64,000 nucleotides of DNA from Armatimonadota bacterium. Its GTDB lineage: Bacteria > Armatimonadota > Fimbriimonadia > Fimbriimonadales > Fimbriimonadaceae. Location: assembly GCA_016125185.1 (NCBI GenBank), contig WGMG01000006.1, positions 1,674,001-1,738,000 of the forward strand, written 5' to 3'. Under the pieces are notes generated by a model. That model had not been told where the DNA came from. It was given only the letters and a program-made list of their open reading frames with translations, and made no database searches. Of the stretch, positions 1-64,000 are shown one piece after another. The position numbers were made by a program, and so were the translations under genes. Each line of letters begins with the position of its first letter. Within the stretch, counting starts at the first letter, position 1.

Positions 1-686
1 CCGTCGCTGAACAACGCCTTGGCGTTCTCTTTGCCCGCCTGGGTGTCGTCCCAGCTCTCGGTGTACTTGCCCGGAAGCACGACGACTTTCGGGTTGGCCG
101 CCAGGGCGCCCGCCTTATAGCCAGCCTCAAACTTCTCGATCAGATCGATCTTTTGTCCGCCGACGAAGCCGATCTTGCCCGTCTTGGTCGTCGAACCGGC
201 AATGAATCCCGCCAGATAGCTGCCCTGCTCTTCCGAAAACAGCAGAGATCGAACATTGGGAGCATCGACAGAAGCATCGATGATCGCAAAGTGAACCTTG
301 GGATATTTCGGAGCAACCTGCTGAACCGCGTTCTGCTGGTTGATTCCAACTGCAAAAATAATGTCTTCGCCGTCTTCGGCAAGTGTCGAGAGGTTGGTGA
401 CGTAGTTGTTGGCGGCCTTCGTATCAACCGTTCGGCCCTTAAAGCCAAACTCTCTTTGGGCTCGGTCCAAACCTGCGTAGGCCGAGTCGTTGAAGGACTT
501 GTCGCCCCGTCCGCCGGTATCGAAAACCATCGCAACCTTGAGGTCAGAACCGGATGGATTGGTCGCACCGTTATTCGCCGTCGAAGACGCGGAACTCGTA
601 CCGGAGCCGTTGGAATCACCACCCGTGCAGCCGGTTAGGAGGAGCGCCATGGTGGCCGCAACCAGTCCAAATGTCAGTGTTTTCAT
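1..686 (-). CDS. BMP-family ABC transporter substrate-binding lipoprotein (partial)
   Basis: This gene enters from the left edge, so only the N-terminal 228 residues are present. The protein starts with a lipoprotein signal peptide ending in the lipobox LLTGC (Cys20), then a Ser/Gly/Asn-rich linker. The mature domain begins near residue 48 with a strand KVAMVFDTGG followed by DKSFND, the hallmark of the BMP (basic membrane protein, Med/PnrA) family. Such proteins bind nucleosides or related small molecules for an ABC importer at the outer face of the cytoplasmic membrane. The start ATG (684-686) follows an AAGGAT ribosome site. The ATPase and permease partners would lie to the left, outside the window. 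The ligand cannot be told from the sequence. Confidence 0.88.
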   Translation of the reverse strand, partial: MKTLTFGLVAATMALLLTGCTGGDSNGSGTSSASSTANNGATNPSGSDLKVAMVFDTGGRGDKSFNDSAYAGLDRAQREFGFKGRTVDTKAANNYVTNLSTLAEDGEDIIFAVGINQQNAVQQVAPKYPKVHFAIIDASVDAPNVRSLLFSEEQGSYLAGFIAGSTTKTGKIGFVGGQKIDLIEKFEAGYKAGALAANPKVVVLPGKYTESWDDTQAGKENAKALFSD

Positions 687-726
687 GAGAATCCTTAATA
701 CCGTACCTGGTAAACTAGGCGAATTA

Positions 727-746
727 TGGCGCAGTTTCTTGCGCCA
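727..746. promoter_or_regulatory. Inverted repeat between divergent genes
   Basis: TGGCGCA and TGCGCCA form a perfect 7-base inverted repeat with a 6-base spacer, in the short gap between the divergent BMP gene and the unknown gene at 763. It could be an operator or a 5'-leader hairpin of the rightward gene. There is no direct proof of function. Confidence 0.35.
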
Positions 747-762
747 ATAGGAGCCCCATAGT

Positions 763-1338
763 TTGATTACTTGTAATCTCACCAAACTTGAATCCGCCGT
801 AGACCAATTGCGTAAAGCTTATCCGAAAGTGGCCGCCGCTGATGCAGCCCTCGTTGCCACCGCTTTGAGCATCTCTGGTCGCCACGCTAAGGCGGTTTAC
901 GAAGGTGAGTATTTTCTTTGGCCGGACGACAATCAGAAGCTGATGGAGTCCATGTCGGCCCATCTCCACTCCGTCAACGAGGCGATCGAAGAAAGCACGC
1001 CTAAGAAGACCACCAAGGCCGCGGCCGCCGCTCTCGAAGAAGAGCCGGTCATGGTCAATATCGGCCTCGCCCCGAACCTTCCTGCCGGCGAAGCCGTTCT
1101 CACCAACCGCGAAGACCTGAAGACCCTGCTGTCTGATGTCCTTCAAGGCGGCGTCGAATACGTCTATGGTGCACAGGATATCGGCTGGCAGTGGGCGCTC
1201 GACCGAGCGAACTGGAGCACGATCTCCGATGGCGACCTCAGTCGGCGAATCAAGATCAAAGCCAACTTCACCGAAGGCGCCGTCGGCGTCGAGCAAGGTG
1301 CAACTACCAAGAAGCGCGGCAAGAAGGGCGAAGAATAA
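763..1338 (+). CDS. Protein of unknown function, 191 aa
   Basis: I do not recognise this protein. It starts at a TTG codon preceded by AGGAG (749-753) at a good distance. It has no signal peptide or membrane segment. The N-terminal half is helical, residues 79-92 form a Lys/Ala-rich linker, and a compact second part (about 95-175) contains the segment GWQWALDRANWS. The C-terminus is very basic (KKRGKK). A basic tail on a small soluble protein would fit nucleic-acid binding, but this is a guess. The strong terminator at 1358-1393 lies just after it, so it is probably transcribed alone. Confidence 0.6.
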   Translation: MITCNLTKLESAVDQLRKAYPKVAAADAALVATALSISGRHAKAVYEGEYFLWPDDNQKLMESMSAHLHSVNEAIEESTPKKTTKAAAAALEEEPVMVNIGLAPNLPAGEAVLTNREDLKTLLSDVLQGGVEYVYGAQDIGWQWALDRANWSTISDGDLSRRIKIKANFTEGAVGVEQGATTKKRGKKGEE

Positions 1339-1357
1339 GCTTCTAGAAGTAACCGGA

Positions 1358-1400
1358 AATCTGGGCACTCAGACTTGTCTGAGTGCCCAGATTCATTTTT
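1358..1400 (+). terminator. Strong intrinsic terminator
   Basis: A perfect 16-base-pair stem (1358-1373 with 1378-1393) closes a four-base CTTG loop and is followed by ATTTTTA. It sits 20 bases after the stop of the gene at 763-1338. Confidence 0.85.
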
Positions 1401-1870
1401 AGGAGGGCATTACGGACGGCATTCTCCCTCGCTGGCCGAGGGAGCGGTGAGCAGGCGCTAGGCGGCGAACCGGAGGGAGTGGAAACGAACCGTGGATTGA
1501 AGCAAACCGCCCAAGCGCGAAGCGCGAGCCCCAAGCGAAGCGGCCCTAGCGAAGCAGCCCTTGCACTCCGAACCAAGATATCCCTTGGCGAAGGAGGGTC
1601 CGCCAGAAAGGGCATCACAAAGATGCCCTTTCCGTGGAGGGTAAGCGACGCACGAGCGAACCGTGGGATTGAAGCAAACCGCCCTAGCGCGAAGCGCGAG
1701 CCCCAAGCGAAGCGGCCCTTGCACCAGCTTTCCTATCGGCGAGCGTCCCCAACCCCCAAACACCCACCAGCCAAAGATATCCCTTGGCGAAGGGATCGGT
1801 GAGCGACCAGCGAACCGAGGGATTGTTGCCCTGGCGACCTGAGCGAAGCGGCCCTTGCCCTGAGCGAGCC
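1401..1870. repeat. Non-coding convergent spacer with degenerate internal repeats
   Basis: About 470 bases lie between the convergent unknown gene and M28 peptidase without a credible gene. The stretch GATTGAAGCAAACCGCCC, then AGCGCGAAGCGCGAG and CCCAAGCGAAGCGGCCCT, occurs near 1494-1547 and again near 1669-1720. A more decayed version occurs near 1819-1885. The phrase AAGATATCCCTTGGCGAAGG is also present twice (1576, 1775). The copies are about 170 bases apart and imperfect. The short motif GCGAAGC recurs many times. This looks like a dispersed or tandemly decayed intergenic repeat. Confidence 0.6.
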
Positions 1871-2878
1871 CTAGCGAAGCGAGCCCTTTGTCCCCGCCAA
1901 CTTCTCCGCCGCCTCCAGATACCGCTTCGCCGCTGGCTCCGACGAATTCCACGTCGGTCGAGCCTCGCTGTTCGCCACATCCAAAACCGTCGCCGCCGTC
2001 ATCCGAACGACCTTAGCCATATTGTCGTAGTCCAGTTTGTCCGCACTATCGCCAACCGCGTGATAGTCGGGAAACTCGAAGGCCGTACAAATCGTATGCG
2101 CCGGCACCCCCGCCCGCGCAAAGAACAGATTGTCGCTCGCCCCGAAGTACATCGCCGAATACCGCGGATGCCCTGTCACCGGAACCCCCATCGCCTTCCC
2201 GATCCGCTCGAACGTCGTTCCGATCGAACTAAACGAGAAGCCCGTCAACGACGCCGCGCTGACCCGCGGCCCTTCGGTATCGTCCGTCCGCCCAATCTGC
2301 TCGATATTGATATTCGCCACCGTGTCCTTCAGCGGAAAAACCGGATGATCCACGTAGTAGTGCGACCCCACCAGCCCCTTCTCCTCGCCGTAGAAGGTCA
2401 TCAGAACGATCGTTCGACGCGGCTTCTCCTTGGCCAAAGCCTTTCCAATTTCAAGGACCCCTGCCACGCCGCTAGCGTCGTCGTCCGCTCCGTTGTAAAT
2501 CACGTCTTCGCCGGGCTGAGCGTCGCCCCGCTTCACGCCCAGGTGGTCATAGTGAGCCGAAACAATCACGAACTGCTTCGCCAAAATCGAATCCGAGCCC
2601 GGAATCACGCCGATGACATTCCGGACCTTCTGGCCCGTCCCCGCCCCGCGCGACCAATCCGCAATCTGAAAATACGAGTCGATGTTGCCGGGCAAGACGC
2701 CCTCTTCCTTAAACTGCCTCGCGATATAGTCCGCGGCTTGGTCCAGCTCCGGCGACGGCGTCTGCCGCCCTTTCATGCTGTCCGAAGCCAAAAAGGTCAC
2801 AAAATGGCGAAGGTCGGCCGCCTTCACCGACTGCAGATACGACTGGCCGAAAGCCGCCGCGACAAAAAGCGAGATCAC
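1871..2878 (-). CDS. M28-family zinc aminopeptidase, secreted
   Basis: A 335-residue metallopeptidase of the M28 (aminopeptidase Y/S) type that would remove N-terminal residues from peptides outside the cytoplasm. A short hydrophobic N-terminus ending near AFGQS suggests export. Di-zinc ligands and catalytic residues are visible: His109 in SAHYDH, Asp in GADDDASG (about 132), the Glu pair in YGEEKG (165-166), Glu193 in NIEQIGR where many relatives have Asp, and His273 in DYHAVGD. The GTG start overlaps the stop of the upstream gene (GTGA), so it is translated from the same message as the secreted unknown and AI-2E genes. It is the last gene of the leftward operon. Confidence 0.9.
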   Translation of the reverse strand: MISLFVAAAFGQSYLQSVKAADLRHFVTFLASDSMKGRQTPSPELDQAADYIARQFKEEGVLPGNIDSYFQIADWSRGAGTGQKVRNVIGVIPGSDSILAKQFVIVSAHYDHLGVKRGDAQPGEDVIYNGADDDASGVAGVLEIGKALAKEKPRRTIVLMTFYGEEKGLVGSHYYVDHPVFPLKDTVANINIEQIGRTDDTEGPRVSAASLTGFSFSSIGTTFERIGKAMGVPVTGHPRYSAMYFGASDNLFFARAGVPAHTICTAFEFPDYHAVGDSADKLDYDNMAKVVRMTAATVLDVANSEARPTWNSSEPAAKRYLEAAEKLAGTKGSLR

Positions 2879-3681
2879 AGATTTACCTTAGCATCTTGGC
2901 GCACGATCGTAAGGGTCGTTTTGAGGTTTCTGTTCGTCGTCTTCCCCGTCTTGATCGTCGTTGCCTCGGTGGCCGCATTCGTCTCCATCGCCACCTTGTC
3001 AAACATCCTTTTCGCCAGATCGAAAGTCGCCTTTCCCGTTCCCTTCAGGTCCGTCGTCAGCTTCACTTTCGCCGCCTCTTCTACCACTGGGTTGCCATAC
3101 AGGTCCTCAAAGCCCGCTGTCTTCTGCTCGATCTCGATATCAAAATCCTGCTTGCCGTCCTTAACCGCCCCCGGCGTCACCTTGTAGTGCATCGGCACAT
3201 CGTTGAAAGTCCGGTCGAACGAGTAAGCCGTCCCCGATGAAATCGCCAGCGGGTTCAGCACCACTGGCAGATAGCTGATCTCCGGCAGCTTGGTCGAATC
3301 CAATCCGGGAAGCTTGACCGGCATGTCCACCTTCCCCGCCCCGTTCGTCTTCACCAGCCCGGTGCGGTCAAAAGTCGCCACCGCACTGGGAAAGAATTCG
3401 CCGATGTTGTTCTTGTTCAGTGGCAGTTTCGCTCCAAATGCCGTCGCCGACATCTCAACGATTTCCGAGTTGACCGCTTGCAGGCTCGGCACCTTCTCCG
3501 CCACGCTCGTCGCCTGGACCACCATATCCACGTCCGCCTTGCCGTTCCGGCCGCCAAACAGTGGAATGAATCCGTCAAACTGCACTTTCACCGAGAACTT
3601 GGTGACCGAGTCGACCGGGAAGTCGTAGCCGATGGGAGATTGAAAAGAGAGAATTCCGAGGGTTAAGAGCGTGGAGATCAC
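2875..3681 (-). CDS. Secreted protein of unknown function, 268 aa
   Basis: The product starts with a short hydrophobic leader (MISTLLTLGILSF) and then appears beta-rich and soluble. No family is recognised. Segments such as KLPEISYLPVVLNPL and the threonine-rich C-terminus (200-268) suggest an all-beta periplasmic or surface protein. It is joined to both neighbours by GTGA stop-start overlaps (AI-2E transporter upstream, M28 peptidase downstream), so the three products are made together. A role in the same envelope process as the peptidase is possible but unproven. Confidence 0.6.
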   Translation of the reverse strand: MISTLLTLGILSFQSPIGYDFPVDSVTKFSVKVQFDGFIPLFGGRNGKADVDMVVQATSVAEKVPSLQAVNSEIVEMSATAFGAKLPLNKNNIGEFFPSAVATFDRTGLVKTNGAGKVDMPVKLPGLDSTKLPEISYLPVVLNPLAISSGTAYSFDRTFNDVPMHYKVTPGAVKDGKQDFDIEIEQKTAGFEDLYGNPVVEEAAKVKLTTDLKGTGKATFDLAKRMFDKVAMETNAATEATTIKTGKTTNRNLKTTLTIVRQDAKVNL

Positions 3682-4895
3682 AAGGCTTCCTTTCTATGCC
3701 TCAACGGAATTTCGGGTAAGACCAGTTCCACATCTACCTTATTCGTGACTTTGATCAGCCGATCCAGCAGAACCTTAACCGAGCCCGCGATCGGAAACGC
3801 CAGAATCATTCCCGGCAACCCAAACAGCGCGCCGCCGCAGAAAATCACGAACATCGAAACGATCGGGTCCAAGCCGACCGCGTTACCCACGTACCGCGGA
3901 TACACCATGCTGTCGAAGATGAAGTGGCAAATCACGTAGGTCGCCACCAGCACGCCAGCATAGGCCCACGATGAGGAAAAGTGAACGCCGAACCACTGAA
4001 CCTTTCCGCTCAGTCCAGTGACCAAGAAGAGCGTGGTCCCGCTGATCAAAACGTTCAAATACGGAATCAGGTAGATCGCCCCGAACAAACAACCGAGCAG
4101 GAGCCCGTAAGGCGCACCCAAAACCGATAGCAGGATTGCCATGAACGCCATGTACCCAAACACTGCGATCGCCACGCCGCGTAGGTAGTTGCTAAAGACG
4201 TCCCCGATGTCGTCCGCCAGGTCGATCGACGACTCCCGCAACTGAGGTGGAATCAGATTCAGAAACTTCTTCTTGAACTTCTGCGTGTTGGGCAAGATGA
4301 ACCACACCAGGAGCGGCACAAAAATCAGTGTAAAACCTTGCGAAAGGAACCCCGTCGCCGCGCTGAAAGAACCCTTGATCAGATTCTGGATCATATCCTT
4401 GATATGGTCCCTCTGCGGCTCGATGTACTGCGCGATCAGTTCGCGCTTGGTCGAAGGGAGGTTGAACCGGCTCAGCAGATCGGAATAGTTGCCGAGGAAC
4501 TGGTCGACCGGATCCTTGTTGGATGCCATCTTCAACCGGTTCTCCGGGTTGCCCCGCATAAAGAAGTTATCCAGCGGGTTCGGCTTCGCCAACGAGGAAA
4601 CGATCTGCTCGCCCCGATCCCGCAAGCCGCCCACCTGGTTGGTGATGATCGGCATCAGCGCAATCAATCCCACCAGCAAGGTTCCAAAGAACACCAGCAT
4701 CGGCACGAATGCCGCCATGCCGTTGCCCCAGCCGTTTTTGCGAAGCATCCGGTAGATCGGATGCAAAAGAGCGCTGATCAGAATCGCAATGATGAACGGC
4801 AAAAGAATGCCGCGGACCATGTATAAAAAGCCAAGGGTTGCGATCGCAATCACAACCCATAGGACAATTCTCCAGTCGGCGGTTCTAGCCGTCAC
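3678..4895 (-). CDS. AI-2E family transporter
   Basis: A 405-residue polytopic inner-membrane protein of the AI-2E/TqsA/YdiK superfamily. Hydrophobic helices occupy about 10-45, 60-90, 155-180 and most of 210-370. The central hydrophilic loop (90-150) and the segment GLPGMILAFPIAGSVKVLLDR near the C-terminus are typical of the family. Members export small molecules or ions; the substrate here is unknown. The start is GTG nine bases after the YtxH stop, and its own stop overlaps the next gene (GTGA). Confidence 0.88.
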   Translation of the reverse strand: MTARTADWRIVLWVVIAIATLGFLYMVRGILLPFIIAILISALLHPIYRMLRKNGWGNGMAAFVPMLVFFGTLLVGLIALMPIITNQVGGLRDRGEQIVSSLAKPNPLDNFFMRGNPENRLKMASNKDPVDQFLGNYSDLLSRFNLPSTKRELIAQYIEPQRDHIKDMIQNLIKGSFSAATGFLSQGFTLIFVPLLVWFILPNTQKFKKKFLNLIPPQLRESSIDLADDIGDVFSNYLRGVAIAVFGYMAFMAILLSVLGAPYGLLLGCLFGAIYLIPYLNVLISGTTLFLVTGLSGKVQWFGVHFSSSWAYAGVLVATYVICHFIFDSMVYPRYVGNAVGLDPIVSMFVIFCGGALFGLPGMILAFPIAGSVKVLLDRLIKVTNKVDVELVLPEIPLRHRKEAL

Positions 4896-4904
4896 GAGGT
4901 GCTC

Positions 4905-5138
4905 TTAAACGCCGAGTTCTTCGGTCGAAGGAGCCGTAGCCCGCTTAGCTTTTTGTTCGTTGATCCACTCTTCGGTCTTCGACTTCAGTTCAGTGAATTT
5001 ATCGTTCAACTCGTCGCGAGTCTCCGAACCGGCTTTCGGTGCGAACAGAAGTCCGGCGGCCGCGCCGATGATCGCGCCGAGCCCCACGCCGGCCAAGAGG
5101 TAGAGCATGCTGTTGCTATCGTTATTGTTATCGCTCAT
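4905..5138 (-). CDS. YtxH domain-containing small membrane protein
   Basis: A 77-residue protein with one N-terminal membrane helix rich in Gly and Ala (about 11-32), the family sequence GLLFAPKAGSETR, and a charged coiled-coil tail. YtxH-like proteins are linked to general stress in Gram-positives; the biochemical role is unknown. A strong AAGGAG ribosome site precedes the ATG. It lies between mnmA and the AI-2E transporter in the leftward operon. Confidence 0.85.
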   Translation of the reverse strand: MSDNNNDSNSMLYLLAGVGLGAIIGAAAGLLFAPKAGSETRDELNDKFTELKSKTEEWINEQKAKRATAPSTEELGV

Positions 5139-5201
5139 CTAATTCTCCTTATTGCACATTTTACGCTTGCGCTTAGGGTCGAGTTACGTTTTACTCCCCG
5201 A

Positions 5202-6326
5202 TTACACAGAAATAAGCTCGGGAACGTCGCTCGTTAGTCTCAATTTCCTATTAGAGTCCGCAATGATACCACCGGCGATCACCGTCGCGCCGCGGTAAGC
5301 AACCGCCATCTGTCCCGGCGTCACTGCCTTCACCGGTTTCTTAAAGACGACCTTCGGCTCCGGTCCCGGATGGAGCACAGCCGACACCGGCTCCATGTTG
5401 TAGCGAATCTTTGCCTTCACCTCGATCGGCTCGTCCAACGTTTCCGACCAGTACACGTCCTCCATCGCAACTTCCGACTGCAAAAGGCTGTCTTCGGAGC
5501 CTAAAACCACCGTCTGCGTCTTTGGCTGAAGGTCGATCACGTACATCGGCTTGCCGTCTCGCGAAGCGATCTTTACGCCGCGCCGCTGGCCGATCGTAAA
5601 GTCCGCCACGCCCTCATGCCGCCCAATCTCATTGCCATCCGTGTCCAGTACCTTCCCTTCGCCGAACATTTCCGGCCGTTGCTTGCGCAAAAACTCCTTG
5701 TAGCCGCCCGCCTCACTCACGAAGCAGATTTCCTGCGAATCCGGCTTATCGTAAAGATGCAGGCCCAAATCCTTCGCCAGGCCACGCACCATCGCCTTCG
5801 AGGGCATCTCCCCCATCGGGAACATCACATCCTTCAGTTGGTCGTGGCCCAACATGTAAAGCACGTAGCTCTGGTCCTTGTCCTGCGCCCGAGATTTCAA
5901 AAGCTGATACCGGCCGTTTCGGTTCCGAATCCGTGCGTAATGGCCAGTCACGAGCTTGTCGCAACCCAGCTCCACCATCTTCTGCATCAGGATTTCAAAC
6001 TTCACGTGTCGGTTGCACTGCACACAGGGGTTCGGCGTCCGACCTCGCGAATACTCCTCCACGAAGTTTTCGATAACGTTCTTCCGAAACTCTTCCCGAA
6101 AGTTCATCACGTAGTGCGGGATGTCCAGTACTCGGGCCACTCGCCGCGCATCCTCGACCGCTCCCAATGAACAGCATCCGGCGTGGCGCGGGTCGGTCTG
6201 GCTTTCTTGCCAAATCTGCATCGTCAGACCAATGACGTCGTAGCCGCGCTTCTTCATCAGAGCCGCGGCTACGCTACTGTCGACTCCGCCCGACATGGCA
6301 ACCAGGACGGTAGGCTTCTTGCTCAC
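5202..6326 (-). CDS. mnmA: tRNA-specific 2-thiouridylase MnmA
   Basis: A 374-residue enzyme that adds sulfur to C2 of wobble uridine-34 in tRNAs for Lys, Glu and Gln. The N-terminal ATP pyrophosphatase domain has the PP-loop SGGVDSS (12-18). The family motif GCCSLGAVEDARR lies at 50-62. Catalytic cysteines are seen in NPCVQCN (Cys101, Cys104) and in SQEICFV (Cys201). The first Cys of NPCxxCN stands where E. coli MnmA has Asp99. The C-terminal beta-barrel tRNA-binding region is complete. The start is GTG overlapping the VKOR-DsbA stop (GTGA), showing translational coupling. Confidence 0.96.
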   Translation of the reverse strand: MSKKPTVLVAMSGGVDSSVAAALMKKRGYDVIGLTMQIWQESQTDPRHAGCCSLGAVEDARRVARVLDIPHYVMNFREEFRKNVIENFVEEYSRGRTPNPCVQCNRHVKFEILMQKMVELGCDKLVTGHYARIRNRNGRYQLLKSRAQDKDQSYVLYMLGHDQLKDVMFPMGEMPSKAMVRGLAKDLGLHLYDKPDSQEICFVSEAGGYKEFLRKQRPEMFGEGKVLDTDGNEIGRHEGVADFTIGQRRGVKIASRDGKPMYVIDLQPKTQTVVLGSEDSLLQSEVAMEDVYWSETLDEPIEVKAKIRYNMEPVSAVLHPGPEPKVVFKKPVKAVTPGQMAVAYRGATVIAGGIIADSNRKLRLTSDVPELISV

Positions 6327-7501
6327 TTCTTCGCGTTCATGATGTCCTGAATCGGTCGCGATTCAAGCTCATTCGTCAGTCCGGTGTAAGACAGCCTCTC
6401 GATCGGCTTGCCCGGAACGGAAAGCAGGAAGGTCGGCGTCCCTTTGATGCCGAAAGTTCCCAGCGCTTCGCCCAGGTCGCGCATCACGCGAGTCTGAGCC
6501 GGTGAGTTTGAATTCTGGATCGCCTTCGTGATCTCTTCGCCCGAAACGCCAACCGTCTGCGCAATCTGCTCGACGCCTTCGCGAGTCGTCGGTGCCTCTT
6601 CAGGAGCCGTAAATGCAGTCGCATAGTCCCAGAACTTGCCCTTCTCGGCCGCAAGCTCCGAGGCAACCGCCGTCACAATCGCCATCTGGTGCCCCGGAAG
6701 GGTGTCCAGCGGGAAGTGTCGATAGATGATTCGAATCTTGCCCGAATACTTCGCCGCAAGGTCATGAACCTTCGGGAACACCTGTCGGCAAGTCGGACAG
6801 CAAAGGTCGGCATATTCGACGACCGTCACCGGCGCGTCGTCCGGACCGATCTGATTTCGCTCGGAGCGAGGTTCCGGTACCAACTTGGCAATCGCGTCGG
6901 CCGAGCTAATGATCTCGATCTTTCCGGCTTCCTTCTGTCGGCCATAAACCGTTCCGGCGATCGCGAACGCCGCCAAGGCAACACCCGCAAGTCCCTGGAA
7001 AAGCGACTTCGGCGACCGCGTCTTTTCGACTTCGACCGACCCGACCTTACCAAACAAAATGGTGTAGAAAATGAACGTGATCACCATCGTGATTGCCGAC
7101 GACATACACCAAACGCACAGGGCCCGAATCTGAGTCAGGCTCACGTACTGAAGGTAGATGCTCGTAATCACGCCGACCGCCGCGCCCATATAGCCAAGCC
7201 CGACTAAGATGCGGGACAACAGATCGCCCGTTGCCAGTCGAACTAGGGCAAGCGCCGTCAGCAGGAAATACCCGCCGAAGCCAACATACGCTACCGGCAG
7301 AGTTCCAAAAATATACGACGATGGGTGTCGCGCCACCACGGCGCAACCGCCGCCCGACGTACACGGAATTTGGATTTCAAATAAGTGCTCTGCCGATAGG
7401 ACGCCGGAGACGTACAGTCCCACAACTCCCAGAATAAGCAGGATTCGATTGAGAGTTAGCGGACTCACTCCCTGATTATACGGTTTCGAAACGTCAACCA
7501 T
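6323..7501 (-). CDS. VKOR-DsbA fusion, disulfide-bond formation protein
   Basis: A 392-residue fusion. Residues 1-185 are a vitamin K epoxide reductase (VKOR) membrane domain with about five helices, the loop cysteines Cys47 and Cys53, and the active CVWC (129-132). Residues 215-392 form a DsbA/DsbG-like thioredoxin domain facing the periplasm, with the active site CPTC (235-238) preceded by another Cys. Such fusions re-oxidise their thioredoxin part by passing electrons to quinone, doing the job of DsbA plus DsbB. It is the first gene of the leftward operon. A TAGGTT -10-like box ends nine bases before its ATG. Confidence 0.93.
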   Translation of the reverse strand: MVDVSKPYNQGVSPLTLNRILLILGVVGLYVSGVLSAEHLFEIQIPCTSGGGCAVVARHPSSYIFGTLPVAYVGFGGYFLLTALALVRLATGDLLSRILVGLGYMGAAVGVITSIYLQYVSLTQIRALCVWCMSSAITMVITFIFYTILFGKVGSVEVEKTRSPKSLFQGLAGVALAAFAIAGTVYGRQKEAGKIEIISSADAIAKLVPEPRSERNQIGPDDAPVTVVEYADLCCPTCRQVFPKVHDLAAKYSGKIRIIYRHFPLDTLPGHQMAIVTAVASELAAEKGKFWDYATAFTAPEEAPTTREGVEQIAQTVGVSGEEITKAIQNSNSPAQTRVMRDLGEALGTFGIKGTPTFLLSVPGKPIERLSYTGLTNELESRPIQDIMNAKK

Positions 7502-7539
7502 ACCAAATTGAACCTAGCAGGTATCCTAGAAGTTCCTCG

Positions 7540-8925
7540 ATGACCGCAATCGTAGCCCCCCGCGACCTAGTGACCACCGTGCGCCCAAAGACGCAGAAAG
7601 GGACCTATTTCGTCCAAACCTGGGGCTGCCAAATGAACGAGGAAGACAGTGAGCAGATGGGGCTATACCTGGAGCAGATCGGCCTCGTCCGAACTGATTC
7701 CATCATCGAAGCCCAAGTCGTACTTTTGAATACCTGCTCGGTTCGAAAGAAGCCGGAAGACAAAGCTTTTTCGATGCTCGGTGAACTCGCCTTTGTGAAG
7801 CAGGCGCGCCCCGATGTCGTCATCGGCGTCTGCGGATGCATGGCCCAGCTTCGGGCAAAAGAAATTCGCCAGCGCGCACCCCATGTCGACTTCGTCATCG
7901 GCACCGGAAATCTGTCCGAAATACCGGCTCTTGTTCAAGAAGCCTTCATCGAGCGACGCTTCAAAACCCGTCTCGAGCTTCCAGAACGCAAAGGCGCCGT
8001 CGTCGAAGACCTCCCTCAACGCCACGTCGGACGCGAGGCCAAGCTGAAATCTTTCATTCCGATCCAGTACGGTTGCGACAAGTTCTGCACCTTCTGCATC
8101 GTCCCCACCACCCGTGGCCGTGAGCGCTCTCGCTCCACCGCCGACATCCTCGACGAAGTCAAGCGCCTCGCCGACACCGGCACCCGCGAAGTCACCCTCC
8201 TGGGTCAGACCGTCAACTCGTACGGCAAAAACATGCCCGAGGGCAAAGTTCCGTTCTCCGAGCTCCTGCGCCTCGTCGCCGAAGTCCCCGGAATCGAACG
8301 CATCCGCTTCACCTCGCCCTACCCGCGCGACTTCAGGAAGGACGTCATCGAAGCCATCCGCGACATTCCTCAGGTCATGGAGCACGTCCACATGCCCCTC
8401 CAAGCTGGCTCCGATAGCGAGTTGAAACGCATGAAGCGGCTCTACACGCTCGACAGCTTCAACGAAATCGTTTCCAAGATGCGCGAAGCCATCCCGTCGA
8501 TCGCGATCACCACCGACCTCATCGTCGGCTTCCCCGATGAGACCGACGAGGAGTTCCAAGCGACTCTCCAAGCCGTGCGCGACATCCGATTTGACGGCGC
8601 ATTCATGTTCGCCTACTCTCCTCGCCCCGGCACTCCCGCCGCCGACTGGGAAAACCAAATCCCCGCTCAGGTCAAAAAGGACCGGCTCAACGAACTCATT
8701 GCTTTGCAGAACTCAATCACGCAGGAAATCAATGCCCAGCAGGTCGGCCAAGAGTTCGAAGTTCTCATCGAGGGCCCGACCCCCAAGAACAAGTCGCTCA
8801 TGCAGGGCTATAGCCGCTGCTTCCGAATGATGCACTTCGAAGCCCCCACCGAACGCATCGGCCGCCTCGCCCGAGTCAAGGCCACCAAAAGCCACCAATG
8901 GGGCCTTACGGGCGAGCTAGTCTAA
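7540..8925 (+). CDS. miaB: tRNA-2-methylthio-N6-dimethylallyladenosine synthase MiaB
   Basis: A 461-residue radical-SAM methylthiotransferase acting on i6A37 of tRNA. The N-terminal UPF0004 domain has the three cluster-binding cysteines Cys30 (WGCQMN), Cys66 (NTCSVR) and Cys100 (CGCMAQ). The radical-SAM cluster is CDKFCTFC (Cys179, 183, 186), followed by PTTRGRERSR. A C-terminal TRAM domain (about 390-461) binds tRNA. NTCSVR and PTTRGRE favour MiaB over MtaB or RimO. It is divergent from the VKOR/MnmA operon, so two tRNA-modification enzymes share the intergenic region. Confidence 0.96.
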   Translation: MTAIVAPRDLVTTVRPKTQKGTYFVQTWGCQMNEEDSEQMGLYLEQIGLVRTDSIIEAQVVLLNTCSVRKKPEDKAFSMLGELAFVKQARPDVVIGVCGCMAQLRAKEIRQRAPHVDFVIGTGNLSEIPALVQEAFIERRFKTRLELPERKGAVVEDLPQRHVGREAKLKSFIPIQYGCDKFCTFCIVPTTRGRERSRSTADILDEVKRLADTGTREVTLLGQTVNSYGKNMPEGKVPFSELLRLVAEVPGIERIRFTSPYPRDFRKDVIEAIRDIPQVMEHVHMPLQAGSDSELKRMKRLYTLDSFNEIVSKMREAIPSIAITTDLIVGFPDETDEEFQATLQAVRDIRFDGAFMFAYSPRPGTPAADWENQIPAQVKKDRLNELIALQNSITQEINAQQVGQEFEVLIEGPTPKNKSLMQGYSRCFRMMHFEAPTERIGRLARVKATKSHQWGLTGELV

Positions 8926-8950
8926 GACTCTGCACTCTGCAAATTAGAGT

Positions 8951-10069
8951 CTAATCCGCCCCTTCGTAGTTCAGCAGATACACCATAAACGCGCTAAACA
9001 ACCCCGTCACGAAAATCTCGATCAGAACGATCAAGCCTGCTTCACGAGCTTTTCCGGTCGCGTCCCCGACAAAGCCAAACGCCAGACACGCGCAAAACAT
9101 ACATCGGATACAACTGATCACATACAGCCACTTCGAAATCGACATCCAGAAGTCGTTTCGCTGAAGGATGAAGATACAAGCCAGAACCTGAACGAACGCA
9201 ATGACGAGCGTAAACCCGCCGCCTGGCGTCGCCTGACTGCCCTCCACGAACACCATAATCCCCTGGAAGGCCGCGATCAACATACCGATCCAGCAGAGGA
9301 TGTTCAGCACAACCTCTTGCCACTCCGGCTTGTAGTCCGCCCCCGGCATCGCCTTGGACCGAATCACCATCTTGCAGTGCGGACACGTATGCACGCCGGC
9401 CATGATCTGCTGTTTGCAGAACGGGCACGCCTCAAACACGGAGGATGCGGCCGGAGCCATAGCCGGACCCGCCGCCGCGCTAACCGGCGGAGCCTCGGCG
9501 GGCAACTCCTTCAGCCTCGCCCGCATCGTATCCGAATTCTTCAACTGAGGTGGCAACAGTTCGGCGAACTGCCGCGCAGAATCTCCCCATCCGTTCTCAA
9601 CATAGATATTAAAGATCCGCATCGCAAGTTCCGCGTTGCCCATGTCGCGTTGCCAAGCTCCGTAAAGCCACTCGATTGCCTTCATGGGCGATTCCGGCTG
9701 GTCGCGGTCGGCCAAGGCCTTGCTCGTATTCAAATAGCCCATCTTCGCGCCCGGGTGGTTCGGGTCCAATCCCAGCGCCCGCTCGAAAGACGCACGCGCC
9801 CCTTCGGTCTGCCCATTCAAATTCATGGCGTTCCCGTAGGCGAAGGCAACCGTCGCATCGTTCGGCAAAAGCTGGGCCGCCGTCATCAGCAAATGCACGG
9901 CTTCTTGATACTTGCCCTGCCCCAAAAGCGCCATTCCATACACGCGCTGCGCTTGACCATCGGTTTCCCGAATTAAAATTGGCTGAACTAAGGCAATAAT
10001 TTCGTCATATTTCCGCTCGCCAAGTAAGCGGTTTGCCTCATCTATCTGAGACTGAAGGGAATCATCCAT
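8951..10069 (-). CDS. TPR-zinc ribbon membrane protein
   Basis: A 372-residue protein with an unusual domain order. Tetratricopeptide repeats occupy about 5-165, followed by an Ala/Pro linker. A zinc ribbon follows with Cys215, Cys218, Cys229 and Cys232 (CPFC...CPHC). Three or four membrane helices (about 252-275, 285-302, 312-335, 345-365) complete the chain. The TPR part would lie in the cytoplasm and suggests a scaffold role; no specific function is known. A TACAAT -10 box ends seven bases before the ATG with no ribosome site, so the mRNA is probably leaderless. Confidence 0.75.
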   Translation of the reverse strand: MDDSLQSQIDEANRLLGERKYDEIIALVQPILIRETDGQAQRVYGMALLGQGKYQEAVHLLMTAAQLLPNDATVAFAYGNAMNLNGQTEGARASFERALGLDPNHPGAKMGYLNTSKALADRDQPESPMKAIEWLYGAWQRDMGNAELAMRIFNIYVENGWGDSARQFAELLPPQLKNSDTMRARLKELPAEAPPVSAAAGPAMAPAASSVFEACPFCKQQIMAGVHTCPHCKMVIRSKAMPGADYKPEWQEVVLNILCWIGMLIAAFQGIMVFVEGSQATPGGGFTLVIAFVQVLACIFILQRNDFWMSISKWLYVISCIRCMFCACLAFGFVGDATGKAREAGLIVLIEIFVTGLFSAFMVYLLNYEGAD

Positions 10070-10111
10070 TCCGGCAATTGTAGCCGAATTCTGTTACGAA
10101 ACTTATAAAGA

Positions 10112-10438
10112 TCAGTAAGTATTCATGCTGGGATCGACGGTCGTCGCCCAACCGTTCATGCCTGTCTCAAGGTTGCGCACCCGCGTGTAGCCCTGCCCCA
10201 GCAAAAACTGTGTCGTTCGCCCACTTCGTCCACCCGTACGGCAGACCACCACAACGTCGCGATCCTTCGGAATCTCATCAAAGCGATCCTCGATTTCGCC
10301 CAGGGGGATATGCACGATATGAGGCAGAGCGCTGATGACCAGTTCATCCGGCTCTCGAACGTCCAGCAAATACAGGTCCGCCCCACCGGCGATTTCCGCC
10401 TGTAGCTCGATGGGCGTCAGCCCTGGTATATCCGACAT
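10112..10438 (-). CDS. Single-domain rhodanese-like protein
   Basis: A 108-residue rhodanese domain. The catalytic Cys66 sits in the loop CRTGGRSGR, typical of single-domain sulfurtransferases of the GlpE/PspE type. The N-terminal LLDVREPDEL segment is a second hallmark. Such proteins carry persulfide sulfur; the acceptor here is unknown. It follows recG by 15 bases, but a TAAAAT box in that gap, six bases before the ATG, would allow separate leaderless transcription. Confidence 0.92.
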   Translation of the reverse strand: MSDIPGLTPIELQAEIAGGADLYLLDVREPDELVISALPHIVHIPLGEIEDRFDEIPKDRDVVVVCRTGGRSGRTTQFLLGQGYTRVRNLETGMNGWATTVDPSMNTY

Positions 10439-10453
10439 GTCCGCATTTTACAG

Positions 10454-12658
10454 CTATGACACCGTAATCAGGGCTACATCTGATCGCCGTTGTTTCAGTT
10501 TTGTCCGCACTTTCGCCCACTCGGAACCGGACAGAGTCGGGTCGTCCTCGATGATTCGCATCGCCGCTTGCCGCGCGACCTCCAGTAGCTTCGAGTCTTG
10601 AACCAAGTCCGCAACCTTGAAGTCGAGCGAACCGCTTTGCTCGGTACCGGCAATATTTCCCGGTCCGCGGATATCCAAGTCCTCTTCGGCGATCCGAAAG
10701 CCGTCCGTCGTCGAAACCATCACATCCATTCGCTTCATCACATCCTCCGACTTCGTATCTGAAATCAAAATGCAGTACGACTGCGTCTCACCGCGCCCGA
10801 CTCGCCCCCGAAGCTGATGGAGCTGCGCTAAACCAAACCGATTTGCATCTTCAATCACCATCACCGAGGCGTTCGGCACGTCCACCCCAACCTCGATAAC
10901 CGTCGTCGCCACCAAAATCTGAAGCTCTCCGGCCCGAAACTGCTCCATCACAACGTCCTTGTCCGCCGACTTCATCTGACCGTGCAAAAGCCCAACCTTA
11001 AAGTCGATGAACACACCCGTCGAAAGCTGGCGGTACAGTTCCTCCGCCGCCTGCGCCATCATCTTCTCGTTTTCACTGACCATCGGGCAAACAAAGTAAG
11101 CCTGCCGCCCCTGGTCCACCAACTCTCGCACCTTGCTGTAAACCGAATCTCGTTGGAACGGCGGACGGTGATGCGTCTTGATCGGCTTTCGGCCCGGCGG
11201 CAATTGGTCGATGATCGACACATCGAGATCGCCGAACACCGTCATCGTGAGCGTGCGCGGGATCGGGGTCGCCGTCATCACCAAAACGTCCGGGTTGCCG
11301 TAGCCTTTATCCCGGATCGCCTTGCGCTGCAGCACCCCAAACCGGTGTTGCTCGTCCACCACCACGAAACCCAAACTCTGAAAAGTCACACCCTCCTGAA
11401 TCAAGGCGTGCGTTCCCACCGCGATCTGCGCACTCCCATTCTCAAGTCGCTGATAAGCGGCCTTCCGGTCACGACTGCCCAGCTTGCCCACCAAGAGTTC
11501 GACATGGATGCCGAGCGGCTCAAACAAACCCCGCAGGTTCTTAAAGTGCTGCTCGGCCAGAATCTCGGTCGGTGCCATCAGCGCGCATTGAAATCCGCTC
11601 CGTACCGCTGCCAGCAGACAGCACGCCGCCACTGCCGTCTTTCCCGCGCCAACGTCGCCCTGCACCAGCCGGTTCATGGGGCTGGGCAACGCCATATCCG
11701 CAAACACCTCTCGAATCACTCGGTCCTGCGCATCCGTCAGCGTAAACGGCAACATCCGTCCGATCTGCGTCCACAGCGGCTCGCCCTCTCGCTTCTTCGC
11801 TTCTTCCTCAAAAAACAGGTCCTGCGGCACCATCTGGTCCGCCGTCCGCTTCGCCCGCTTGTCTTCTTTCACCATCAGTGGAGCCGGACGCTCCACCGTT
11901 TTTCCGGCCTCCAACTCCCGAATCGGAAACGCGATGCCAAGCTCCTGCTGGGTTTCGGCCCTCCGCATCGCCAATTCCAACTGCATGTACAAAAACTCTT
12001 CGAAAACAATTCGGCGACGGGCCAACAGCCGCGTCTCTTCGCTCTCGGGATGATGAATCTGCTGCAGGCACCACTGTAGGTCGCGAAGTTTCTGCGACCG
12101 AAGCAGACTCTCGGGCAAAGGATCGTCGACGAACTGCAATGCCGTCGCTAGCGCCGACTCGGCCGCCCGCCGCGCCACCTTCTGCGGCAACCCTTCGGTC
12201 AGCGGATACACCGGCACAATCTGCGCAAAGGCGTCCGCTTCGTCCTCATCGTCGATCGCTTCCCACTCTGGCGATGAAATCTCATAGAGGTTCGTCCCCG
12301 ACTTCACCAATCCGTAGGCGATGATCTGCCGCGCATCGTCGAGTTGCTTCTTCAGCCAGGGTTGGTTGAACCAAGTCAGCGTGATCGCCCCCGAAGAGTC
12401 CTCGACGATCGCCCGCAGCAACACCCGCCCCTTCCCGATTGGACGCGACTCAACCCGCCGCACTCGACCGATGATGGTCACCACTTGTCCTGGTCGCGCC
12501 CGGGCAATCGGTGGAATATCGCGCCGGTCCTGATACCGCCGCGGCAGGTGAAACAGCACGTCTTCCGCCGTCTCAATCCCAATCTTCTTGTAGATCTGGG
12601 CAAACCGAGGGCCCACGCCCTTCAGAAACTGAACTTCGGTTGCCAACCCCTGACTCAT
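10454..12658 (-). CDS. recG: ATP-dependent DNA helicase RecG
   Basis: A 734-residue replication-fork remodelling helicase. The N-terminal wedge/OB domain (about 1-180) contains GVGPRFAQIYKKIGI and the RRYQDRR region. Helicase motifs are Walker A GDVGAGKT (about 335), DEQHRFG (about 433), TATPIPRT and QLRGRVGRG (about 619). The C-terminus carries the RecG-specific TEQSG segment. Length and motif order match the family. It lies between the dNTPase and the rhodanese, all leftward. Confidence 0.96.
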   Translation of the reverse strand: MSQGLATEVQFLKGVGPRFAQIYKKIGIETAEDVLFHLPRRYQDRRDIPPIARARPGQVVTIIGRVRRVESRPIGKGRVLLRAIVEDSSGAITLTWFNQPWLKKQLDDARQIIAYGLVKSGTNLYEISSPEWEAIDDEDEADAFAQIVPVYPLTEGLPQKVARRAAESALATALQFVDDPLPESLLRSQKLRDLQWCLQQIHHPESEETRLLARRRIVFEEFLYMQLELAMRRAETQQELGIAFPIRELEAGKTVERPAPLMVKEDKRAKRTADQMVPQDLFFEEEAKKREGEPLWTQIGRMLPFTLTDAQDRVIREVFADMALPSPMNRLVQGDVGAGKTAVAACCLLAAVRSGFQCALMAPTEILAEQHFKNLRGLFEPLGIHVELLVGKLGSRDRKAAYQRLENGSAQIAVGTHALIQEGVTFQSLGFVVVDEQHRFGVLQRKAIRDKGYGNPDVLVMTATPIPRTLTMTVFGDLDVSIIDQLPPGRKPIKTHHRPPFQRDSVYSKVRELVDQGRQAYFVCPMVSENEKMMAQAAEELYRQLSTGVFIDFKVGLLHGQMKSADKDVVMEQFRAGELQILVATTVIEVGVDVPNASVMVIEDANRFGLAQLHQLRGRVGRGETQSYCILISDTKSEDVMKRMDVMVSTTDGFRIAEEDLDIRGPGNIAGTEQSGSLDFKVADLVQDSKLLEVARQAAMRIIEDDPTLSGSEWAKVRTKLKQRRSDVALITVS

Positions 12659-12686
12659 GCCTTTTTACTAGACGTATGACGATTGG

Positions 12687-13760
12687 TTATCGTCGCTCCC
12701 ATGCCGCCGGCAACTTCAATGCCTCGTACGTTTCGATTGCAAAGCGATCCGTCATGCCTGCAATATAGTCCACCGCGCCACGCAATCCAACATACCCTTC
12801 TGGCAATTCGCCCTCTTGGACAAAGTGGTCGAAAAGCTCCTTCACCAGGTTCACGGCTTTCTCCACGTCCGGGAAAACCACGGGGTAACGGAGGTACACG
12901 TTCTCAAACATCCACTCCTTCAATCCGTTCATCTTCGCCACCAGTGGCCGCGAAACCCGAACGTAAGGCTGGTCGAGGCTCTGCGTGATCACGTCCTCCA
13001 CCAAAATCCCGATCCGACTCGAATATGTCGTTCCCAGCGCATCGAACTCCGAAGGAACCGAGTCGATCATCCCCGACCGCAAGGCATCGTCGATGTCGTG
13101 ATTCAAATACGCGATTCGGTCGCTGATCTTCACGACGCCTGCCTCCAGACTCGAAATAGGCTCATCGTCCGCCGAAAGGTCCTTCCGGCCCTTGCTGTGG
13201 CCACCGATCCCCATTCGAACCTCCTCCGTCAGGTTCAAATTCTCCAAAACGTCTACGATCCGCAACGACTGCTCATAGTGGCGAAAGTGTCTCGGCTCGT
13301 CCACTTTCGCAACTCCCAACGGGAGTTCGTCTTGGTGCAGATTGACTGTCTCCCCTTTCTGAGCCCAATACGCCTGGATAGCCTCGTCCAGTGCCCGCTC
13401 GCCAGCATGCCCAAATGGAGAATGCCCCACGTCGTGCCCCAAGGCGATCGCCTCGATCAGATCTTCGTTCAAGCGCAAAGCCCTTCCGATGGTCCGGGCG
13501 ATCTGCGCCACCTCCAGCGTATGCGTCAATCGCGTGCGATAGTGGTCGCCTAAAGGATCGATGAAAACCTGCGTCTTGTGCTTCAACCGCCGAAACGACT
13601 TGGAATGCAAAATCCGGTCGCGATCCCGCTGAAAGCAGGTTCGAACCGCGTCAGGATAGATCGCCAATTGACGTCCCAAGCTCTCCGACGCCTTCGTGGC
13701 GAAAGGAGAAAGAATCTGAGCTTCGCGCGCCTCGATTTGCTCGCGGATAGATTGGGACAC
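12687..13760 (-). CDS. dgt: dGTPase-like HD-domain dNTP triphosphohydrolase
   Basis: A 357-residue HD-superfamily enzyme expected to split dNTPs into deoxynucleoside and triphosphate. Metal ligands are visible: His80 in RLTHTLEVAQIA, the HD pair His109-Asp110 in GHDVGHSPFGH, and a later Asp in the NHDIDDALR segment. The N-terminal RDRDRILHSKSFRRLKHKTQVF is the family signature. The start is GTG. Relatives of this short type are often called deoxyguanosinetriphosphate triphosphohydrolase-like, and the true nucleotide preference is open. It sits 28 bases upstream of recG and 36 bases after fliD. Confidence 0.93.
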   Translation of the reverse strand: MSQSIREQIEAREAQILSPFATKASESLGRQLAIYPDAVRTCFQRDRDRILHSKSFRRLKHKTQVFIDPLGDHYRTRLTHTLEVAQIARTIGRALRLNEDLIEAIALGHDVGHSPFGHAGERALDEAIQAYWAQKGETVNLHQDELPLGVAKVDEPRHFRHYEQSLRIVDVLENLNLTEEVRMGIGGHSKGRKDLSADDEPISSLEAGVVKISDRIAYLNHDIDDALRSGMIDSVPSEFDALGTTYSSRIGILVEDVITQSLDQPYVRVSRPLVAKMNGLKEWMFENVYLRYPVVFPDVEKAVNLVKELFDHFVQEGELPEGYVGLRGAVDYIAGMTDRFAIETYEALKLPAAWERR

Positions 13761-13796
13761 GAGTCAAAGACGAAACGCATCGCCGGAAAGAACCGA

Positions 13797-16064
13797 CTAC
13801 TTGGTAGTAGCGGAACTCAGCAGAGCCGAAAGCGAGTTGCCCTGCGATTGAAGCTGAGAAATCTTGTCTTCCATCGCCGCAAACTGGTCGCGAAGCTCGG
13901 TCGCCTTGTCTTCAGCGCGCTTATTGATGGCGTCGATCTGCGTCTGAAGTTCGTCAGCCTGGTCGCGAATGCTCTTCGCACTCGTCACCGTCAAGCCGTT
14001 CGTGTAGTCGGTATAAACGTTCAGCAGCTTGTTCAGCACGCCGTTCAAGCCCGAAGTAAAGTTCACCGACCCTACCAGACCCGTGGTCGTGCCCGAATAC
14101 TGAATCTGCAAACCCTTCGCCACCGTGTTCGTGGTGTCACCGGTCAAAAACTGTCCGACACCCGTTGCTGCTTGCCCGGCGATGGTGCCCGCAACGTCCA
14201 GACCGTCCGAGAGTGTTCCTGCCGAGAAGCCGACGCCCGAGTTGTCCGAAGTCGGCGACTGGTTACTAACCAGGGTAAATCGTCCGTTCGTCCCGTACTT
14301 CTTGCTGTCGACTTGCAGCTTTCCGCCGTTGTCGCTGGCAACCAGCGAATCCTTCAGCCGGGGGTCGCTATTAATCTTGTTGACGATGTCCGCCATGGTC
14401 GAGCCGATGTCGATGGTGATATCCACCGAACCGTTCGAAAACATACTTCCGGCAAAGGTCAGCTTCTCGGAAGTCGTGTTGGCCGTCGTCTTCGTCGTCC
14501 CTGCGATGTATTGCGACTTGGTGGCCGCCTGAGTGATGTTTATATCGTAGTTGCCCGTGCTCGACGTTAGCGTGTCGCTGGTACTCGAAACGTATCCAAG
14601 GCTTCCCGAAGTGGTCGTGCCAAAGTTCTGGAAGATGCGCTGCACCCCCACCGGGTCAGCCGAAATTGCCGCCTGAAGCTTAGTGTCGTCGACCGTCATG
14701 TTGCCCGTTGTGTCCAGGCCAAAACCGATGTCGATCAGGTTCTTGTAGGTTCCCGTCAGGCCCGGGACGTTGCTCATCAACGCGGAGTGAACCGAAGACT
14801 GATACTGCTGGACTAAGCTGTCGCCGAATAGCGGCCCGGTCGCGTAAGTCGAGGCATCGAACTGACTGTATTGGTTGATGAACGCTCCAACCTGGTTATA
14901 AGCCGTCATCACGCCCTTTACTCGCTCGGCAACCGCGCTCGCGTCGCTCGTCAGGTTGATGGTCGATGTCACCGGAGTGGTCGAATCCGCCTTCAAAAGC
15001 GTGACTGTCGCACCAGCGATAACATCCGTGATCGTGTTCGTCGCGCTCGTCAAGTTGACGTTGTCGATGGAATACTGCGCATCCTGAGCCTGGACCAGTT
15101 CGTTGGTCGGGTTGTTCTGCAGAATGCCGAGCGCCGCCAGGGTGTTACCGCTATCCGTAAAGGTCGGTGTCGAACTGGAACCCACAACCTGAAGCTGGTA
15201 GGAAGTGACGCCCGCGTTCTGAACCGCGACCACACTCGCCGTTGCGCCCGTCGATGCCGAGTTAATCTTGTCCGCGACGTCCTGAAGGGTATCGGTCGAG
15301 AGATCGACCGTCACACCGACGCCGTTGACCTGAAAAGTCTGGCTTGAAAGCCCCGAAGCGCCGACCATGCTGCCGACAGCCGTCGAAGAGGACGTCATCT
15401 GCGATCCTACTGCGCCGTTCGTCATCGTCTGCCGAATCGAACTCGTGCCCGAAAGAATGCCGATAGACGAAAGCAAGTTGCCGGTCAGATCAGCCAACTG
15501 CGGCTTGTTCTGAAGTCCCGTCTGAGAAGACGTAAAGGTGAGGTAGGCCTGGTTAGCGCCGCCGTTGATAACGCCCGCACTCACGCCGACGTTCAGAGCA
15601 TTAACTTTGCTCGCGATGGACTGAAGCGAATCGGTCGCATCGACCGTCACCACTTTGCCATTAACCACGAACTGGCCCGTCTGGCCGAGAGCCGTCGAAG
15701 TCGAAGCTTGCGCCGCCGAAGAAATCTTTTCCGCTTGCGCCAGCTTGGAAACTTTAAGGGTGTAGCTGCCTGGCTGGGTACCCGTTGAAGTCGTGACCGA
15801 AAGGACGGAAGTGTCGGTAACCCCAACGCTCACCGCCTGAAAGGCTGTCGTGGTATTGAGGGCATTAACCGCCTGCGCAAGCCCAGATATCTGACCTTTG
15901 AACGAGTCGTATAGGTCGGCTTTCTGCTGAAGCGTTTTCTGTTGTTGAGTCAGACGCGAGATCGAGCTGGTTTCGACCGCCACCAACTTCTGAATAATGC
16001 CTTCAGTATCCAGACCGCTGGCGATGCCACCAAATGTAATTCCCGACGTACTGCTCGTAGCCAT
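13797..16064 (-). CDS. fliD: Flagellar filament cap protein FliD
   Basis: A 755-residue protein. The N-terminus has the FliD signature FGGIASGLDTEGIIQKLVAVE, followed by a coiled coil (35-70) and the FliD_N domain. The centre is a long Ser/Thr/Gly-rich set of variable beta domains (about 120-600). FliD_C and a heptad coiled coil with RDQADELQTQIDAINKR lie at about 640-750. FliD caps the growing filament and helps flagellin fold as it exits. The chain is longer than the usual 450-500 residues because the exposed middle domains are enlarged. GAGGGA is its ribosome site, and it follows the HDOD gene by 11 bases. Confidence 0.95.
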   Translation of the reverse strand: MATSSTSGITFGGIASGLDTEGIIQKLVAVETSSISRLTQQQKTLQQKADLYDSFKGQISGLAQAVNALNTTTAFQAVSVGVTDTSVLSVTTSTGTQPGSYTLKVSKLAQAEKISSAAQASTSTALGQTGQFVVNGKVVTVDATDSLQSIASKVNALNVGVSAGVINGGANQAYLTFTSSQTGLQNKPQLADLTGNLLSSIGILSGTSSIRQTMTNGAVGSQMTSSSTAVGSMVGASGLSSQTFQVNGVGVTVDLSTDTLQDVADKINSASTGATASVVAVQNAGVTSYQLQVVGSSSTPTFTDSGNTLAALGILQNNPTNELVQAQDAQYSIDNVNLTSATNTITDVIAGATVTLLKADSTTPVTSTINLTSDASAVAERVKGVMTAYNQVGAFINQYSQFDASTYATGPLFGDSLVQQYQSSVHSALMSNVPGLTGTYKNLIDIGFGLDTTGNMTVDDTKLQAAISADPVGVQRIFQNFGTTTSGSLGYVSSTSDTLTSSTGNYDINITQAATKSQYIAGTTKTTANTTSEKLTFAGSMFSNGSVDITIDIGSTMADIVNKINSDPRLKDSLVASDNGGKLQVDSKKYGTNGRFTLVSNQSPTSDNSGVGFSAGTLSDGLDVAGTIAGQAATGVGQFLTGDTTNTVAKGLQIQYSGTTTGLVGSVNFTSGLNGVLNKLLNVYTDYTNGLTVTSAKSIRDQADELQTQIDAINKRAEDKATELRDQFAAMEDKISQLQSQGNSLSALLSSATTK

Positions 16065-16075
16065 CTATTCCCTCG

Positions 16076-16951
16076 TTAAGCCGCCATCATGCCGTAGATT
16101 TGGCTCGCCTCATCAACTTTCTTCCGCACTTCTTCACCGATCTCATGGACGATTTCGGAGGTTAGGCCCAAAGTCTCGATCAATTGCGGGGCGAGCGGCC
16201 CGATGGGTCCTTTATTGTCGTAATAGAACGATTTGTTCATCCAATCCGCCACCGCTAAAATCGCAACCGTGATCGAAATCTCACCACTGTCGAACGGACC
16301 TTCGTGCAGTCGGATTCCTTCGACGATTTTCTCGGGAAGCTCCCATTTGTCCGCGACGATCGCGCCGACTCCGGCGTGCGTATCGCCGAGGAACAGAAAC
16401 TCTTCTTCCTCGTAGCTGTTGCAGTTCTGGCAGGCTCGAAGCACAAGCTTCTGGTACGTCTGCTTGAAATTGCAGTAGAAGAACATGCGTCCGACATCGT
16501 GCAGAATGCCGATGGTCGCAATCTCGTCCGCTTGCTTGCGGTCCACGTTCAGCTTGGAGCACAGAGCTGTACAGGCCGCTGCAGTGGCAAACGAATGCTG
16601 CCAAAATCGGCGCATACCGTCTGCATCGACCGGTCCCTTCGACGAGAAAGCCGCGATCGAGCCGACGCTCAGGGTAATAGTGCGTACCTGCTGGATGCCC
16701 AAGATCAAAACCGCCTGACCTACGCTGGTGACTTGTCGCGAAAGGCCGTAATAGGCCGAGTTCACGATGCGAAGCACCTTGGAGGCCAAAGCCTGATCGC
16801 CAGAGATAATCTGGTCGATACGGTGCATGTCGGGTTCCTGACGATTGGTTTCGTCGAGAACCTTGGCAACTGCCGTAGGCAACGGCGGGAGTTCCTTGAG
16901 CGACTGCTCAAGCCTTTTCCGGATAACTAGCGCTTCTGCATCAATGACCAT
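16076..16951 (-). CDS. HDOD-domain signalling protein
   Basis: A 291-residue HDOD protein (an HD-GYP relative without a clear catalytic metal site). The domain opens with LKELPPLPTAVAKVL and contains the typical SGDQALASKVLRIVNSAYYG segment, a QAVLILG stretch and a later LHDVGR with a following C-terminal helical part. HDOD proteins act in bacterial signal networks, often beside chemotaxis or flagellar genes as here. I chose the ATG at 16949-16951: it overlaps the cheA stop by 11 bases and has GAGGT upstream. A TTG eight codons earlier (16975) lacks a ribosome site. Its place between cheA and fliD points to a motility-related role. Confidence 0.9.
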   Translation of the reverse strand: MVIDAEALVIRKRLEQSLKELPPLPTAVAKVLDETNRQEPDMHRIDQIISGDQALASKVLRIVNSAYYGLSRQVTSVGQAVLILGIQQVRTITLSVGSIAAFSSKGPVDADGMRRFWQHSFATAAACTALCSKLNVDRKQADEIATIGILHDVGRMFFYCNFKQTYQKLVLRACQNCNSYEEEEFLFLGDTHAGVGAIVADKWELPEKIVEGIRLHEGPFDSGEISITVAILAVADWMNKSFYYDNKGPIGPLAPQLIETLGLTSEIVHEIGEEVRKKVDEASQIYGMMAA

Positions 16952-18980
16952 TTTCCAAACCTCGAGTGAACTCAAGAACCGAATTCACATCGACAATGAG
17001 CGCCACACGTCCATTTCCAAGGATTGTTGCGCCCGATAGACCCTTCAACTCCCCGCAGTACTTACTGATGGATTTAATGACGACCTCTTGTTCCCCAAGC
17101 AGCCGATCCACAACGAGACCAACCTTCTGGTCCGCTGAACCGACGACTACAACATAATCATCGGTATGTTCGCCCGCAAAACTTTGCTTAACTTTGAAAA
17201 GTTCGCGAAGTTTCAACAACGGCACAGTTTGCCCGCGTAGGAGCAGAACTGGTCGCTTGCCAACCTTCTGAACTTCCATCGATGCCGTCGCGATGGTCTC
17301 GAGGACCGATCCAATCGGCATGACGTAATCGACTGCGCCGACCCGCGACAGCAGCCCACCCATGATCGCTACCGTCAACGGCAGCTTCAAAATGATCTTC
17401 GTGCCTTCGCCCGGCGTGCTTTCGATGTCGATGATTCCGCCCATCGCCTGGATGTTCGCTCGTACGATATCCATGCCCACGCCACGGCCGGAAACGTCCG
17501 TGACTTCCTTCGCCGTGCTGAATCCACTGCTGAAGATGAGGAGTTGAGCGTCGCGATCGGTTAGTCGCGCCGCCGCTTCCTTCGTCATCAGCCCCTTCTC
17601 TACCGCCTTGGCGCGAAGCTTGTCGGGATCGATGCCTCGTCCGTCGTCGCTGAGTTCGACCCAAATCGCGTTGTCTTTGTGCTTGGCCGTCAAAAGAATC
17701 GAACCACCTTCCGGCTTGCCCTTCTTCTTTCGTTCGGCCGCGTCTTCCAAGCCGTGGTCCAGCGAGTTGCGGACCATATGGATCAACGGGTCGCTGATCC
17801 CTTCGATGACGGATCGATCGACTTCCGTCTCGCCGCCCTCGATCGTGATCGAAACCTGCTTGTTCAACTTTCGCGAGAGGTCGCGCACCATGCGCGGGAA
17901 TCGCTGGAACACGGTATCGATCGGGAGCATTCGTGCTCGCATGATCTGCTCCTGCAGTTCCCCGGTTACGCGGGCGATGTGCCCAACTGTCTCCGCCAAA
18001 GCGTCCGTATTCTCCGAGTCGTTCACCTTGGCCGCGATGTTCGCGCCGATCTGGCTGAGGCGCGTTCGGTCGATGACCAATTCGCCAACCAGGTTCATCA
18101 AGGCGTCAAGGAGAGACACGTCCACGCGGATCGTCTGGCTCGCTTCTCGCTTCGGCTTGTCCGATTTAGCCCCGTCGCCTTCGGCTGCCGCTGCGACTTG
18201 CGTCGTCGCCGCATGGTCGTCGGCCTTGTCTTCCGAAACCGTGTACTTCTCAAACGTCACACTCGCGATTTCGCCGATCCCGTTCACGGTCTGAGTGGCT
18301 TCCTCGATCGAGGACTCCAGCGAGATCAGGAACTTCACATCGAAGTCAAACTCTTCGGCCTCCAGCTTGTCCTGAACCGGGTTCGAGGCCAGAACTTCAC
18401 CCAGCGAGCCCAGAGCCGTCATCACCATGAAGACGCGAACGTACTTCATCACGCACGAAGGATCGAGCGTAAGGTGAACCGTGTAGATGTTTTCGTGGTT
18501 CGGCAGTTCGGTCAAAGCTTCGTTGACCGATTCGGGCCACGCAAAGCCGCTCTTCGCCGTCGGAGCCGCTTGGCTCGCCCCTGCAGCCGACTTTCCTCCG
18601 GAAAGCATCTTTAGGCTAGCCAAAAGCTCGACCTCCGCTACATAGTCCTCGCCGCTCGAAGCCAAGTGCTCCTTGCCCGTGATCATCGCGTCGACCGTCT
18701 GAATCAAAGTCTCGCCAACCTCATGGTCGACGGTCAAAGCTCCATCGCGAACGAGATAGAGAATGTTCTCAAATTCGTGTACTAGTTCGGCGTAGCTGCT
18801 AAAGCCCATCGCCTTACTCGATCCCTTGATCGTGTGCGCCGCCCGGAAAATAGAGTTGATTCGCTCAGTGGTCGGCTCCGCTTCAAGTTTGCCAATTTCG
18901 CTTTCAAGGATGGAAAGCTGCTCCTCCGTCTCCTGGAGGAAAAGGTCCAGGTAGTCCGACATGTTGATGCCGTTGCTCAT
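16941..18980 (-). CDS. cheA: Chemotaxis histidine kinase CheA
   Basis: A 679-residue CheA. The HPt domain (1-110) has the phospho-accepting His49 in FRAAHTIKGSS. Residues 155-250 form a P2-like domain that would bind the response regulator. The dimerisation helices (about 280-345) contain LMNLVGELVIDRTRL. The kinase domain has the N box HMVRNSLDHGLE, G1 DDGRGIDPD and G2 GRGVGMDIV. The CheW-like regulatory domain fills about 525-665. CheA reads receptor state through CheW and phosphorylates CheY. It starts with an ATG that overlaps the cheW stop (TAATG). Confidence 0.97.
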   Translation of the reverse strand: MSNGINMSDYLDLFLQETEEQLSILESEIGKLEAEPTTERINSIFRAAHTIKGSSKAMGFSSYAELVHEFENILYLVRDGALTVDHEVGETLIQTVDAMITGKEHLASSGEDYVAEVELLASLKMLSGGKSAAGASQAAPTAKSGFAWPESVNEALTELPNHENIYTVHLTLDPSCVMKYVRVFMVMTALGSLGEVLASNPVQDKLEAEEFDFDVKFLISLESSIEEATQTVNGIGEIASVTFEKYTVSEDKADDHAATTQVAAAAEGDGAKSDKPKREASQTIRVDVSLLDALMNLVGELVIDRTRLSQIGANIAAKVNDSENTDALAETVGHIARVTGELQEQIMRARMLPIDTVFQRFPRMVRDLSRKLNKQVSITIEGGETEVDRSVIEGISDPLIHMVRNSLDHGLEDAAERKKKGKPEGGSILLTAKHKDNAIWVELSDDGRGIDPDKLRAKAVEKGLMTKEAAARLTDRDAQLLIFSSGFSTAKEVTDVSGRGVGMDIVRANIQAMGGIIDIESTPGEGTKIILKLPLTVAIMGGLLSRVGAVDYVMPIGSVLETIATASMEVQKVGKRPVLLLRGQTVPLLKLRELFKVKQSFAGEHTDDYVVVVGSADQKVGLVVDRLLGEQEVVIKSISKYCGELKGLSGATILGNGRVALIVDVNSVLEFTRGLENGH

Positions 18981-19447
18981 TACGCTGCCACCTCCACAAG
19001 CTTTTCAAGGTCAAGAATCGAAATCAAAACGTCCTTCACATTCACAATTCCCGTTACGTAGCCTTGGATGTCATTCGAAATGTCCACCGTATTCTCCTGG
19101 ATGTCATTCTCATTCACCGTCAAGACTTCGATGACGTGGTCGACTAACAAGCCAACACTGTTATGGTTGTCCTCAGTGACAATGACGAGACCGTCTTCTT
19201 TCACGACCGGCGACTCAATGCCCATCTTCAGGCGCAGATCGGTAACCGGCAGGGTGCGGCCGCGCAGATTCCCAAGCCCCAACAGATGGTCTTCGACGTT
19301 GGGAAGCGGGGTAACCTCTCGCCACTTGATGATTCCGGTGACGGAATCGACGGAAAAGGCAAAGTGCTCGTCGCCGAGTTGAAAACGGACAAACTTGAGT
19401 TCGTTGGCCACTTCAACGTCTTCATGAAGCTCTAAAGTATCTGACAT
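18980..19447 (-). CDS. cheW: Chemotaxis coupling protein CheW
   Basis: A 155-residue CheW domain that bridges chemoreceptors and CheA. Family features are FQLGDEHFAFSVDSVTGIIKW, PLPNVEDHLLGLGNLRGRTLPVTDLRLKMG and the C-terminal GIVNVKDVLISILDLEKL. It is the first gene of the leftward motility group cheW-cheA-HDOD-fliD and is divergent from the HAD phosphatase. Receptor, cheR, cheB and cheY genes are not in the window. Confidence 0.96.
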   Translation of the reverse strand: MSDTLELHEDVEVANELKFVRFQLGDEHFAFSVDSVTGIIKWREVTPLPNVEDHLLGLGNLRGRTLPVTDLRLKMGIESPVVKEDGLVIVTEDNHNSVGLLVDHVIEVLTVNENDIQENTVDISNDIQGYVTGIVNVKDVLISILDLEKLVEVAA

Positions 19448-19462
19448 GAGTTACATAAAGTG

Positions 19463-19491
19463 TTGGCAAACCGTCCTGTCATCTTTACAGT
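19463..19491 (+). promoter_or_regulatory. Sigma70-type promoter of the HAD gene (leaderless)
   Basis: TTGGCA (19463-19468), a 17-base spacer and TACAGT (19486-19491) precede the ATG at 19499 by only seven bases. Transcription would therefore start at or within two bases of the start codon. Confidence 0.75.
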
Positions 19492-19498
19492 GATTTAA

Positions 19499-20320
19499 AT
19501 GGCTATTCGACTGATTGCGATGGACCTCGATGGGACTGTGCTCCGCGAAGATCAAACGATTCATCCAGATCTCGCTGGATCGTTCTCACGGGCCCGCGAC
19601 GCCGGCATCCAATTGGCTATCTGCACAGGCCGAGCATTCCAGAGCACCAAACGCATCGCCTCCGCCATCGATTTCAGCGGTCCGCTGGTCTGCTCCAATG
19701 GTGCCCACGTCATCAACGATGAGGAAGAGGTGATCGGTGCCGAATTCCTTCCCGGCGATGTTCAAGAGTGGATTCTCGAATACGCCGACGAGAACAGCAT
19801 CCACGTGTCCTGCTATGGCGAGAATGGCGTCAGCACCCTCCGAGAGTCCGAGTGGCTCACCAAGTACAAGACCCTCGTCCGTGGCCTTGACATCCCCATC
19901 CTCGGGATGGAAGCCCTCAAGCAGAAGCCGCTTTTCAAAATCGTTCTAATCTGTTCCGCCGAAGTTCTACCGATCCATCGAGAAAAATTCGCCTTCCTCG
20001 TGGCCGAACAACGGGCTCAACTCACCGAAAGTGGGCCGGAATACCTGGAAATTTTGCCAGTGCAAGCCAATAAAGGAAATGGGCTTGCGAAGCTTGCTCA
20101 GTATCTGCGTCTGGACCGTTCGGAGATCGCCGCCATCGGCGACTATCGTAACGACCTGGAAATGCTAAGCTGGGTAGGGACGGCGGGGGCGGTAAAAAAT
20201 GCACTTCCCGAAGTCAAATCACTGGCTCAATTCGTCGTAAAAAGTAACGAAGACGGAGGGGTTGCGGAATTCATTGACAGGTGTATTCTGTTAAACTCTA
20301 ATATCGTTAGCGAGAGCTAA
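19499..20320 (+). CDS. Cof-type HAD phosphatase
   Basis: A 273-residue HAD-superfamily hydrolase of the Cof/YbjI group. Motif I is DLDGTV (nucleophile Asp9, Asp11). Motif II lies in the ICTGRAF region. The C2-type cap is followed by the signature KGNGLAKLAQYL and motif IV GDYRNDLEML. Such enzymes dephosphorylate sugar phosphates, FMN or similar metabolites; the substrate is unknown. It is the first gene of a rightward run, and the following secreted-protein gene starts 14 bases after its stop. Confidence 0.92.
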   Translation: MAIRLIAMDLDGTVLREDQTIHPDLAGSFSRARDAGIQLAICTGRAFQSTKRIASAIDFSGPLVCSNGAHVINDEEEVIGAEFLPGDVQEWILEYADENSIHVSCYGENGVSTLRESEWLTKYKTLVRGLDIPILGMEALKQKPLFKIVLICSAEVLPIHREKFAFLVAEQRAQLTESGPEYLEILPVQANKGNGLAKLAQYLRLDRSEIAAIGDYRNDLEMLSWVGTAGAVKNALPEVKSLAQFVVKSNEDGGVAEFIDRCILLNSNIVSES

Positions 20321-20333
20321 AAGGAAAAGGAAC

Positions 20334-21305
20334 GTGAGAGGGATAAAGATTGCACTGGTTTCAGCGGGCTTGATGTCGGCTATTTCGGCTTATGCGGGTA
20401 CTTTCAACGTCACAGCGCCGACCGACGGCAAGTGGCTCGGAACCACAAACACACTCAGCTTCACCGGTAAAGGTGCCAGCGTCCAGGTCACCGTCAAGGC
20501 GGTCGTCACTGGCCCCGATGGCTCCACCACCCTCACCACCACGGTCAACCCCGACGTAAACGGCGACTTCTCAGGAACCCTCGCCCTCACCTTCTCAACA
20601 TCTTCCGCCCAAGGCGACTACACCATCGCCGTCACTGCCACCGAGCCGGGCAACACCTACTCGCCTGTCAATCTCGACGTCCACGTCGACACCAAAACGC
20701 CGAAGCTGCTCGAATACAGCCCAGCGCAGAACTCGTTCGCCAAAGGCACCGTGCCCATCCTCTTCAAGATTCTTGAAAACAACATGAAGGAATGGCGTAT
20801 CACGGTTGGCGGGGCAGACATTCCCAACAACACGGGCACCACCGAAACCACGCTTTCGGTCAACTACGATTCATCCACCCTTGAAAACGATGGTTCCCAG
20901 AACATTGCGCTGACCGCAAAGGACCAAGCCGACAACACGCTCAGCTTCACCATTCCGCTGACGATCGACCGCAAACCCCCAGTTTCTACGATTCAGTTCC
21001 CGCAGAACGGAAGCCCGATCCGACCGAGAAGCGATGTCAACATCGTGATCGACGTCGCCGATCAATTCTCCGGCTCGGTCGATCTGACCGGACTCGACGT
21101 TGTGATTCAAAAGACCGACGGCACCTTCATTACCCGGGCCGCTCGGCAGTCGTGGCGAGACATCGGCAATAATACTTGGCGATGGACCGGCCGACTTCGC
21201 TACCGATCCGGACTGCCGCCGATCTTTAAGGTCGTTGCGTCCGCGCTCGATAAGGCGGGTAATGTAGCTACCAGACAAGAAGTAACTGTACATCCAGGCG
21301 CATAA
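20334..21305 (+). CDS. Secreted Ig-like domain protein
   Basis: A 323-residue exported protein. It has a signal peptide (cut near SAYA, residue 21) and then three Ig-like beta-sandwich units of about 95 residues (22-118, 119-210, 215-315). They carry bacterial Ig phrases such as VNLDVHVDTKTPKLL, LTAKDQADNTLSF and ASALDKAGNVATRQEV. The start is GTG after AAAAGGAAAAGGA. It lies 13 bases before the PorV-like barrel gene and was most likely co-expressed with it and the caspase-fold gene. A binding or adhesive role at the cell surface is inferred from the fold only. Confidence 0.72.
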   Translation: MRGIKIALVSAGLMSAISAYAGTFNVTAPTDGKWLGTTNTLSFTGKGASVQVTVKAVVTGPDGSTTLTTTVNPDVNGDFSGTLALTFSTSSAQGDYTIAVTATEPGNTYSPVNLDVHVDTKTPKLLEYSPAQNSFAKGTVPILFKILENNMKEWRITVGGADIPNNTGTTETTLSVNYDSSTLENDGSQNIALTAKDQADNTLSFTIPLTIDRKPPVSTIQFPQNGSPIRPRSDVNIVIDVADQFSGSVDLTGLDVVIQKTDGTFITRAARQSWRDIGNNTWRWTGRLRYRSGLPPIFKVVASALDKAGNVATRQEVTVHPGA

Positions 21306-21318
21306 AAGGAATTAGTTC

Positions 21319-22449
21319 ATGAAGAAACGGATTTTGTACACCGCCCTAGGCACGCTAGGGCTCTCGGCCGCTGGGTTTGCGCAGATTCCCGATCTGCTCA
21401 ACACCATCGACGCAGGAAGCCGCTCCATGGGGGCCGGCAGCGCCTTTGGCGTCACCTCAGCCGATACTCAAAGCATTCTGAACAACCCGGCTGGAATTGG
21501 ATTCCTGTCGTCGAAGACGTTTGGAATCGCTTACCGAAACATGCCAAAGTCGACGACGCAGATTTTCGGCGACATCGCGAACCCAACTTACTCTTCGACC
21601 GGTCAAAGCGGCAAAACTCAATTGGCCCACTTCGGCTATGCCTTTCCGCTGAAGAAGGGCGGAACCTTCGGCTTCAGCTACCAGGTCACCGGTTACCTCG
21701 ACGATTTTCGATCTGGAACGAACGTGACGATCGGCGGCTTCAGCGGCGCAACCTACGATGAGGCCGTCAAAGCCAAAACCGCGATGTACACCCTCGCGAT
21801 CGGTCGCACCAATGGCGCGGGCGACAAATCTTTCGGCTGGGGTCTGACCATTGCCAATTTGGACCTGCGCGACCGACAGCTTGGTTTTGTTCCCGGCAAC
21901 CCGCAAACGGTTCTGATCGACGCTGACAACTCGGCTTCGACCTGGGGCGTCGGACTGGTGGCCGGATTCCAATCGATTCCTGCCAACCGTCCAAACACGA
22001 CCATCGGCGGCAGCATCCGCACCCCCATCAAGATGAGCTCGAACACGTTCGCAAACGGCGTGTACGATGTTCTTCCCGGTCAAGCCTCCTTTGGTATGGC
22101 TACCCGCAAGGATCGACTGCGCGGCAAGGATGACTACCTGATCCTTGGCGGTCAAGCCTCCTACTACTTCGGCGGAAGCGGCACCGGCCTCTTCGACCGA
22201 AACAACCAATTCGTTTTCGGCCTCGGTGCCGAATACAACATCGTTCGAGACAGCGCGACGATTCCGATTCGAGTCGGTCTTTCGTCCATCGCCTCGGGCG
22301 GCAGCCAGTTCGGAGACCGCAACGCATTCACCTTCGGCTTCGGATATCGACCCAAGGCTCAGCCCTGGTCGGTCGATCTGAACTACGGAAAGCCGAATGG
22401 CGGCGGAAGCGACTTCGCCTTTGCCTTCAATTATCGAGTGGAGAAATAA
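21319..22449 (+). CDS. PorV/PorQ-type (UPF0164) outer-membrane barrel protein
   Basis: A 376-residue outer-membrane beta-barrel with a signal peptide (cut after GFAQ). The N-terminal segment GSRSMGAGSAFGVTSADTQSILNNPAGIGFL matches the conserved start of the PorV/PorQ-FadL-like family. The rest alternates polar and aromatic residues as expected for barrel strands (TFGFSYQVTGYL, FAFAFNYRVEK). In Bacteroidetes, PorV shuttles type IX secretion substrates to the sortase PorU; other relatives are passive channels. A ribosome site AAAGGAA precedes the ATG. The gene lies directly between the Ig-like gene and the caspase-fold gene. Confidence 0.82.
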   Translation: MKKRILYTALGTLGLSAAGFAQIPDLLNTIDAGSRSMGAGSAFGVTSADTQSILNNPAGIGFLSSKTFGIAYRNMPKSTTQIFGDIANPTYSSTGQSGKTQLAHFGYAFPLKKGGTFGFSYQVTGYLDDFRSGTNVTIGGFSGATYDEAVKAKTAMYTLAIGRTNGAGDKSFGWGLTIANLDLRDRQLGFVPGNPQTVLIDADNSASTWGVGLVAGFQSIPANRPNTTIGGSIRTPIKMSSNTFANGVYDVLPGQASFGMATRKDRLRGKDDYLILGGQASYYFGGSGTGLFDRNNQFVFGLGAEYNIVRDSATIPIRVGLSSIASGGSQFGDRNAFTFGFGYRPKAQPWSVDLNYGKPNGGGSDFAFAFNYRVEK

Positions 22450-22459
22450 GGACATCAAT

Positions 22460-23776
22460 ATGCGACGAGTGATTACAGGGATTGTTGGGCTAGCTCTAAC
22501 AGCATTTGCTTTTGGCCAATCTTGGACCGGTTCATACGATGCCGGACTCAAAGCCGCCAAGGCTGGAAAGTGGGAAGAAGCCAGGAAGGACTTCATGCAA
22601 ACCAAGGCGTACCGACCGGACGATGTGGCCACCGCCACCATCCTCCCCGGACCGGTAACTGAGCAAAGGAAGTGGAGAAATGGCTCGCCCTACTCGCCAA
22701 ACTTTCTCGCCGCCTACTGCCTCTATCGCGAAGGCATGGAATCCAAGCCGGACAAGGCCACCAGCCTCTTCAAGTCCGCCGCCGACGAATTCGAAGCCCT
22801 CATCACCAAGAAGCAGGTCAGCCAAGAAACCGTCTATTTCCTCTACTCGATCTATGGTCGTTTGAATCAGTCCGACAAGAAGGAAGCGCTGGCATCGAAA
22901 ATCGCCCAGCCGAACTGGAAAGTTGACACCGAAATCCTCGCTCCCGAAGAAATTTCGGCGATGGGTGCCGGTGGAGCAACCACCAGCGATAACGGCGGCA
23001 TCGTCAGCGTCGTTGATGCAGGCAAGGTCGATGGCAATGGCAACGCGGCCATAACCCCAGGTGGCCCCGTACCGATCATCTCGACCAAATATGCGCTCAT
23101 CATCTGCAACGGTGACAACAAGCTGCCAGGTCAGCAGTTACCCTACGCCGCCGATGACGCCGCACTCCTCAAGGATTCACTTTCAACCAACGCTGGCTAC
23201 CCGGCTGACAACATTGTCACGCTCACGAACGTGAATGCGGCCGCAATGCTCGCCGCCGCTAAGGACCTTGCGTCCAAAATGCCGGCCGAAGGAACGCTGT
23301 TCTTCTACTTCACCGGCGTGGGAGCCAACGTCGACGACCGCGACTGGTTCGCTGGCGTCAACACCGAGATCGCCACCGACACCTCCAGCATGGTCCGAAA
23401 GAACGACGTCTTCTTCCCCTTCACGCAGAAGGGCATCAGCGTCTACGCGTTCTACCAGGTCCCTCGCCCGTCCGTGAACGGTGCTTTCTTCGGCGAAGAA
23501 GAGTCCCGCGCTGGAAGCATCTCGCAGATGCAATCCACCATGGAAGGCGGCTCGGTCTTCTCGATCTTCCGCAACGGTAAAAACGTTGGTGCTTTCACCG
23601 ACGCCATCACGCAGGTCTTCTCCGACCTCCATACCAATTCGATTCCGATCGGCGACTTCGGCTGGGCCGTCTTCTACAAGATTCGCCAAGGAGCAATCGG
23701 CGAGTCCGGCGGTGGAAGCAAGCAGACGCCAACCCTGCCGATTCTGCAGTTCCTGTCGTCCACATCGCGATTCTAA
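22460..23776 (+). CDS. Secreted caspase-fold protein, catalytic residues lost
   Basis: A 438-residue exported protein. The signal peptide ends near AFGQS, a helical TPR-like region covers 25-160, and a caspase/C14-like domain covers about 210-420. Fold signatures are YALIICNGDNKLPGQQLPYAADDAALLKDSL and LFFYFTGVGANVDDRDWFAG. The usual SGHG carries the catalytic His; here it is TGVG (Val287). The strand that should end in D-x-C-R-S-G reads FYQVPRPS (about 331-337), with no Cys. It is therefore probably a pseudo-protease. I chose ATG 22460 because AATAAGGA precedes it and a signal peptide follows; upstream in-frame codons lie inside the barrel gene. Confidence 0.78.
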   Translation: MRRVITGIVGLALTAFAFGQSWTGSYDAGLKAAKAGKWEEARKDFMQTKAYRPDDVATATILPGPVTEQRKWRNGSPYSPNFLAAYCLYREGMESKPDKATSLFKSAADEFEALITKKQVSQETVYFLYSIYGRLNQSDKKEALASKIAQPNWKVDTEILAPEEISAMGAGGATTSDNGGIVSVVDAGKVDGNGNAAITPGGPVPIISTKYALIICNGDNKLPGQQLPYAADDAALLKDSLSTNAGYPADNIVTLTNVNAAAMLAAAKDLASKMPAEGTLFFYFTGVGANVDDRDWFAGVNTEIATDTSSMVRKNDVFFPFTQKGISVYAFYQVPRPSVNGAFFGEEESRAGSISQMQSTMEGGSVFSIFRNGKNVGAFTDAITQVFSDLHTNSIPIGDFGWAVFYKIRQGAIGESGGGSKQTPTLPILQFLSSTSRF

Positions 23777-23794
23777 ATCACTCAACTAAAACCA

Positions 23795-23830
23795 AAGTCC
23801 CCGAGAATCAAACTCTCGGGGACTTTTTTA
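23795..23830 (+). terminator. Intrinsic terminator after the barrel/caspase-fold operon
   Basis: AAGTCCCCGAGA pairs perfectly with TCTCGGGGACTT (12 base pairs, 7-base loop) and runs into TTTTTTA. It lies 18 bases past the stop of the caspase-fold gene and separates that operon from the subtilase. Confidence 0.92.
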
Positions 23831-23896
23831 TTGCACACGGTTGCCAGCTTTTTAGCTGACAATCCATACAGCCTATCCATAGCCCGTAGATTCCGT

Positions 23897-23902
23897 TATA
23901 AT
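23897..23902 (+). promoter_or_regulatory. Putative -10 box of the subtilase gene
   Basis: A consensus TATAAT lies 50 bases before the subtilase ATG, which has its own ribosome site AGGAAGG. No convincing -35 box is seen at the right distance. Unlike many neighbours, this gene would have a true leader. Confidence 0.5.
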
Positions 23903-23952
23903 GCGCCTATCGTTTTGCCTTCGCGCTTTGAGGGCATTGGTTTAGGAAGGTT

Positions 23953-26900
23953 ATGTTTAGCGTTCATTCTCTCCTGAGAACTTCGCTTCTCGGGTGTGGA
24001 CTCGCCGCCGCCGTCTTGGCGGGCGCGCAGGGTCGAGGCACCCAGAACCGAAACTTCATCGGCCCCATCGACGGCATGGCAAACCAAAAGCCGCCTCGAA
24101 ACGTCAAACTGGTCCCGCGCCCGTACACGGTCCTTGTCGCTTACAAGTCCACAATGGCCCAACGAAGCATGGCGACCGTCGAAAACCAACTCGGCCTCTA
24201 CGAAGACACGTCGATTCACTCGCCGTACTTCAAACGGTACTTCATCAGCCAAGAGGCGCAGTTGAGAGGCATGACCGTGGATCGGGCCATCGCCGCCCTC
24301 CATACCCTGCCCAACGTCTCGCGTGCCGAGTACGACATGCCGGTCTCGCCCGACCAGGTCAACGACCCGCAATACAATCTTCAGTGGGGCCTTAACAACA
24401 CCGGCCAAACCGGCGGAACACCCGACGCCGATGTCGACGCGCCCGAAGCCTGGCCGCTCATCCCCACCGTTAGCCCCGTCACCGTCGCCGTGCTCGATGA
24501 CGGCATCGAAGTCGGCCACCCCGATCTCCAAGCCAACGCCCTGGTCAACAGCGGCGAAATCCCCAACAATGGCATCGACGACGACGGCAATGGCTTCGTA
24601 GACGACTACCTCGGTTGGGACTTTGCTGATAATGACAACGATCCCACCCCGCCCGATACGTCGTTTTCCCACGGAACCCACGTCTCCGGCATCGTCGCCG
24701 CCGTCTCCAACAACGCGTTAGGCGTTGCCTCGGCGTCTCGCAACGTCAAGCTTCTCGGCGTCCGCTTCTACCGCGGACAATCCACCTGGATCTCCGACCT
24801 CATTCTCGCCGTCGACTACGCCCGCATCCGCGGCGCAAAGGTTATCAACATCTCCTACAACCTCGACGGCTGGACCCAGCTCCTCGTTGACGCTTTCGTC
24901 CGACTCAAAAATGCGGACGGCGTCGCCATGCTCTCTGCGGGCAATAACGGCGAAAAGGACCCCGCTCGTCTCGGCATGCTCGCCCAGGCGCCAAATCTCT
25001 GCTTCGTAGCCGCCACCGACCACAACGACCAGCTCGCCTCGTTTTCCAACTACGGCGCGCAGGTTCAGGTCGCGGCCCCCGGCGTGGACATCCTCAGCAC
25101 GGTCCCCTTCGGTAGCTACGACACCTACAGCGGAACCTCGATGGCCTCGCCTTTCGCCGCGAGCATCATGGGCACCATCCGCGCCCTCTACCCAAGCATG
25201 ACCTATTCACAGGCCATCGCCCGCCTCGGCCTCACCTGCGATCACAAGCCGCAACTCAACGGAAAAGTCACTTATGGCCGAGTCAACCTCGCCAATGCCA
25301 TTCAAGACGACTCCGTGGCTCCCGCTCCCGTCAGCGGCCTCACCCTGCTCCGACGTTCGGCTGGTACCTTCCTCGTGCAGTTCATGGCCTCCGGCGATGA
25401 CGGCATGGTCGGCGCGGCCAACTACTACGACGTCCGCTACAGCACGTCGCCCATCACGGCTGCGAACTTTAGCTCGGCACCCCAGAACCTATTCGCCACT
25501 CCGACTCCGGGCGCGGGCAATCCGGTCAAGACCAGTATCGGCGGCCTCGTCCCCGGCTCCAGCTACTACATAGCCGTAAAAGCCCTCGACGATGTCGGCA
25601 ACGAGTCGACGATCACCACCGCCGGACCGTTCACCGTTCTCCCGGCCTTGGTCTACGAAAACATGGATGGCGCGACATCGCCGTTCACGCCAACCGGCAC
25701 CTGGGCCAGAACGACCGACTACGCCAATTCGGGAAGCCAAAGCTGGACCGACAGCCCAGGCGGCAGCTACCTCAACAATGCCAACTCGACGCTGACCTAC
25801 AACAACGCCGTCAACGTCACCACGCCGATGGCCGTCACGTTCCTGATGCGCTACGACCTGGAAAGCAACTACGACTACCTGTACCTGGAAGTCTCCACCG
25901 ACGGCGGAGCCACCTGGTCTCAGTTAACCAAGACCACCGGCACGTCCGGTTCAGTCTTCAAGTCGTTCACGGCCTCCCTGTCCAACTATATCGGTCAGAC
26001 CGTGAGGCTCCGTTTCCACATGACCTCCGACTCCTCCGTCACTTACGACGGCGTCTACATTGATGACTTCGCCGTGAAGGCTCTCACCACGACCTTCAAC
26101 GACGACGTCGAGGGCGCAAACATGTTCGATCCGACCGGCTCCACGTGGGTCGTTAGCACCGAATCTGCCGCGTCGCCCACTCATGCGTGGAACGACAGCC
26201 CCGGCGCGAACTACGTCAACAACACCAACCAATGGCTCAAAGGCATCGTCAACCTCGACGCCGAAGCGAGCGGAAGCCCGTCGGTCACCTTCAAAGGACT
26301 TATCAACGTTGAGAACGGTTACGACTTCCTCAACGTGTCCACCTCGACCGACTTCGGTTCGTCGTGGGTGCCGCAAGCCAGCTACACCGGACTCGGAACG
26401 AGCTTCGCCTCGTACACGGTTCCGCTCGGCGTGCTTGGCACCGCCCGAGTCGGATTCCAGTTGACCAGTGACTCGTCCGTCGTCGCCAACGGCGCAATCA
26501 TCGATGACATTAGTGTCGTCGGTGAGCCTTGGGTTCAGCAGATCGACGGCACCGTCGGACTCAATGGATTCGGCGGCACCAAGAACTTCACGGTCAAGCT
26601 CCGAACGGGTTCGACGATCGTCGCGACCTACCCGGTCACCATGACCGGTCTCACTGGCACCTTCTCGTTCCAAACCGACAAGTTCGGCATGTACGACGTA
26701 GTCATCGAAGGCCCATCCTACCTCCGACGCGTAATTCCCGGCGTAAACGTCACGGCGTTTACCACCGTTTCGACTAGCCTGGTTAACGGCGACATCGATG
26801 GTAATAACGTCATCGGCACGGCGGACTTCAACGCCATGCGCGCTGCATGGGGTGCCGTCCCCTCCAGTTCCAACTGGAACCCCAACGCCGACCTCAACGG

Positions 26901-26970
26901 CGACGGAGTCATTGGCGTGGCGGACTTCAACATCCTCCGCTCCAACTGGGGCGCCCTCGGCGACCTCTAA
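23953..26970 (+). CDS. Secreted S8 subtilase with C-terminal dockerin domain
   Basis: A 1005-residue exported serine protease. After a signal peptide (about 1-25) comes a propeptide-like region (45-135). The S8 catalytic domain (about 170-445) has Asp182 in VLDDGIE, His240 in SHGTHVSG, oxyanion Asn331 in SAGNNG and Ser396 in SGTSMASP, so the active site is intact. A fibronectin III-like unit (about 455-565) and two similar MAM/jelly-roll-like beta units (about 565-710 and 715-855) follow. Next come a carboxypeptidase-regulatory-like unit and a dockerin type I domain (about 940-1005) with two Ca-binding loops, GDIDGNNVIG and ADLNGDGVIG. The dockerin suggests attachment to a cohesin-bearing surface protein. 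No cohesin gene is seen here. Confidence 0.93.
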   Translation: MFSVHSLLRTSLLGCGLAAAVLAGAQGRGTQNRNFIGPIDGMANQKPPRNVKLVPRPYTVLVAYKSTMAQRSMATVENQLGLYEDTSIHSPYFKRYFISQEAQLRGMTVDRAIAALHTLPNVSRAEYDMPVSPDQVNDPQYNLQWGLNNTGQTGGTPDADVDAPEAWPLIPTVSPVTVAVLDDGIEVGHPDLQANALVNSGEIPNNGIDDDGNGFVDDYLGWDFADNDNDPTPPDTSFSHGTHVSGIVAAVSNNALGVASASRNVKLLGVRFYRGQSTWISDLILAVDYARIRGAKVINISYNLDGWTQLLVDAFVRLKNADGVAMLSAGNNGEKDPARLGMLAQAPNLCFVAATDHNDQLASFSNYGAQVQVAAPGVDILSTVPFGSYDTYSGTSMASPFAASIMGTIRALYPSMTYSQAIARLGLTCDHKPQLNGKVTYGRVNLANAIQDDSVAPAPVSGLTLLRRSAGTFLVQFMASGDDGMVGAANYYDVRYSTSPITAANFSSAPQNLFATPTPGAGNPVKTSIGGLVPGSSYYIAVKALDDVGNESTITTAGPFTVLPALVYENMDGATSPFTPTGTWARTTDYANSGSQSWTDSPGGSYLNNANSTLTYNNAVNVTTPMAVTFLMRYDLESNYDYLYLEVSTDGGATWSQLTKTTGTSGSVFKSFTASLSNYIGQTVRLRFHMTSDSSVTYDGVYIDDFAVKALTTTFNDDVEGANMFDPTGSTWVVSTESAASPTHAWNDSPGANYVNNTNQWLKGIVNLDAEASGSPSVTFKGLINVENGYDFLNVSTSTDFGSSWVPQASYTGLGTSFASYTVPLGVLGTARVGFQLTSDSSVVANGAIIDDISVVGEPWVQQIDGTVGLNGFGGTKNFTVKLRTGSTIVATYPVTMTGLTGTFSFQTDKFGMYDVVIEGPSYLRRVIPGVNVTAFTTVSTSLVNGDIDGNNVIGTADFNAMRAAWGAVPSSSNWNPNADLNGDGVIGVADFNILRSNWGALGDL

Positions 26971-26980
26971 GCGAGAAGTC

Positions 26981-27010
26981 GTTCCCTTCCTTCTTCGGGA
27001 GGAAGGGAAC
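26981..27010 (+). terminator. Hairpin terminator with UUCG tetraloop
   Basis: GTTCCCTTCC (26981-26990) pairs with GGAAGGGAAC (27001-27010), and three more inner pairs close a very stable C(TTCG)G tetraloop. It lies 10 bases after the subtilase stop. There is no T-run, so termination efficiency is uncertain. A second small hairpin, ACCTCTC-TTGA-GAGAGGT, follows near 27027-27044. Confidence 0.6.
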
Positions 27011-27179
27011 CTTGACCTCATTTCAAAACACCTCTCTTGAGAGAGGTCGGCGAGGAACGAACCGGGAGAGTAGATCGATCAGAACCGTGTGCTTTGGTTC
27101 CTTGGCTACATTGGGCTTCTTGCGATCTCCTCGCCCTCGCCCTCGCCCTCGCACTGAACGAAGGGTAAACTTCCATTTC

Positions 27180-27848
27180 GTGCTCGACAAAATCATTTGC
27201 GCGCTCGACACGAGCGATCTCGACGTCGCCACGAAAACCGTTCAAAAGCTTTCGCCCCACATCAAACGCTTCAAAATAGGGCATTCGCTAACCCTCTCCC
27301 ACTCCCTCTCGGTCGTCGCAAAACTTCAAGACGCCGGTGCGGAAAAGATCTTCCTCGATCTTAAATTCCACGACATACCCAACACTGTCGCCCTCGCCGT
27401 CAAAGAAGCCTCCAAGTACGGGGTCTGGATGACTACCGTCCACACCGTCGGTGGTCCCGAAATGATGCGTGCCGCCGCCGAAATCCCCAATCGCCCGTTG
27501 CTCATGGGCGTCTCTGTGCTCACCTCACTCGACGACCAGTCACTCCATCAGATCGGCGTTACCCGGTCGGTTGATAGCCAAATGACCGAGATGTCTTCCC
27601 TCGCCATCGAATGCGGCTTCGACGGCCTTATCTCCTCACCCCACGAAATCACGCTCCTTCGCGACAAACTCGGCCCCAAGCCACTCGTCGTCACTCCCGG
27701 AATCCGCCTTGCCGGAGGCGCATCCCACGACCAAAAGCGTATTGCCACGCCTCAACAGGCTATCGCCGACGGTGCCAGCTACCTCGTCATCGGCCGCGCC
27801 CTGTCCGAGGCTGAAGACTTGGACGTTGTGATCGAAGAGCTAAAATAG
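27180..27848 (+). CDS. pyrF: Orotidine 5'-phosphate decarboxylase
   Basis: A 222-residue type I OMP decarboxylase that makes UMP in pyrimidine synthesis. The order of motifs is ICALDTSD, then the catalytic charged network DLKFHDIPNTV (Lys and Asp residues), then VVTPGIRLAG and the phosphate-binding YLVIGRAL near the C-terminus. The reading frame stays open far upstream, but family alignment points to the GTG at 27180 (VLDKIICALD). The ribosome site is weak (AAGGG, rather far). No other pyrimidine gene is nearby. Confidence 0.92.
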   Translation: MLDKIICALDTSDLDVATKTVQKLSPHIKRFKIGHSLTLSHSLSVVAKLQDAGAEKIFLDLKFHDIPNTVALAVKEASKYGVWMTTVHTVGGPEMMRAAAEIPNRPLLMGVSVLTSLDDQSLHQIGVTRSVDSQMTEMSSLAIECGFDGLISSPHEITLLRDKLGPKPLVVTPGIRLAGGASHDQKRIATPQQAIADGASYLVIGRALSEAEDLDVVIEELK

Positions 27849-27877
27849 TTGACAACATAAGTAGACACTTGTATACT
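27849..27877 (+). promoter_or_regulatory. Near-consensus sigma70 promoter of the DinB-like gene
   Basis: A perfect TTGACA (27849-27854), a 17-base spacer and TATACT (27872-27877) end nine bases before the ATG at 27887. The expected transcription start leaves almost no 5' leader and there is no Shine-Dalgarno sequence. Confidence 0.85.
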
Positions 27878-27886
27878 TTCAACGCT

Positions 27887-28342
27887 ATGACGCTGAAGGA
27901 ATATATCGTCCTTGAAACTGAAAAGTCGCTGAAGAATGTTTTCGAGTCTGCCCGCAAAGTGTCGGCTGACAAAGTCGAATGGAAACCGCTCGAAAACGGT
28001 CGATCCACCCTCGATCAGGTTCAGGAGTGCGCTTACTGCCCGCTCTGGGTCCCTGGTCTTCTCGAAAAGCGAGCCTTTGACCCTTCGGGCTTTGCCGCCT
28101 ACGAGGAAACTCGCAAAGGCTGGAAGACCCTCGACGAATGCGAAGCCGCCGCGCAAAAGAACATGGAAGCATTCAAAGCTGCCGTTGACGCCCTCCCCGA
28201 GTCAGACTTCAATGTCGTCGTGAACCTGCCGTGGGGTAGCTATACCTTGGCTGAAGTTATGGGCTTCCCGATGTGGAACCTTCATTATCACATGGGCCAA
28301 ATCAACTACATCCAAACCCTTTACGGCGACTTCTCGATGTAG
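27887..28342 (+). CDS. DinB/DUF664-like four-helix protein
   Basis: A 151-residue helical-bundle protein of the DinB/YfiT group. The C-terminal segment MWNLHYHMGQINYIQTL carries the usual metal-binding HxxxHxGQ-type histidines, here as HYHMGQ. The family's first metal His is not evident; the matching region reads VQECAYCPLW. Members are thiol-dependent transferases or unknown stress proteins, and no substrate can be assigned. I chose the ATG at 27887 because the promoter's -10 box overlaps any earlier start. Confidence 0.75.
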   Translation: MTLKEYIVLETEKSLKNVFESARKVSADKVEWKPLENGRSTLDQVQECAYCPLWVPGLLEKRAFDPSGFAAYEETRKGWKTLDECEAAAQKNMEAFKAAVDALPESDFNVVVNLPWGSYTLAEVMGFPMWNLHYHMGQINYIQTLYGDFSM

Positions 28343-29084
28343 TCTGAAACTCAATCGCTACCCCATGTCTCCGACAATTGGTGCCGAGGTAGGTCATCTT
28401 CAACGTTGACCTACCAGCTACGCTCCGCCCCAGCGGGGAGGTGTCTTCCGCTTTTAGCGGAAGACGGAGGGGAGAGTCAGGCACAAGCATCGTCGTGGCA
28501 CTGGTAAAGGCTCCTGCGCAGCTGGGATTTACCAGTGATCCCAGAAGGAGCGCTGAAATCCCCTCCCCGGAGAGCCTGTCGCAAAACGATCAAAAGCCTG
28601 ATCCCCGCGACAAGGACTGCCACAGGGGCAGTCCTTGTCGCGGATACAGAAGGTAGCCCGGGGTGCTTGCACCCCGGGAAAGACCCAAAAGAATTGAAAG
28701 TCCGATGGAGTCGCGAGAATCGGGACGACCCCGCCATTACGGCGGCCCCAAAAGGGTCATCGATGGTCGGAAAAACTGCCACGTGACAGGCTCAAGAAAG
28801 GAGGGCTGGTTTTGAGAATCGGAGACGGGGTGGGTGATCTTTCGTTCACCGGAGGTAAGCCCGCTGGGAGTTGCGAGCGTCTCGCTCGCAGGATCGGAAT
28901 GGTCCTTCGCTCAATGGACGCCCGCCCAATGGGAGTTGCGAGCGTCACGAAGTTCCCGCCGTAGGGAAATGTCTACGATTCCGAGAGGCGAAGCTGAATC
29001 GGACAGCAAAGCGAATCGTAACCGCCGATGTAAGGTCATTCCAAACGAACACCCAACCACCTCGAACCATCCCAGTCCATTCCG
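28343..29084. other. Hairpin-rich non-coding stretch
   Basis: No credible gene is seen in 740 bases. It holds several strong inverted repeats. GTCTTCCGC pairs with GCGGAAGAC around loop TTTTA (28443-28465). CACTGGTAAA pairs with TTTACCAGTG (28499-28537). A 17-base stem lies at 28605-28643, and CCCGGGGTGC-TT-GCACCCCGGG at 28657-28678. A 17-base direct repeat TGGGAGTTGCGAGCGTC lies at 28865-28881 and 28930-28946. Promoter-like TATAAT for the next gene is at 29085. The region may contain dispersed palindromic repeats or a structured RNA. Confidence 0.55.
28605..28643. repeat. Long perfect palindrome with ACTGCC/GGCAGT core
   Basis: A 17-base-pair stem (28605-28621 with 28627-28643) encloses loop ACAGG. 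Its inner part, ACTGCC-ACANN-GGCAGT, is shared with the palindrome at 53518-53544, while the outer stem bases differ but remain paired. Confidence 0.65.
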
Positions 29085-29104
29085 TATAATGACCTTATTC
29101 GACG

Positions 29105-30244
29105 ATGAAACTCCGCCCACTCCTCCTGCTCGCCGCGCTTGCGTTAGCCGGCTACGGAGGCTACCGCTGGGTCGAATATCAGCGCATCGCAAAAATTAAG
29201 AAAGAAGCGGACGCCTATGACCGCGATTTCCTACAGGGAAGAGTCGAACCGCTGCCCGGCCCTTACTTAGAAATAGGCAACATCTTCGAGCTTCAATTTC
29301 AAGTGATGGAATTGCCGGGCAAGATCGTCCGACTGCTTCCAAACGGAAGCATGTTGACTCAAGACGATCGGACATGGACTGTGCTCGACCGCGACGGCCA
29401 CATTCAACAGTCGATCACTGCGGAAAAGGTTTTCTTGACCAGCGATGGAAAGACATACTCCTTCACCCAGGGTTCTCCAAGCAGCCAGGCGATAACAATG
29501 ACGAAGCCGGACGGAGTCAAGCAGAGCATAGACGATAGCACGAAGGCGTGGAATTACGCCACTTCACCGGGATATCACATTGGCGAGCACGGATTCTATT
29601 TGGGCGGTATCGACTCCCCGGGCCAAATCGTTTTCGACGACTTCGATCTGAAACCCCACTCGGCCGCCGGATCAAAGAATCTTCGATTTCAGTTCTGCGG
29701 GTCGAGCGAAGAACTGGGCGATGTCGGCATTGGTCAGCCGACTAGCCCCTACGAAAAGAAATACCTAGTTTTCTTCAAGGGTCAGGACTTGAGCATTGAA
29801 GACACCCATTTGCCCACCGGATTTCTGGATGTGGTCGTTTCTGGCTCGACCATCGCCATCAACTGTGGCCGGGCATTCCAGGAACGAATCCCCTATCAAA
29901 GAACTGCCGCAGGTCAATACCTCCGCCTCGCGGTTCCCACCGGGGCCGTTACCGCATCTGTAACCGCCATCAATTCTAAAGGAATACACATCTTGAACTC
30001 TTGGAGCCCGTCGCCAGTCGAAGCGCGTAAACCAGGACAGTTGATGCCATATTGGTCGTATCTATACTACGTGGTCGGAAATCGATGCTACGATCTCCGA
30101 GAAATCTACACAACTCTCTTTGGCTCATTGCCCTCGCTGGATCGGGTAATTGAAACCGACAAGATCGACGAACAAGGCGACATCGTCGCCACCACCGACC
30201 GCGGAACATTCCTCCTAAAACCCATTCCCCACGTCGACCCGTAG
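29105..30244 (+). CDS. Membrane-anchored protein of unknown function, 379 aa
   Basis: The protein has an N-terminal membrane anchor or signal (residues 4-22, LLLLAALALAGYGGY). A soluble region of short beta strands follows with repeated phrases such as DDRTWTVLDRDGHIQQSI and TTDRGTFLLKPIPH, which resemble blades of a beta-propeller. No family is recognised. A TATAAT box (29085-29090) with TCGAAC 17 bases upstream leaves only about seven bases of leader. It is followed 58 bases later by fumarase. Compare the unknown at 59610-60602, which has a similar make-up (hydrophobic start, then beta-rich). Confidence 0.6.
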   Translation: MKLRPLLLLAALALAGYGGYRWVEYQRIAKIKKEADAYDRDFLQGRVEPLPGPYLEIGNIFELQFQVMELPGKIVRLLPNGSMLTQDDRTWTVLDRDGHIQQSITAEKVFLTSDGKTYSFTQGSPSSQAITMTKPDGVKQSIDDSTKAWNYATSPGYHIGEHGFYLGGIDSPGQIVFDDFDLKPHSAAGSKNLRFQFCGSSEELGDVGIGQPTSPYEKKYLVFFKGQDLSIEDTHLPTGFLDVVVSGSTIAINCGRAFQERIPYQRTAAGQYLRLAVPTGAVTASVTAINSKGIHILNSWSPSPVEARKPGQLMPYWSYLYYVVGNRCYDLREIYTTLFGSLPSLDRVIETDKIDEQGDIVATTDRGTFLLKPIPHVDP

Positions 30245-30302
30245 CGATTTTCCCGTCCCCCACACCGTCTTTCCCGTCAACCTTCATTCAAAATGAACAC
30301 AT

Positions 30303-31904
30303 ATGCCTTTCGAGTACGAACCGACGCTACAGCTTGGCCCCGACACCACCGAATACCGCTCCCTCGGTAAGGACGGCGTCTCCACCGTCCAGCTAAACGG
30401 CCGCGAGTACCTGCAGATCGATCGAAGCGTCCTCAAAAAGCTCGCCAAAGAGGCCTTCGCCGAAATCAACTTCTTCTTCCGCCGAAAGCACCTCCAACAG
30501 CTTCGTAGCGAACTCGACGACCCCGAAGCCAGCGACAACGATAAGTTCGTCATCTACACCCACCTCCAAAACGCCGTCGTCGCTTCCAAAGGCCTGCTTC
30601 CCACCTGTCAAGACACTGGCACCGCGATAGCCTTCGGCAAAAAGGGCCAGTTCGTCCTCACCGACTACGACGAGGAAGAAGCCATCAGCGAAGGCATCTA
30701 CGAGACCTACCAAGAAAAGAACCTTCGCTACAGCCAGCTCGCCCCCACCGAGATGTTCAGCGAGGTCAACACGCGCAACAACCTCCCCGCCCAAATCGAC
30801 ATCATGGCGACCAAAGGCGATGAGTACAACCTCCTCTTCGTCGCCAAAGGCGGCGGAAGCGCCAACAAAATGTTTCTCTACCAGGCCACGCCCGCCGTTC
30901 TCAACGAGAAGGACATGGCCGAATTCATCCGCTCCAAGCTCAAAGAGATCGGCACCAGTGCCTGCCCGCCGTACCACCTCTGCGTCGTCATCGGCGGCAC
31001 CAGCATCGAGAGCGCAACCAAAAATCTCAAGCTTCTCACCACCGGCTACCTCGACCACGTTCCGACGACCGGGAGCGACAAGGGCCGCGCCTTCCGCGAT
31101 CCCGAATGGGAAGCCAAAATTCTCAAGATCGCCCAAGACTGCCACATTGGCGCCCAGTTCGGGGGCAAGTACTTCGCCCACGACGTCAAAGTCCTCCGTC
31201 TTCCCCGCCACGCCGCCTCCATGCCCATCGCCATCGGTGTCAGTTGCTCCGCTGACCGCCAGATCAAGGCCAAGATCACCAAAGAAGGTGTCTTCATCGA
31301 ACAGCTTGAACACAACCCGGCCCAATTCCTTCCCGAAGAGCAACCCAAGCTGGCCCCGCCGGTGCCCATCGACCTCACGATGGGCATGGAAAAGATTCGC
31401 GAACTCCTCTCCCAATTCCCCGTCAAGACTCGCGTCAGCCTCACCGGACCGATGATCGTCGCCCGCGACAGCGCCCACGCCCGCGTCCGCAAGATGATGG
31501 AGGATGGCCAGCCGATGCCCCAATACTTCAAGGACTACCCGGTCTACTATGCCGGCCCTGCCAAAACCCCGGAAGGAATGGCCACCGGCTCGTTCGGCCC
31601 CACCACCGCCGGGCGAATGGACGCCTTCGTTGACCTTTTTCAGCAAAATGGTGGCTCGATGGTCATGCTCGCCAAAGGCAACCGCAGCCCCGGCGTCACC
31701 GCCGCCTGCAAAAAGAACGGGGGCTTCTACCTCGGTAGCATCGGTGGCCCCGCCGCCATCCTTGCCCAAAGCAACATCAAGAGCGTCAAAGTCATCGACT
31801 TCGAAGACCTCGGCATGGAGGCCATCCGCATGATCGAGGTCGAAAACTTCCCCGCCTTCATCGTCGTCGACGACAAAGGCAACGACTTCTTCGAACAGGT
31901 GTAG
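30303..31904 (+). CDS. fumA: Class I (iron-sulfur) fumarate hydratase
   Basis: A 533-residue fumarase of the 4Fe-4S class, one-chain FumA/FumB type, converting fumarate to malate in the TCA cycle. The three cluster cysteines are Cys102 in LLPTCQDTGTA, Cys315 in GVSCSADR and Cys469 in VTAACKKNGG. The alpha-part is about 1-330, and the C-terminal beta-part starts near DLTMGMEKIRELL and contains TGPMIVARDSAHAR. Length is typical. The product is oxygen-sensitive in known relatives. Only a weak CAAAAT -10-like box is seen eight bases before the ATG. Confidence 0.95.
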   Translation: MPFEYEPTLQLGPDTTEYRSLGKDGVSTVQLNGREYLQIDRSVLKKLAKEAFAEINFFFRRKHLQQLRSELDDPEASDNDKFVIYTHLQNAVVASKGLLPTCQDTGTAIAFGKKGQFVLTDYDEEEAISEGIYETYQEKNLRYSQLAPTEMFSEVNTRNNLPAQIDIMATKGDEYNLLFVAKGGGSANKMFLYQATPAVLNEKDMAEFIRSKLKEIGTSACPPYHLCVVIGGTSIESATKNLKLLTTGYLDHVPTTGSDKGRAFRDPEWEAKILKIAQDCHIGAQFGGKYFAHDVKVLRLPRHAASMPIAIGVSCSADRQIKAKITKEGVFIEQLEHNPAQFLPEEQPKLAPPVPIDLTMGMEKIRELLSQFPVKTRVSLTGPMIVARDSAHARVRKMMEDGQPMPQYFKDYPVYYAGPAKTPEGMATGSFGPTTAGRMDAFVDLFQQNGGSMVMLAKGNRSPGVTAACKKNGGFYLGSIGGPAAILAQSNIKSVKVIDFEDLGMEAIRMIEVENFPAFIVVDDKGNDFFEQV

Positions 31905-31947
31905 CGCGATCACTCCCGATCAAGTTCGAGCCCGGCTCCACGGCCTT

Positions 31948-32664
31948 TTGGAAGCAAACGAAGCGAAGTGCCTCTTCGCCGTGGAGTCTGGCAGTCGTGC
32001 CTGGGGGTTCGAGTCCGCCAATAGTGACTACGACGTCCGCTTCGTCTACTGGATGCCCAAGGACTGGTACCTAAGCATCGAGAACAAGCGCGACGTCATC
32101 GAAGAAATCGGAGACGACGACCTCGACTTTGCCGGATGGGATCTTCGCAAAGCCCTCAAACTGGCTCACAAATCCAACCCGTCCCTCCACGACTGGCTCG
32201 CCACTCCCGACTGCTACGACACGGACGACCGTTTCTTCACCGAGTTTAAAGAACTGAGTCGCGAGTACTTCGATCCCCACTCTGGCTACCAACACTTCCG
32301 GTCGATGGCGACCACCAACTTTCGCGACTTCGTCGATGCCGACAAACTGCCGTTCAAAAAGTACTTTTACGTCTTCCGAGCCCTTCTGTGCTCGCGCTAC
32401 ATCGCCGACCACCGAAAACCCGCTCCTTGCCTCTTCCAGGTTCTACTCGACGAGTATTACCCGGATGGAAATGTTCGCGAAGAGATCGAAAAGCTCCTCG
32501 AAGCAAAACGAAAAGGAATCGAAACTGCCGATACATCGCGAAATCCAACGCTCCATCGAGAGGTTGGCAGACTCCTCTCCGACACCTCGAACGAGCCACC
32601 GAAACGTCCTCTCATGCCAACCGAAAAGCTGGACGAATTCTTCAGAAAAGTGATCGAAAGCTAA
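31948..32664 (+). CDS. RlaP-type nucleotidyltransferase (DNA polymerase beta superfamily)
   Basis: A protein of 238 or more residues in the PF10127-type predicted nucleotidyltransferase family. The signature FAVESGSRAWGFESANSDYDVRFVY holds the GS and DxD-like catalytic motif of the polymerase-beta fold. The rest is helical with FRALLCSRYIADH. RlaP members are linked to RNA 2'-3' cyclic phosphate or ligase pathways, but the substrate is not known. The start is uncertain. The only standard codon is TTG at 31948, without a ribosome site, yet the same frame stays open upstream and encodes a plausible helix (ITPDQVRARLHGLL) from an ATC at 31909, just after the fumarase stop. Confidence 0.8.
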   Translation: MEANEAKCLFAVESGSRAWGFESANSDYDVRFVYWMPKDWYLSIENKRDVIEEIGDDDLDFAGWDLRKALKLAHKSNPSLHDWLATPDCYDTDDRFFTEFKELSREYFDPHSGYQHFRSMATTNFRDFVDADKLPFKKYFYVFRALLCSRYIADHRKPAPCLFQVLLDEYYPDGNVREEIEKLLEAKRKGIETADTSRNPTLHREVGRLLSDTSNEPPKRPLMPTEKLDEFFRKVIES

Positions 32665-32725
32665 ATTTCGCACGGAACTTCCGACCCATACATGACGTTA
32701 GTCCGGCATAAGAACGGGCCAAAAC

Positions 32726-34327
32726 ATGAAAGTTGCATTATCGGTCGTCCTGTCGGTCTTTGCCGCCGCCACCCTCTTCGGACTCGTCTGTCAGCAACTC
32801 TTAGTCACTGGCGACATCGGCTTTAACATGAGCCTGATTGCGTTAGCTTTCTTTCTGGCTATAGTTATTCTCAAGTGGCGAAATAAAATCGTTCCCGACT
32901 TCAAAATGTGGGTCCTGGCCGTGCCATTTTGTGCCGGAATATACGGCTATGCCGTTCCAGACTCGCGCGGCCTCGACTCCCTCAACACCTGGATGGTCCT
33001 CCTCACCGTCTCCTACTGCGCCCTTCGCGCCGCCGCCAGCCGCCCCCTTTCGCTGGTAGAAAGCATTGGCAAAGCTCCTCTCGTTCTCTTCGTTCTGCCC
33101 TGGTGCGCCTTCCCCCTCCTCGGCGTCATCGACTGGAAGCAAAGCCCCAAAAACCGAAATATCCACATCAGCCGGGGAGCCTTGATCGGCTGTCTCACCG
33201 CCGTCCCTTTCCTCGCGGTCTTCGGTTCCCTGCTTGGACAGGCCGACCCAATGTTCGCCAACATGTTCTCCTTCAATCTGCAAATTGACCCTGATCAATT
33301 CGTAGTGAGATCGGTCATCTTCGCCATGACCGCATGCTTCATGGCCGGCGTACTCAGCTACTTCTCCAAGCCGATCTTCAACGCGATTAACGTCATGTTA
33401 TCGCCAAGCCCAACGCCGCCACCGTACCCAATGATGACGGCCCCGAACGCCCCCACTCCCGCGGACCCCAAGGAACCGGCCGGTCAGGCTACGGAGCACG
33501 CGACGATCTTCATCACCTTCTTCGGCCTCATCTCCGCGATGTTCCTTCTCTTCGCCCTGGTCCAGGTCCGCTACCTTTTCGGCGGAAACTCCGTGGTTCA
33601 GCTCACCCAAGGCCTGACTTACGCAGACTATGCCCGCCGCGGCTTTCTAGAAATCGTCACCGTGGCGGGAATCTGCCTTCCCCTCGTCGTCTTCGGGCAA
33701 TATGCCCTCCGCAACCTGTCCACCACTATTCGCAAAGGCGTCAACATCGTCATCTGGATCGTCGTTGCCCTTCTGATGCTCCTTCTCGCTTCCGCCGCCT
33801 TCCGCCTCAAGCTTTACATCGGTGCCTATGGGCTCTCCCCGCTCCGCGTCTACGTCGGGGCCGGCATGCTCTGGTTGCTGGTCCTCTTCGTGACCTACCT
33901 CATCTACGGCACCAAGTGGCAACTCGACAAAATCGGCAAGGTCGTCTATGGCGCGATGGTGTTCATCACCCTTGGGCTAAACATTGCCCGCCCCGACTAC
34001 TGGATCGCCCGCGTCAACCTAACTCGAAGCCACGCCGTTAGCATCGATCCGACCATGATCACCGATGCCGGAGCCGACGCTCGCCCCGCCATCGTTCAAT
34101 TCGGCAAGAAGGAATTGCTCGATAAGTTCGACGAAATGCAGTCCAAGCGCTCACGCGATTGGCGCGATCTCACCCTCTCCCAGATGGCCCTCCCCGCCCC
34201 TAAGAATTCAGCGACCGCACCAGATCAGTCAGCGGCTCCCCGTCCAGAAACCGCGAGAAGTTCCGCGCAAAATGACGCAGTAGAACATCCTGTTCATTCT
34301 GCATCCCTCCAGCCACATGAGGGGTGA
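32726..34327 (+). CDS. DUF4173/DUF4153 multi-pass membrane protein
   Basis: A 533-residue integral membrane protein with about a dozen helices between residues 5 and 440. Segments such as YADYARRGFLEIVTVAGICL and LGLNIARPDYWIARVNL are characteristic of the DUF4173 family. Function is unknown. The last 43 or so residues (PAPKNSATAPDQ onwards) are read from DNA that is antisense to the end of the dehydrogenase gene, so the two convergent genes overlap by 128 bases. This tail is Ala/Pro/Ser-rich and is probably not part of the family core. Confidence 0.82.
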   Translation: MKVALSVVLSVFAAATLFGLVCQQLLVTGDIGFNMSLIALAFFLAIVILKWRNKIVPDFKMWVLAVPFCAGIYGYAVPDSRGLDSLNTWMVLLTVSYCALRAAASRPLSLVESIGKAPLVLFVLPWCAFPLLGVIDWKQSPKNRNIHISRGALIGCLTAVPFLAVFGSLLGQADPMFANMFSFNLQIDPDQFVVRSVIFAMTACFMAGVLSYFSKPIFNAINVMLSPSPTPPPYPMMTAPNAPTPADPKEPAGQATEHATIFITFFGLISAMFLLFALVQVRYLFGGNSVVQLTQGLTYADYARRGFLEIVTVAGICLPLVVFGQYALRNLSTTIRKGVNIVIWIVVALLMLLLASAAFRLKLYIGAYGLSPLRVYVGAGMLWLLVLFVTYLIYGTKWQLDKIGKVVYGAMVFITLGLNIARPDYWIARVNLTRSHAVSIDPTMITDAGADARPAIVQFGKKELLDKFDEMQSKRSRDWRDLTLSQMALPAPKNSATAPDQSAAPRPETARSSAQNDAVEHPVHSASLQPHEG

Positions 34328-35192
34328 TCAGGCAGTTAGGCGCGCGCCAAAGCGGATGATCTTCAGGCAGCGGCTCGGGTGAAGTGACGTCGAGGTACGC
34401 CGCCCCAACATGCCCACTCTCCAAGCCTGAGACCAGGGCATCCTGATCTACCGTATCGCCGCGGCCAACATTATAGAACGCCGCTCCCGGCTTCATCAGT
34501 CCGAACCGCTGCGTATCGAAAAGCCGCGTTGTAGACTCGCTTGCGGGCAAAAGGTTCACCACATGGTCCGCCCACCCAAAGTGCTCGTCGAGTTCAGCAA
34601 TAGCAAAGGTCGGCACCGGCTCATCACCTGAGACCTGTCGTCGCACACCTCGAATCTCGCACCCGAACGGCGATAGCAACTCCGTCAGTCGAACCCCGAT
34701 CGCACCATATCCGACGATCAAAACCGTCTCACCGCCCAGGACTCTCTCGATCGGACGCAAGGCGTCGTAGGTCCATTTGCCCTCTCGGTGGCTCTCTGCA
34801 CTCGCTATGATTCGCCGATTATGCCCCAACATCATGGCCAACGCATGTTGCGCGCAGGGGTCGTCGTAAACCGACGAGCTATTGGTAAACGCAATCCCGT
34901 TGGCGAGCAGGGCTTCGCGCAGATCGCTTCGGTCGTACCGGGTGTAACCCGCGCTCGTGATGTGGACCCATTGAAGGTCAGTTGAGGCCATCAGGTCTTC
35001 GACCGATGGCTGGCCGAAAGCGATATCGGCGTACACGCACTCTTCGTCCCTCCCTCCGGCGGTGAGATTGTTGACCCGATCTTGGTTAGAAACGATCAGG
35101 TGATGGGGGGCGATGTGTTCACGCAACCAGTCGAGCCGTTCGGCATCGAGGTCGTGATTGGTCCAGACTTTCAGCGTAGGTTGATCAGACAC
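34200..35192 (-). CDS. D-isomer-specific 2-hydroxyacid dehydrogenase
   Basis: A 330-residue NAD(P)-dependent dehydrogenase. The Rossmann motif is VGYGAIGVRLTELL (about 165-180). Further family features are LLPASESTTRLFD and GRGDTVDQDAL, with the catalytic Arg/Glu region before the His of LITPHVAGG (about 295-303). It interconverts a 2-keto acid and a D-2-hydroxy acid; which one is unknown. The start is GTG after GAGGAAG. It is followed (upstream on the map to the right) by the tatA pair in the same direction but looks separately translated. The 3' end overlaps the DUF4173 gene. Confidence 0.92.
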   Translation of the reverse strand: MSDQPTLKVWTNHDLDAERLDWLREHIAPHHLIVSNQDRVNNLTAGGRDEECVYADIAFGQPSVEDLMASTDLQWVHITSAGYTRYDRSDLREALLANGIAFTNSSSVYDDPCAQHALAMMLGHNRRIIASAESHREGKWTYDALRPIERVLGGETVLIVGYGAIGVRLTELLSPFGCEIRGVRRQVSGDEPVPTFAIAELDEHFGWADHVVNLLPASESTTRLFDTQRFGLMKPGAAFYNVGRGDTVDQDALVSGLESGHVGAAYLDVTSPEPLPEDHPLWRAPNCLITPHVAGGMQNEQDVLLRHFARNFSRFLDGEPLTDLVRSLNS

Positions 35193-35213
35193 CAGACTTC
35201 CTCGTTGGGAAGT

Positions 35214-35399
35214 TTACTGGTTGCTTTCGTCGTGAATCGCTTCTTCGAGCTTTCTTTTGCCGTCTTCGAGCCCTCTCTGGAGTTCGCCGACGCCTCGCCC
35301 AATGCCTCGCATCAGTTCGGGCAGCTTATCCCCGCCAAACAAAAGGAGAATGACTAAAGCAATGACGATCCATTCGCTTCCACCGGGTAACCCAGGCAT
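35214..35399 (-). CDS. tatA: TatA/E-type twin-arginine translocase subunit, copy 1
   Basis: A 61-residue protein with the TatA layout: a short N-terminus (PGGSEWIVIAL), one membrane helix (8-22), the hinge FGGDKLPELMRGIGRGVGE and an amphipathic then acidic tail. TatA rings form the pore for folded proteins exported by the Tat pathway. It follows the second TatA paralog by six bases. TatC is not in the window. Confidence 0.9.
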   Translation of the reverse strand: MPGLPGGSEWIVIALVILLLFGGDKLPELMRGIGRGVGELQRGLEDGKRKLEEAIHDESNQ

Positions 35400-35405
35400 T
35401 GCTCG

Positions 35406-35636
35406 CTAGTCCTCTTTCTTTTCGTCTTTCTTCGGGTCATCCTTGCTGGAATCTTCGAAAGCCTTCTTTCCTTCTTCCAAGCCGCGCTTGAGCTCGCCTA
35501 CACCCTGACCCACTCCTCGCATCAACTGTGGAATCTTCGCACCCCCGAACAGGAGCACGACCAAAACGAGGATGACCCAGATTTCGGAGCCACCGGGAAG
35601 GCCAAAGGCGGCGAACGGCAAGTTATTCATAGACAT
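35406..35636 (-). CDS. tatA: TatA/E-type twin-arginine translocase subunit, copy 2
   Basis: A 76-residue TatA paralog. The core PGGSEIWVILVLVVLLFGGAKIPQLMRGVGQGVGELKRGLEEGK is very like copy 1, with a longer, strongly charged tail (KDDPKKDEKKED). The pair is one operon. A perfect 14-base palindrome, GTCAGTATACTGAC (35647-35660), overlaps a TATACT -10 box upstream of its ATG. Confidence 0.92.
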   Translation of the reverse strand: MSMNNLPFAAFGLPGGSEIWVILVLVVLLFGGAKIPQLMRGVGQGVGELKRGLEEGKKAFEDSSKDDPKKDEKKED

Positions 35637-35646
35637 AAGCGTTAAC

Positions 35647-35660
35647 GTCAGTATACTGAC
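35647..35660. promoter_or_regulatory. Palindrome overlapping the tatA -10 box
   Basis: GTCAGTATACTGAC is a perfect palindrome containing TATACT on the leftward strand, 13 bases from the tatA ATG. It is placed where a repressor could block transcription. It could also be a weak terminator for the gene to its right. Confidence 0.45.
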
Positions 35661-35661
35661 C

Positions 35662-36441
35662 TTAGTTCGAATTATCGTCGGAAGAATTGGTGGAACTACC
35701 GGTATCTGAGTCCTTATTCATCCCATCATCACTTGATCCGCTGCTAATGCCGCCCTTAATTTTCACGCCCGATCCCTCGTCGAAGGAATCGTCGAAGTTG
35801 AAGTTCTTGCCCATGTTGCGAAGGCGCCCCTTCTTGTCTCGCGTCATTAGCTCGCCGGTGGCGTTCAGCAAAATCCAACCTCGTCGCTCATCGATCATGC
35901 CGCTGAGAATCTTTGGGCTTTCGGAATAAGGCAACTCTTTGAAAGCCGCTGACTGGTTGAAGGCCACCGTCTTGGTCTCGAAGATGACGACAGTGTTCGG
36001 GTCCTTCTTCGACAGGTCCGCCACCTTCTTTTCCGAAGCATCCACATTGAACGCAAACCCCGTCTTCTCGCCACCGTCCTCGCAAGACCATTCGCCGTTC
36101 GCTTTCCAAAGTTTGAGAGGAGACTTATCCGCCTTTTCGCTGTGCTTGATGTACGGCGAGATGTCGCTCTGCCAGGTCTCCGCACTCGGCAACTTACCAT
36201 CGTGAGCTTTCACATAGCTGTCCAAGGCATCCGACATCAGCTTTGCATTGGCAAAGCATCCGCCCATGTTGACGGCACCCTGGAAGCCTTTGTATCCAAA
36301 GTAACCAAGGAATCCAAGCGGTAAGCCACAGCAGATCAACAGAACGCCAAGAACGGCAAACAGGATCACCAAGCCGTTCGTCTTCGGCTTCTGTGGCGGC
36401 ATCTGGCTTTCATACCCATGAAATGGCGGAGGTGTTTGCAT
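35662..36441 (-). CDS. Membrane-anchored pseudopilin-like protein (DUF1559-like)
   Basis: A 259-residue protein. The N-terminus is Pro-rich (PPPFHGYESQMPPQKPK), then one strong membrane helix covers about 23-46. The ectodomain contains CFANAKLMSDALDSYVKAHDGKLPSAETW, which resembles the alpha-spine and following loop of DUF1559/type II pseudopilin-like proteins, and WILLNATGELM in the same spirit. The C-terminus is a low-complexity Ser/Asp/Asn tail (225-259). The ribosome site is GGAGAG. Lack of a GFTLIE prepilin cleavage site argues against a real pilin. Function unknown. Confidence 0.65.
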   Translation of the reverse strand: MQTPPPFHGYESQMPPQKPKTNGLVILFAVLGVLLICCGLPLGFLGYFGYKGFQGAVNMGGCFANAKLMSDALDSYVKAHDGKLPSAETWQSDISPYIKHSEKADKSPLKLWKANGEWSCEDGGEKTGFAFNVDASEKKVADLSKKDPNTVVIFETKTVAFNQSAAFKELPYSESPKILSGMIDERRGWILLNATGELMTRDKKGRLRNMGKNFNFDDSFDEGSGVKIKGGISSGSSDDGMNKDSDTGSSTNSSDDNSN

Positions 36442-36519
36442 TGCTTTCTCTCCATTACTATGACGGATTCGCCTAGGTTTTGGAAGTAGGAACGAAGCCC
36501 CATCCGTTAAAATGAACCT

Positions 36520-37854
36520 ATGCCGGACTACCGCTCACTGCCGAGTGTGACCGAATTGGCGTCGAGTCCGGAACTAGCACCCTTTCCCGAGCGCATCCGA
36601 ATCCTTGCTTCTCAATCCGCGATAGCCGCTGCCCGAGGCGAAATTGCCGACGGTGGCAAGCCCGATATCAGGGGCCTGGCCGCAGCGGAAGCCCTCCGCC
36701 TCACGACGCCTTCTCTACAAGCGATCCACAACTTTTCCGGCGTCATTCTTCACACCGGCCTCGGGCGTGCCCCGTTCGAACCGCCGATTCTTGGCAACGC
36801 CTATTTCAACTTGGAACTAGACCTTGAGTACGGAAAACGAGGCGACCGCCAAACGCACGTTCGAGAACTCCTGTGCGAGCTAACCGGAGCCGAAGACGCC
36901 TTAGTCGTCAACAACGGCGCGGCTGGCGTCCTCCTCGCCCTGACCGCTATCGCAAAAGGCAAGCAGGTACTCCTCAGCCGTAGTCAAAGCGTCGAAATTG
37001 GCGGCTCCTTCCGAATGCCGGACATCGTGCGCGCCAGCGGCTGCCGCCTTGTCGATGTTGGTACCACCAACAAGACCTACGTGTCCGACTACGTCGACGC
37101 CATTAACTCAAAAACCGGCGCTTTTCTCTTTTGCCATCCCTCGAACTACGAAGTCACCGGCTTCGTGGCATCTCCATCTCTCGACGAGGTCGCCAAAGCG
37201 GCAAAAGCGAATGGAGTTTGTTTCATCCACGACCAAGGCAACGGAGCATTGGTCGATTTCGAGCGCTACGGAATCCAGGGCATCGAAACCCTGCCCCAAA
37301 GCGTAGCCGCTGGTGCCGATTTGACGATCGCCAGCGGCGATAAGCTACTAGGCGGTCCCCAAGCCGGAATCATCGTCGGCAGGAAAGACCTCATCGCCAA
37401 ACTCAAACGACATCCTCTCGCCCGTGTCGTCCGCATCGACAAAGTCAGCTTGCTAAGCCTGGAAAGTGTCCTCCTTCACTATCGCGCGGACCAACTCGCC
37501 AGAATCCCGTTGCATCGCATCCTCGGCATCCCCGCCGAAACGGTCCGCCTTTGGTGTGAGGCCATGGCTCCCGCCGGTGCAGAGGTACGGCCGACCCTTT
37601 GTGAGCTTGGCTCGGGGTCAGGATCTGGGAAAGGAGTTGAGTCTTACGCCCTGGTCCTGCCCAGCCGCAAGCCTGATGGGTTTGCAAAAGAACTCAGAAG
37701 GCTTAAGATTATTGGAAGAATCGAGAAAGATGCGATCTGGCTTGATCCTCGATGCGATGAAACAATCTATCATTCATGGCGTCCAGAGGCCGGCTCGCGG
37801 GTTCTCGACGGATTGAAAGCGAAACTCTCGGAGAGCTGGGAGAAATGGAAATAG
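36520..37854 (+). CDS. selA: L-seryl-tRNA(Sec) selenium transferase SelA
   Basis: A 444-residue PLP enzyme of the SelA family, which turns Ser-tRNA(Sec) into Sec-tRNA(Sec). The N-terminal domain begins with LPSVTELASS, and the core has INFSGVILHTGLGRAP-like sequence (HNFSGVILHTGLGRAPF), VVNNGAAGVLLAL and the PLP lysine Lys275 in SGDKLLGGPQAG. Length and N-terminal region fit true SelA rather than the shorter archaeal or sugar-lyase relatives. No selB, selD or selC was recognised here. A TAAAAT box ends six bases before the ATG (leaderless type). The HD-GYP gene overlaps its 3' end. Confidence 0.88.
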   Translation: MPDYRSLPSVTELASSPELAPFPERIRILASQSAIAAARGEIADGGKPDIRGLAAAEALRLTTPSLQAIHNFSGVILHTGLGRAPFEPPILGNAYFNLELDLEYGKRGDRQTHVRELLCELTGAEDALVVNNGAAGVLLALTAIAKGKQVLLSRSQSVEIGGSFRMPDIVRASGCRLVDVGTTNKTYVSDYVDAINSKTGAFLFCHPSNYEVTGFVASPSLDEVAKAAKANGVCFIHDQGNGALVDFERYGIQGIETLPQSVAAGADLTIASGDKLLGGPQAGIIVGRKDLIAKLKRHPLARVVRIDKVSLLSLESVLLHYRADQLARIPLHRILGIPAETVRLWCEAMAPAGAEVRPTLCELGSGSGSGKGVESYALVLPSRKPDGFAKELRRLKIIGRIEKDAIWLDPRCDETIYHSWRPEAGSRVLDGLKAKLSESWEKWK

Positions 37855-38444
37855 ACAACGAAACTCGTAAGGCGCGCAACGAAACCCTCCGGGCCCTGCT
37901 AAACGCCCTTGACCTCAACGCACCCGGCGAACGTATGCACGCCGAACGCGTAGCCGTTTACGCCGTCGCCACTGGGGAGGAACTTGGGCTTGGCGAAGAG
38001 GAACTCCTTCGCCTCCGTTACTCGGCGCTCCTTCACGATGTCGGAAAGACCAAACTCGACGGCTCCCTGCTCAGCAAGGTTGGCAAGCTATCCGAAGCTG
38101 AGTTGGACGTTCTGCGTCGTCACGCCGAATACTCGGTCAAGCTGGTCGAGTCCTACGATTTCCTCGTGCCCGCCATTCCTGGTATCCGATCCCACCACGA
38201 GCGATGGAACGGGATGGGCTACCCCGAAGGTCTGAAGGGACCCGAAATTCCCACCGCCGCCCAAATCATCGGTCTATGCGAAGCGTTCGACGTGATGATG
38301 AACGGCGCCGCTTGGAAGAGTTCGACGACGCGCGAAATCGCACTGGAAGAGATCGAGCGTAGCGCAGGCATCGAGTGGAACCCGGAAGTCGTTGACGCAT
38401 TTCTGAAGGCAGAAAGAGTTATCCAACCGGTCGGAAGCGCTTAA
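37845..38444 (+). CDS. HD-GYP domain protein
   Basis: A 199-residue stand-alone HD-GYP domain. It carries HAERVAVYAVATGEELGL, the HD pair in LLHDVGKTKLDGSLL, HAEYSVKL and HHERWNGMGYPEGLKGPEIP, which includes the GYP motif. Such proteins usually break down cyclic di-GMP. No receiver or sensor domain is attached. I chose the ATG at 37845, which overlaps the selA stop by 10 bases and has GGAG upstream. The frame is open further upstream inside selA. Confidence 0.88.
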   Translation: MEIDNETRKARNETLRALLNALDLNAPGERMHAERVAVYAVATGEELGLGEEELLRLRYSALLHDVGKTKLDGSLLSKVGKLSEAELDVLRRHAEYSVKLVESYDFLVPAIPGIRSHHERWNGMGYPEGLKGPEIPTAAQIIGLCEAFDVMMNGAAWKSSTTREIALEEIERSAGIEWNPEVVDAFLKAERVIQPVGSA

Positions 38445-38472
38445 TCATTGTACAGAAAATGGTACAATGATT
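38443..38472. promoter_or_regulatory. Operator/promoter of the YefM-YoeB operon
   Basis: AATCATTGTAC (38443-38453) and GTACAATGATT (38462-38472) form a perfect 11-base inverted repeat with an 8-base spacer. The right arm contains a TACAAT -10 box that ends six bases before the antitoxin ATG. Antitoxin binding here would shut off its own promoter, as known for YefM family members. Confidence 0.8.
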
Positions 38473-38474
38473 CT

Positions 38475-38720
38475 ATGAAACCAATAACTTACTCCGAGTT
38501 GCGAGCCAACTTGGCCAAGTCCATGGACATGGTCTGCGAGAACCATGAGCCATTGGTGGTTACGCGGCAAAAGGCTGATCCGGTCGTCTTAATATCTCTC
38601 GAGGACTATCGATCAATGGAGGAAACCTACTATTTGATGAGGAGCCCGAAGAATGCCGCTCGCCTGGCAAGGTCGATTGAGTCGATCGAAAAGGGCGAAG
38701 GCATCATTGTTGAACTATGA
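38475..38720 (+). CDS. yefM: YefM/Phd-family antitoxin
   Basis: An 81-residue antitoxin. The N-terminal Phd/YefM DNA-binding fold reads PITYSELRANLAKSMDMVCENHEPLVVTRQKADPVVLISLEDYRSMEETYYLMRS. The C-terminal part is the acidic toxin-binding tail (SIESIEKGEGIIVEL). The ATG at 38475 matches the family start; a longer in-frame reading from 38448 would begin inside the operator. The stop overlaps the toxin ATG (ATGA). Confidence 0.94.
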   Translation: MKPITYSELRANLAKSMDMVCENHEPLVVTRQKADPVVLISLEDYRSMEETYYLMRSPKNAARLARSIESIEKGEGIIVEL

Positions 38721-38971
38721 ACGTCAAATTCTCTCCCGAAGCATGGGAAGAATACGTTTCGTGGCAACAAGATGACTTAAAGAAGCTGACCAAAATCAGT
38801 AGGTTCATTGCTGAAATTAAGCGAACCCCATACGAGGGCCTAGGAAGTCCCGAAGCTTTGCGGCACGAATTATCCGGCTGGTGGTCTCGTCGCATTGACC
38901 AAGAGCAACGCCTCGTGTATCGAGTCGAAAACGACTGCATCGAGATAGTCCAGTGCCGCTATCACTACTAA
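38717..38971 (+). CDS. yoeB: YoeB-family ribosome-dependent mRNA interferase toxin
   Basis: An 84-residue toxin that cuts mRNA in the ribosomal A site. The catalytic residues known for E. coli YoeB stand at the same numbers: Glu46 (SPEALRHEL), Arg65 (QRLVYRV), His83 and Tyr84 (terminal CRYHY). The conserved HELSGWWSRRI segment is present. The toxin looks intact. It is translated by overlap with the antitoxin gene. Confidence 0.95.
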   Translation: MNVKFSPEAWEEYVSWQQDDLKKLTKISRFIAEIKRTPYEGLGSPEALRHELSGWWSRRIDQEQRLVYRVENDCIEIVQCRYHY

Positions 38972-39010
38972 TCGAAACCGACACCCCCGCCTACCCCGTA
39001 TAATTTCGGT

Positions 39011-40267
39011 ATGGACGCGGATGCGTTGTACCAAGACGTGTACGATAAGTACACCAAGTACATCAACCCCAACCTCGCTCGACTCATGGGCTTCGCCGGA
39101 TTCGGCGTAGAGATGACCGGCGAAGGATGCTACATCTTTGATCACGAGGGCCGGAAATACCTCGACTGCCTCGGCGGCTACGGCTGCTTCACCTTCGGCC
39201 ACCGAAATCCCAAAATCGTCGGCGCGGTTCGAGACCAACTCGATCACCTCGCCCTAAGCGGCAAAGCCTTTTTCAGCAAGCAGGCGGCCGATCTCGCCGA
39301 AAAGCTGGCGCACATGACGCCGGGCGATCTCCAAATCACCTTCTTCTCGAACAGCGGAACCGAGTCCGTCGAAGCGGCCCTCAAGTTCGCCAAGGCAACC
39401 ACGGGACGAATGAAAATCGTGTCGACCAACGGAAGCTACCACGGCAAAACCATCGGCGCCCTCTCCACTACCGGACGCGAGAAGTACCGCAAGAAGTTCG
39501 AGCCGCTGATGCCGGGTGTCTCCTTCGTCGAATACGGCGACATCAAAGCCCTGTCCACCGCCATCGACGACCAAACCGCCTGCTTCATCGTTGAGCCCAT
39601 CCAAGGCGAAGGCGGCATCATCGTCCCGCCAGACGGCTACCTCAAGGCTGCGCGCGAAGCCTGCGACAAGCATGGCGCGCTCCTTATCTTCGACGAAGTA
39701 CAGAGCGGACTTGGCCGTGCCGGATACGTCTTTGCCTGCAACCACGAGGGTGTCGCCCCCGACATCATGACGCTGGCCAAGGCGTTGGGCGGCGGCGTCA
39801 TTCCCCTCGGAGCCACCATCTTCACCCAAGCGATCTACGACAAGGTCTTTGGCGACAATCCCATGGCCCACACCAGCACCTTCGGCGGCAATCCGCTCGC
39901 TTGTGCCGCAGGATTGGCGGCCATGGAGGTTTTGGAAACCGGCGGAATCGTCGAGAACTCCAAAGTCATGGGCGAGCGAATGCTTGCCGGATTTCAAGCG
40001 ATCAAGGACAAATTCCCGGATCTGATGAAGGAAGTCCGCGGACGGGGCCTCATGATCGGCGTCGAATTCACCATGGACGAAGTCGGCGAGGTCGTCGTCG
40101 CCCAGTTGATGAAGCGCGGCGTCTGTGTAGCCTATGCGCTCAACAACCCGCGCGTCCTACGGTTCGAACCGCCGCTCGTCATCAACGCCGACCAGGTCGA
40201 CTTCGCTCTGCAAGCATTTGAAGAAAGCCTGCAAGAGACCTCCGACCTCTTGGCTGTCCTGGTGTAA
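39011..40267 (+). CDS. Class III PLP-dependent aminotransferase (acetylornithine/putrescine type)
   Basis: A 418-residue fold-type I aminotransferase. The PLP pocket motifs are SNSGTESVEAALKFAK, NGSYHGKTIGAL, the Asp of LLIFDEVQSGLGRAGYVFACNHEGVAPD and the Schiff-base Lys257 in LAKALGGGVIPLGA. The closing HTSTFGGNPLACAAGLAAMEVL is shared by acetylornithine, ornithine and putrescine aminotransferases; PatA-like use of putrescine is plausible but not proven. A TATAAT box (38999-39004) ends six bases before the ATG, with no ribosome site. A strong hairpin follows its stop. Confidence 0.92.
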   Translation: MDADALYQDVYDKYTKYINPNLARLMGFAGFGVEMTGEGCYIFDHEGRKYLDCLGGYGCFTFGHRNPKIVGAVRDQLDHLALSGKAFFSKQAADLAEKLAHMTPGDLQITFFSNSGTESVEAALKFAKATTGRMKIVSTNGSYHGKTIGALSTTGREKYRKKFEPLMPGVSFVEYGDIKALSTAIDDQTACFIVEPIQGEGGIIVPPDGYLKAAREACDKHGALLIFDEVQSGLGRAGYVFACNHEGVAPDIMTLAKALGGGVIPLGATIFTQAIYDKVFGDNPMAHTSTFGGNPLACAAGLAAMEVLETGGIVENSKVMGERMLAGFQAIKDKFPDLMKEVRGRGLMIGVEFTMDEVGEVVVAQLMKRGVCVAYALNNPRVLRFEPPLVINADQVDFALQAFEESLQETSDLLAVLV

Positions 40268-40271
40268 TGGC

Positions 40272-40304
40272 TTAGAATTAACCCAGTCTCTGGGTTAGTT
40301 CTAA
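40272..40304 (+). terminator. Hairpin terminator after the aminotransferase
   Basis: A 15-base-pair stem with one G-T wobble (40272-40286 with 40290-40304) closes a three-base loop, five bases after the aminotransferase stop. The T-run is weak (TTGTTT), and that same sequence serves as the -35 of the next promoter. Confidence 0.6.
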
Positions 40305-40306
40305 CC

Positions 40307-40335
40307 TTGTTTCTCAACCGTGATTGGCGGATAAT
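40307..40335 (+). promoter_or_regulatory. Promoter of the secreted unknown gene at 40342 (leaderless)
   Basis: TTGTTT (40307-40312), a 17-base spacer and GATAAT (40330-40335) end six bases before the ATG at 40342. This placement decides the start: the TTG at 40324 would lie upstream of transcription. Confidence 0.65.
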
Positions 40336-40341
40336 GAGGTT

Positions 40342-41742
40342 ATGGTTGGGGCTTGTCTAGCTCTCGTTCTTGCACACCAGCAATATTCATACGGGAACAT
40401 TCGCTCCCGAGCCGAGTTCGTAAAAGCCATCGACGGTGTCAAAAACGGATGGAGCGAAGACAAAGTTCGTCGTCTTCTTGGTCCTCCAGACCGCATTGTC
40501 TTCAGTATTGAAAACAACCGGCAAACCTGGCAGTACGGACTAGATGGGCCAGTCACCTGTCCTACCCTGGGGACCGTCGAAATTGAGGATGGTGTGGTCG
40601 ACGTTGGGACCCGCAACTTCTTCAAACTGAAGCCCCCACCAACTAGCCTTGTACCAGAGCCTTTGCTTAGGAAGATTCTAAACGTCATGTGGCGACCCAA
40701 TGACTTCCTTACGCAACTCGACGATGGATCTTCTGAACCGAACGATCCTCTAAGGCTTATCCGGGCCACTAATGCGCTTCAACGGCTAGGCACCGACGGC
40801 GCAATCTCGGTCATCAACGAGTACTGCCGAACAGTTCCCCGTAGTATTGGCTTTCCATGGAATGATTCATGGCTCTTTTGGCTAATTCGATGCGCCTTCG
40901 TCTCGTCAAATCCCGATTACGTATTTAGACCCCCTCGATTGGGTTCATACGGCGTACCTGACGATTTGAGCACTTGGCCGACGTTCCCCGTAGCCCTGAT
41001 CAATGACTTCCCTGTAACGGATTTCAACGGAGCCTCCCTGAATGGCAGTCCAGAGCGATTCCTTCATTTCGAGAACTCTGATGGACTCACAATACGCCCC
41101 AACGCTCTTCGTCCGCCCGATGATCCATTCCTCATTTATGATGAGGCCATGTCGTTTCCCGGCATGAGCGAGGAAATGCTTCAAAGGGAAATTCTACGTC
41201 TTGTTCGAAACGCCTATCGCCCTAAATCGAGGATCGACGGGCCCGTGTCGCGCCAGGAATTCGAAGTGCTCCACAAAGAGTATCGAAGTGTCGGTGGACA
41301 TTGGGACTCGACTCACGAGCTTTATGCCCGAAAGGACGGAAAGTTCGATCCGGATATGTATATTGATTACAGCGAGCAGTTGGTGGGTTCTTACGACGAA
41401 GCTGGCACGACCACAATCGTAGCTTGCCGCCGCCTCGATCGACACCGATGGAAGCTCATTAATATTTGCCTTGAGGCACCAAATATCAGCGTGCCGACAT
41501 CGTTTGTGGCCGTCCGCCGACAGGACTCTGGCGTACTCGTAAAGGGAGTGCGAACGAGCGGACTAGACGTGCGCGAAATTGAACCCGATCAGTTCTTTGC
41601 CAAGTTGGTGCTTGCGCTACATCATGGCGAAGCCGATCGGCAGATCAGTTCGGCAACCATGGAGAGTCAGCCGGGCACTCGCTTTATCGCCGACATTTAT
41701 GTAGGCCAATCTCTCCGCACTTCGTTTGTGTTTGCGCCATAG
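40342..41742 (+). CDS. Secreted protein of unknown function, 466 aa
   Basis: The product has a short signal-like N-terminus (MVGACLALVLAHQQ). Residues 20-85 contain FVKAIDGVKNGWSEDKVRRLLGPPDRIVFSIENNRQTWQYGLDGP, which resembles the SmpA/BamE-like fold (a repeated feature is G-x-x-x-x-V-x-x-LLGxPD). The rest has no recognised domain; it is mixed alpha/beta with several Trp and Pro residues. It may be a periplasmic protein. Base use is a little less GC-biased than the neighbours. It is transcribed alone between a hairpin and the tRNA-Ser promoter. Confidence 0.6.
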   Translation: MVGACLALVLAHQQYSYGNIRSRAEFVKAIDGVKNGWSEDKVRRLLGPPDRIVFSIENNRQTWQYGLDGPVTCPTLGTVEIEDGVVDVGTRNFFKLKPPPTSLVPEPLLRKILNVMWRPNDFLTQLDDGSSEPNDPLRLIRATNALQRLGTDGAISVINEYCRTVPRSIGFPWNDSWLFWLIRCAFVSSNPDYVFRPPRLGSYGVPDDLSTWPTFPVALINDFPVTDFNGASLNGSPERFLHFENSDGLTIRPNALRPPDDPFLIYDEAMSFPGMSEEMLQREILRLVRNAYRPKSRIDGPVSRQEFEVLHKEYRSVGGHWDSTHELYARKDGKFDPDMYIDYSEQLVGSYDEAGTTTIVACRRLDRHRWKLINICLEAPNISVPTSFVAVRRQDSGVLVKGVRTSGLDVREIEPDQFFAKLVLALHHGEADRQISSATMESQPGTRFIADIYVGQSLRTSFVFAP

Positions 41743-41767
41743 GCTAGTGGAAATACTAGGCGCGGTC

Positions 41768-41795
41768 TTTACACGGAACAAAAATCAGCCATAAT
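41768..41795 (+). promoter_or_regulatory. Promoter of tRNA-Ser(GGA)
   Basis: TTTACA (41768-41773), a 16-base spacer and CATAAT (41790-41795) precede the tRNA 5' end by 14 bases, giving a short precursor leader. Confidence 0.6.
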
Positions 41796-41809
41796 AACTA
41801 ACGACCAAT

Positions 41810-41897
41810 AGAGCGGTGTCCGAGTGGTCGAAGGAGCACGATTGGAAATCGTGTAGGCGGCAACGTCTCGAGGGTTCGAATCCCTCCCGCTCTGCCA
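41810..41897 (+). tRNA. tRNA-Ser (anticodon GGA)
   Basis: The 88-base gene folds into a class II tRNA. The acceptor AGAGCGG pairs with CCGCTCT. The anticodon stem CACGA/TCGTG encloses loop TTGGAAA with anticodon GGA at 41844-41846. A long variable arm follows (TAGGCGGCAACGTCTC), and the T arm is GAGGGTTCGAATCCCTC. A discriminator G is followed by encoded CCA (41895-41897). It reads UCC and UCU. Confidence 0.96.
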
Positions 41898-41908
41898 CTT
41901 TCCTTCTC

Positions 41909-42460
41909 ATGATCCCCGAATTGGAAAGCCTTCGAGACAAGCTTGACTCTAGAGAGCAAACCGGTCGAATCCGCATCGATTCTGAATCTGATGAAGCATT
42001 CGCCATCGTTCCGACCATCGAAGACACCTTCACCATCAACGCCTCGTATTCCGACGGAACCTACCAAATCGCGGTTGGACCTTGGTACGGCCAGTTCGAG
42101 GACATCCAGTCGGCTAGCGCCGTCACCTGTTGGCTCCTGACGCCCTACTACCGGATCGCAACTTCGTACACCCAAGACCAGCCCATCGCCAGTTGGTTAG
42201 AAATCTACACCGATGCTGGCTGGGAATCGACCGAGTATGTCTACTTCGAAGATTCCGACTCCATCGAGTCGCCCGTCGATAACGCCGACAAGATCGTCAT
42301 CCTGACCCAAGCGGTCTTCCTGGACTCGTCCTTCACTGCGTACCATCCGGCGGCACACCTCGATGGCGCTGGCTACCCGCTGGGCACCATCATCGGCGAA
42401 ACCACCTACGAAATGCGCGAAGATGGTTGGTATCCGACCGGTGTACCCATCGCCGACTAG
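41909..42460 (+). CDS. Protein of unknown function, 183 aa
   Basis: A soluble acidic protein without signal or membrane segment. It is rich in aromatic residues and Asp/Glu (WYGQFEDIQSA, AGWESTEYVYFEDSDS), with a likely beta-sheet core. No family is recognised. Its ATG lies only 11 bases after the CCA end of tRNA-Ser and no promoter fits in between, so it is probably co-transcribed with the tRNA and released by tRNA processing. The reading frame extends back into the tRNA, but that part cannot be coding. Confidence 0.6.
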   Translation: MIPELESLRDKLDSREQTGRIRIDSESDEAFAIVPTIEDTFTINASYSDGTYQIAVGPWYGQFEDIQSASAVTCWLLTPYYRIATSYTQDQPIASWLEIYTDAGWESTEYVYFEDSDSIESPVDNADKIVILTQAVFLDSSFTAYHPAAHLDGAGYPLGTIIGETTYEMREDGWYPTGVPIAD

Positions 42461-42864
42461 GCTTCAGGAATCCTAACGACTTCCAAGTCCGTTTTGGCAA
42501 AGTCGTCACCCACAAACAAGAGCGGTGTATCAGAAAGCTTAGCCGTGGCGTAAACGATGCAGTCACCAAAATTGAGCTTCGCCGGATGTCGGCCCTTTCC
42601 GTATTTCTCGAAGGCAGTCTGGGCAATTGCTAAATGACGGAGACTAAAGTCGGTAACCGTGAAGCCATAGTCTGCCAACGCCCGATCAATCAATTCCTGA
42701 GCAGAGTCTCCCAACCTTGGTCGCAGAACAAGAAAAGTCTCAAGAATGGTCGCACTTGAAATCATTGGCTGGATTCCCAAGAGAATCGCTTCGAGCGCTT
42801 CCCAGCCGGATTCGCCCATGAGAATCGAAACGAGGACCGATGCGTCAACCGTGGCCAGTTTCAT
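42457..42864 (-). CDS. vapC: VapC-type PIN-domain RNase toxin
   Basis: A 135-residue PIN-domain toxin. The four acidic residues of the metal site are Asp7 (VDASVLV), Glu42 (ILETFLV), Asp101 (FGDCIVYATA) and Asp120 (VGDDF). Known VapC toxins cut tRNA or rRNA. The ATG overlaps the antitoxin stop (ATGA). The active site is complete. Confidence 0.94.
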   Translation of the reverse strand: MKLATVDASVLVSILMGESGWEALEAILLGIQPMISSATILETFLVLRPRLGDSAQELIDRALADYGFTVTDFSLRHLAIAQTAFEKYGKGRHPAKLNFGDCIVYATAKLSDTPLLFVGDDFAKTDLEVVRIPEA

Positions 42865-43106
42865 TCGAAAATCGCGTCGAAGTCCTCTTTCGTGATCTTG
42901 GTCTGCCTAATCGAGGGATTCTCTTCCCACATTTTCTCAAGCATTCGATGAAACTCCTCAAGACTCTTCCGACGATCGGGAATGCCAAGAACCTGAGCCC
43001 GATCTTGAAGCACCTGCCTAATCGCCTCGGTCTTCGAAACGCCCATTGCCTTCGCGACTTCGGTCGCCAGACGCTCGACTTCGGCATTCTTGATATTCAG
43101 GCCCAT
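42861..43106 (-). CDS. vapB: VapB-type antitoxin
   Basis: An 81-residue antitoxin of the Rv0623/VapB type. The ribbon-helix-helix N-terminus is MGLNIKNAEVERLATEVAKAMGVSKTEAIRQVLQDR, and the C-terminal half would bind VapC (KITKEDFDAIFE). I chose the ATG at 43104-43106 because the family begins MGLNIKN and because the -10 box TATAAT lies seven bases upstream; longer readings would start before the promoter. Confidence 0.93.
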   Translation of the reverse strand: MGLNIKNAEVERLATEVAKAMGVSKTEAIRQVLQDRAQVLGIPDRRKSLEEFHRMLEKMWEENPSIRQTKITKEDFDAIFE

Positions 43107-43136
43107 GGTAGAAATTATACCATTTTCTACCATTTT
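43107..43136 (-). promoter_or_regulatory. Operator/promoter of the VapBC operon
   Basis: GGTAGAAA (43107-43114) and TTTCTACC (43124-43131) form a perfect 8-base inverted repeat with a 9-base spacer. On the leftward strand a TATAAT -10 box (43119-43114) lies within it, seven bases from the vapB ATG. A TTGGGG 17 bases further up is a possible -35. It fits autorepression by VapB. Confidence 0.75.
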
Positions 43137-43218
43137 CCCCAACTCAGGTACACTTTCAGTCAGCAATGATTCGAACCGCAATCCACTGCTCTTCGTTCAG
43201 TCGAAGTTGAATCTGCCC

Positions 43219-43306
43219 GGTCAGTTGGCAGAGTGGTTGAATGCGCGTGATTGCTAATCCCGTGAGTCGCAAGGCTCCAAAGGTTCGAATCCTTTACTGA
43301 CCGCCA
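43219..43306 (+). tRNA. tRNA-Ser (anticodon GCT)
   Basis: An 88-base class II tRNA. The acceptor GGTCAGT pairs with ACTGACC. Loop TTGCTAA holds anticodon GCT at 43253-43255. The variable arm is long, the T arm AAAGGTTCGAATCCTTT is intact, the discriminator is G and CCA is encoded. The anticodon stem CGTGA/TCCCG has one mismatch (T43248 opposite C43260), where the usual serine tRNA has G-C. It would read AGC and AGU. Confidence 0.93.
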
Positions 43307-43314
43307 AATTTCCC

Positions 43315-43728
43315 CTAAACCGGAAGCCCTTCTGCTTTCCGCAACCGGTCGATCAACCCGACATCAAACGTCAGCTTCTTACGAATCGGAGCCTTCGGTG
43401 GAATCATTCGCCAGAACGGCGTCACTTCCGACTCGCTCTTCCCTTCCACCAGTTCGTCGTGCGCCGCCTCCGAGGCAATCCGCACAAAGATTCCGCAACA
43501 CATCGGACAGCTCACTTCCGCGCCCGCTTCCGTCGCCAAAGCCTTATTCATTTCCTGCAGAGTCCGCGCCTCGCCTTTGGGAATCGAGCGCATATAGGCA
43601 TCCACTTGCATCGGCGTCGGTATCAGCATCCGATCTCCTGGCCCCGCGCCTGCATAGGACTTATCCAGAACCTCAACCGCTGGTTGCTTGCCGTTGTTCA
43701 GCTTTTCGCGCCAAGTCTTCTTTGCCAT
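43315..43728 (-). CDS. MGMT-like (alkyltransferase-related) protein
   Basis: A 137-residue protein resembling the small MGMT-family group that begins MAKKTWREKLN. It has the middle signature PTPMQVDAYMRSIPKGEARTLQEMNKALATEAGAEVSCPMCCGIFVRIASEAAHDE and the C-terminal TPFWRMI. Related DNA alkyltransferase-like proteins bind alkylated DNA. The PCHR active-site motif of true methyltransferases is absent; a CPMCC cluster stands in the corresponding area. I chose the ATG at 43728, because the TATAAT box (43748-43743) puts transcription start after the TTG at 43743. It is divergent from sufT. Confidence 0.75.
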   Translation of the reverse strand: MAKKTWREKLNNGKQPAVEVLDKSYAGAGPGDRMLIPTPMQVDAYMRSIPKGEARTLQEMNKALATEAGAEVSCPMCCGIFVRIASEAAHDELVEGKSESEVTPFWRMIPPKAPIRKKLTFDVGLIDRLRKAEGLPV

Positions 43729-43778
43729 CGTCGTACGCGGCAATTATAAATCAATCTTCTGACGTAGAATAGTTAGAT

Positions 43779-44141
43779 ATGCCGAAAGCCGTCCCCGAAA
43801 GTCAGGGCGAATCGAGGGCGATGTCGACGATCGAACGAAGCCTATTCGAGTCCGAAGTCATCGAACAGATTCGGACCGTTTACGACCCCGAAATTCCGGT
43901 CAACGTTTACGATCTCGGGCTGATCTACGATATTCAAATCGACGATCACAAAAATGCGCACGTTCTGATGACACTAACCTCGCCAAGCTGTCCGGTTGCG
44001 GGCATCCTCCCTGGCCAGGTCGAGGACGCCGTCAAACAAACGCCCGGCATTGGTCAAGTCACACTCGAACTGACGTGGGATCCGCCGTTCACCATCGAAA
44101 TGATGAGTGAAGAGGCTAAACTGATTTTGGGGCTCGACTAG
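43779..44141 (+). CDS. sufT: SufT/MIP18-like (DUF59) iron-sulfur assembly factor
   Basis: A 120-residue DUF59 protein. Core features are IRTVYDPEIPVNVYDLGLIYDI and the conserved Cys in LTSPSCPVAGILPG, ending with VTLELTWDPPFTIEMMSEEAK. SufT helps iron-sulfur cluster maturation under high demand. A TAGAAT box ends eight bases before the ATG. A later in-frame ATG (43821, MSTIERSLFES) is possible. The stop directly abuts the Rrf2/IscR gene, and ErpA follows, forming a three-gene Fe-S cluster. Confidence 0.9.
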   Translation: MPKAVPESQGESRAMSTIERSLFESEVIEQIRTVYDPEIPVNVYDLGLIYDIQIDDHKNAHVLMTLTSPSCPVAGILPGQVEDAVKQTPGIGQVTLELTWDPPFTIEMMSEEAKLILGLD

Positions 44142-44612
44142 ATGAAATTTTCCGCGCAAGAAGAATATGGACTACGCTGTCTTATCCAAATCGCCAAGCG
44201 AGGCGATGGCGGGAGCGTCACAATTCCGGAGATTTCAAAGCTTGAAGGGTTGACCAGCACCCACGCCGCCAAACTGCTCATGATCCTTCGTAAGGAAGGC
44301 TATATCACCAGCGCCCGCGGACAGTCTGGTGGCTATTCGCTGGCCCGAAAGCCAAACGAAATCATGATCGGCGACGTGCTCAACAGTCTCGGCGGCAAGC
44401 TTTACGACGCCGAGTTTTGCGGCAAGCACAGCGGCGCACTCGATATCTGTACTCACGCGGTCGATTGCTCGGTACGGAGCCTCTGGCAGGTCATCCAAGG
44501 CGCAGTTGATTCCGTTCTCGACCGGCTCACCCTTGCCGACATGCTGGAGAGCCAAAAACCGAACGTCACCTTCTTCGATTCACACCCACGACAAGCCGTC
44601 TCGAACAAATGA
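44142..44612 (+). CDS. iscR: Rrf2-family transcription regulator (IscR-like)
   Basis: A 156-residue winged-helix regulator. The N-terminal HTH reads KFSAQEEYGLRCLIQIA and EGLTSTHAAKLLMILRKEGYITSARGQSGGYSLAR. Three cysteines, Cys93, Cys103 and Cys109 (C-x9-C-x5-C), are placed to bind an Fe-S cluster; E. coli IscR has C-x5-C-x5-C. It probably senses cluster status and controls this operon. It begins immediately after the sufT stop and overlaps the erpA start (ATGA). Confidence 0.92.
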   Translation: MKFSAQEEYGLRCLIQIAKRGDGGSVTIPEISKLEGLTSTHAAKLLMILRKEGYITSARGQSGGYSLARKPNEIMIGDVLNSLGGKLYDAEFCGKHSGALDICTHAVDCSVRSLWQVIQGAVDSVLDRLTLADMLESQKPNVTFFDSHPRQAVSNK

Positions 44613-44956
44613 GCACCCAAACGTTTCCTGTCATTGTCACTCCAACCGCTCTTGAGCAGGTGAAGCGAATCATCGCTAAAGATGGTCGCCCCGACGTCTT
44701 CCTTCGCCTTGGCGTGAAAGGCGGCGGCTGTTCGGGTCTGGAGTACGTGATGAAGCTCGACGTCGCTCGCAAGCCGATCGATCTGGAAATGGTCGTCGAT
44801 GGCATCACGATCGTCTGTGACAGCAAGAGCGCGACCTTCCTCGAAGGCTCGACCTTCGACTACACCGGCAACCTCGTCGGTGGCGGTTTCGCCTTCCAAA
44901 ACCCCAACGCCGCCCGTAGTTGCGGATGCGGAACCAGCTTCACGCCTCGAACTTAA
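44609..44956 (+). CDS. erpA: A-type iron-sulfur carrier (ErpA/IscA/SufA family)
   Basis: A 115-residue HesB-like carrier that holds and hands on Fe-S clusters. The three ligand cysteines are Cys41 (GGGCSGLEY), Cys105 and Cys107 (SCGCGTSF). The family core VTPTALEQVKRII and FDYTGNLVGGGFAFQNPNA is complete. Which of the names ErpA, IscA or SufA fits best cannot be decided from sequence. Confidence 0.93.
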   Translation: MSTQTFPVIVTPTALEQVKRIIAKDGRPDVFLRLGVKGGGCSGLEYVMKLDVARKPIDLEMVVDGITIVCDSKSATFLEGSTFDYTGNLVGGGFAFQNPNAARSCGCGTSFTPRT

Positions 44957-45075
44957 TTCGGGCGCAAAGTCCCAGGACGAACGCCCCACGTATTTGAACC
45001 CCAGAAAACGCCCAACGTTAGGCGCTTTCAATCACCAACGAGCAACCATAAAGGCTCCCAGTGAGGTCAGTTCAA

Positions 45076-45666
45076 ATGAAAAGCATTCACATCCTCGTCG
45101 CCGCTCTCGCAGTCCTGACGGTTTCTTCGGCCTCGGCTCAAACCACCTCCGTCCAAAAGCATCACCACGCCAACTCGGCCGTTAGCCAAGATCCCAACAT
45201 GCGTCTCATTCACCACGCGATGGAGGAGATCAGCAAGGGCGAAAAGGCACTCCACAAAGGCCTCCCCATCTACCAAGGCAATCGCGCCAATGCAATGGAA
45301 CTTGGCCGCATGGCTCATGCCGAACTCGTGATCGGAATGGGCGAGCAGAAGGTCAATGCCCAAGCCAAGTCACCGGACAAGAAGGAAGAGGACAACAAGA
45401 GCCCCAAGGGCTACACTGACCAGCAGATCAAGGAGAGCAACGTCCACTTGGTCGTCGGCGGTCACTTTTTCGAAAACGCCATCGCTCTTCTCAATAAAAC
45501 GACATGGGAAAGCAACGGCCACAAGGCCAACGCCATCGCCGACCTCCAGAGAGCGCTCGACGACCTCAAAGCGGCCCTCGCCCCCTATGGCGGAGCCAGC
45601 GCAAATATGCCGAAAGGCGGGTTCAAGCACAGCAAACCCAAGGTGAGCGGCGTAATTAAACCATAG
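45076..45666 (+). CDS. Secreted protein of unknown function, 196 aa
   Basis: An exported protein with a clear signal peptide (HILVAALAVLTVSSASA). The mature part is Lys/His/Asn-rich and mainly helical: an HHHA cluster, then DPNMRLIHHAMEEISKGEKALHKGLPIYQGNRANAMELGRMAHAELVIG. A second similar helical unit (120-180, VHLVVGGHFFENAIALL...NAIADLQRALDDLKAAL) resembles paired helices. No family is recognised. GAGG at 45062 serves as ribosome site for the ATG at 45076. Metal binding by the histidines is possible. Confidence 0.65.
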   Translation: MKSIHILVAALAVLTVSSASAQTTSVQKHHHANSAVSQDPNMRLIHHAMEEISKGEKALHKGLPIYQGNRANAMELGRMAHAELVIGMGEQKVNAQAKSPDKKEEDNKSPKGYTDQQIKESNVHLVVGGHFFENAIALLNKTTWESNGHKANAIADLQRALDDLKAALAPYGGASANMPKGGFKHSKPKVSGVIKP

Positions 45667-45718
45667 GTCTGTCGTTGACAGACTTCCGGGGCCACCACTC
45701 CTCCTCCTTTTGGTGGCC
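45667..45718. terminator. Two hairpins between convergent genes
   Basis: GTCTGTC-GTT-GACAGAC (45667-45683) and GGCCACCA...TGGTGGCC (45690-45718, 13-base T/C-rich loop) fill the gap between the secreted unknown and the OppD-type ATPase. They could end transcription from both sides. Confidence 0.6.
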
Positions 45719-45723
45719 TCACT

Positions 45724-46716
45724 CTATTTGGCCTGAACAAGCTCGGCCAGACTCTTTCCAAATGGCAGATTCGCCACTTCTTTGGCCCGCCAGCAAGCGC
45801 ACCCAACACCGTTCTCGCTGAACTCCAAGGGAGGCTCCGATGCGCACTGATCGATTCGTAGCGGGCACCGCGGCGCAAACGAACACTCGCCGGTCAGCTT
45901 TGAAAAATCGGGCGGTTGGCCACCGATGCTCTCCAAGCGATCTTGTCCAGCGCGTGGCAACGACATCAGCAATGACCGGGAATATGGATGGGAGGCGTGG
46001 CGAAGCACCTGCTCTGCCGATCCGGTCTCGATGATGCGACCGGCGTAGAACACGGCGATGCGGTGAGAGACCGAAGCGATCGCCCCGATGTCGTGAGAAA
46101 TCAGAATGACGCCCGTGCCTTCCTTTTGCTGAAGTTCGCGAAGCAATCGGAGGATTTGCGCCTGCAAAGTCACGTCCAAAGCCGTCGTCGGCTCGTCGGC
46201 AATCAGGACTTTTGGCTTACAGGCAAAAGCCATCGCAATGACCACCCTTTGCCGCTGTCCGCCACTCAACTGGTGGGGATACTTGTTGGCGCTCGATTCG
46301 GGTGCGGGAACCCCAACTTTATCGAGCATTTCGACCGCCCGCCGACGGGCTTCGCCATGGCTGATACCCTCATGCAAGGTGTACGCTTCAGCGATCTGGT
46401 CCGCGATCCGCATCATCGGATTTAGACTCGTAAATGGGTCCTGCATCACCAGCGCGATATCCTGACCTCGGATTTTTCGCATGTCGCGCTCCCTCATTCC
46501 GACCAACTCTCGGCCCTCAAGCTGAATGGAACCGGACGTGATCTTGCCAGGGGCTTGGAGCATCCCCATGATGGCGAATCCGGTCATCGATTTTCCGCAT
46601 CCCGACTCGCCGACGACACCCAGGGTTTCACCCTCCTTCAGGTCAAAACTGACCCCTCGAAGAATCTCGGTAGAACCAAATGCCACGTGCAAATCGCTGA
46701 CGCTCAACAAAGACAT
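45724..46716 (-). CDS. oppD: Oligopeptide/dipeptide ABC transporter ATPase (OppD/DppD type)
   Basis: A 330-residue ATPase that drives peptide or nickel import. Walker A is GESGCGKS, the Q loop VMQDPFTSLNPM, the signature LSGGQRQRV and Walker B VLIADEPTTALD. The C-terminal oligopeptide-transporter extension carries the Cys motif CSFAPRCPLRIDQC...GCACW, which often binds an Fe-S cluster. Permease and binding-protein partners are not adjacent. The ATG at 46716 is preferred: TAGAAT ends seven bases before it, and the upstream ATG (46725) lies inside that -10 box. Confidence 0.93.
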   Translation of the reverse strand: MSLLSVSDLHVAFGSTEILRGVSFDLKEGETLGVVGESGCGKSMTGFAIMGMLQAPGKITSGSIQLEGRELVGMRERDMRKIRGQDIALVMQDPFTSLNPMMRIADQIAEAYTLHEGISHGEARRRAVEMLDKVGVPAPESSANKYPHQLSGGQRQRVVIAMAFACKPKVLIADEPTTALDVTLQAQILRLLRELQQKEGTGVILISHDIGAIASVSHRIAVFYAGRIIETGSAEQVLRHASHPYSRSLLMSLPRAGQDRLESIGGQPPDFSKLTGECSFAPRCPLRIDQCASEPPLEFSENGVGCACWRAKEVANLPFGKSLAELVQAK

Positions 46717-46746
46717 TGGCAACATTCTATCTGGAGTCCGTATAAT
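46716..46746. promoter_or_regulatory. Overlapping divergent promoters of oppD and the response regulator
   Basis: On the right strand TTGGCA (46716-46721) and TATAAT (46741-46746, 19-base spacer) lie 12 bases before the regulator ATG. On the left strand TAGAAT lies seven bases before the oppD ATG at 46716. The two promoters share the same 45 bases, so their activity could be mutually exclusive. Confidence 0.55.
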
Positions 46747-46758
46747 CTGAAGTTATAA

Positions 46759-47424
46759 ATGTCCGAAAAAATCCGCGTAGTCATCGCAGACGATGAAGAT
46801 AACTATAGAAAGGCGATCCAGAAGACCCTGGGTTTCGCCCAAGACATCGATGTAATCGCCGTCTGCCGTGACGGGCAAGAAGCCCTCGACGCCTGCTTGT
46901 CCGAAGCGCCCGAGGTCCTCCTAACGGACATCAACATGCCGCGCCAAAGCGGCATCGAGCTCACACGCAAGCTTCTCCGCAAGGAAAAGGATGTCCGCGT
47001 TGTCATCCTCACGGTTCGCGAAGACGACGACTCCATTTTCGACGCCTTCCGTGCCGGAGCCCTTGGCTACCTTCTCAAAACCTCGACACCGCAAGAAGTG
47101 ATCGAGAGCGTTCGCCTCGCAGCGCGAGGCGAAGCCAAGATCACGCCCCGAGTCGCCGCCAAGATCGTCGAAGATTTTCGACGTTTCGAGCGAACCGACA
47201 CCACTGCCGAGGAAGCCGAAGGTGAGTTGCTCGTCCTTAGCGACCGTGAGCAGGAGATTCTCCAGTTCGTTGCCCAAGGTCTTCGCAACAAGGAAATCGC
47301 CGACAAGCTTGGCATCGCCGAAAAGACGGTGAAAAACCACGTCAGCAACATCCTCAAGGCGCTTCACGTCAACAGCCGCACTGAGGCGGCCATGAAGGCG
47401 ATGAAGTCCAAGATGGGTCACTAA
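46759..47424 (+). CDS. NarL/FixJ-type response regulator
   Basis: A 221-residue regulator. The receiver domain (1-125) has the acidic triad Asp11-Asp12-Glu13, the phospho-acceptor Asp57 in LLTDINMPRQSG, the Thr in VVILTVRED and Lys in YLLKTSTPQE. A linker leads to a LuxR-type HTH (about 155-215) with LSDREQEILQFVAQGLRNKEIADKLGIAEKTVKNHVSNILKALHVNSRTEA. The partner sensor kinase is not adjacent, so the signal is unknown. Confidence 0.94.
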   Translation: MSEKIRVVIADDEDNYRKAIQKTLGFAQDIDVIAVCRDGQEALDACLSEAPEVLLTDINMPRQSGIELTRKLLRKEKDVRVVILTVREDDDSIFDAFRAGALGYLLKTSTPQEVIESVRLAARGEAKITPRVAAKIVEDFRRFERTDTTAEEAEGELLVLSDREQEILQFVAQGLRNKEIADKLGIAEKTVKNHVSNILKALHVNSRTEAAMKAMKSKMGH

Positions 47425-47528
47425 AGACAAAAAAAGGTCCCGGCCTGCTGGCCGAGACTGCGAAATCGTGCTTTTTCCGCCTCTGGTGGGCGCTAAGGTT
47501 AGGTTTGCCTAACTTGAAAGAGTGTACG

Positions 47529-47600
47529 GGTGAATTGTTAAGACAGGTTCCAAAGAATCCTGACTAGTGTCATTTCTTAACAATTCACCGCGGTTTTTTT
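47529..47600 (+). terminator. Branched terminator-like structure
   Basis: GGTGAATTGTTAAGA (47529-47543) pairs perfectly with TCTTAACAATTCACC (47575-47589). Inside, CAGGTTC and GAATCCTG (47544-47562) form a hairpin with loop CAAA and a bulged T, and a weak GAC-TAGT-GTC hairpin follows. The outer stem is followed by GCGG and seven T. This is a terminator with an unusual multi-branched top. Confidence 0.7.
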
Positions 47601-47617
47601 AGCACTTGTCATACACA

Positions 47618-47693
47618 ATTCTTACAAAAGTGAAATTCTTATGCGCCACTCTGCTGAATTTTGCGTCAGTATCTATAATAATTTTGTAAGAAT
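47618..47693. promoter_or_regulatory. Separated 12-base inverted repeat flanking a promoter
   Basis: ATTCTTACAAAA (47618-47629) and TTTTGTAAGAAT (47682-47693) are perfect reverse complements 52 bases apart. They flank a TATAAT box (47674-47679) upstream of the phosphoesterase ATG at 47699. Two operator half-sites are plausible. Confidence 0.5.
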
Positions 47694-47698
47694 CTGTC

Positions 47699-48592
47699 AT
47701 GGAACTGAGTCGACGCAACATATTGGCTTTGCTGGGATCGGCTCCGCTCCTTTCTCTTCCCGGTGTGGCTTTAGCCTCACAGAAGCGTAAAGTTCGCATT
47801 TCGTTCCTCACCGACCTGCACCTTCCTGCCCGCAATGAGATCAACGACCGAGCGCAGAGGATTTTCAAGAAAGCCTCCGATTGCGATCTTTTCCTGTTCG
47901 GTGGCGACAATCTCATGTCCATCGACCACCAGCCCGAGGCCGAAAAGGCCGCTCAATTTGATAACTGGTCACGGTTCTTAGCCCATAACGTCTCCAAGCC
48001 TCACCTATCTGTGGTCGGCAACCATGATATTGAGATGTGGGACGATGGAGACCAATCTCACGGATGCGGCAAGCGCCGAGCCATGGAAGCCTTCGTGATG
48101 AAGCATCGGTATTGGGAGGAACGAGTGGGCGGCTGGCGAATTATCGGCTTGGATACGGTTCACCGAAATCGAGTCTCGTATTACGGCCACGTAGACCGTG
48201 AACAAATGGCGTGGCTAAGATCGACGCTCGAAGCCGACAAAAAGACGCCGACGATGGTCGTAGGGCATATGCCGCTCCTCAGCGTCACGCCGCTGGCCGA
48301 CCTCTCGACTCAGGCTCGCCCGATGTCGATGCCGGTCTCATTCTGCTCGCAAGTTGGCAACGCTCGCGAAGTCATCAACCTTTTCCGCCAAGTCGACAAT
48401 GTCAAGCTTTGCTTGAGTGGGCACACGCACATGGTGGACCGATGCGAATTCGACGGAACCACCTACCTTTGCGGAGGCTCCGTGTCTGGATCTTGGTGGA
48501 ATGGCCCTCACCAGGGCTTTGCGCCGTCCTACACCAGCATTGAACTGATGCAAGACGGCACGTTTACGACGCAGACCGTCCGTTGCGGCTAG
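47699..48592 (+). CDS. Metallophosphoesterase, probably Tat-exported
   Basis: A 297-residue calcineurin-like phosphoesterase. Metal-binding motifs are DLHLP (in FLTDLHLPAR), GGDN (LFGGDNLM), GNHD (VVGNHDIEMW), GHMP and GHTH (LSGHTHMVDRC). The N-terminus MELSRRNILALLGSAPLLSLPG looks like a Tat signal (SRRNILALL) cut near ALA, consistent with the TatA pair in this window. The substrate is unknown; relatives act on phospho-diesters or phosphoproteins. Confidence 0.9.
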   Translation: MELSRRNILALLGSAPLLSLPGVALASQKRKVRISFLTDLHLPARNEINDRAQRIFKKASDCDLFLFGGDNLMSIDHQPEAEKAAQFDNWSRFLAHNVSKPHLSVVGNHDIEMWDDGDQSHGCGKRRAMEAFVMKHRYWEERVGGWRIIGLDTVHRNRVSYYGHVDREQMAWLRSTLEADKKTPTMVVGHMPLLSVTPLADLSTQARPMSMPVSFCSQVGNAREVINLFRQVDNVKLCLSGHTHMVDRCEFDGTTYLCGGSVSGSWWNGPHQGFAPSYTSIELMQDGTFTTQTVRCG

Positions 48593-48593
48593 C

Positions 48594-51212
48594 CTAGTTC
48601 ACTTGGAAGTGATACTTACCTGAGCCGACCTTCTCGGTCTTATCCTTCAGCATCACCTCGGCGGTCGTGTTCGGCGGCACCTGCACATCGACGGCGTATC
48701 CGCCGCCGGATCGCTTCCAATTCACCATGATCGGCCCGTGAACCGAATCATAGCTGGCCTTCACCCAATCCAGTTTGGGATCGAACAACGGCTGAAGTCG
48801 AATCGTATCGAAGCCCGGCGAACTGTACTCGATGCCGCCCAGTTCGCGATACATCCATCCAACCACCGCTCCAAATGCGTAGTGGGCAAACGAGTTCATG
48901 CCCGGGTCCTGGAAGCCCTTATCTGGAGTCCAACCGTCCCACCGCTCCCAAATCGAGGTCGCCCCGTTCTTGATGCTGAAGCCCCAAGACGGGAAGTCCG
49001 TATTGTGGAGCAGACGCAGGGCAATGTCGTTTCGGCCGATCTTTGTCAACGCGTTCATGATGTCGCGCGTACCGACAAAGCCCGTTGACAGCAGCCAGTT
49101 GCGCTTTTCGATGCTCTCCACAAACTTCGCCACCACCTTATCGCGGCTCTCCGGCTTCACCAGGTCGAACGACAGGGCCAGCACGTAGCTGCACTGCGTG
49201 TCGCCCTTCACCGTTCCGTCGACGTCGATGTAGTGGTCGTTGAAGTTCTTCACCAGTTTGGCGTGCAGGTCTTCGAACCGCTTCGCATCGTCCATCTGGC
49301 CCAGTGCCCGCGCGGATTCGGCCACCAATTGGGTCGAGTAGGCGAAGTAGGCCAGGAAGATCACTTCGTTCGGCGTATGCGCGTTGATGCTCACCCAGTC
49401 GCCGAAGCAGTGGAACTGCGCCGGTGGCATGAGGTCAGGTGTCGATCGTTTCTCGCAGAAATCGATGAACCTCTTCATGTTCGGATAGTGCTTGGCCAGC
49501 AGTTGCTTGTCGCCGTACACCTGCCAAATCGTCCACGGGCAGATCACGCCCGCGTCGGCCCAAGCCGGACCGCCATCGTCGCCCGCCACCTTCACGGGAG
49601 CGACCATCGGATACTGGCCGTCGGCTCGCTGGCCGTCGTCCAGGTCCACCAGCCACTTGGTGAAGAACGGCTGAACATCGGTCACGTAGGTCGCCGTACG
49701 GATGAATGCCTGCGCATCACCCGTCCAACCCAATCGCTCATCGCGTTGCGGACAATCGGTCGGGATGTCGATGAAGTTCATACGCTGGGTCCAGTAGGCG
49801 TTCGAGACCAGCTTGTTCAGCATCGAATCTGAGGTCTCCAGATGGCCCGCGTGCGGCGTGTCGCTGGAAATTGCCATGCCCTCGACCAGGTCCAAGCCTG
49901 GCTTCTTTTCCAGGCCAGTCACCTCGACGTACTGGAAGCCGTGGAAGGTGAAGTGCGGCTCAAAAATCTCGACGCCTGTTCCCTTGCAAACGTATGTCTC
50001 AGTCGCCAAAGCGGTACGCAGGTTGGTGGTGTAAATCGTGTTGTCAGGGTTCAACCGCTCAGCATGTCGAATCGTGATCCTTTGCCCTCGATAGCCCTGA
50101 ACCTTCAGCCGAACAAAGCCCGCCATGTTCTGGCCCAGGTTGAAAACGTAAACGCCCTTCGTCGGCTCCGAAACCGAGATCGGCTTCACCATCTGGTACG
50201 ACCGCACGGGGTCGCCGGGAAACGCTTCCAGAGCGCCCTTCGATGTCGCTCCAGTCACGACCGGATTCCAGGACGACGCATCGAACTTCGCCGAATCCCA
50301 TCCGTCCTGCTCAAAACGGGCGTCGTACGACTCGCCCATCAGGAAGTCGGAATATTGGATCGGCCCGACCGACGCCCGCCAATCCGGCCCCGTCGTCACC
50401 GTGTCGTGCGAGCCGTCGCTGTATTCGATCTCAAGCTGGGCAATCAGCCGCGTGTGCTTGCCATAGTGTTCTCGCTGACCACCAAAGCCAACGTAACCGG
50501 CGTACCACCCTTCGCCCAGGATCGCGCCAAGGGCGTTTTCACCCTTATGCAGGGACTTTGTCACATCGTACGAGTGATAGTAAACGCGCTTTTCATAGTC
50601 GGTCCAGCCCGGCATGAAGTATTCGTTGCCGATCTTGCTGCCGTTCAGGTGGAAGTCGGCAATGCCGAACGCCGAGCAGTAAAGCACCGCCCGCTTAACC
50701 GACTTCGAGACGTCGAACGAACGCCGGAAGAACACCGGCGGCGGAAGGATATGCCCGCCCAACTCCTTCGTCTCGTCGCGGGGCTTGTCGTACCCGATCC
50801 ATTCGGCTTTCCACAATGCCGGATCGGTGAGCCCAACACCAAACGATGCGGTCGGCGACCAATCGGAAACCTTTTCGTCCTGATCCCTCACTCGCACCTT
50901 CCAGAAATATTCATGGTCGGGTTGGAGTTTGTTTGTCGGAATCGAAATCCCATAGCTCTGATTGGTGGTCACCGCCCCCGAAGACCAAATATCGGCCTTC
51001 TCGGGCGAAAGGTTCTTGGGGTCCGAAGCCACCACGATTTCGTAGCAGTTCTGCCGAAGGTCCTTGGCGTCCGCTCGGACGCTGTCCAACCTCCAGCTCA
51101 GTCGCGGGTGGGTCGCGCCGATCCCGACCGGATCGACCAAGTTTTCGCATCGCAAATAGGAAGGCTTCAGGCTACACATGACAAAACCAGCGCTCAACGT
51201 CAGGAGAAGCAT
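48594..51212 (-). CDS. Alpha-L-rhamnosidase, glycoside hydrolase family 78
   Basis: An 872-residue exported GH78 enzyme that releases terminal alpha-L-rhamnose. A signal-like N-terminus is followed by the Ig-like N-domain (LRCENLVDPVGIGATHPRLSWRL). The sugar-binding sandwich domain (about 135-320) and concanavalin-like domain (to about 430) come next. The (alpha/alpha)6 catalytic part carries the signature CPQRDERLGWTGDAQAF near residue 490, whose Glu is in the active site, and SIWERWDGW near 751. The C-terminal beta domain is present. It shares the regulatory region with the divergent GH2 gene. Confidence 0.95.
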   Translation of the reverse strand: MLLLTLSAGFVMCSLKPSYLRCENLVDPVGIGATHPRLSWRLDSVRADAKDLRQNCYEIVVASDPKNLSPEKADIWSSGAVTTNQSYGISIPTNKLQPDHEYFWKVRVRDQDEKVSDWSPTASFGVGLTDPALWKAEWIGYDKPRDETKELGGHILPPPVFFRRSFDVSKSVKRAVLYCSAFGIADFHLNGSKIGNEYFMPGWTDYEKRVYYHSYDVTKSLHKGENALGAILGEGWYAGYVGFGGQREHYGKHTRLIAQLEIEYSDGSHDTVTTGPDWRASVGPIQYSDFLMGESYDARFEQDGWDSAKFDASSWNPVVTGATSKGALEAFPGDPVRSYQMVKPISVSEPTKGVYVFNLGQNMAGFVRLKVQGYRGQRITIRHAERLNPDNTIYTTNLRTALATETYVCKGTGVEIFEPHFTFHGFQYVEVTGLEKKPGLDLVEGMAISSDTPHAGHLETSDSMLNKLVSNAYWTQRMNFIDIPTDCPQRDERLGWTGDAQAFIRTATYVTDVQPFFTKWLVDLDDGQRADGQYPMVAPVKVAGDDGGPAWADAGVICPWTIWQVYGDKQLLAKHYPNMKRFIDFCEKRSTPDLMPPAQFHCFGDWVSINAHTPNEVIFLAYFAYSTQLVAESARALGQMDDAKRFEDLHAKLVKNFNDHYIDVDGTVKGDTQCSYVLALSFDLVKPESRDKVVAKFVESIEKRNWLLSTGFVGTRDIMNALTKIGRNDIALRLLHNTDFPSWGFSIKNGATSIWERWDGWTPDKGFQDPGMNSFAHYAFGAVVGWMYRELGGIEYSSPGFDTIRLQPLFDPKLDWVKASYDSVHGPIMVNWKRSGGGYAVDVQVPPNTTAEVMLKDKTEKVGSGKYHFQVN

Positions 51213-51262
51213 TGTTCGGGCATTTTACATCGAACGGCCCCGAGCCGCTATACTCAAACGTG
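51213..51262. promoter_or_regulatory. Overlapping divergent leaderless promoters of GH78 and GH2 genes
   Basis: Rightward: TTTACA (51224-51229) and TATACT (51249-51254) end eight bases before the GH2 ATG (51263). Leftward: TAAAAT (51227-51222) ends nine bases before the GH78 ATG (51212). The leftward -10 box overlaps the rightward -35 box, so one regulator could control both. Confidence 0.65.
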
Positions 51263-53473
51263 ATGGACTTGAAGATCGGTTCGATCGTCATTCTCGCCCT
51301 TTGCGCCATGACAGCCCTTGCAGACACTTGGAAACCCGCTCCTTCACCACTCAAAACGCCCTGGGCCGACAAGGTTGATCCGAACCACGTTCTGCCCGAT
51401 TATCCGCGTCCGGCCATGGTGCGAAAGCAGTGGATGAACCTCAACGGTCTCTGGGATTTTGCCGCCAAAGTAGCGCCGGAATCGCAAGCCAAGATCAAGG
51501 ACAAGATTCTTGTTCCGTTCCCGGTCGAATCTTCCCTCTCCGGCATTGGCTACCAAGTCCAGCCTAGCGATATCCTCATCTATTCCCGAGAGTTCACCAT
51601 TCCAAAGGATTGGGGCAACGATCAGGTCCTCATCAATTTCGATGCCGTTGACTGGTCCTGCAAGGTCTACGTCAACGACCGATTTGTCGGCTCTCATGCC
51701 GGCGGCTACGATCGGTTCACCTTCGACATTCGCCCGTTCCTCACCGAATCTGGCCCGCAAAAGCTGAGAGTCGAAGTCACCGACCCCGGCAACACTGGTG
51801 GACAGCCAAACGGCAAGCAAGTTCTCAAGCCCGGCGGCATCTGGTACACCGGCACGAGCGGCATCTGGCAGACCGTCTGGCTAGAGCCCGTGTCGGATCG
51901 GTATATCCGCTCCTACCACGTCGAAACCAAAAAGGATGGCTCGTTCAAGATTTCCGTGAATGTTCCCGGTGAGTTCAAAGATCCGGTGGCCAAGCTGAGA
52001 ATTCCGGGCGCCGACATCGAAGCCGAACTTCGCCCCAAGGGCGGACTGCCCAATCCGCTGGTCTTCGAAGGCAAGATTCGCCACGCAAAACTCTGGAGCC
52101 CCGACACCCCTTATCTTTATGACTTCACCCTCTCGCTTGAGGATGGAAGCGACAAGCTCGACGAAGTGAAAGGCTACTTTGGCGTCCGAGAAATCGAGGT
52201 CGCCAAAGACAAAAGCGGTATGAATCGCCTGATGCTGAACGGCGAGCCGACCTTCATGTTCGGCCCCCTCGATCAAGGCTTCAACCCCGACGGCTTGCAT
52301 ACCTACCCGACCGAAGATTGCTTCCTGTTCGACCTCAAGGCGATCAAGGACTACGGATGCAACATGCTCCGCAAGCACATCAAGGTTGAGCCGGATCGCT
52401 ACTACTACGCTTGCGACAAGATGGGGATCATGGTCTGGCAAGACATGCCCAGCATGTCCGAACAGCCGTTCCTCAACAAGCCTGAGTTCGAATCCGAACT
52501 CACCCGCATGATCGAAACCCACTGGAACTACCCCAGCATCGTCATGTGGGTGCCCTTCAACGAAGGCTGGGGCCAGTACGACACCGAGCGGATCACGTAC
52601 TTCGTCGAGCGCAAGGACCCGACCCGGCTGGTGAACAACGCCTCGGGCTGGGTAGATCACGGAGTTGGGTCCGTCAGCGACGCGCACGTCTATCCTGGTC
52701 CGGGCATGCCTGACCTCGAGGAGAAGCGCGCTTCCGTCCTCGGTGAGTTCGGTGGTCTTGGTTTGCCGGTTGCGGGCCACACCTGGCTCGACAAGGGCAA
52801 CTGGGGTTATGTCAAGTTCAACTCGCCCAAGGAAGTCACCGACGCCTACGTGGACCTCATCACGAACCTGCGAGCGCTGGTTCCGCTTGGCCTTTGCGCG
52901 GCGGTCTATACCCAAACGACCGACGTCGAGGTCGAAACCAACGGGTGGATGACCTACGACCGAAAGGTCTTCAAGATTGACCAGAAGCGAGCCCGCGAAG
53001 CCACGCTGAAGCTGTACGACTCGAAGAACGGGGCCAAGCTCCTTGTCCCGCCCGCTGGCTTCGATGGAGCTTCCTCCAAGTACACGAATGCCAAGCCGGA
53101 CGGCGACTGGGCCGCGGCCAAGTTCGATGACTCCTCATGGTCGACCGGCAAGGGACGCTACACGAACGAAAACCCAGCCGTGCCGCACACTGCCTGGCTC
53201 CCCGAAACGCCCGACATTTGGATCCGACGCGAGGTTAACCTCGACTCAACTTCCGACCTAAAGCTCCTGCTTCTGCACGATGACGACGTCGAGGTGTACA
53301 TCAACGGCGTGCTGGCGCTTAGCCGCAAAGGGGCGATCAATAACTTCGTCCTCGCCGACCTCTCGCCGGAAGCCAAGAAAGCGCTGAAGAAGGGCAAAAA
53401 CCTGATCGCCGTCCACTGCAACTCGCCCCAAGGGCGACAGCATGTAGACATCGGCCTGGTCTCGGTTAAGTAA
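51263..53473 (+). CDS. Glycoside hydrolase family 2 protein (beta-galactosidase/glucuronidase type)
   Basis: A 736-residue exported GH2 enzyme with a signal peptide (cut near MTALA). The order is jelly-roll sugar-binding domain (about 50-215), Ig-like domain (215-315), TIM-barrel (315-590) and an extra C-terminal jelly-roll (about 610-735). Catalytic residues are visible: acid/base Glu434 in VPFNEGWGQYD and nucleophile Glu495 in LGEFGGLG. The sugar is unknown, though pairing with a rhamnosidase suggests plant or bacterial rhamnose-containing glycans. The ATG at 51263 is supported by the signal peptide and by TATACT eight bases upstream. Confidence 0.93.
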   Translation: MDLKIGSIVILALCAMTALADTWKPAPSPLKTPWADKVDPNHVLPDYPRPAMVRKQWMNLNGLWDFAAKVAPESQAKIKDKILVPFPVESSLSGIGYQVQPSDILIYSREFTIPKDWGNDQVLINFDAVDWSCKVYVNDRFVGSHAGGYDRFTFDIRPFLTESGPQKLRVEVTDPGNTGGQPNGKQVLKPGGIWYTGTSGIWQTVWLEPVSDRYIRSYHVETKKDGSFKISVNVPGEFKDPVAKLRIPGADIEAELRPKGGLPNPLVFEGKIRHAKLWSPDTPYLYDFTLSLEDGSDKLDEVKGYFGVREIEVAKDKSGMNRLMLNGEPTFMFGPLDQGFNPDGLHTYPTEDCFLFDLKAIKDYGCNMLRKHIKVEPDRYYYACDKMGIMVWQDMPSMSEQPFLNKPEFESELTRMIETHWNYPSIVMWVPFNEGWGQYDTERITYFVERKDPTRLVNNASGWVDHGVGSVSDAHVYPGPGMPDLEEKRASVLGEFGGLGLPVAGHTWLDKGNWGYVKFNSPKEVTDAYVDLITNLRALVPLGLCAAVYTQTTDVEVETNGWMTYDRKVFKIDQKRAREATLKLYDSKNGAKLLVPPAGFDGASSKYTNAKPDGDWAAAKFDDSSWSTGKGRYTNENPAVPHTAWLPETPDIWIRREVNLDSTSDLKLLLLHDDDVEVYINGVLALSRKGAINNFVLADLSPEAKKALKKGKNLIAVHCNSPQGRQHVDIGLVSVK

Positions 53474-53517
53474 TCAAAAACAACCCCCTCCCAATTCTTG
53501 AAATGAGGGGTCCGCAG

Positions 53518-53544
53518 CTGTAACTGCCACAAAGGCAGTTACAG
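53518..53544. repeat. Palindrome with ACTGCC/GGCAGT core
   Basis: CTGTAACTGCC pairs perfectly with GGCAGTTACAG across loop ACAAA, 45 bases after the GH2 stop. It shares its inner core with the palindrome at 28605-28643. It could act as a terminator or be a dispersed repeat. Confidence 0.6.
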
Positions 53545-53595
53545 TGTGGAGAGGGTGGCTCCTGACTCGTCACGCAGGATCGCGGCTGGTACTAG

Positions 53596-54261
53596 CTACT
53601 TCTTCGCCGGGAAGACCTCGGTCTCCGACATAATCGGACCCGTCGGCTCTGCCGTGGCATGCGCGAATCCAGTGAAATCGCAATACGCCGTTCGCAACGT
53701 GTTCAAATCGGATGTCGTCAATTCGCCCGAGGCATTCCCCGTGTAATACATGATGTCTAAGCTATTCGGCGAATGCCCACCGATGCCCAGCGCGTGCCCC
53801 ATCTCGTGGCACCCGGTCGGGTCATAGTTGTTTTGCGGGATCGAGGGCCAGGTGTAGATGGTCATTTCCGCCGAAGTCAACGTGCTCGAGCCACCGCTAA
53901 AGTAAACCGTCGTCGTGGCCAATGTTGTTTGCGGTGAGGAAGCCTGAACCTTCACCGTGAGGTCCGCACCCGACGCCGATGTGACCTCCGTCCATAAATC
54001 GCGCGAGAGGGCCGTTTCCCATTTGTTAAATCCATCCCGCACCAAATCCTCGATCGTCGTCCCCCCAATCTGCGTACTCGTTTGAAAATAAACCTTAATC
54101 GGCAGATGGTTCCACCGCCGCAGCGTCAGGTTGGAAGCTCCGGCATAATTCGGCACGTACAGCGTCGGCGAGCAGATGCCACTACTGGACGATCCTCCGC
54201 CCGAACCACCGCAACCGCCAACAAGCACGATGGCAAAGATCAGAATCGACCGACGGAACAT
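53596..54261 (-). CDS. Matrixin-like (M10) zinc metalloprotease lipoprotein
   Basis: A 221-residue predicted lipoprotein. The lipobox is LVGGC (Cys17), followed by a Gly/Ser linker. The metzincin zinc site is HEMGHALGIGGHS (three His plus Glu), and the Met-turn is DIMYY. The size matches the single catalytic domain of bacterial matrixin-like proteases. It lacks a clear propeptide. A TAGGAT box ends six bases before the ATG (leaderless type). It points leftward, convergent with the GH2 gene. Confidence 0.88.
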   Translation of the reverse strand: MFRRSILIFAIVLVGGCGGSGGGSSSSGICSPTLYVPNYAGASNLTLRRWNHLPIKVYFQTSTQIGGTTIEDLVRDGFNKWETALSRDLWTEVTSASGADLTVKVQASSPQTTLATTTVYFSGGSSTLTSAEMTIYTWPSIPQNNYDPTGCHEMGHALGIGGHSPNSLDIMYYTGNASGELTTSDLNTLRTAYCDFTGFAHATAEPTGPIMSETEVFPAKK

Positions 54262-54366
54262 GGCAATATCCTACTCGAATCCCTTCAAAACCGCCGAATT
54301 TGAGCCGAAAAAAGCTAAGAAGACCCAAGCAAGGTTTACAGGGAAAAGACTATAATTCAATCGCAA

Positions 54367-54975
54367 ATGCCGGAAGTCGCTGAGTTGTGGGAACAGGTTG
54401 TGCCAGAGGTACGCAAAGGCGTCACCGGAATTGGCGTATGGACCGCCTTGAAGACGGCTGTGCCCGTCGCTCTGGAGGACGGAGTCTTCGTGCTCGGCGT
54501 CCCCCACGGAAGCGCTGAACTCGGCGGACATTTGCGAATGGCCTCGACGTCGCGGCTCATCGAAGTCACGACAGCGAAGGTTCTCGGAGCCCCCACCAAA
54601 GTTCGAATCATCGACGGCACCGATCCCCACGACTGGGAGGTCGCCAAGCGGCGCGACGCCGAGCGTCGGCGCATGCAGGAAGCCGAGATGGAAAAGATGA
54701 AGGCCGAACTCCTCGTTCGGAATTCTTGGGAATCCATCTACGAAAAAATTAGCCGCGAGTTTGCGGCCGTGCCGAACCGCTCCCTGCCCCAGAACCGCGC
54801 GAGGTTTTACGATGCGGCGATCTCGATCGTGGTCGAAGCTCGAAAAGAGCAAACCACCTACGATGACTCCAACGAGCGCAACTTCGCTCGATGCTTGGAG
54901 AGAATCGCCCAGTACACCGAAGTCCCGAGCACTCAGGTCGCGTACGAAGTTCTGAAGCGATCCGGCGAAATCTAA
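54367..54975 (+). CDS. Protein with DnaA domain I-like N-terminus
   Basis: A 202-residue protein. Residues 5-85 (LWEQVVPEVRKGVTGIGVWTALKTAVPVALEDGVFVLGVPH...VLGAPTKVRII) resemble DnaA domain I, which binds the helicase loader or helicase. A basic, Glu/Arg/Lys-rich helix (90-120) and an unrecognised helical C-terminus (120-202) follow. There is no AAA+ or DNA-binding domain, so it is not DnaA. It may be a replication or helicase-interaction factor; this is an inference from weak similarity. TATAAT lies ten bases before the ATG. The PhnP-like hydrolase follows by two bases. Confidence 0.6.
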   Translation: MPEVAELWEQVVPEVRKGVTGIGVWTALKTAVPVALEDGVFVLGVPHGSAELGGHLRMASTSRLIEVTTAKVLGAPTKVRIIDGTDPHDWEVAKRRDAERRRMQEAEMEKMKAELLVRNSWESIYEKISREFAAVPNRSLPQNRARFYDAAISIVVEARKEQTTYDDSNERNFARCLERIAQYTEVPSTQVAYEVLKRSGEI

Positions 54976-54977
54976 CG

Positions 54978-55745
54978 ATGGCTTCGGGCGAGGCGATCAT
55001 CCTCGGATCAGGAACCAGCAACGGCGTGCCGATGCTCGGCGTTCACTACACCCCCGAGTTCCTCGCCAATCCCAAGAACCACCGCACCCGCTCGTCCTGC
55101 CTGCTCCAAGGTCCGGACGGCAACTTCCTCATCGACTGCACGCCTGAGATGCGCATCCAACTGGTGCGCGAGAGCATCTTCTCTGTTCAAGAGGTGCTGA
55201 TCACCCATACCCACGCCGACCACGTTATGGGAATGGACGACCTCCGCTCGTTCTGCATCACCGAGGAGCGAGCCATTCCGGTCTACACCCTTCCCCGCTA
55301 TCAAGACGATATCCGCCGGATCTTCCCGTACGCCTTCGTCGATCATCCCTCGGGCCTTTGGGTACCACGGTTCGATCTTCGCGACGCCCCGCCGATGCTG
55401 GAGACCTGCGGCCTCAACATCTACATCTTCGAAGTGCTGCACGGCAAAGTCCCATGCCTCGGCATCCGCGTCAATGACTTCGCCTACCTCACCGACGTGA
55501 ACTTCATCCCTGACGCGGTCATCGCAAAATTACAGGACCTCGACACCTTGGTCATCGACGCCGTGCGCCACGAGCCGCATCCCAACCACTTCCACTTTGC
55601 CGCCGCGATGACGGTCATCGAAAAGCTGGCCCCCAAGAAGGCGTTCCTCACCCACCTCAGCCACGAATACGACCACAACACGTTCGAAGAAAACCTGCCC
55701 AGCCACGTCCGGCTCGCTTTCGACGGCCTTCAAATTCCCTTCTAA
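54978..55745 (+). CDS. PhnP-like metallo-beta-lactamase-fold hydrolase
   Basis: A 255-residue MBL-fold enzyme. The start is ILGSGTSNGVPMLGV; the metal site is HTHADHVMGMDDLR, with DCTPEMR before it and later TDVN, DAVRHEPHPNHFHF and THLSHEYDHNTFE. This pattern fits the PhnP/RNase Z-like group that hydrolyses cyclic phosphodiesters. No phosphonate genes are nearby, so a role in phosphonate use is not supported. The ATG lies two bases after the previous stop. Confidence 0.9.
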   Translation: MASGEAIILGSGTSNGVPMLGVHYTPEFLANPKNHRTRSSCLLQGPDGNFLIDCTPEMRIQLVRESIFSVQEVLITHTHADHVMGMDDLRSFCITEERAIPVYTLPRYQDDIRRIFPYAFVDHPSGLWVPRFDLRDAPPMLETCGLNIYIFEVLHGKVPCLGIRVNDFAYLTDVNFIPDAVIAKLQDLDTLVIDAVRHEPHPNHFHFAAAMTVIEKLAPKKAFLTHLSHEYDHNTFEENLPSHVRLAFDGLQIPF

Positions 55746-55756
55746 AAAAACAGAAG

Positions 55757-55783
55757 GCCCCTCACCATAACGGCGATGGGCCA
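55757..55783. terminator. Imperfect hairpin between convergent genes
   Basis: GGCCCCTCACC and GGCGATGGGCC can pair with two mismatches around loop ATAAC, between the PhnP-like gene and the anti-sigma gene. Confidence 0.45.
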
Positions 55784-55802
55784 ATTGTTCAGGATTTTGG
55801 TT

Positions 55803-56678
55803 TTAGTGGCTTTGCTTCTGAATCACGACGATGCCATCGCTGGCCGTAATCGTGTACTCAGATGAGCTCAGGACGGCCTTGGCGGCCTCGCTGGCGGAAG
55901 TCTGGTTGACGTCCCATGTCACGTCGGTCTCGGCGTCCTTGGGAAGCTGAAGATGAACGACGGTTCGATACTTGGTCGCCAACAGCTTGGCGAAGGTGAT
56001 GAGGTTCCCATGTCCGGCAGCTTCGTAGTCCGTGGCGGAACCAGGGAGCACGACGTAATGGTCCGTCGCCTCGCCCGTAGCTTCGACTTGGAAGACGCAG
56101 GGTTGCTCGCCGGTATTCTCCAGCGGGTTCGAAAGCTCGTTGCCGTTCAGTTCATACTTGCGGATCAGTGACTGATCCTCTTGATTCATGATCTTCAGGC
56201 TCTTCGGTCCACTGCTATTGAACGTCAGCACTGGACGGGTATTCATCATCTTAACTTCGATGGTGTCGAGAACCTTTCGCGGAGCCTCGACGGTGTGCGT
56301 CGGGCCGACTCCTGGCGTCACGCTCGACTGAACCGCTTGGGCGGCGTTTCGATTCTGAATAGCAAAGAAAGCGCCAGCGATGGCAACGCAGGCCAAGGCG
56401 CCGATTCCAAGATTTCTCCAAATAAGGCCGAACGAAAACGCAGGCTTCTTCTCATTGGCTTCCAGCCGATCCGCAATCATCGACGAAAGGTTCGTCGGAA
56501 CTTCGATCTCTTCATCCTTCAAGGTATCCAAGAGCGCCATGGTCTCGGCGAACTGCTTGTAGTCGGACTGAAGATCGTAATCGGAGTCGAGCCTCGCCTT
56601 GATCTGCTGTCCGAGCCCAGGATCGATCGTCCCCTCAAATAAATCTGAGAATTGTTCCTGAATTCTTTCTCGGCTCAT
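55803..56678 (-). CDS. Membrane-bound anti-sigma factor-like protein
   Basis: A 291-residue protein. The cytoplasmic N-terminus (1-80; LFEGTIDPGLGQQIKARLDSDYDLQSDYKQFAETMALL) has the size and look of an anti-sigma domain but lacks the HxxxCxxC zinc motif. One membrane helix lies at about 88-107. The outer domain ends with VTWDVNQTSASEAAKAVLSSSEYTITASDGIVVIQ, which resembles an STN/secretin N-terminal fold. Its position right behind the ECF sigma gene (43 bases) is the main support for the role. Confidence 0.75.
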   Translation of the reverse strand: MSRERIQEQFSDLFEGTIDPGLGQQIKARLDSDYDLQSDYKQFAETMALLDTLKDEEIEVPTNLSSMIADRLEANEKKPAFSFGLIWRNLGIGALACVAIAGAFFAIQNRNAAQAVQSSVTPGVGPTHTVEAPRKVLDTIEVKMMNTRPVLTFNSSGPKSLKIMNQEDQSLIRKYELNGNELSNPLENTGEQPCVFQVEATGEATDHYVVLPGSATDYEAAGHGNLITFAKLLATKYRTVVHLQLPKDAETDVTWDVNQTSASEAAKAVLSSSEYTITASDGIVVIQKQSH

Positions 56679-56721
56679 CGTGTTCTAAGTACTCCGTGCG
56701 TTCTATGTCCGTTGGACGAGA

Positions 56722-57315
56722 CTAAACCTTAAACAGTTCCTCGTTTTCTGCCAGCAGTTCCCTCAGACTGATCCTCGCCCGGTTCAAACGGCTTTTTACG
56801 GTTCCAAGCGGTAGGTCTAAGGCCTCAGCGATCTCCTCGTAAGTCTGCTGCTCGGCGTGGAACATGATGATCATCGCCTTCTGAAATTCGGGCAGTTTGT
56901 TGAGGGCGCGTTGGAGCATCACTTCGCGCTGGTTGCGCTCCGCCAGCTCGTCTGGTGTGTTGCCACTGTCCTCGATTTCGCGCGTGATCTCCTCGTGGTC
57001 GTGGTGGACGGTCGCATCGATGCTCACCAGCGATTTAGATCGGTCGCGTTTGCGTCGGTCGAGATAGCAGTTGGTCACAATTCGGTACAGCCAAGTGCTG
57101 AATGCGCTGTTGCCCTTAAAATTCTTGATCGCGTTGTTGACGCGTAGGAAGGCGTCGGCGACCACGTCGCACGCCTCTTCGGGATTTCGGGTCAGGCGGA
57201 AGGCGTACTGGTAGGTCCGTTCCTGATACTTGCGGATGAGTTCATTCAGAGCGGCCTTATCGCCCCTCTGTGCTTTCTCCACCAATATCGCATCGTTTTG
57301 AAAGAACTCGCTCAT
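56722..57315 (-). CDS. ECF-family RNA polymerase sigma factor
   Basis: A 197-residue sigma-70 factor of the ECF (RpoE-like) type. Region 2 (about 10-80) includes NELIRKYQERTYQYAFRLTRNPEEACDVVADAFLRV and WLYRIVTNCYLDRRKRD. Region 4 (about 135-190) has LPEFQKAMIIMFHAEQQTYEEIAEALDLPLGTVKSRLNRARISLRE. It would direct transcription of an envelope-stress or other regulon when released by the anti-sigma encoded next. A TAAAAT box lies about 30 bases upstream of its ATG. Confidence 0.95.
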   Translation of the reverse strand: MSEFFQNDAILVEKAQRGDKAALNELIRKYQERTYQYAFRLTRNPEEACDVVADAFLRVNNAIKNFKGNSAFSTWLYRIVTNCYLDRRKRDRSKSLVSIDATVHHDHEEITREIEDSGNTPDELAERNQREVMLQRALNKLPEFQKAMIIMFHAEQQTYEEIAEALDLPLGTVKSRLNRARISLRELLAENEELFKV

Positions 57316-57354
57316 GCCTACGCGCGGTCGCTCACCCAGCCTTGTATTTTAACA

Positions 57355-57876
57355 CTACGCCGAATCGGAGCCCTTCGCGTGGGTTCGCACGGCATCCATG
57401 ATCGCTTCCTGCTCTTCATCAGTGAGCGGGTGCCCAGTCTTACCGTTCGAAAGGTGCTTGCCGTAGACCTTGTTGTCGACTCGGCCAACAATACTCGTAA
57501 GGATTGCGCCGTCGCCATTGTCGTCATAGACGGCCAAAGTGAACGACTGGTTTCCTCCGATGTCAGGAAAAGCATCATATTTCGTCAGGCCAACGTGTCG
57601 CTTGGACTTCTGTAGCTTCCGCTCAAGTGTCGTAATCCGCTCCTCCAACTGCTCGGTCTTGTTGCGAAGCTCCTGCCTTTCTCTCATGTGATCCAAGAGC
57701 ATCTGTTCGACGTTCTGAGACGAGTTCGCATTCAATAAATCAGAAAATTTACGCCGTGTCCTATTCAGAACCAGCCAAAAATTGACAAGAATAATGGTTA
57801 TCACCCCCACCACGACCAGCAAAAATAGCAGGAGCCATCCGGCCAGGTGGGATAATGAAGTAGCTATATCGGCCAT
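57355..57876 (-). CDS. DUF4446 family membrane protein
   Basis: A 173-residue protein with one N-terminal membrane helix (about 12-38, LLLFLLVVVGVITIILVNFW), a long coiled coil (45-95, QNVEQMLLDHMRERQELRNKTEQLEERITTLERKL) and the DUF4446 core (KYDAFPDIGGNQSFTLAVYDDNGDGAILTSI...NGKTGHPLTDEEQEAI). Function unknown. The ATG at 57876 is the family start; the frame is open further up but runs into the divergent lepB promoter region. Confidence 0.88.
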   Translation of the reverse strand: MADIATSLSHLAGWLLLFLLVVVGVITIILVNFWLVLNRTRRKFSDLLNANSSQNVEQMLLDHMRERQELRNKTEQLEERITTLERKLQKSKRHVGLTKYDAFPDIGGNQSFTLAVYDDNGDGAILTSIVGRVDNKVYGKHLSNGKTGHPLTDEEQEAIMDAVRTHAKGSDSA

Positions 57877-57917
57877 GGAATGTTCGTTAAAAGTATAAGA
57901 GTATAGCGGAGTGGGGA

Positions 57918-58382
57918 ATGGAAGCAGTCGTTGAAAGTCAGAATCCGCCAAAGCCAAAGACCAAGGTTCGGGGCTTTACAATTTTCCTGATCGTCGTCCT
58001 CATGGTATCGATCGTCTTCTTCACCAGCTTCAAAACAGCCGAAGTTCGAGGCGAATCGATGCTTCCGACTCTGCAAAACGGACAAAAAGTTCTGACATGC
58101 CATGCCTATTGGCTTGTCGGGCAAATTAAGGTCAACGATATCATCGTCCTGAAGGAAGAAAAGTCGAATGATTACTTCATCAAGCGAGTTCTCGGCCTTC
58201 CGGGAGATGCGATCCCCTGGAGCATGGCCCCGAGGGATTGGCCCCTCGAAAAGGGCAATTATATCGTTCCGCCTGGTCGAATCTACGTGGTTGGCGACAA
58301 CATCAACCACTCGGACGACAGCCGCAAGTTTGGAGCCTTTCTGCAGAGCAACATTCTAGGAAAGGTAATCACTTGGCGGTAA
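57918..58382 (+). CDS. lepB: Signal peptidase I
   Basis: A 154-residue type I signal peptidase with a single N-terminal membrane helix (about 19-38). The catalytic Ser47 lies in RGESMLPTL and Lys89 in FIKRVLGLPGD. Box E is VGDNINHSDDSRKFG. It is short, as in Gram-positive-like enzymes. It would cleave exported proteins, many of which are encoded in this window. GGAGTGGGG is its ribosome site. The Nudix gene overlaps its end. Confidence 0.94.
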   Translation: MEAVVESQNPPKPKTKVRGFTIFLIVVLMVSIVFFTSFKTAEVRGESMLPTLQNGQKVLTCHAYWLVGQIKVNDIIVLKEEKSNDYFIKRVLGLPGDAIPWSMAPRDWPLEKGNYIVPPGRIYVVGDNINHSDDSRKFGAFLQSNILGKVITWR

Positions 58383-58852
58383 AGAAGTTTCCCTGCGGCT
58401 CCTACGGGCGACAGACCCTCCAGTTCTTCGCGGCCCCCTACAAAGCTCCTCTACGAGCCTTCGCCGCCCTCGTCTTTGCCTGGCAAGACGAAAACATTCT
58501 CCTCTGCAACATCGGTGACCGAGGCTGGTGCATCCCCTCCGGCCGTGTCGAGCCGTTCGAATCGTCGATCGAAGCCGTGAAGCGCGAAGCGATGGAAGAA
58601 GGCGGCGCGGAGATCGACAGCGTGCAGTACATCGGATGCTACAAAATCTGCGAAAAGGGCGAGGTCCGCTGGGCCGACGTCTACGTTGCCAACGTCGTGA
58701 GCCTCGGCGAAATCTCTATGCCCGAAGAGTCGCTTGGACGCCAAATCGTCACCATGGACGATCTGCCCAACATCTATTACGATTGGAATGACCTCACCAA
58801 GTGCGTGTTCGAACACGCCTACGAGATCATGCTGAGAGCCAAACAGCTCTAA
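58373..58852 (+). CDS. Nudix hydrolase
   Basis: A 159-residue Nudix protein. The Nudix box is GRVEPFESSIEAVKREAMEEGG, with all key Glu residues. It would hydrolyse a nucleoside diphosphate linked to another group; the substrate is not predictable. I chose the TTG at 58373, which overlaps the lepB stop and has AGGAAAGG (58358-58365) at the right distance. The longer frame inside lepB is not needed. Confidence 0.9.
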   Translation: MAVKKFPCGSYGRQTLQFFAAPYKAPLRAFAALVFAWQDENILLCNIGDRGWCIPSGRVEPFESSIEAVKREAMEEGGAEIDSVQYIGCYKICEKGEVRWADVYVANVVSLGEISMPEESLGRQIVTMDDLPNIYYDWNDLTKCVFEHAYEIMLRAKQL

Positions 58853-59109
58853 AACCCATCGATCGTGAATTTCGGCTTCGCCTTCAGGTGAGCCATGGCA
58901 AACTCATCCGCCTCCTGATGGTGCCCGCTTTGCCGCAAGGCCCGCACGAAAGCCTGCCCGTTCTCCTCTGTGGGATTCTCTTTGTAGGCCACCCGCGCTG
59001 CAAACACATCGTCCTGAGTCGAAGGAATCTGCTCCTCCGTGTTCGGATCCTTCTCCTTAATAAACTCATCGACCTTGCCGAAGTACACGGCCTGCATGAT
59101 GGGATCCAT
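58849..59109 (-). CDS. Small protein of unknown function, 86 aa
   Basis: A soluble, charged, helical protein with no recognised family; typical phrases are FGKVDEFIKEKDPNTEEQIP and ALRQSGHHQEADEFAMAHL. A TAGAAT box ends six bases before the ATG and there is no ribosome site (leaderless type). Its stop overlaps the stop of the Nudix gene by four bases in a convergent way. Confidence 0.65.
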   Translation of the reverse strand: MDPIMQAVYFGKVDEFIKEKDPNTEEQIPSTQDDVFAARVAYKENPTEENGQAFVRALRQSGHHQEADEFAMAHLKAKPKFTIDGF

Positions 59110-59123
59110 GAGGCTATTCTACG

Positions 59124-59573
59124 TCACAGAAGCAGGCGACGGGTAACCGATAGTCGAACGCGCCCGGCAAAAAGCCGCAGATCGTCGTCGTCCCAGGGGC
59201 ACCGAACCTCCCCTTCCAGCAAGCGCTGCCCACCAGCCACTGCACTCTGAAGCAATTCCAGAAAGAGGATTCCGCGGCGGCATGTGGCCAAATCTCCATC
59301 CGCTGGAAACAGCGAAACCAAGAGACCCGGCGCGTCCTGCAAGACGCGGCAGGTTTCGGCCAAAACATCCGGCCGGTGCAGGAAAGCGCCGTCCGCCACA
59401 CGAGCAAGATCGTAGCTGACGAAGGCGACCGTCCGCCGTAGCCGCTCGACGTCCATTTCCCAAATGCTTTCGGCGTCGACGGCACAACTCGTGAGGTCAG
59501 ACAGCCCGTTGCCCTCGGCCCTAAAGTCCGCTCCCCAAAGCTGAATCACTCGATCTCGGTTGGTGGTCACCAT
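59124..59573 (-). CDS. Protein of unknown function, 149 aa
   Basis: A soluble protein, Leu/Arg/Asp-rich, with alternating helix and strand segments (MDVERLRRTVAFVSYDLARVADGAFLHRPDVLAETCRVL, GLLVSLFPADGDLATC). No family is recognised. Of three overlapping leftward frames here, this one has the codon bias of neighbouring genes and the better protein. The ATG at 59573 has only a weak GGCGGTG upstream. It lies just before the 86-residue protein gene in the same direction. Confidence 0.5.
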   Translation of the reverse strand: MVTTNRDRVIQLWGADFRAEGNGLSDLTSCAVDAESIWEMDVERLRRTVAFVSYDLARVADGAFLHRPDVLAETCRVLQDAPGLLVSLFPADGDLATCRRGILFLELLQSAVAGGQRLLEGEVRCPWDDDDLRLFAGRVRLSVTRRLLL

Positions 59574-59609
59574 CACCGCCGCTCGGCGAACGCATCCCGC
59601 CGAACACCT

Positions 59610-60602
59610 TCAATTATGTCGCTTGCAGGTGGCCACGAGCCTTCCGGTCGCACCTTCGTAGACCTTGGCGACCTTTCCATCCCACATCACGGCATAGTCT
59701 TTCCACGGTAGAACGCGATCGGGGTAATGATGGCTCTTGCCCGAAACCGGATCGAACACTTCGGTCTCCAGAAATGCGAGAGATTTTCCATCGATGCCGA
59801 GAGACGAACGATCAAAATAATTCTTGCCGGTGGCGATAGGACGGCTGTAACCATGTTGCTTCCAGACCAGCATTTGCCTACGCGCTGGATCAGCGATCAG
59901 GATCGCTTGATTTCCGATTTGACCGAGTGGAAATTGTCCCTTCGCGATGGGCGCAACCATTTCCCCTAGATTGCCCGAAGGGTCGCATAGGCAGATTCCA
60001 TCTTGCGTCGCCACCAGAACCTTGCCACCAACTGAAAATACGCGCGGCCAGCTTGGAGCAATGGGCTCATTCTGATCGTTCAAGTACCCCAGGTCCCTAA
60101 TGAAACTCGCCTTCAAGGTCGGTTCAAAGGTTATCTTCACCAGAGCCTGAGCAAGAGTCGGCTGGACTGATTCGGTCAGATTCTGAACCGTAAGAATGCC
60201 AAAGGCGTAGGTTGGCTCCACAACCACCTGGCTTAGCCAAGTTCGGTTCGTCAAAAAGCGTAAATCATTAGCCCGCTTATGGCCACCCCATTTTGCGTCG
60301 TCGCGAAGCCACTCTAGTCCGAGTGCATTGAAATCTAACCGCGATATCTCGACTCCATCTTCGTAAAGGGCGAGGTCCAAAAGCTCCCAATTCCTATTGG
60401 GTGCGACACGCTTCAACAAACGCCCCTTGCCCACCGGCCAGCCCAAAAGGTCGCCCTGAGAGTACAACCATTCCCAATTCCCAGCCTCCCTCGGAAGCCG
60501 AAAACGGGTGTTGCCCTCGATCAGCCAAGGATGCCCTTGGATCGTTTCCAGCCGAATCGAGCCGATCGAAAGGGCGTACATGGCCGCCAATGTCGCGATC
60601 AT
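59610..60602 (-). CDS. Secreted beta-rich protein of unknown function, 330 aa
   Basis: The N-terminus looks like a signal (MIATLAAMYALSIGSI). The rest is made of short strands, with phrases such as VFSVGGKVLVATQDGICLCDPSGNLGEMV, AILIADPARRQMLVWKQHGYS and DYAVMWDGKVAKVYEGATGRLVATC. This looks like a beta-propeller with WD/NHL-like blades. No family name fits. The ATG at 60602 gives a signal peptide; a TTG two codons earlier is also open. It is divergent from the beta-lactamase-like gene. Confidence 0.6.
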   Translation of the reverse strand: MIATLAAMYALSIGSIRLETIQGHPWLIEGNTRFRLPREAGNWEWLYSQGDLLGWPVGKGRLLKRVAPNRNWELLDLALYEDGVEISRLDFNALGLEWLRDDAKWGGHKRANDLRFLTNRTWLSQVVVEPTYAFGILTVQNLTESVQPTLAQALVKITFEPTLKASFIRDLGYLNDQNEPIAPSWPRVFSVGGKVLVATQDGICLCDPSGNLGEMVAPIAKGQFPLGQIGNQAILIADPARRQMLVWKQHGYSRPIATGKNYFDRSSLGIDGKSLAFLETEVFDPVSGKSHHYPDRVLPWKDYAVMWDGKVAKVYEGATGRLVATCKRHN

Positions 60603-60654
60603 ATCCAATCAGACGCTCTGCCGCCGCCGAGAGTGCCCGAGTAAACTCGTGCCG

Positions 60655-61770
60655 ATGTCGATTTCGCGGAGAGACCTCATGGCCGGATGCCTGGGTGCCG
60701 GACTCTTTTCCGCCGTCGCCTTTGGCGACGAATCCCTCGACGCCAAAGTCAAAGCCCTTGGCGAGAAGTACTTCGACCTTTACGGTGCGCCGGGCCTCCT
60801 CGTCATCGCCGTCAAAGGTGGCAAACCGGTGACCACGCTCGCGCTCGGCTTTCGCGACATCGTCCAGCCCAACGACATCACTATCAAGGACCGCATCGCC
60901 GTCGGGTCCCTCTCCAAGCCGATCTGCGGCTACGTCGTCAGCCGCCTAGTTCAGGACAAGGTCCTGAGCTGGGAGACTCCTTTCTCCAAACTCGCTGGCG
61001 ACCTTTGCCGAGACCTCCACTCGCCCGCCGCCAACGCCACGCTCGGACAGCTGATGTCCCACACCGCCGGGCTCACCTACAACGTGCCCGGCCAGGACCA
61101 AGTGACGGGTGTTGTGCCAACCGAGGGCCGTGAATATCTTGCCCGTCTGGAACTGAGCGCCACTGGGATCACAGCCCCGGGACAGCGGATGGAATACGCC
61201 GGTGGCGCGAACCTTGCTGTCGTCATGGCCGAGCGCGCCACCGAAAAGTCGTATGAAGAGCTGATCGCGCAGTACATCAACGAAGAACTGAAGCTCCCCT
61301 CTATCCAAATGGGGATGGACATCCTGGACAAAAACGTCGGCTCCACGCCCCGTGGGCATTACATCGACGGCAAGACCCACGAATTCCTCACCTACGGTCG
61401 CTACACCCTGTGGGGCCGTTCCATGCGCTATATGTGCGACGCCACCCTCGCCATCACCGGAGCCGCGAACGAAATCGCTTCCCTACTGGCTGTCGCCGCC
61501 GGGTTCGGTGGCCCCTCTGCCAGCGCGACGTTCGAGTCGGCCAGAAACACGAACAAAGACTTCCCGAAATACACTCTCGGCTCCTGGGCCAAAAACGACA
61601 AGGGTCTCTATCACTTCGGTAGCTCGAACCTGGGCGACTGGTCGTCGGTCTACGCCCTAGATTCATCCAAGACCACCGTCTTCGTCTACATGAACTGCAA
61701 CACGATGGACAACTCGTTCAAAGGCGACGCCTTCGTCAACGAGCTAAATGCCCTGTTCACGAAAGGCTAG
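60655..61770 (+). CDS. Class C beta-lactamase-like serine hydrolase, exported
   Basis: A 371-residue penicillin-binding-fold hydrolase. The N-terminus MSISRRDLMAGCLGAGLFSAVAFG looks like a Tat signal. The active-site motif is Ser85-x-x-Lys88 in GSLSKPICG. Tyr of YAGGANLAV stands for the YxN motif, with Gly in place of Asn, and the HFGSSNLGDW segment is the C-terminal HxG-like motif. Such proteins may be esterases, D-aminopeptidases or cell-wall enzymes; true beta-lactamase activity is unlikely with this YAG variant. A TAAACT box ends seven bases before the ATG. Confidence 0.85.
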   Translation: MSISRRDLMAGCLGAGLFSAVAFGDESLDAKVKALGEKYFDLYGAPGLLVIAVKGGKPVTTLALGFRDIVQPNDITIKDRIAVGSLSKPICGYVVSRLVQDKVLSWETPFSKLAGDLCRDLHSPAANATLGQLMSHTAGLTYNVPGQDQVTGVVPTEGREYLARLELSATGITAPGQRMEYAGGANLAVVMAERATEKSYEELIAQYINEELKLPSIQMGMDILDKNVGSTPRGHYIDGKTHEFLTYGRYTLWGRSMRYMCDATLAITGAANEIASLLAVAAGFGGPSASATFESARNTNKDFPKYTLGSWAKNDKGLYHFGSSNLGDWSSVYALDSSKTTVFVYMNCNTMDNSFKGDAFVNELNALFTKG

Positions 61771-62318
61771 AAACGTTGCCCGACGTGGGTTTCCTGCATT
61801 CCGAAATACGGCCGGAAGGAACCAAGCCATTGGCCTTGCACCTCGGCATCGCCCATCAGCCCCTCACCGCAATTCAGAAACACTGCATGGTGGCACTGGT
61901 ACTCGATCGACCCTTCGCTCGGGGTCATCATCTTCACGAAGTACTTCGGACGATCCAAAAACTCGAATTCCGACTCGTCCGTCACCATCCGATGGTCGCG
62001 GGTAATCGCGTAGCGAGCAATAATCCGGGCATGCTGGACCATGTGCCGAGGCCCCACGTGCTCGGTCTTCTCCGAATGGATTCCGTACGCCAGCCCCCCG
62101 ACGTACATGAACAAGCCGATCAGCGGAATCACCTTCACCACGTTGAAAATATTGTCGATATGAAGTCCACCGATCGCTCCGCCGACGGCAAAGAAATAGA
62201 CCAGCATCCCACCGGGCAAGAATAGGATCAGCCCGGCGAACATCAGCCAGCCAATGATCGTGTCTCGACGCTCCAGACGTCGCTCCTTCGAAAAAGGGTT
62301 CCAATGGTGCATCGGCAT
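61767..62318 (-). CDS. Two-helix membrane protein of unknown function, paralog A
   Basis: A 183-residue protein with two membrane helices (about 18-50 and 60-85 from the chosen start) and a cytoplasmic or periplasmic domain. That domain ends in the conserved block FEFLDRPKYFVKMMTPSEGSIEYQCHHAVFLNCGEGLMGDAEVQGQWLGSFRPY. The next gene upstream carries the same block, so they are tandem duplicates. Two conserved Cys suggest metal binding or a disulfide. The start is uncertain (62318 or 62339); neither has a strong ribosome site. Its stop shares CTAG with the stop of the convergent hydrolase gene. Confidence 0.65.
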   Translation of the reverse strand: MPMHHWNPFSKERRLERRDTIIGWLMFAGLILFLPGGMLVYFFAVGGAIGGLHIDNIFNVVKVIPLIGLFMYVGGLAYGIHSEKTEHVGPRHMVQHARIIARYAITRDHRMVTDESEFEFLDRPKYFVKMMTPSEGSIEYQCHHAVFLNCGEGLMGDAEVQGQWLGSFRPYFGMQETHVGQRF

Positions 62319-62322
62319 GGCG

Positions 62323-62886
62323 CTATACCACCGGCACATGCGGGACTTGATAAGGCCGAAACGCCCCTAGCCACCGCCCTTGAATATCCGCCTCTCCCTT
62401 CAAACCTTCACCGCACATCCAAAACACCTCTTCCACGCACTGATACTCCATTGAGCCCTCGGTCGCGCCCGACAAACGTACATAGTACTTCGGATCGTCC
62501 AGAAATTCGATCTGGCTTTGTTCGGTATACAAAACTCCTGTGCCATCGGTTGCAAATCTTGCAATCACCGTCATATTGGCGAACGTCATCCGCGTGCCTT
62601 TGCCGGGAGATCGGGCATTCACCAAGCCGTAAATAACGCTCATGACTGCGATGATCAGCCCCAGGGCCATCACCAACACGCCCCACGGAATATGCACACC
62701 CTCGCCCATGTCGGTGACAGCACCGGTGTTTGGGTTTCGTGTCGCGGTGGCCGTAAAGACGCTGCTGATCGCCAGCATCCACGTGATGACTCCGCCGCAA
62801 AGGAAAAGGACGACTCCGCCGATGAGCCCTCCTCCGACCGCGAGATGTCTCATCTTCTCGCGGTCTTCAGTGGTTTGGGGCTTCAT
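62323..62886 (-). CDS. Two-helix membrane protein of unknown function, paralog B
   Basis: A 187-residue protein with two membrane helices (about 15-42 and 67-92) and the C-terminal block IEFLDDPKYYVRLSGATEGSMEYQCVEEVFWMCGEGLKGEADIQGRWLGAFRPY. This matches paralog A at about 34 of 58 positions. No known family is recognised. The ribosome site AAGGAG gives confidence in the ATG at 62886. The two genes follow the RNase E/G gene in the same direction. Confidence 0.68.
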   Translation of the reverse strand: MKPQTTEDREKMRHLAVGGGLIGGVVLFLCGGVITWMLAISSVFTATATRNPNTGAVTDMGEGVHIPWGVLVMALGLIIAVMSVIYGLVNARSPGKGTRMTFANMTVIARFATDGTGVLYTEQSQIEFLDDPKYYVRLSGATEGSMEYQCVEEVFWMCGEGLKGEADIQGRWLGAFRPYQVPHVPVV

Positions 62887-62909
62887 GGACCGGCTCCTTG
62901 CTCGAATGC

Positions 62910-64000
62910 TTAAACCAGGCTTCGGTTGACTCCCGCAGTTCCCGGCATGATTAAGTCGGCCACGCCGTAGCTTCGACGTAGGTCGTGAAGCACGACCTTG
63001 GCGCGGTGCCCGATCGTTTCGTAGCCGTTGATGACCTCGACGAAGAAACCTTCGTCGGTCCAGCCAACCGCGCGGGTCGAGCCTTCAAAGGCCGACCGGC
63101 GAACGTTCACTTCCATCACCTGCGACCGGCGATAGATCATCAGTTCCTTGTCGAACTCGTCCAGCGTGCCCGCCGTGATCTCGTACTCTTCGTACTCCAA
63201 ATCAAAGTTCGCACGGATATAGATGCCGCGTCGAATCTCGTGCTCGAGCTCTTCGACGTTCTCGCCGTCCAAGCCGATCAGTGCTTCGATGACCGCCGGG
63301 TGGGCTTCCACCAAGAAGGCATTGCCCGGCTCCAGCATGCGGCGGCGCATATCGCGCTCGATCCACAGCGAAACCGTCTCCTTACTCGGGATGCGTCCCA
63401 CGCCCATGCACATCGGACAGCTTTCCGTGATCTCCTGCGTGACCGACTCGCCGGTGCGCTTTCGCGTCAACTCGACAAGGCCAAGCGACGAAATCTTGCC
63501 AACTCGCGTCCGGGCACGGTCATAGCCAAGGCCCGCCGTAAAGTGGTCGAGAATCTTCTTCTTGTCGCCCGCATCCTCCATGTCGATGAAGTCGCAGACG
63601 ATAATGCCACCCATATCGCGAAGGCGGAGCTGGCGCAGGATTTCGTCCGCCGCCTCCAGGTTCGTCTTCAGGATCGTGTCGCTCAATGCGGTCGAGCCAA
63701 TGTGCTTACCCGTGTTGACATCGATGGCGGTCAGCGCCTCCATCTCGTCGATGACCAGGTAGCCACCCGACTTCAGCGGAACGTGGTGTTGCATCAGCCG
63801 GTCGAGTTCCTTTTCGACTCCGTAGAAGTCGAAAATCGGCTCTTCCCGGTCGTAAAGCTGAATCTTGTTCACCATCGCCGGCGCAACCACCTTAGCGATC
63901 AGGTGTACCTTTTCGTACTCGTCCGGATCGTCGATGACCATCCGTGTGATCTGGTCGCCAAACACCTCGCGAACCGTTCGGAACAGCAGGGTTTGGTCGC
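62910..64000 (-). CDS. rng: Ribonuclease E/G family (partial, N-terminus cut by the window edge)
   Basis: The visible 362 residues are the C-terminal catalytic part of an RNase E/G. The DNase I-like metal site is EALTAIDVNTGKHIG...NLEAADEILRQLRLRDMGGIIVCDFIDM. The Zn-link is CPMCMGVG, followed by the small RNase H-like domain (ERDMRRRML to YEITAGTLDEF). The frame stays open to base 64000 (LLFRTVREVFGDQITRM), so the S1 domain and start lie outside. The unstructured degradosome tail of long RNase E is missing, so an RNase G-like or short form is likely. Confidence 0.93.
   Translation of the reverse strand, partial: DQTLLFRTVREVFGDQITRMVIDDPDEYEKVHLIAKVVAPAMVNKIQLYDREEPIFDFYGVEKELDRLMQHHVPLKSGGYLVIDEMEALTAIDVNTGKHIGSTALSDTILKTNLEAADEILRQLRLRDMGGIIVCDFIDMEDAGDKKKILDHFTAGLGYDRARTRVGKISSLGLVELTRKRTGESVTQEITESCPMCMGVGRIPSKETVSLWIERDMRRRMLEPGNAFLVEAHPAVIEALIGLDGENVEELEHEIRRGIYIRANFDLEYEEYEITAGTLDEFDKELMIYRRSQVMEVNVRRSAFEGSTRAVGWTDEGFFVEVINGYETIGHRAKVVLHDLRRSYGVADLIMPGTAGVNRSLV

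Follow-up and report, generated by a model that had tools for sequence, protein, structure and literature searches.

A caspase-fold protein lacking its catalytic dyad is encoded next to a PorV/FadL-like outer-membrane barrel in the Fimbriimonadales

Results

The locus and its genes

The window, a 64,000-nucleotide stretch of DNA from a member of the Fimbriimonadaceae (Armatimonadota), contains a run of four closely spaced genes on the forward strand, the last of which encodes the protein considered here, a pseudo-caspase of 438 residues (22460–23776). The first gene, the usual upstream neighbour, encodes a HAD-type phosphatase, as named from its sequence (19499–20320), and is followed after 13 nt by a gene for an Ig-like protein of 323 residues that is predicted to be secreted (20334–21305; Big_13 matched at E 9.9e-6, just under the cut-off). 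A second gap of 13 nt separates this from the gene for a 376-residue outer-membrane beta-barrel (21319–22449), described as PorV/FadL-like from its structural model and a sub-cut-off match to the PorV_fam profile, and the pseudo-caspase gene begins 10 nt further on. Directly 3′ of it, on the same strand, lies a hairpin of 13 pairs with a T tail that resembles an intrinsic terminator (23794–23826); a terminator scan returned 9 sites against 6.1 expected, and this hairpin had the longest stem among them.

Upstream of the run is a divergent CheA–CheW gene pair (16941–19447, reverse strand), which is kept in many relatives. Downstream of the cassette a gene encodes an S8 subtilase that has MAM-like domains and, at its C-terminus, a dockerin-like stretch (23953–26970, forward strand); it also adjoins the cassette in L033, the closest relative, and was not found beside the other loci. 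A PADLOC search against known defence models gave no match for the Ig, barrel or pseudo-caspase protein.

Domain organisation of the pseudo-caspase

The reading frame is intact from the ATG at 22460 to the stop codon ending at 23776. A second in-frame ATG is present upstream, at 22397; the start at 22460 was preferred because it fits both the signal peptide and the orthologues. On a heuristic reading, residues 1 to about 20 form a signal peptide (22460–22519) with cleavage near AFAFGQ, and a signal-peptide-like N-terminus with a hydrophobic core was seen by the same means in 36 of 37 homologues. The helical domain that follows (residues 22–170; 22523–22969) is described as TPR-like from the helices of an AlphaFold2 model (residues 21–34, 38–51, 80–94, 97–116 and 122–134) and from the matches of some homologues to TPR families; this part of the protein also matches plain TPR proteins. 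Nowhere is the protein better conserved than in one stretch of this domain, WRNGxPYSPNFLAAY (residues 72–86; 22673–22717), which has invariant alignment columns and a conservation score of 0.77, compared with domain means of 0.52–0.55. A variable and mostly disordered linker (residues 171–204; 22970–23071; conservation 0.29, pLDDT below 50 at residues 171–200) then leads into a caspase-fold domain without catalytic residues (residues 205–438; 23072–23773), as placed by structural alignment to MALT1.

The initial annotation had recognised a C14-like caspase domain in this protein, and both profile and structural comparisons agreed with it. PF00656 (Peptidase_C14) covered residues 210–336 at E 3.6e-9 (37.1 bits, with a cut-off of 21.4) and was matched independently by 28 of the 37 homologues. 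The AlphaFold2 model, which was built on these 37 homologues, had a mean pLDDT of 84.1 and a pTM of 0.59, the low pTM being probably a consequence of the flexible linker. The caspase fold was predicted with confidence, and the best structural match of the C-terminal domain was the paracaspase MALT1 (3uo8; Z 22.8, rmsd 3.2 over 212 residues). MALT1 was likewise the top profile match among solved structures, although a search of those structures with the pseudo-caspase sequence alone had given nothing useful. By fold, then, the protein belongs with the C14 peptidases.

Loss of the catalytic residues

It does not belong with them as an active peptidase. Alignment to an intact paralogue from the same genome and to MALT1 placed Val287 (codon 23318–23320), in the local sequence TGVG, at the position of the catalytic His. 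The same paralogue ('IIADACRA') and MALT1 both placed Val334 (codon 23459–23461), in 'YAFYQVPRP', at the position of the catalytic Cys, with Tyr332 standing where the Asp of the DxC motif would be. The initial annotation, which had read both residues as lost within an intact frame, was confirmed. The loss extended to all the relatives examined within the order: among the 37 homologues position 287 was occupied by Ala (12), Val (9), Ser (4), Pro (4), Gln (2), Asn (2), Leu, Ile, Thr or Asp (1 each) and never by His, position 334 by Val (24), Thr (5), Ala (5), Ser (2) or Cys (1), and position 332 by Phe (19), Tyr (10), Thr (3), Asn (2), Ser (2) or Ala (1) and never by Asp. A displaced dyad was found in no orthologue of the order. 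A more distant family member (G038, family f3) reads 'TGAG' and 'VFQVDR' at the two sites. Generic C14 proteins of the Armatimonadota recovered by the same search retained GHG and/or DxC, so the loss is specific to the pseudo-caspase family.

Activity might persist by way of other residues, and K210, D295 and R336 are indeed invariant in the alignment of the caspase domain, while position 334 carries Ser or Thr in 7 of the 37 proteins. This is nonetheless very improbable, as position 287 varies freely and the alignment of 37 contains no other strongly conserved His, Cys or Ser within the domain. D233, which on our reading of the alignment is plausibly the second pocket Asp, was kept in 35 of 37, and other parts of the domain were better conserved than the former active-site loop. 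The protein is not expected to act as a cysteine peptidase.

The barrel and its relation to type IX secretion

The barrel gene lies immediately 5′ of the pseudo-caspase gene in 39 of the 41 loci that were named; the gap seldom exceeds about 30 nt, gene order and strand are the same, and the Ig-like gene is conserved 5′ of the barrel gene. The barrel scored 35.4 bits against PorV_fam (NF033709), for which the NCBI curated cut-off is 90, and is for this reason called only PorV-like; 33 of 34 barrel relatives matched PorV or PorQ profiles at E 0.01 or better. Its model (pLDDT 86) has a predicted barrel fold of the FadL/PorV type. It aligns best to FadL (Z 33.5, 324 residues), followed by the FadL-type chain in the BAM complex of F. 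johnsoniae (Z 28.8) and PorV of the type IX secretion system (T9SS; Z 26.2).

With FadL as the nearest structure, ahead of the BAM subunit and PorV, the barrel could be a FadL-type transporter of hydrophobic compounds, with the Ig protein and the pseudo-caspase as periplasmic helpers or binding proteins and no link to secretion or attachment. We regard this as unlikely. Although the barrel of the window itself falls below the PorV_fam cut-off, PorV/PorQ profiles recur throughout its family; some related operons, described below, encode an intact protease; and no FadL transporter is known to require a caspase-fold partner.

PorU, the sortase of the type IX system, is a family C25 protein with a caspase-like fold. 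A caspase-fold protein together with a PorV-like barrel recalls the attachment complex of that system (PMC5562754), and the pseudo-caspase might be a type IX component, the local counterpart of PorU. This too is very unlikely, since the catalytic Cys is absent and, in a search of 41 genomes, SprA exceeded the cut-off in none, 35 of the relatives giving short local matches only, and a C25 peptidase of any kind was found in 4 of the 41 and not in the genome of the window. One of the local matches to SprA (profile positions 599–686) falls in an 855-residue outer-membrane-like ORF (L116, 2316–4880).

Distribution and co-occurrence

Among 61 relatives the pseudo-caspase was found in 39, the barrel in 38 and the Ig protein in 38, and the three genes were missing together in nearly all of the others, five genomes of the same genus among them. 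Across the phylum, strong matches counted by hand placed the pseudo-caspase in 81 of the 291 Armatimonadota genomes searched, all of them Fimbriimonadales. The barrel was present in 76 of these 81; of the rest, one (G040) is cut at the start of a contig and four (G008, G131, G148 and G149) lack both barrel and Ig protein. Conversely, 76 of the 77 genomes of the order with a barrel also had the pseudo-caspase, the remaining one being cut at a contig end. In the four genomes without the partners the pseudo-caspase was intact or nearly so; in G008, G148 and G149 it directly follows the HAD gene (the G008 copy running into a contig end), and in G131 (L055) neither partner was found beside it or elsewhere at strong scores. 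Because barrel and Ig protein are absent jointly while the pseudo-caspase stays, the latter may have a degree of independent function. PorV-like genes at 20 other loci of the phylum (L126–L145) had no adjoining caspase, and viral contigs contained no relatives of the pseudo-caspase.

Two kinds of candidate were set aside. An apparent fusion of barrel and pseudo-caspase (an 858-residue frame in G025, L012, and also in L040) crosses scaffold Ns, and N-terminal matches in G245, G250, G259, G267, G269, G114 and others proved, with few exceptions, to be plain TPR proteins. A cassette on a contig labelled as a Methanoregulaceae archaeon (SJ84; L050) is close to a Fimbriimonadaceae copy (L051), and the label is probably that of a mislabelled record or a mixed bin. 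Two barrel genes (G039:C105 and G010:C10) each have one in-frame stop (TAA, TGA), reflecting decay or sequencing error.

For the pairs in which it was measurable, dN/dS was about 0.03–0.1 for the pseudo-caspase, barrel and Ig genes, values that are rough since several pairs were near saturation. By this measure the pseudo-caspase gene is under purifying selection, and with the family retained in 81 of 291 genomes of the phylum and dN/dS this low, the loss of the dyad is more than chance. The initial annotation had gone on to suggest that the protein has a conserved role, non-enzymatic and outside the cytoplasm. That view is supported by conservation, dyad loss, purifying selection and the signal-peptide-like N-termini, and a binding or scaffold role may be inferred from them.

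The pseudo-caspase might instead dimerise with, and regulate, an active caspase encoded elsewhere, for which FLIP(L) and caspase-8 offer a precedent (PMC7586951). The same genome does encode an exported-looking C14 protein with GHG and DACR intact (L117, 2611–5682; 1024 residues). However, this gene lies on a different contig and is unlinked to the cassette, the conserved genetic partners of the pseudo-caspase are the barrel and the Ig protein, and such regulation would leave the conservation of the N-terminal motif unexplained; we judge it decidedly unlikely.

Related operons with an intact dyad

Three genomes from a distant family of the Armatimonadota (G091, G095 and G094; family f12) have a gene for a long Ig protein, then a PorV-like barrel gene, then a gene for a long caspase protein, of 1377 and 1519 residues and with a C-terminal C14 domain; in G094 the caspase protein is split across contigs and the upstream Ig gene is also cut. 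Their dyads (loci L118, L119 and L122/L170) are intact, the motifs being FFAGHG/FDACRS, YFAGHG/YDACRN and FFAGHG/YDACRN. A profile of the long caspase, searched against the phylum at E 1e-8, recovered only these three genomes. G039 (family f4) has a second barrel gene, and the gene after it encodes a long protein, cut by the contig, with a pseudo-caspase N-terminal domain (E 1.4e-9). Two Ig–barrel pairs in G211 (L120 and L121) had no caspase as third gene by the profile used; downstream of them lie a sulfatase-like ORF and ORFs of unassigned function.

In a tree of caspase domains the pseudo-caspases joined the f12 operon caspases weakly (63/7). Between the N-terminal regions, HMM comparison gave about 8–10 bits for L119 and L122 and nothing for L118, and one hhalign comparison gave a probability of 83%. 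As both the join and this similarity are weak, the case for homology of the third genes rests mainly on synteny, which suggests that those of the f12 operons, G039 and the Fimbriimonadales are homologous. Dyads in their normal place in the f12 homologues point to a secondary loss, and the simplest reading is a single loss of the dyad, no later than the base of the Fimbriimonadales.

Discussion

The analysis provides a predicted caspase fold, loss of the dyad throughout an order, purifying selection, conservation and co-occurrence of the operon, and intact dyads in the f12 operons. The predicted export, together with the conservation of an outer-membrane partner and of an N-terminal surface, points to a scaffold or adaptor role at the outer membrane. 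We propose, giving it about an even chance, that the pseudo-caspase is an exported pseudo-protease that serves as a scaffold or adaptor in an outer-membrane complex with the barrel and the Ig protein and that derives from an active protease. The protein would be exported by Sec, as predicted, and would reside in the periplasm or at the outer membrane, where the TPR-like domain, with its invariant WRNGxPYSPNF surface, would bind a partner and the dead caspase domain would offer a second docking surface, working by binding and not by cutting. In most genomes pseudo-caspase, barrel and Ig-like protein would form one complex, in which the barrel may tether the pseudo-caspase. As to origin, the protein would most likely descend from the active protease of an Ig–barrel–caspase operon, which lost both its dyad and a long middle region as the Fimbriimonadales arose. 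On this simplest reading, the enzyme of an envelope protease module died in the order and was retained as a scaffold or binding subunit.

We suggest more tentatively that the Armatimonadota possess an outer-membrane module distinct from type IX secretion, with a FadL/PorV-type barrel as the tether for a caspase-fold protein, together with an Ig-like protein; the module would be an active surface or periplasmic protease in a few lineages and would have a non-catalytic subunit in its place in the Fimbriimonadales. This is possible, though we would not call it probable. If true, it would provide an evolutionary before-and-after pair, an active protease and a non-catalytic subunit. Bacterial pseudo-proteases rarely hint at their partners, and here a dead caspase stands in a fixed context with an outer-membrane barrel, with an apparently active version of the operon in the same phylum as a natural comparison for the change from enzyme to scaffold. 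Pairing of a caspase fold with a PorV/FadL-type barrel is thereby suggested beyond type IX secretion, which bears on the origin of PorU:PorV.

In the type IX system, too, a protein with a caspase fold is paired with an outer-membrane barrel of the FadL/PorV type, and the nearest functional parallel is PorV, which binds and tethers the sortase PorU (PMC5562754). PorU, however, is a catalytic C25 protein, whereas the protein described here is C14-like and dead, and because SprA did not exceed the cut-off and this genome has no C25 peptidase the operon is not filed as type IX. BamG of the Bacteroidota BAM complex is likewise a barrel of the FadL family, and it binds partner proteins instead of serving plain transport, but its partners are BamA, BamH and BamM and none is a caspase-fold protein (PMC12611786); going by that paper, the BAM chain aligned to our barrel model (9n2d_B) would be BamG. 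MALT1, the closest structure to the pseudo-caspase, is eukaryotic and active and shares about 16% identity with it. Human FLIP(L) also has a caspase fold without catalysis but is a cytosolic regulator of caspase-8 with death-effector domains (PMC7586951), and no common loss event is implied.

The closest known class is that of the bacterial pseudo-orthocaspases, which have a p20-type domain without the His–Cys dyad, both residues usually being replaced, and in some cases TPRs (PMC6426788). The pseudo-caspase falls within this class as a p20 domain without the dyad. Pseudo-orthocaspases were described mainly from Alphaproteobacteria and Cyanobacteria, with Y–S, Y–A or F–S in place of the dyad and two pocket Asp residues kept, and the Armatimonadetes go unmentioned there (PMC6426788). 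The two pocket Asp residues, a reported trait of that class and not a strict definition, are not both retained here, and the replacements are mostly small or aliphatic. Our search of open-licence papers returned no description of an Ig–barrel–pseudo-caspase operon. Pseudo-orthocaspases as such are thus already known; what differs here is the loss of the DxC Asp in all 37 homologues and the placement of the gene in an operon beside barrel and Ig genes.
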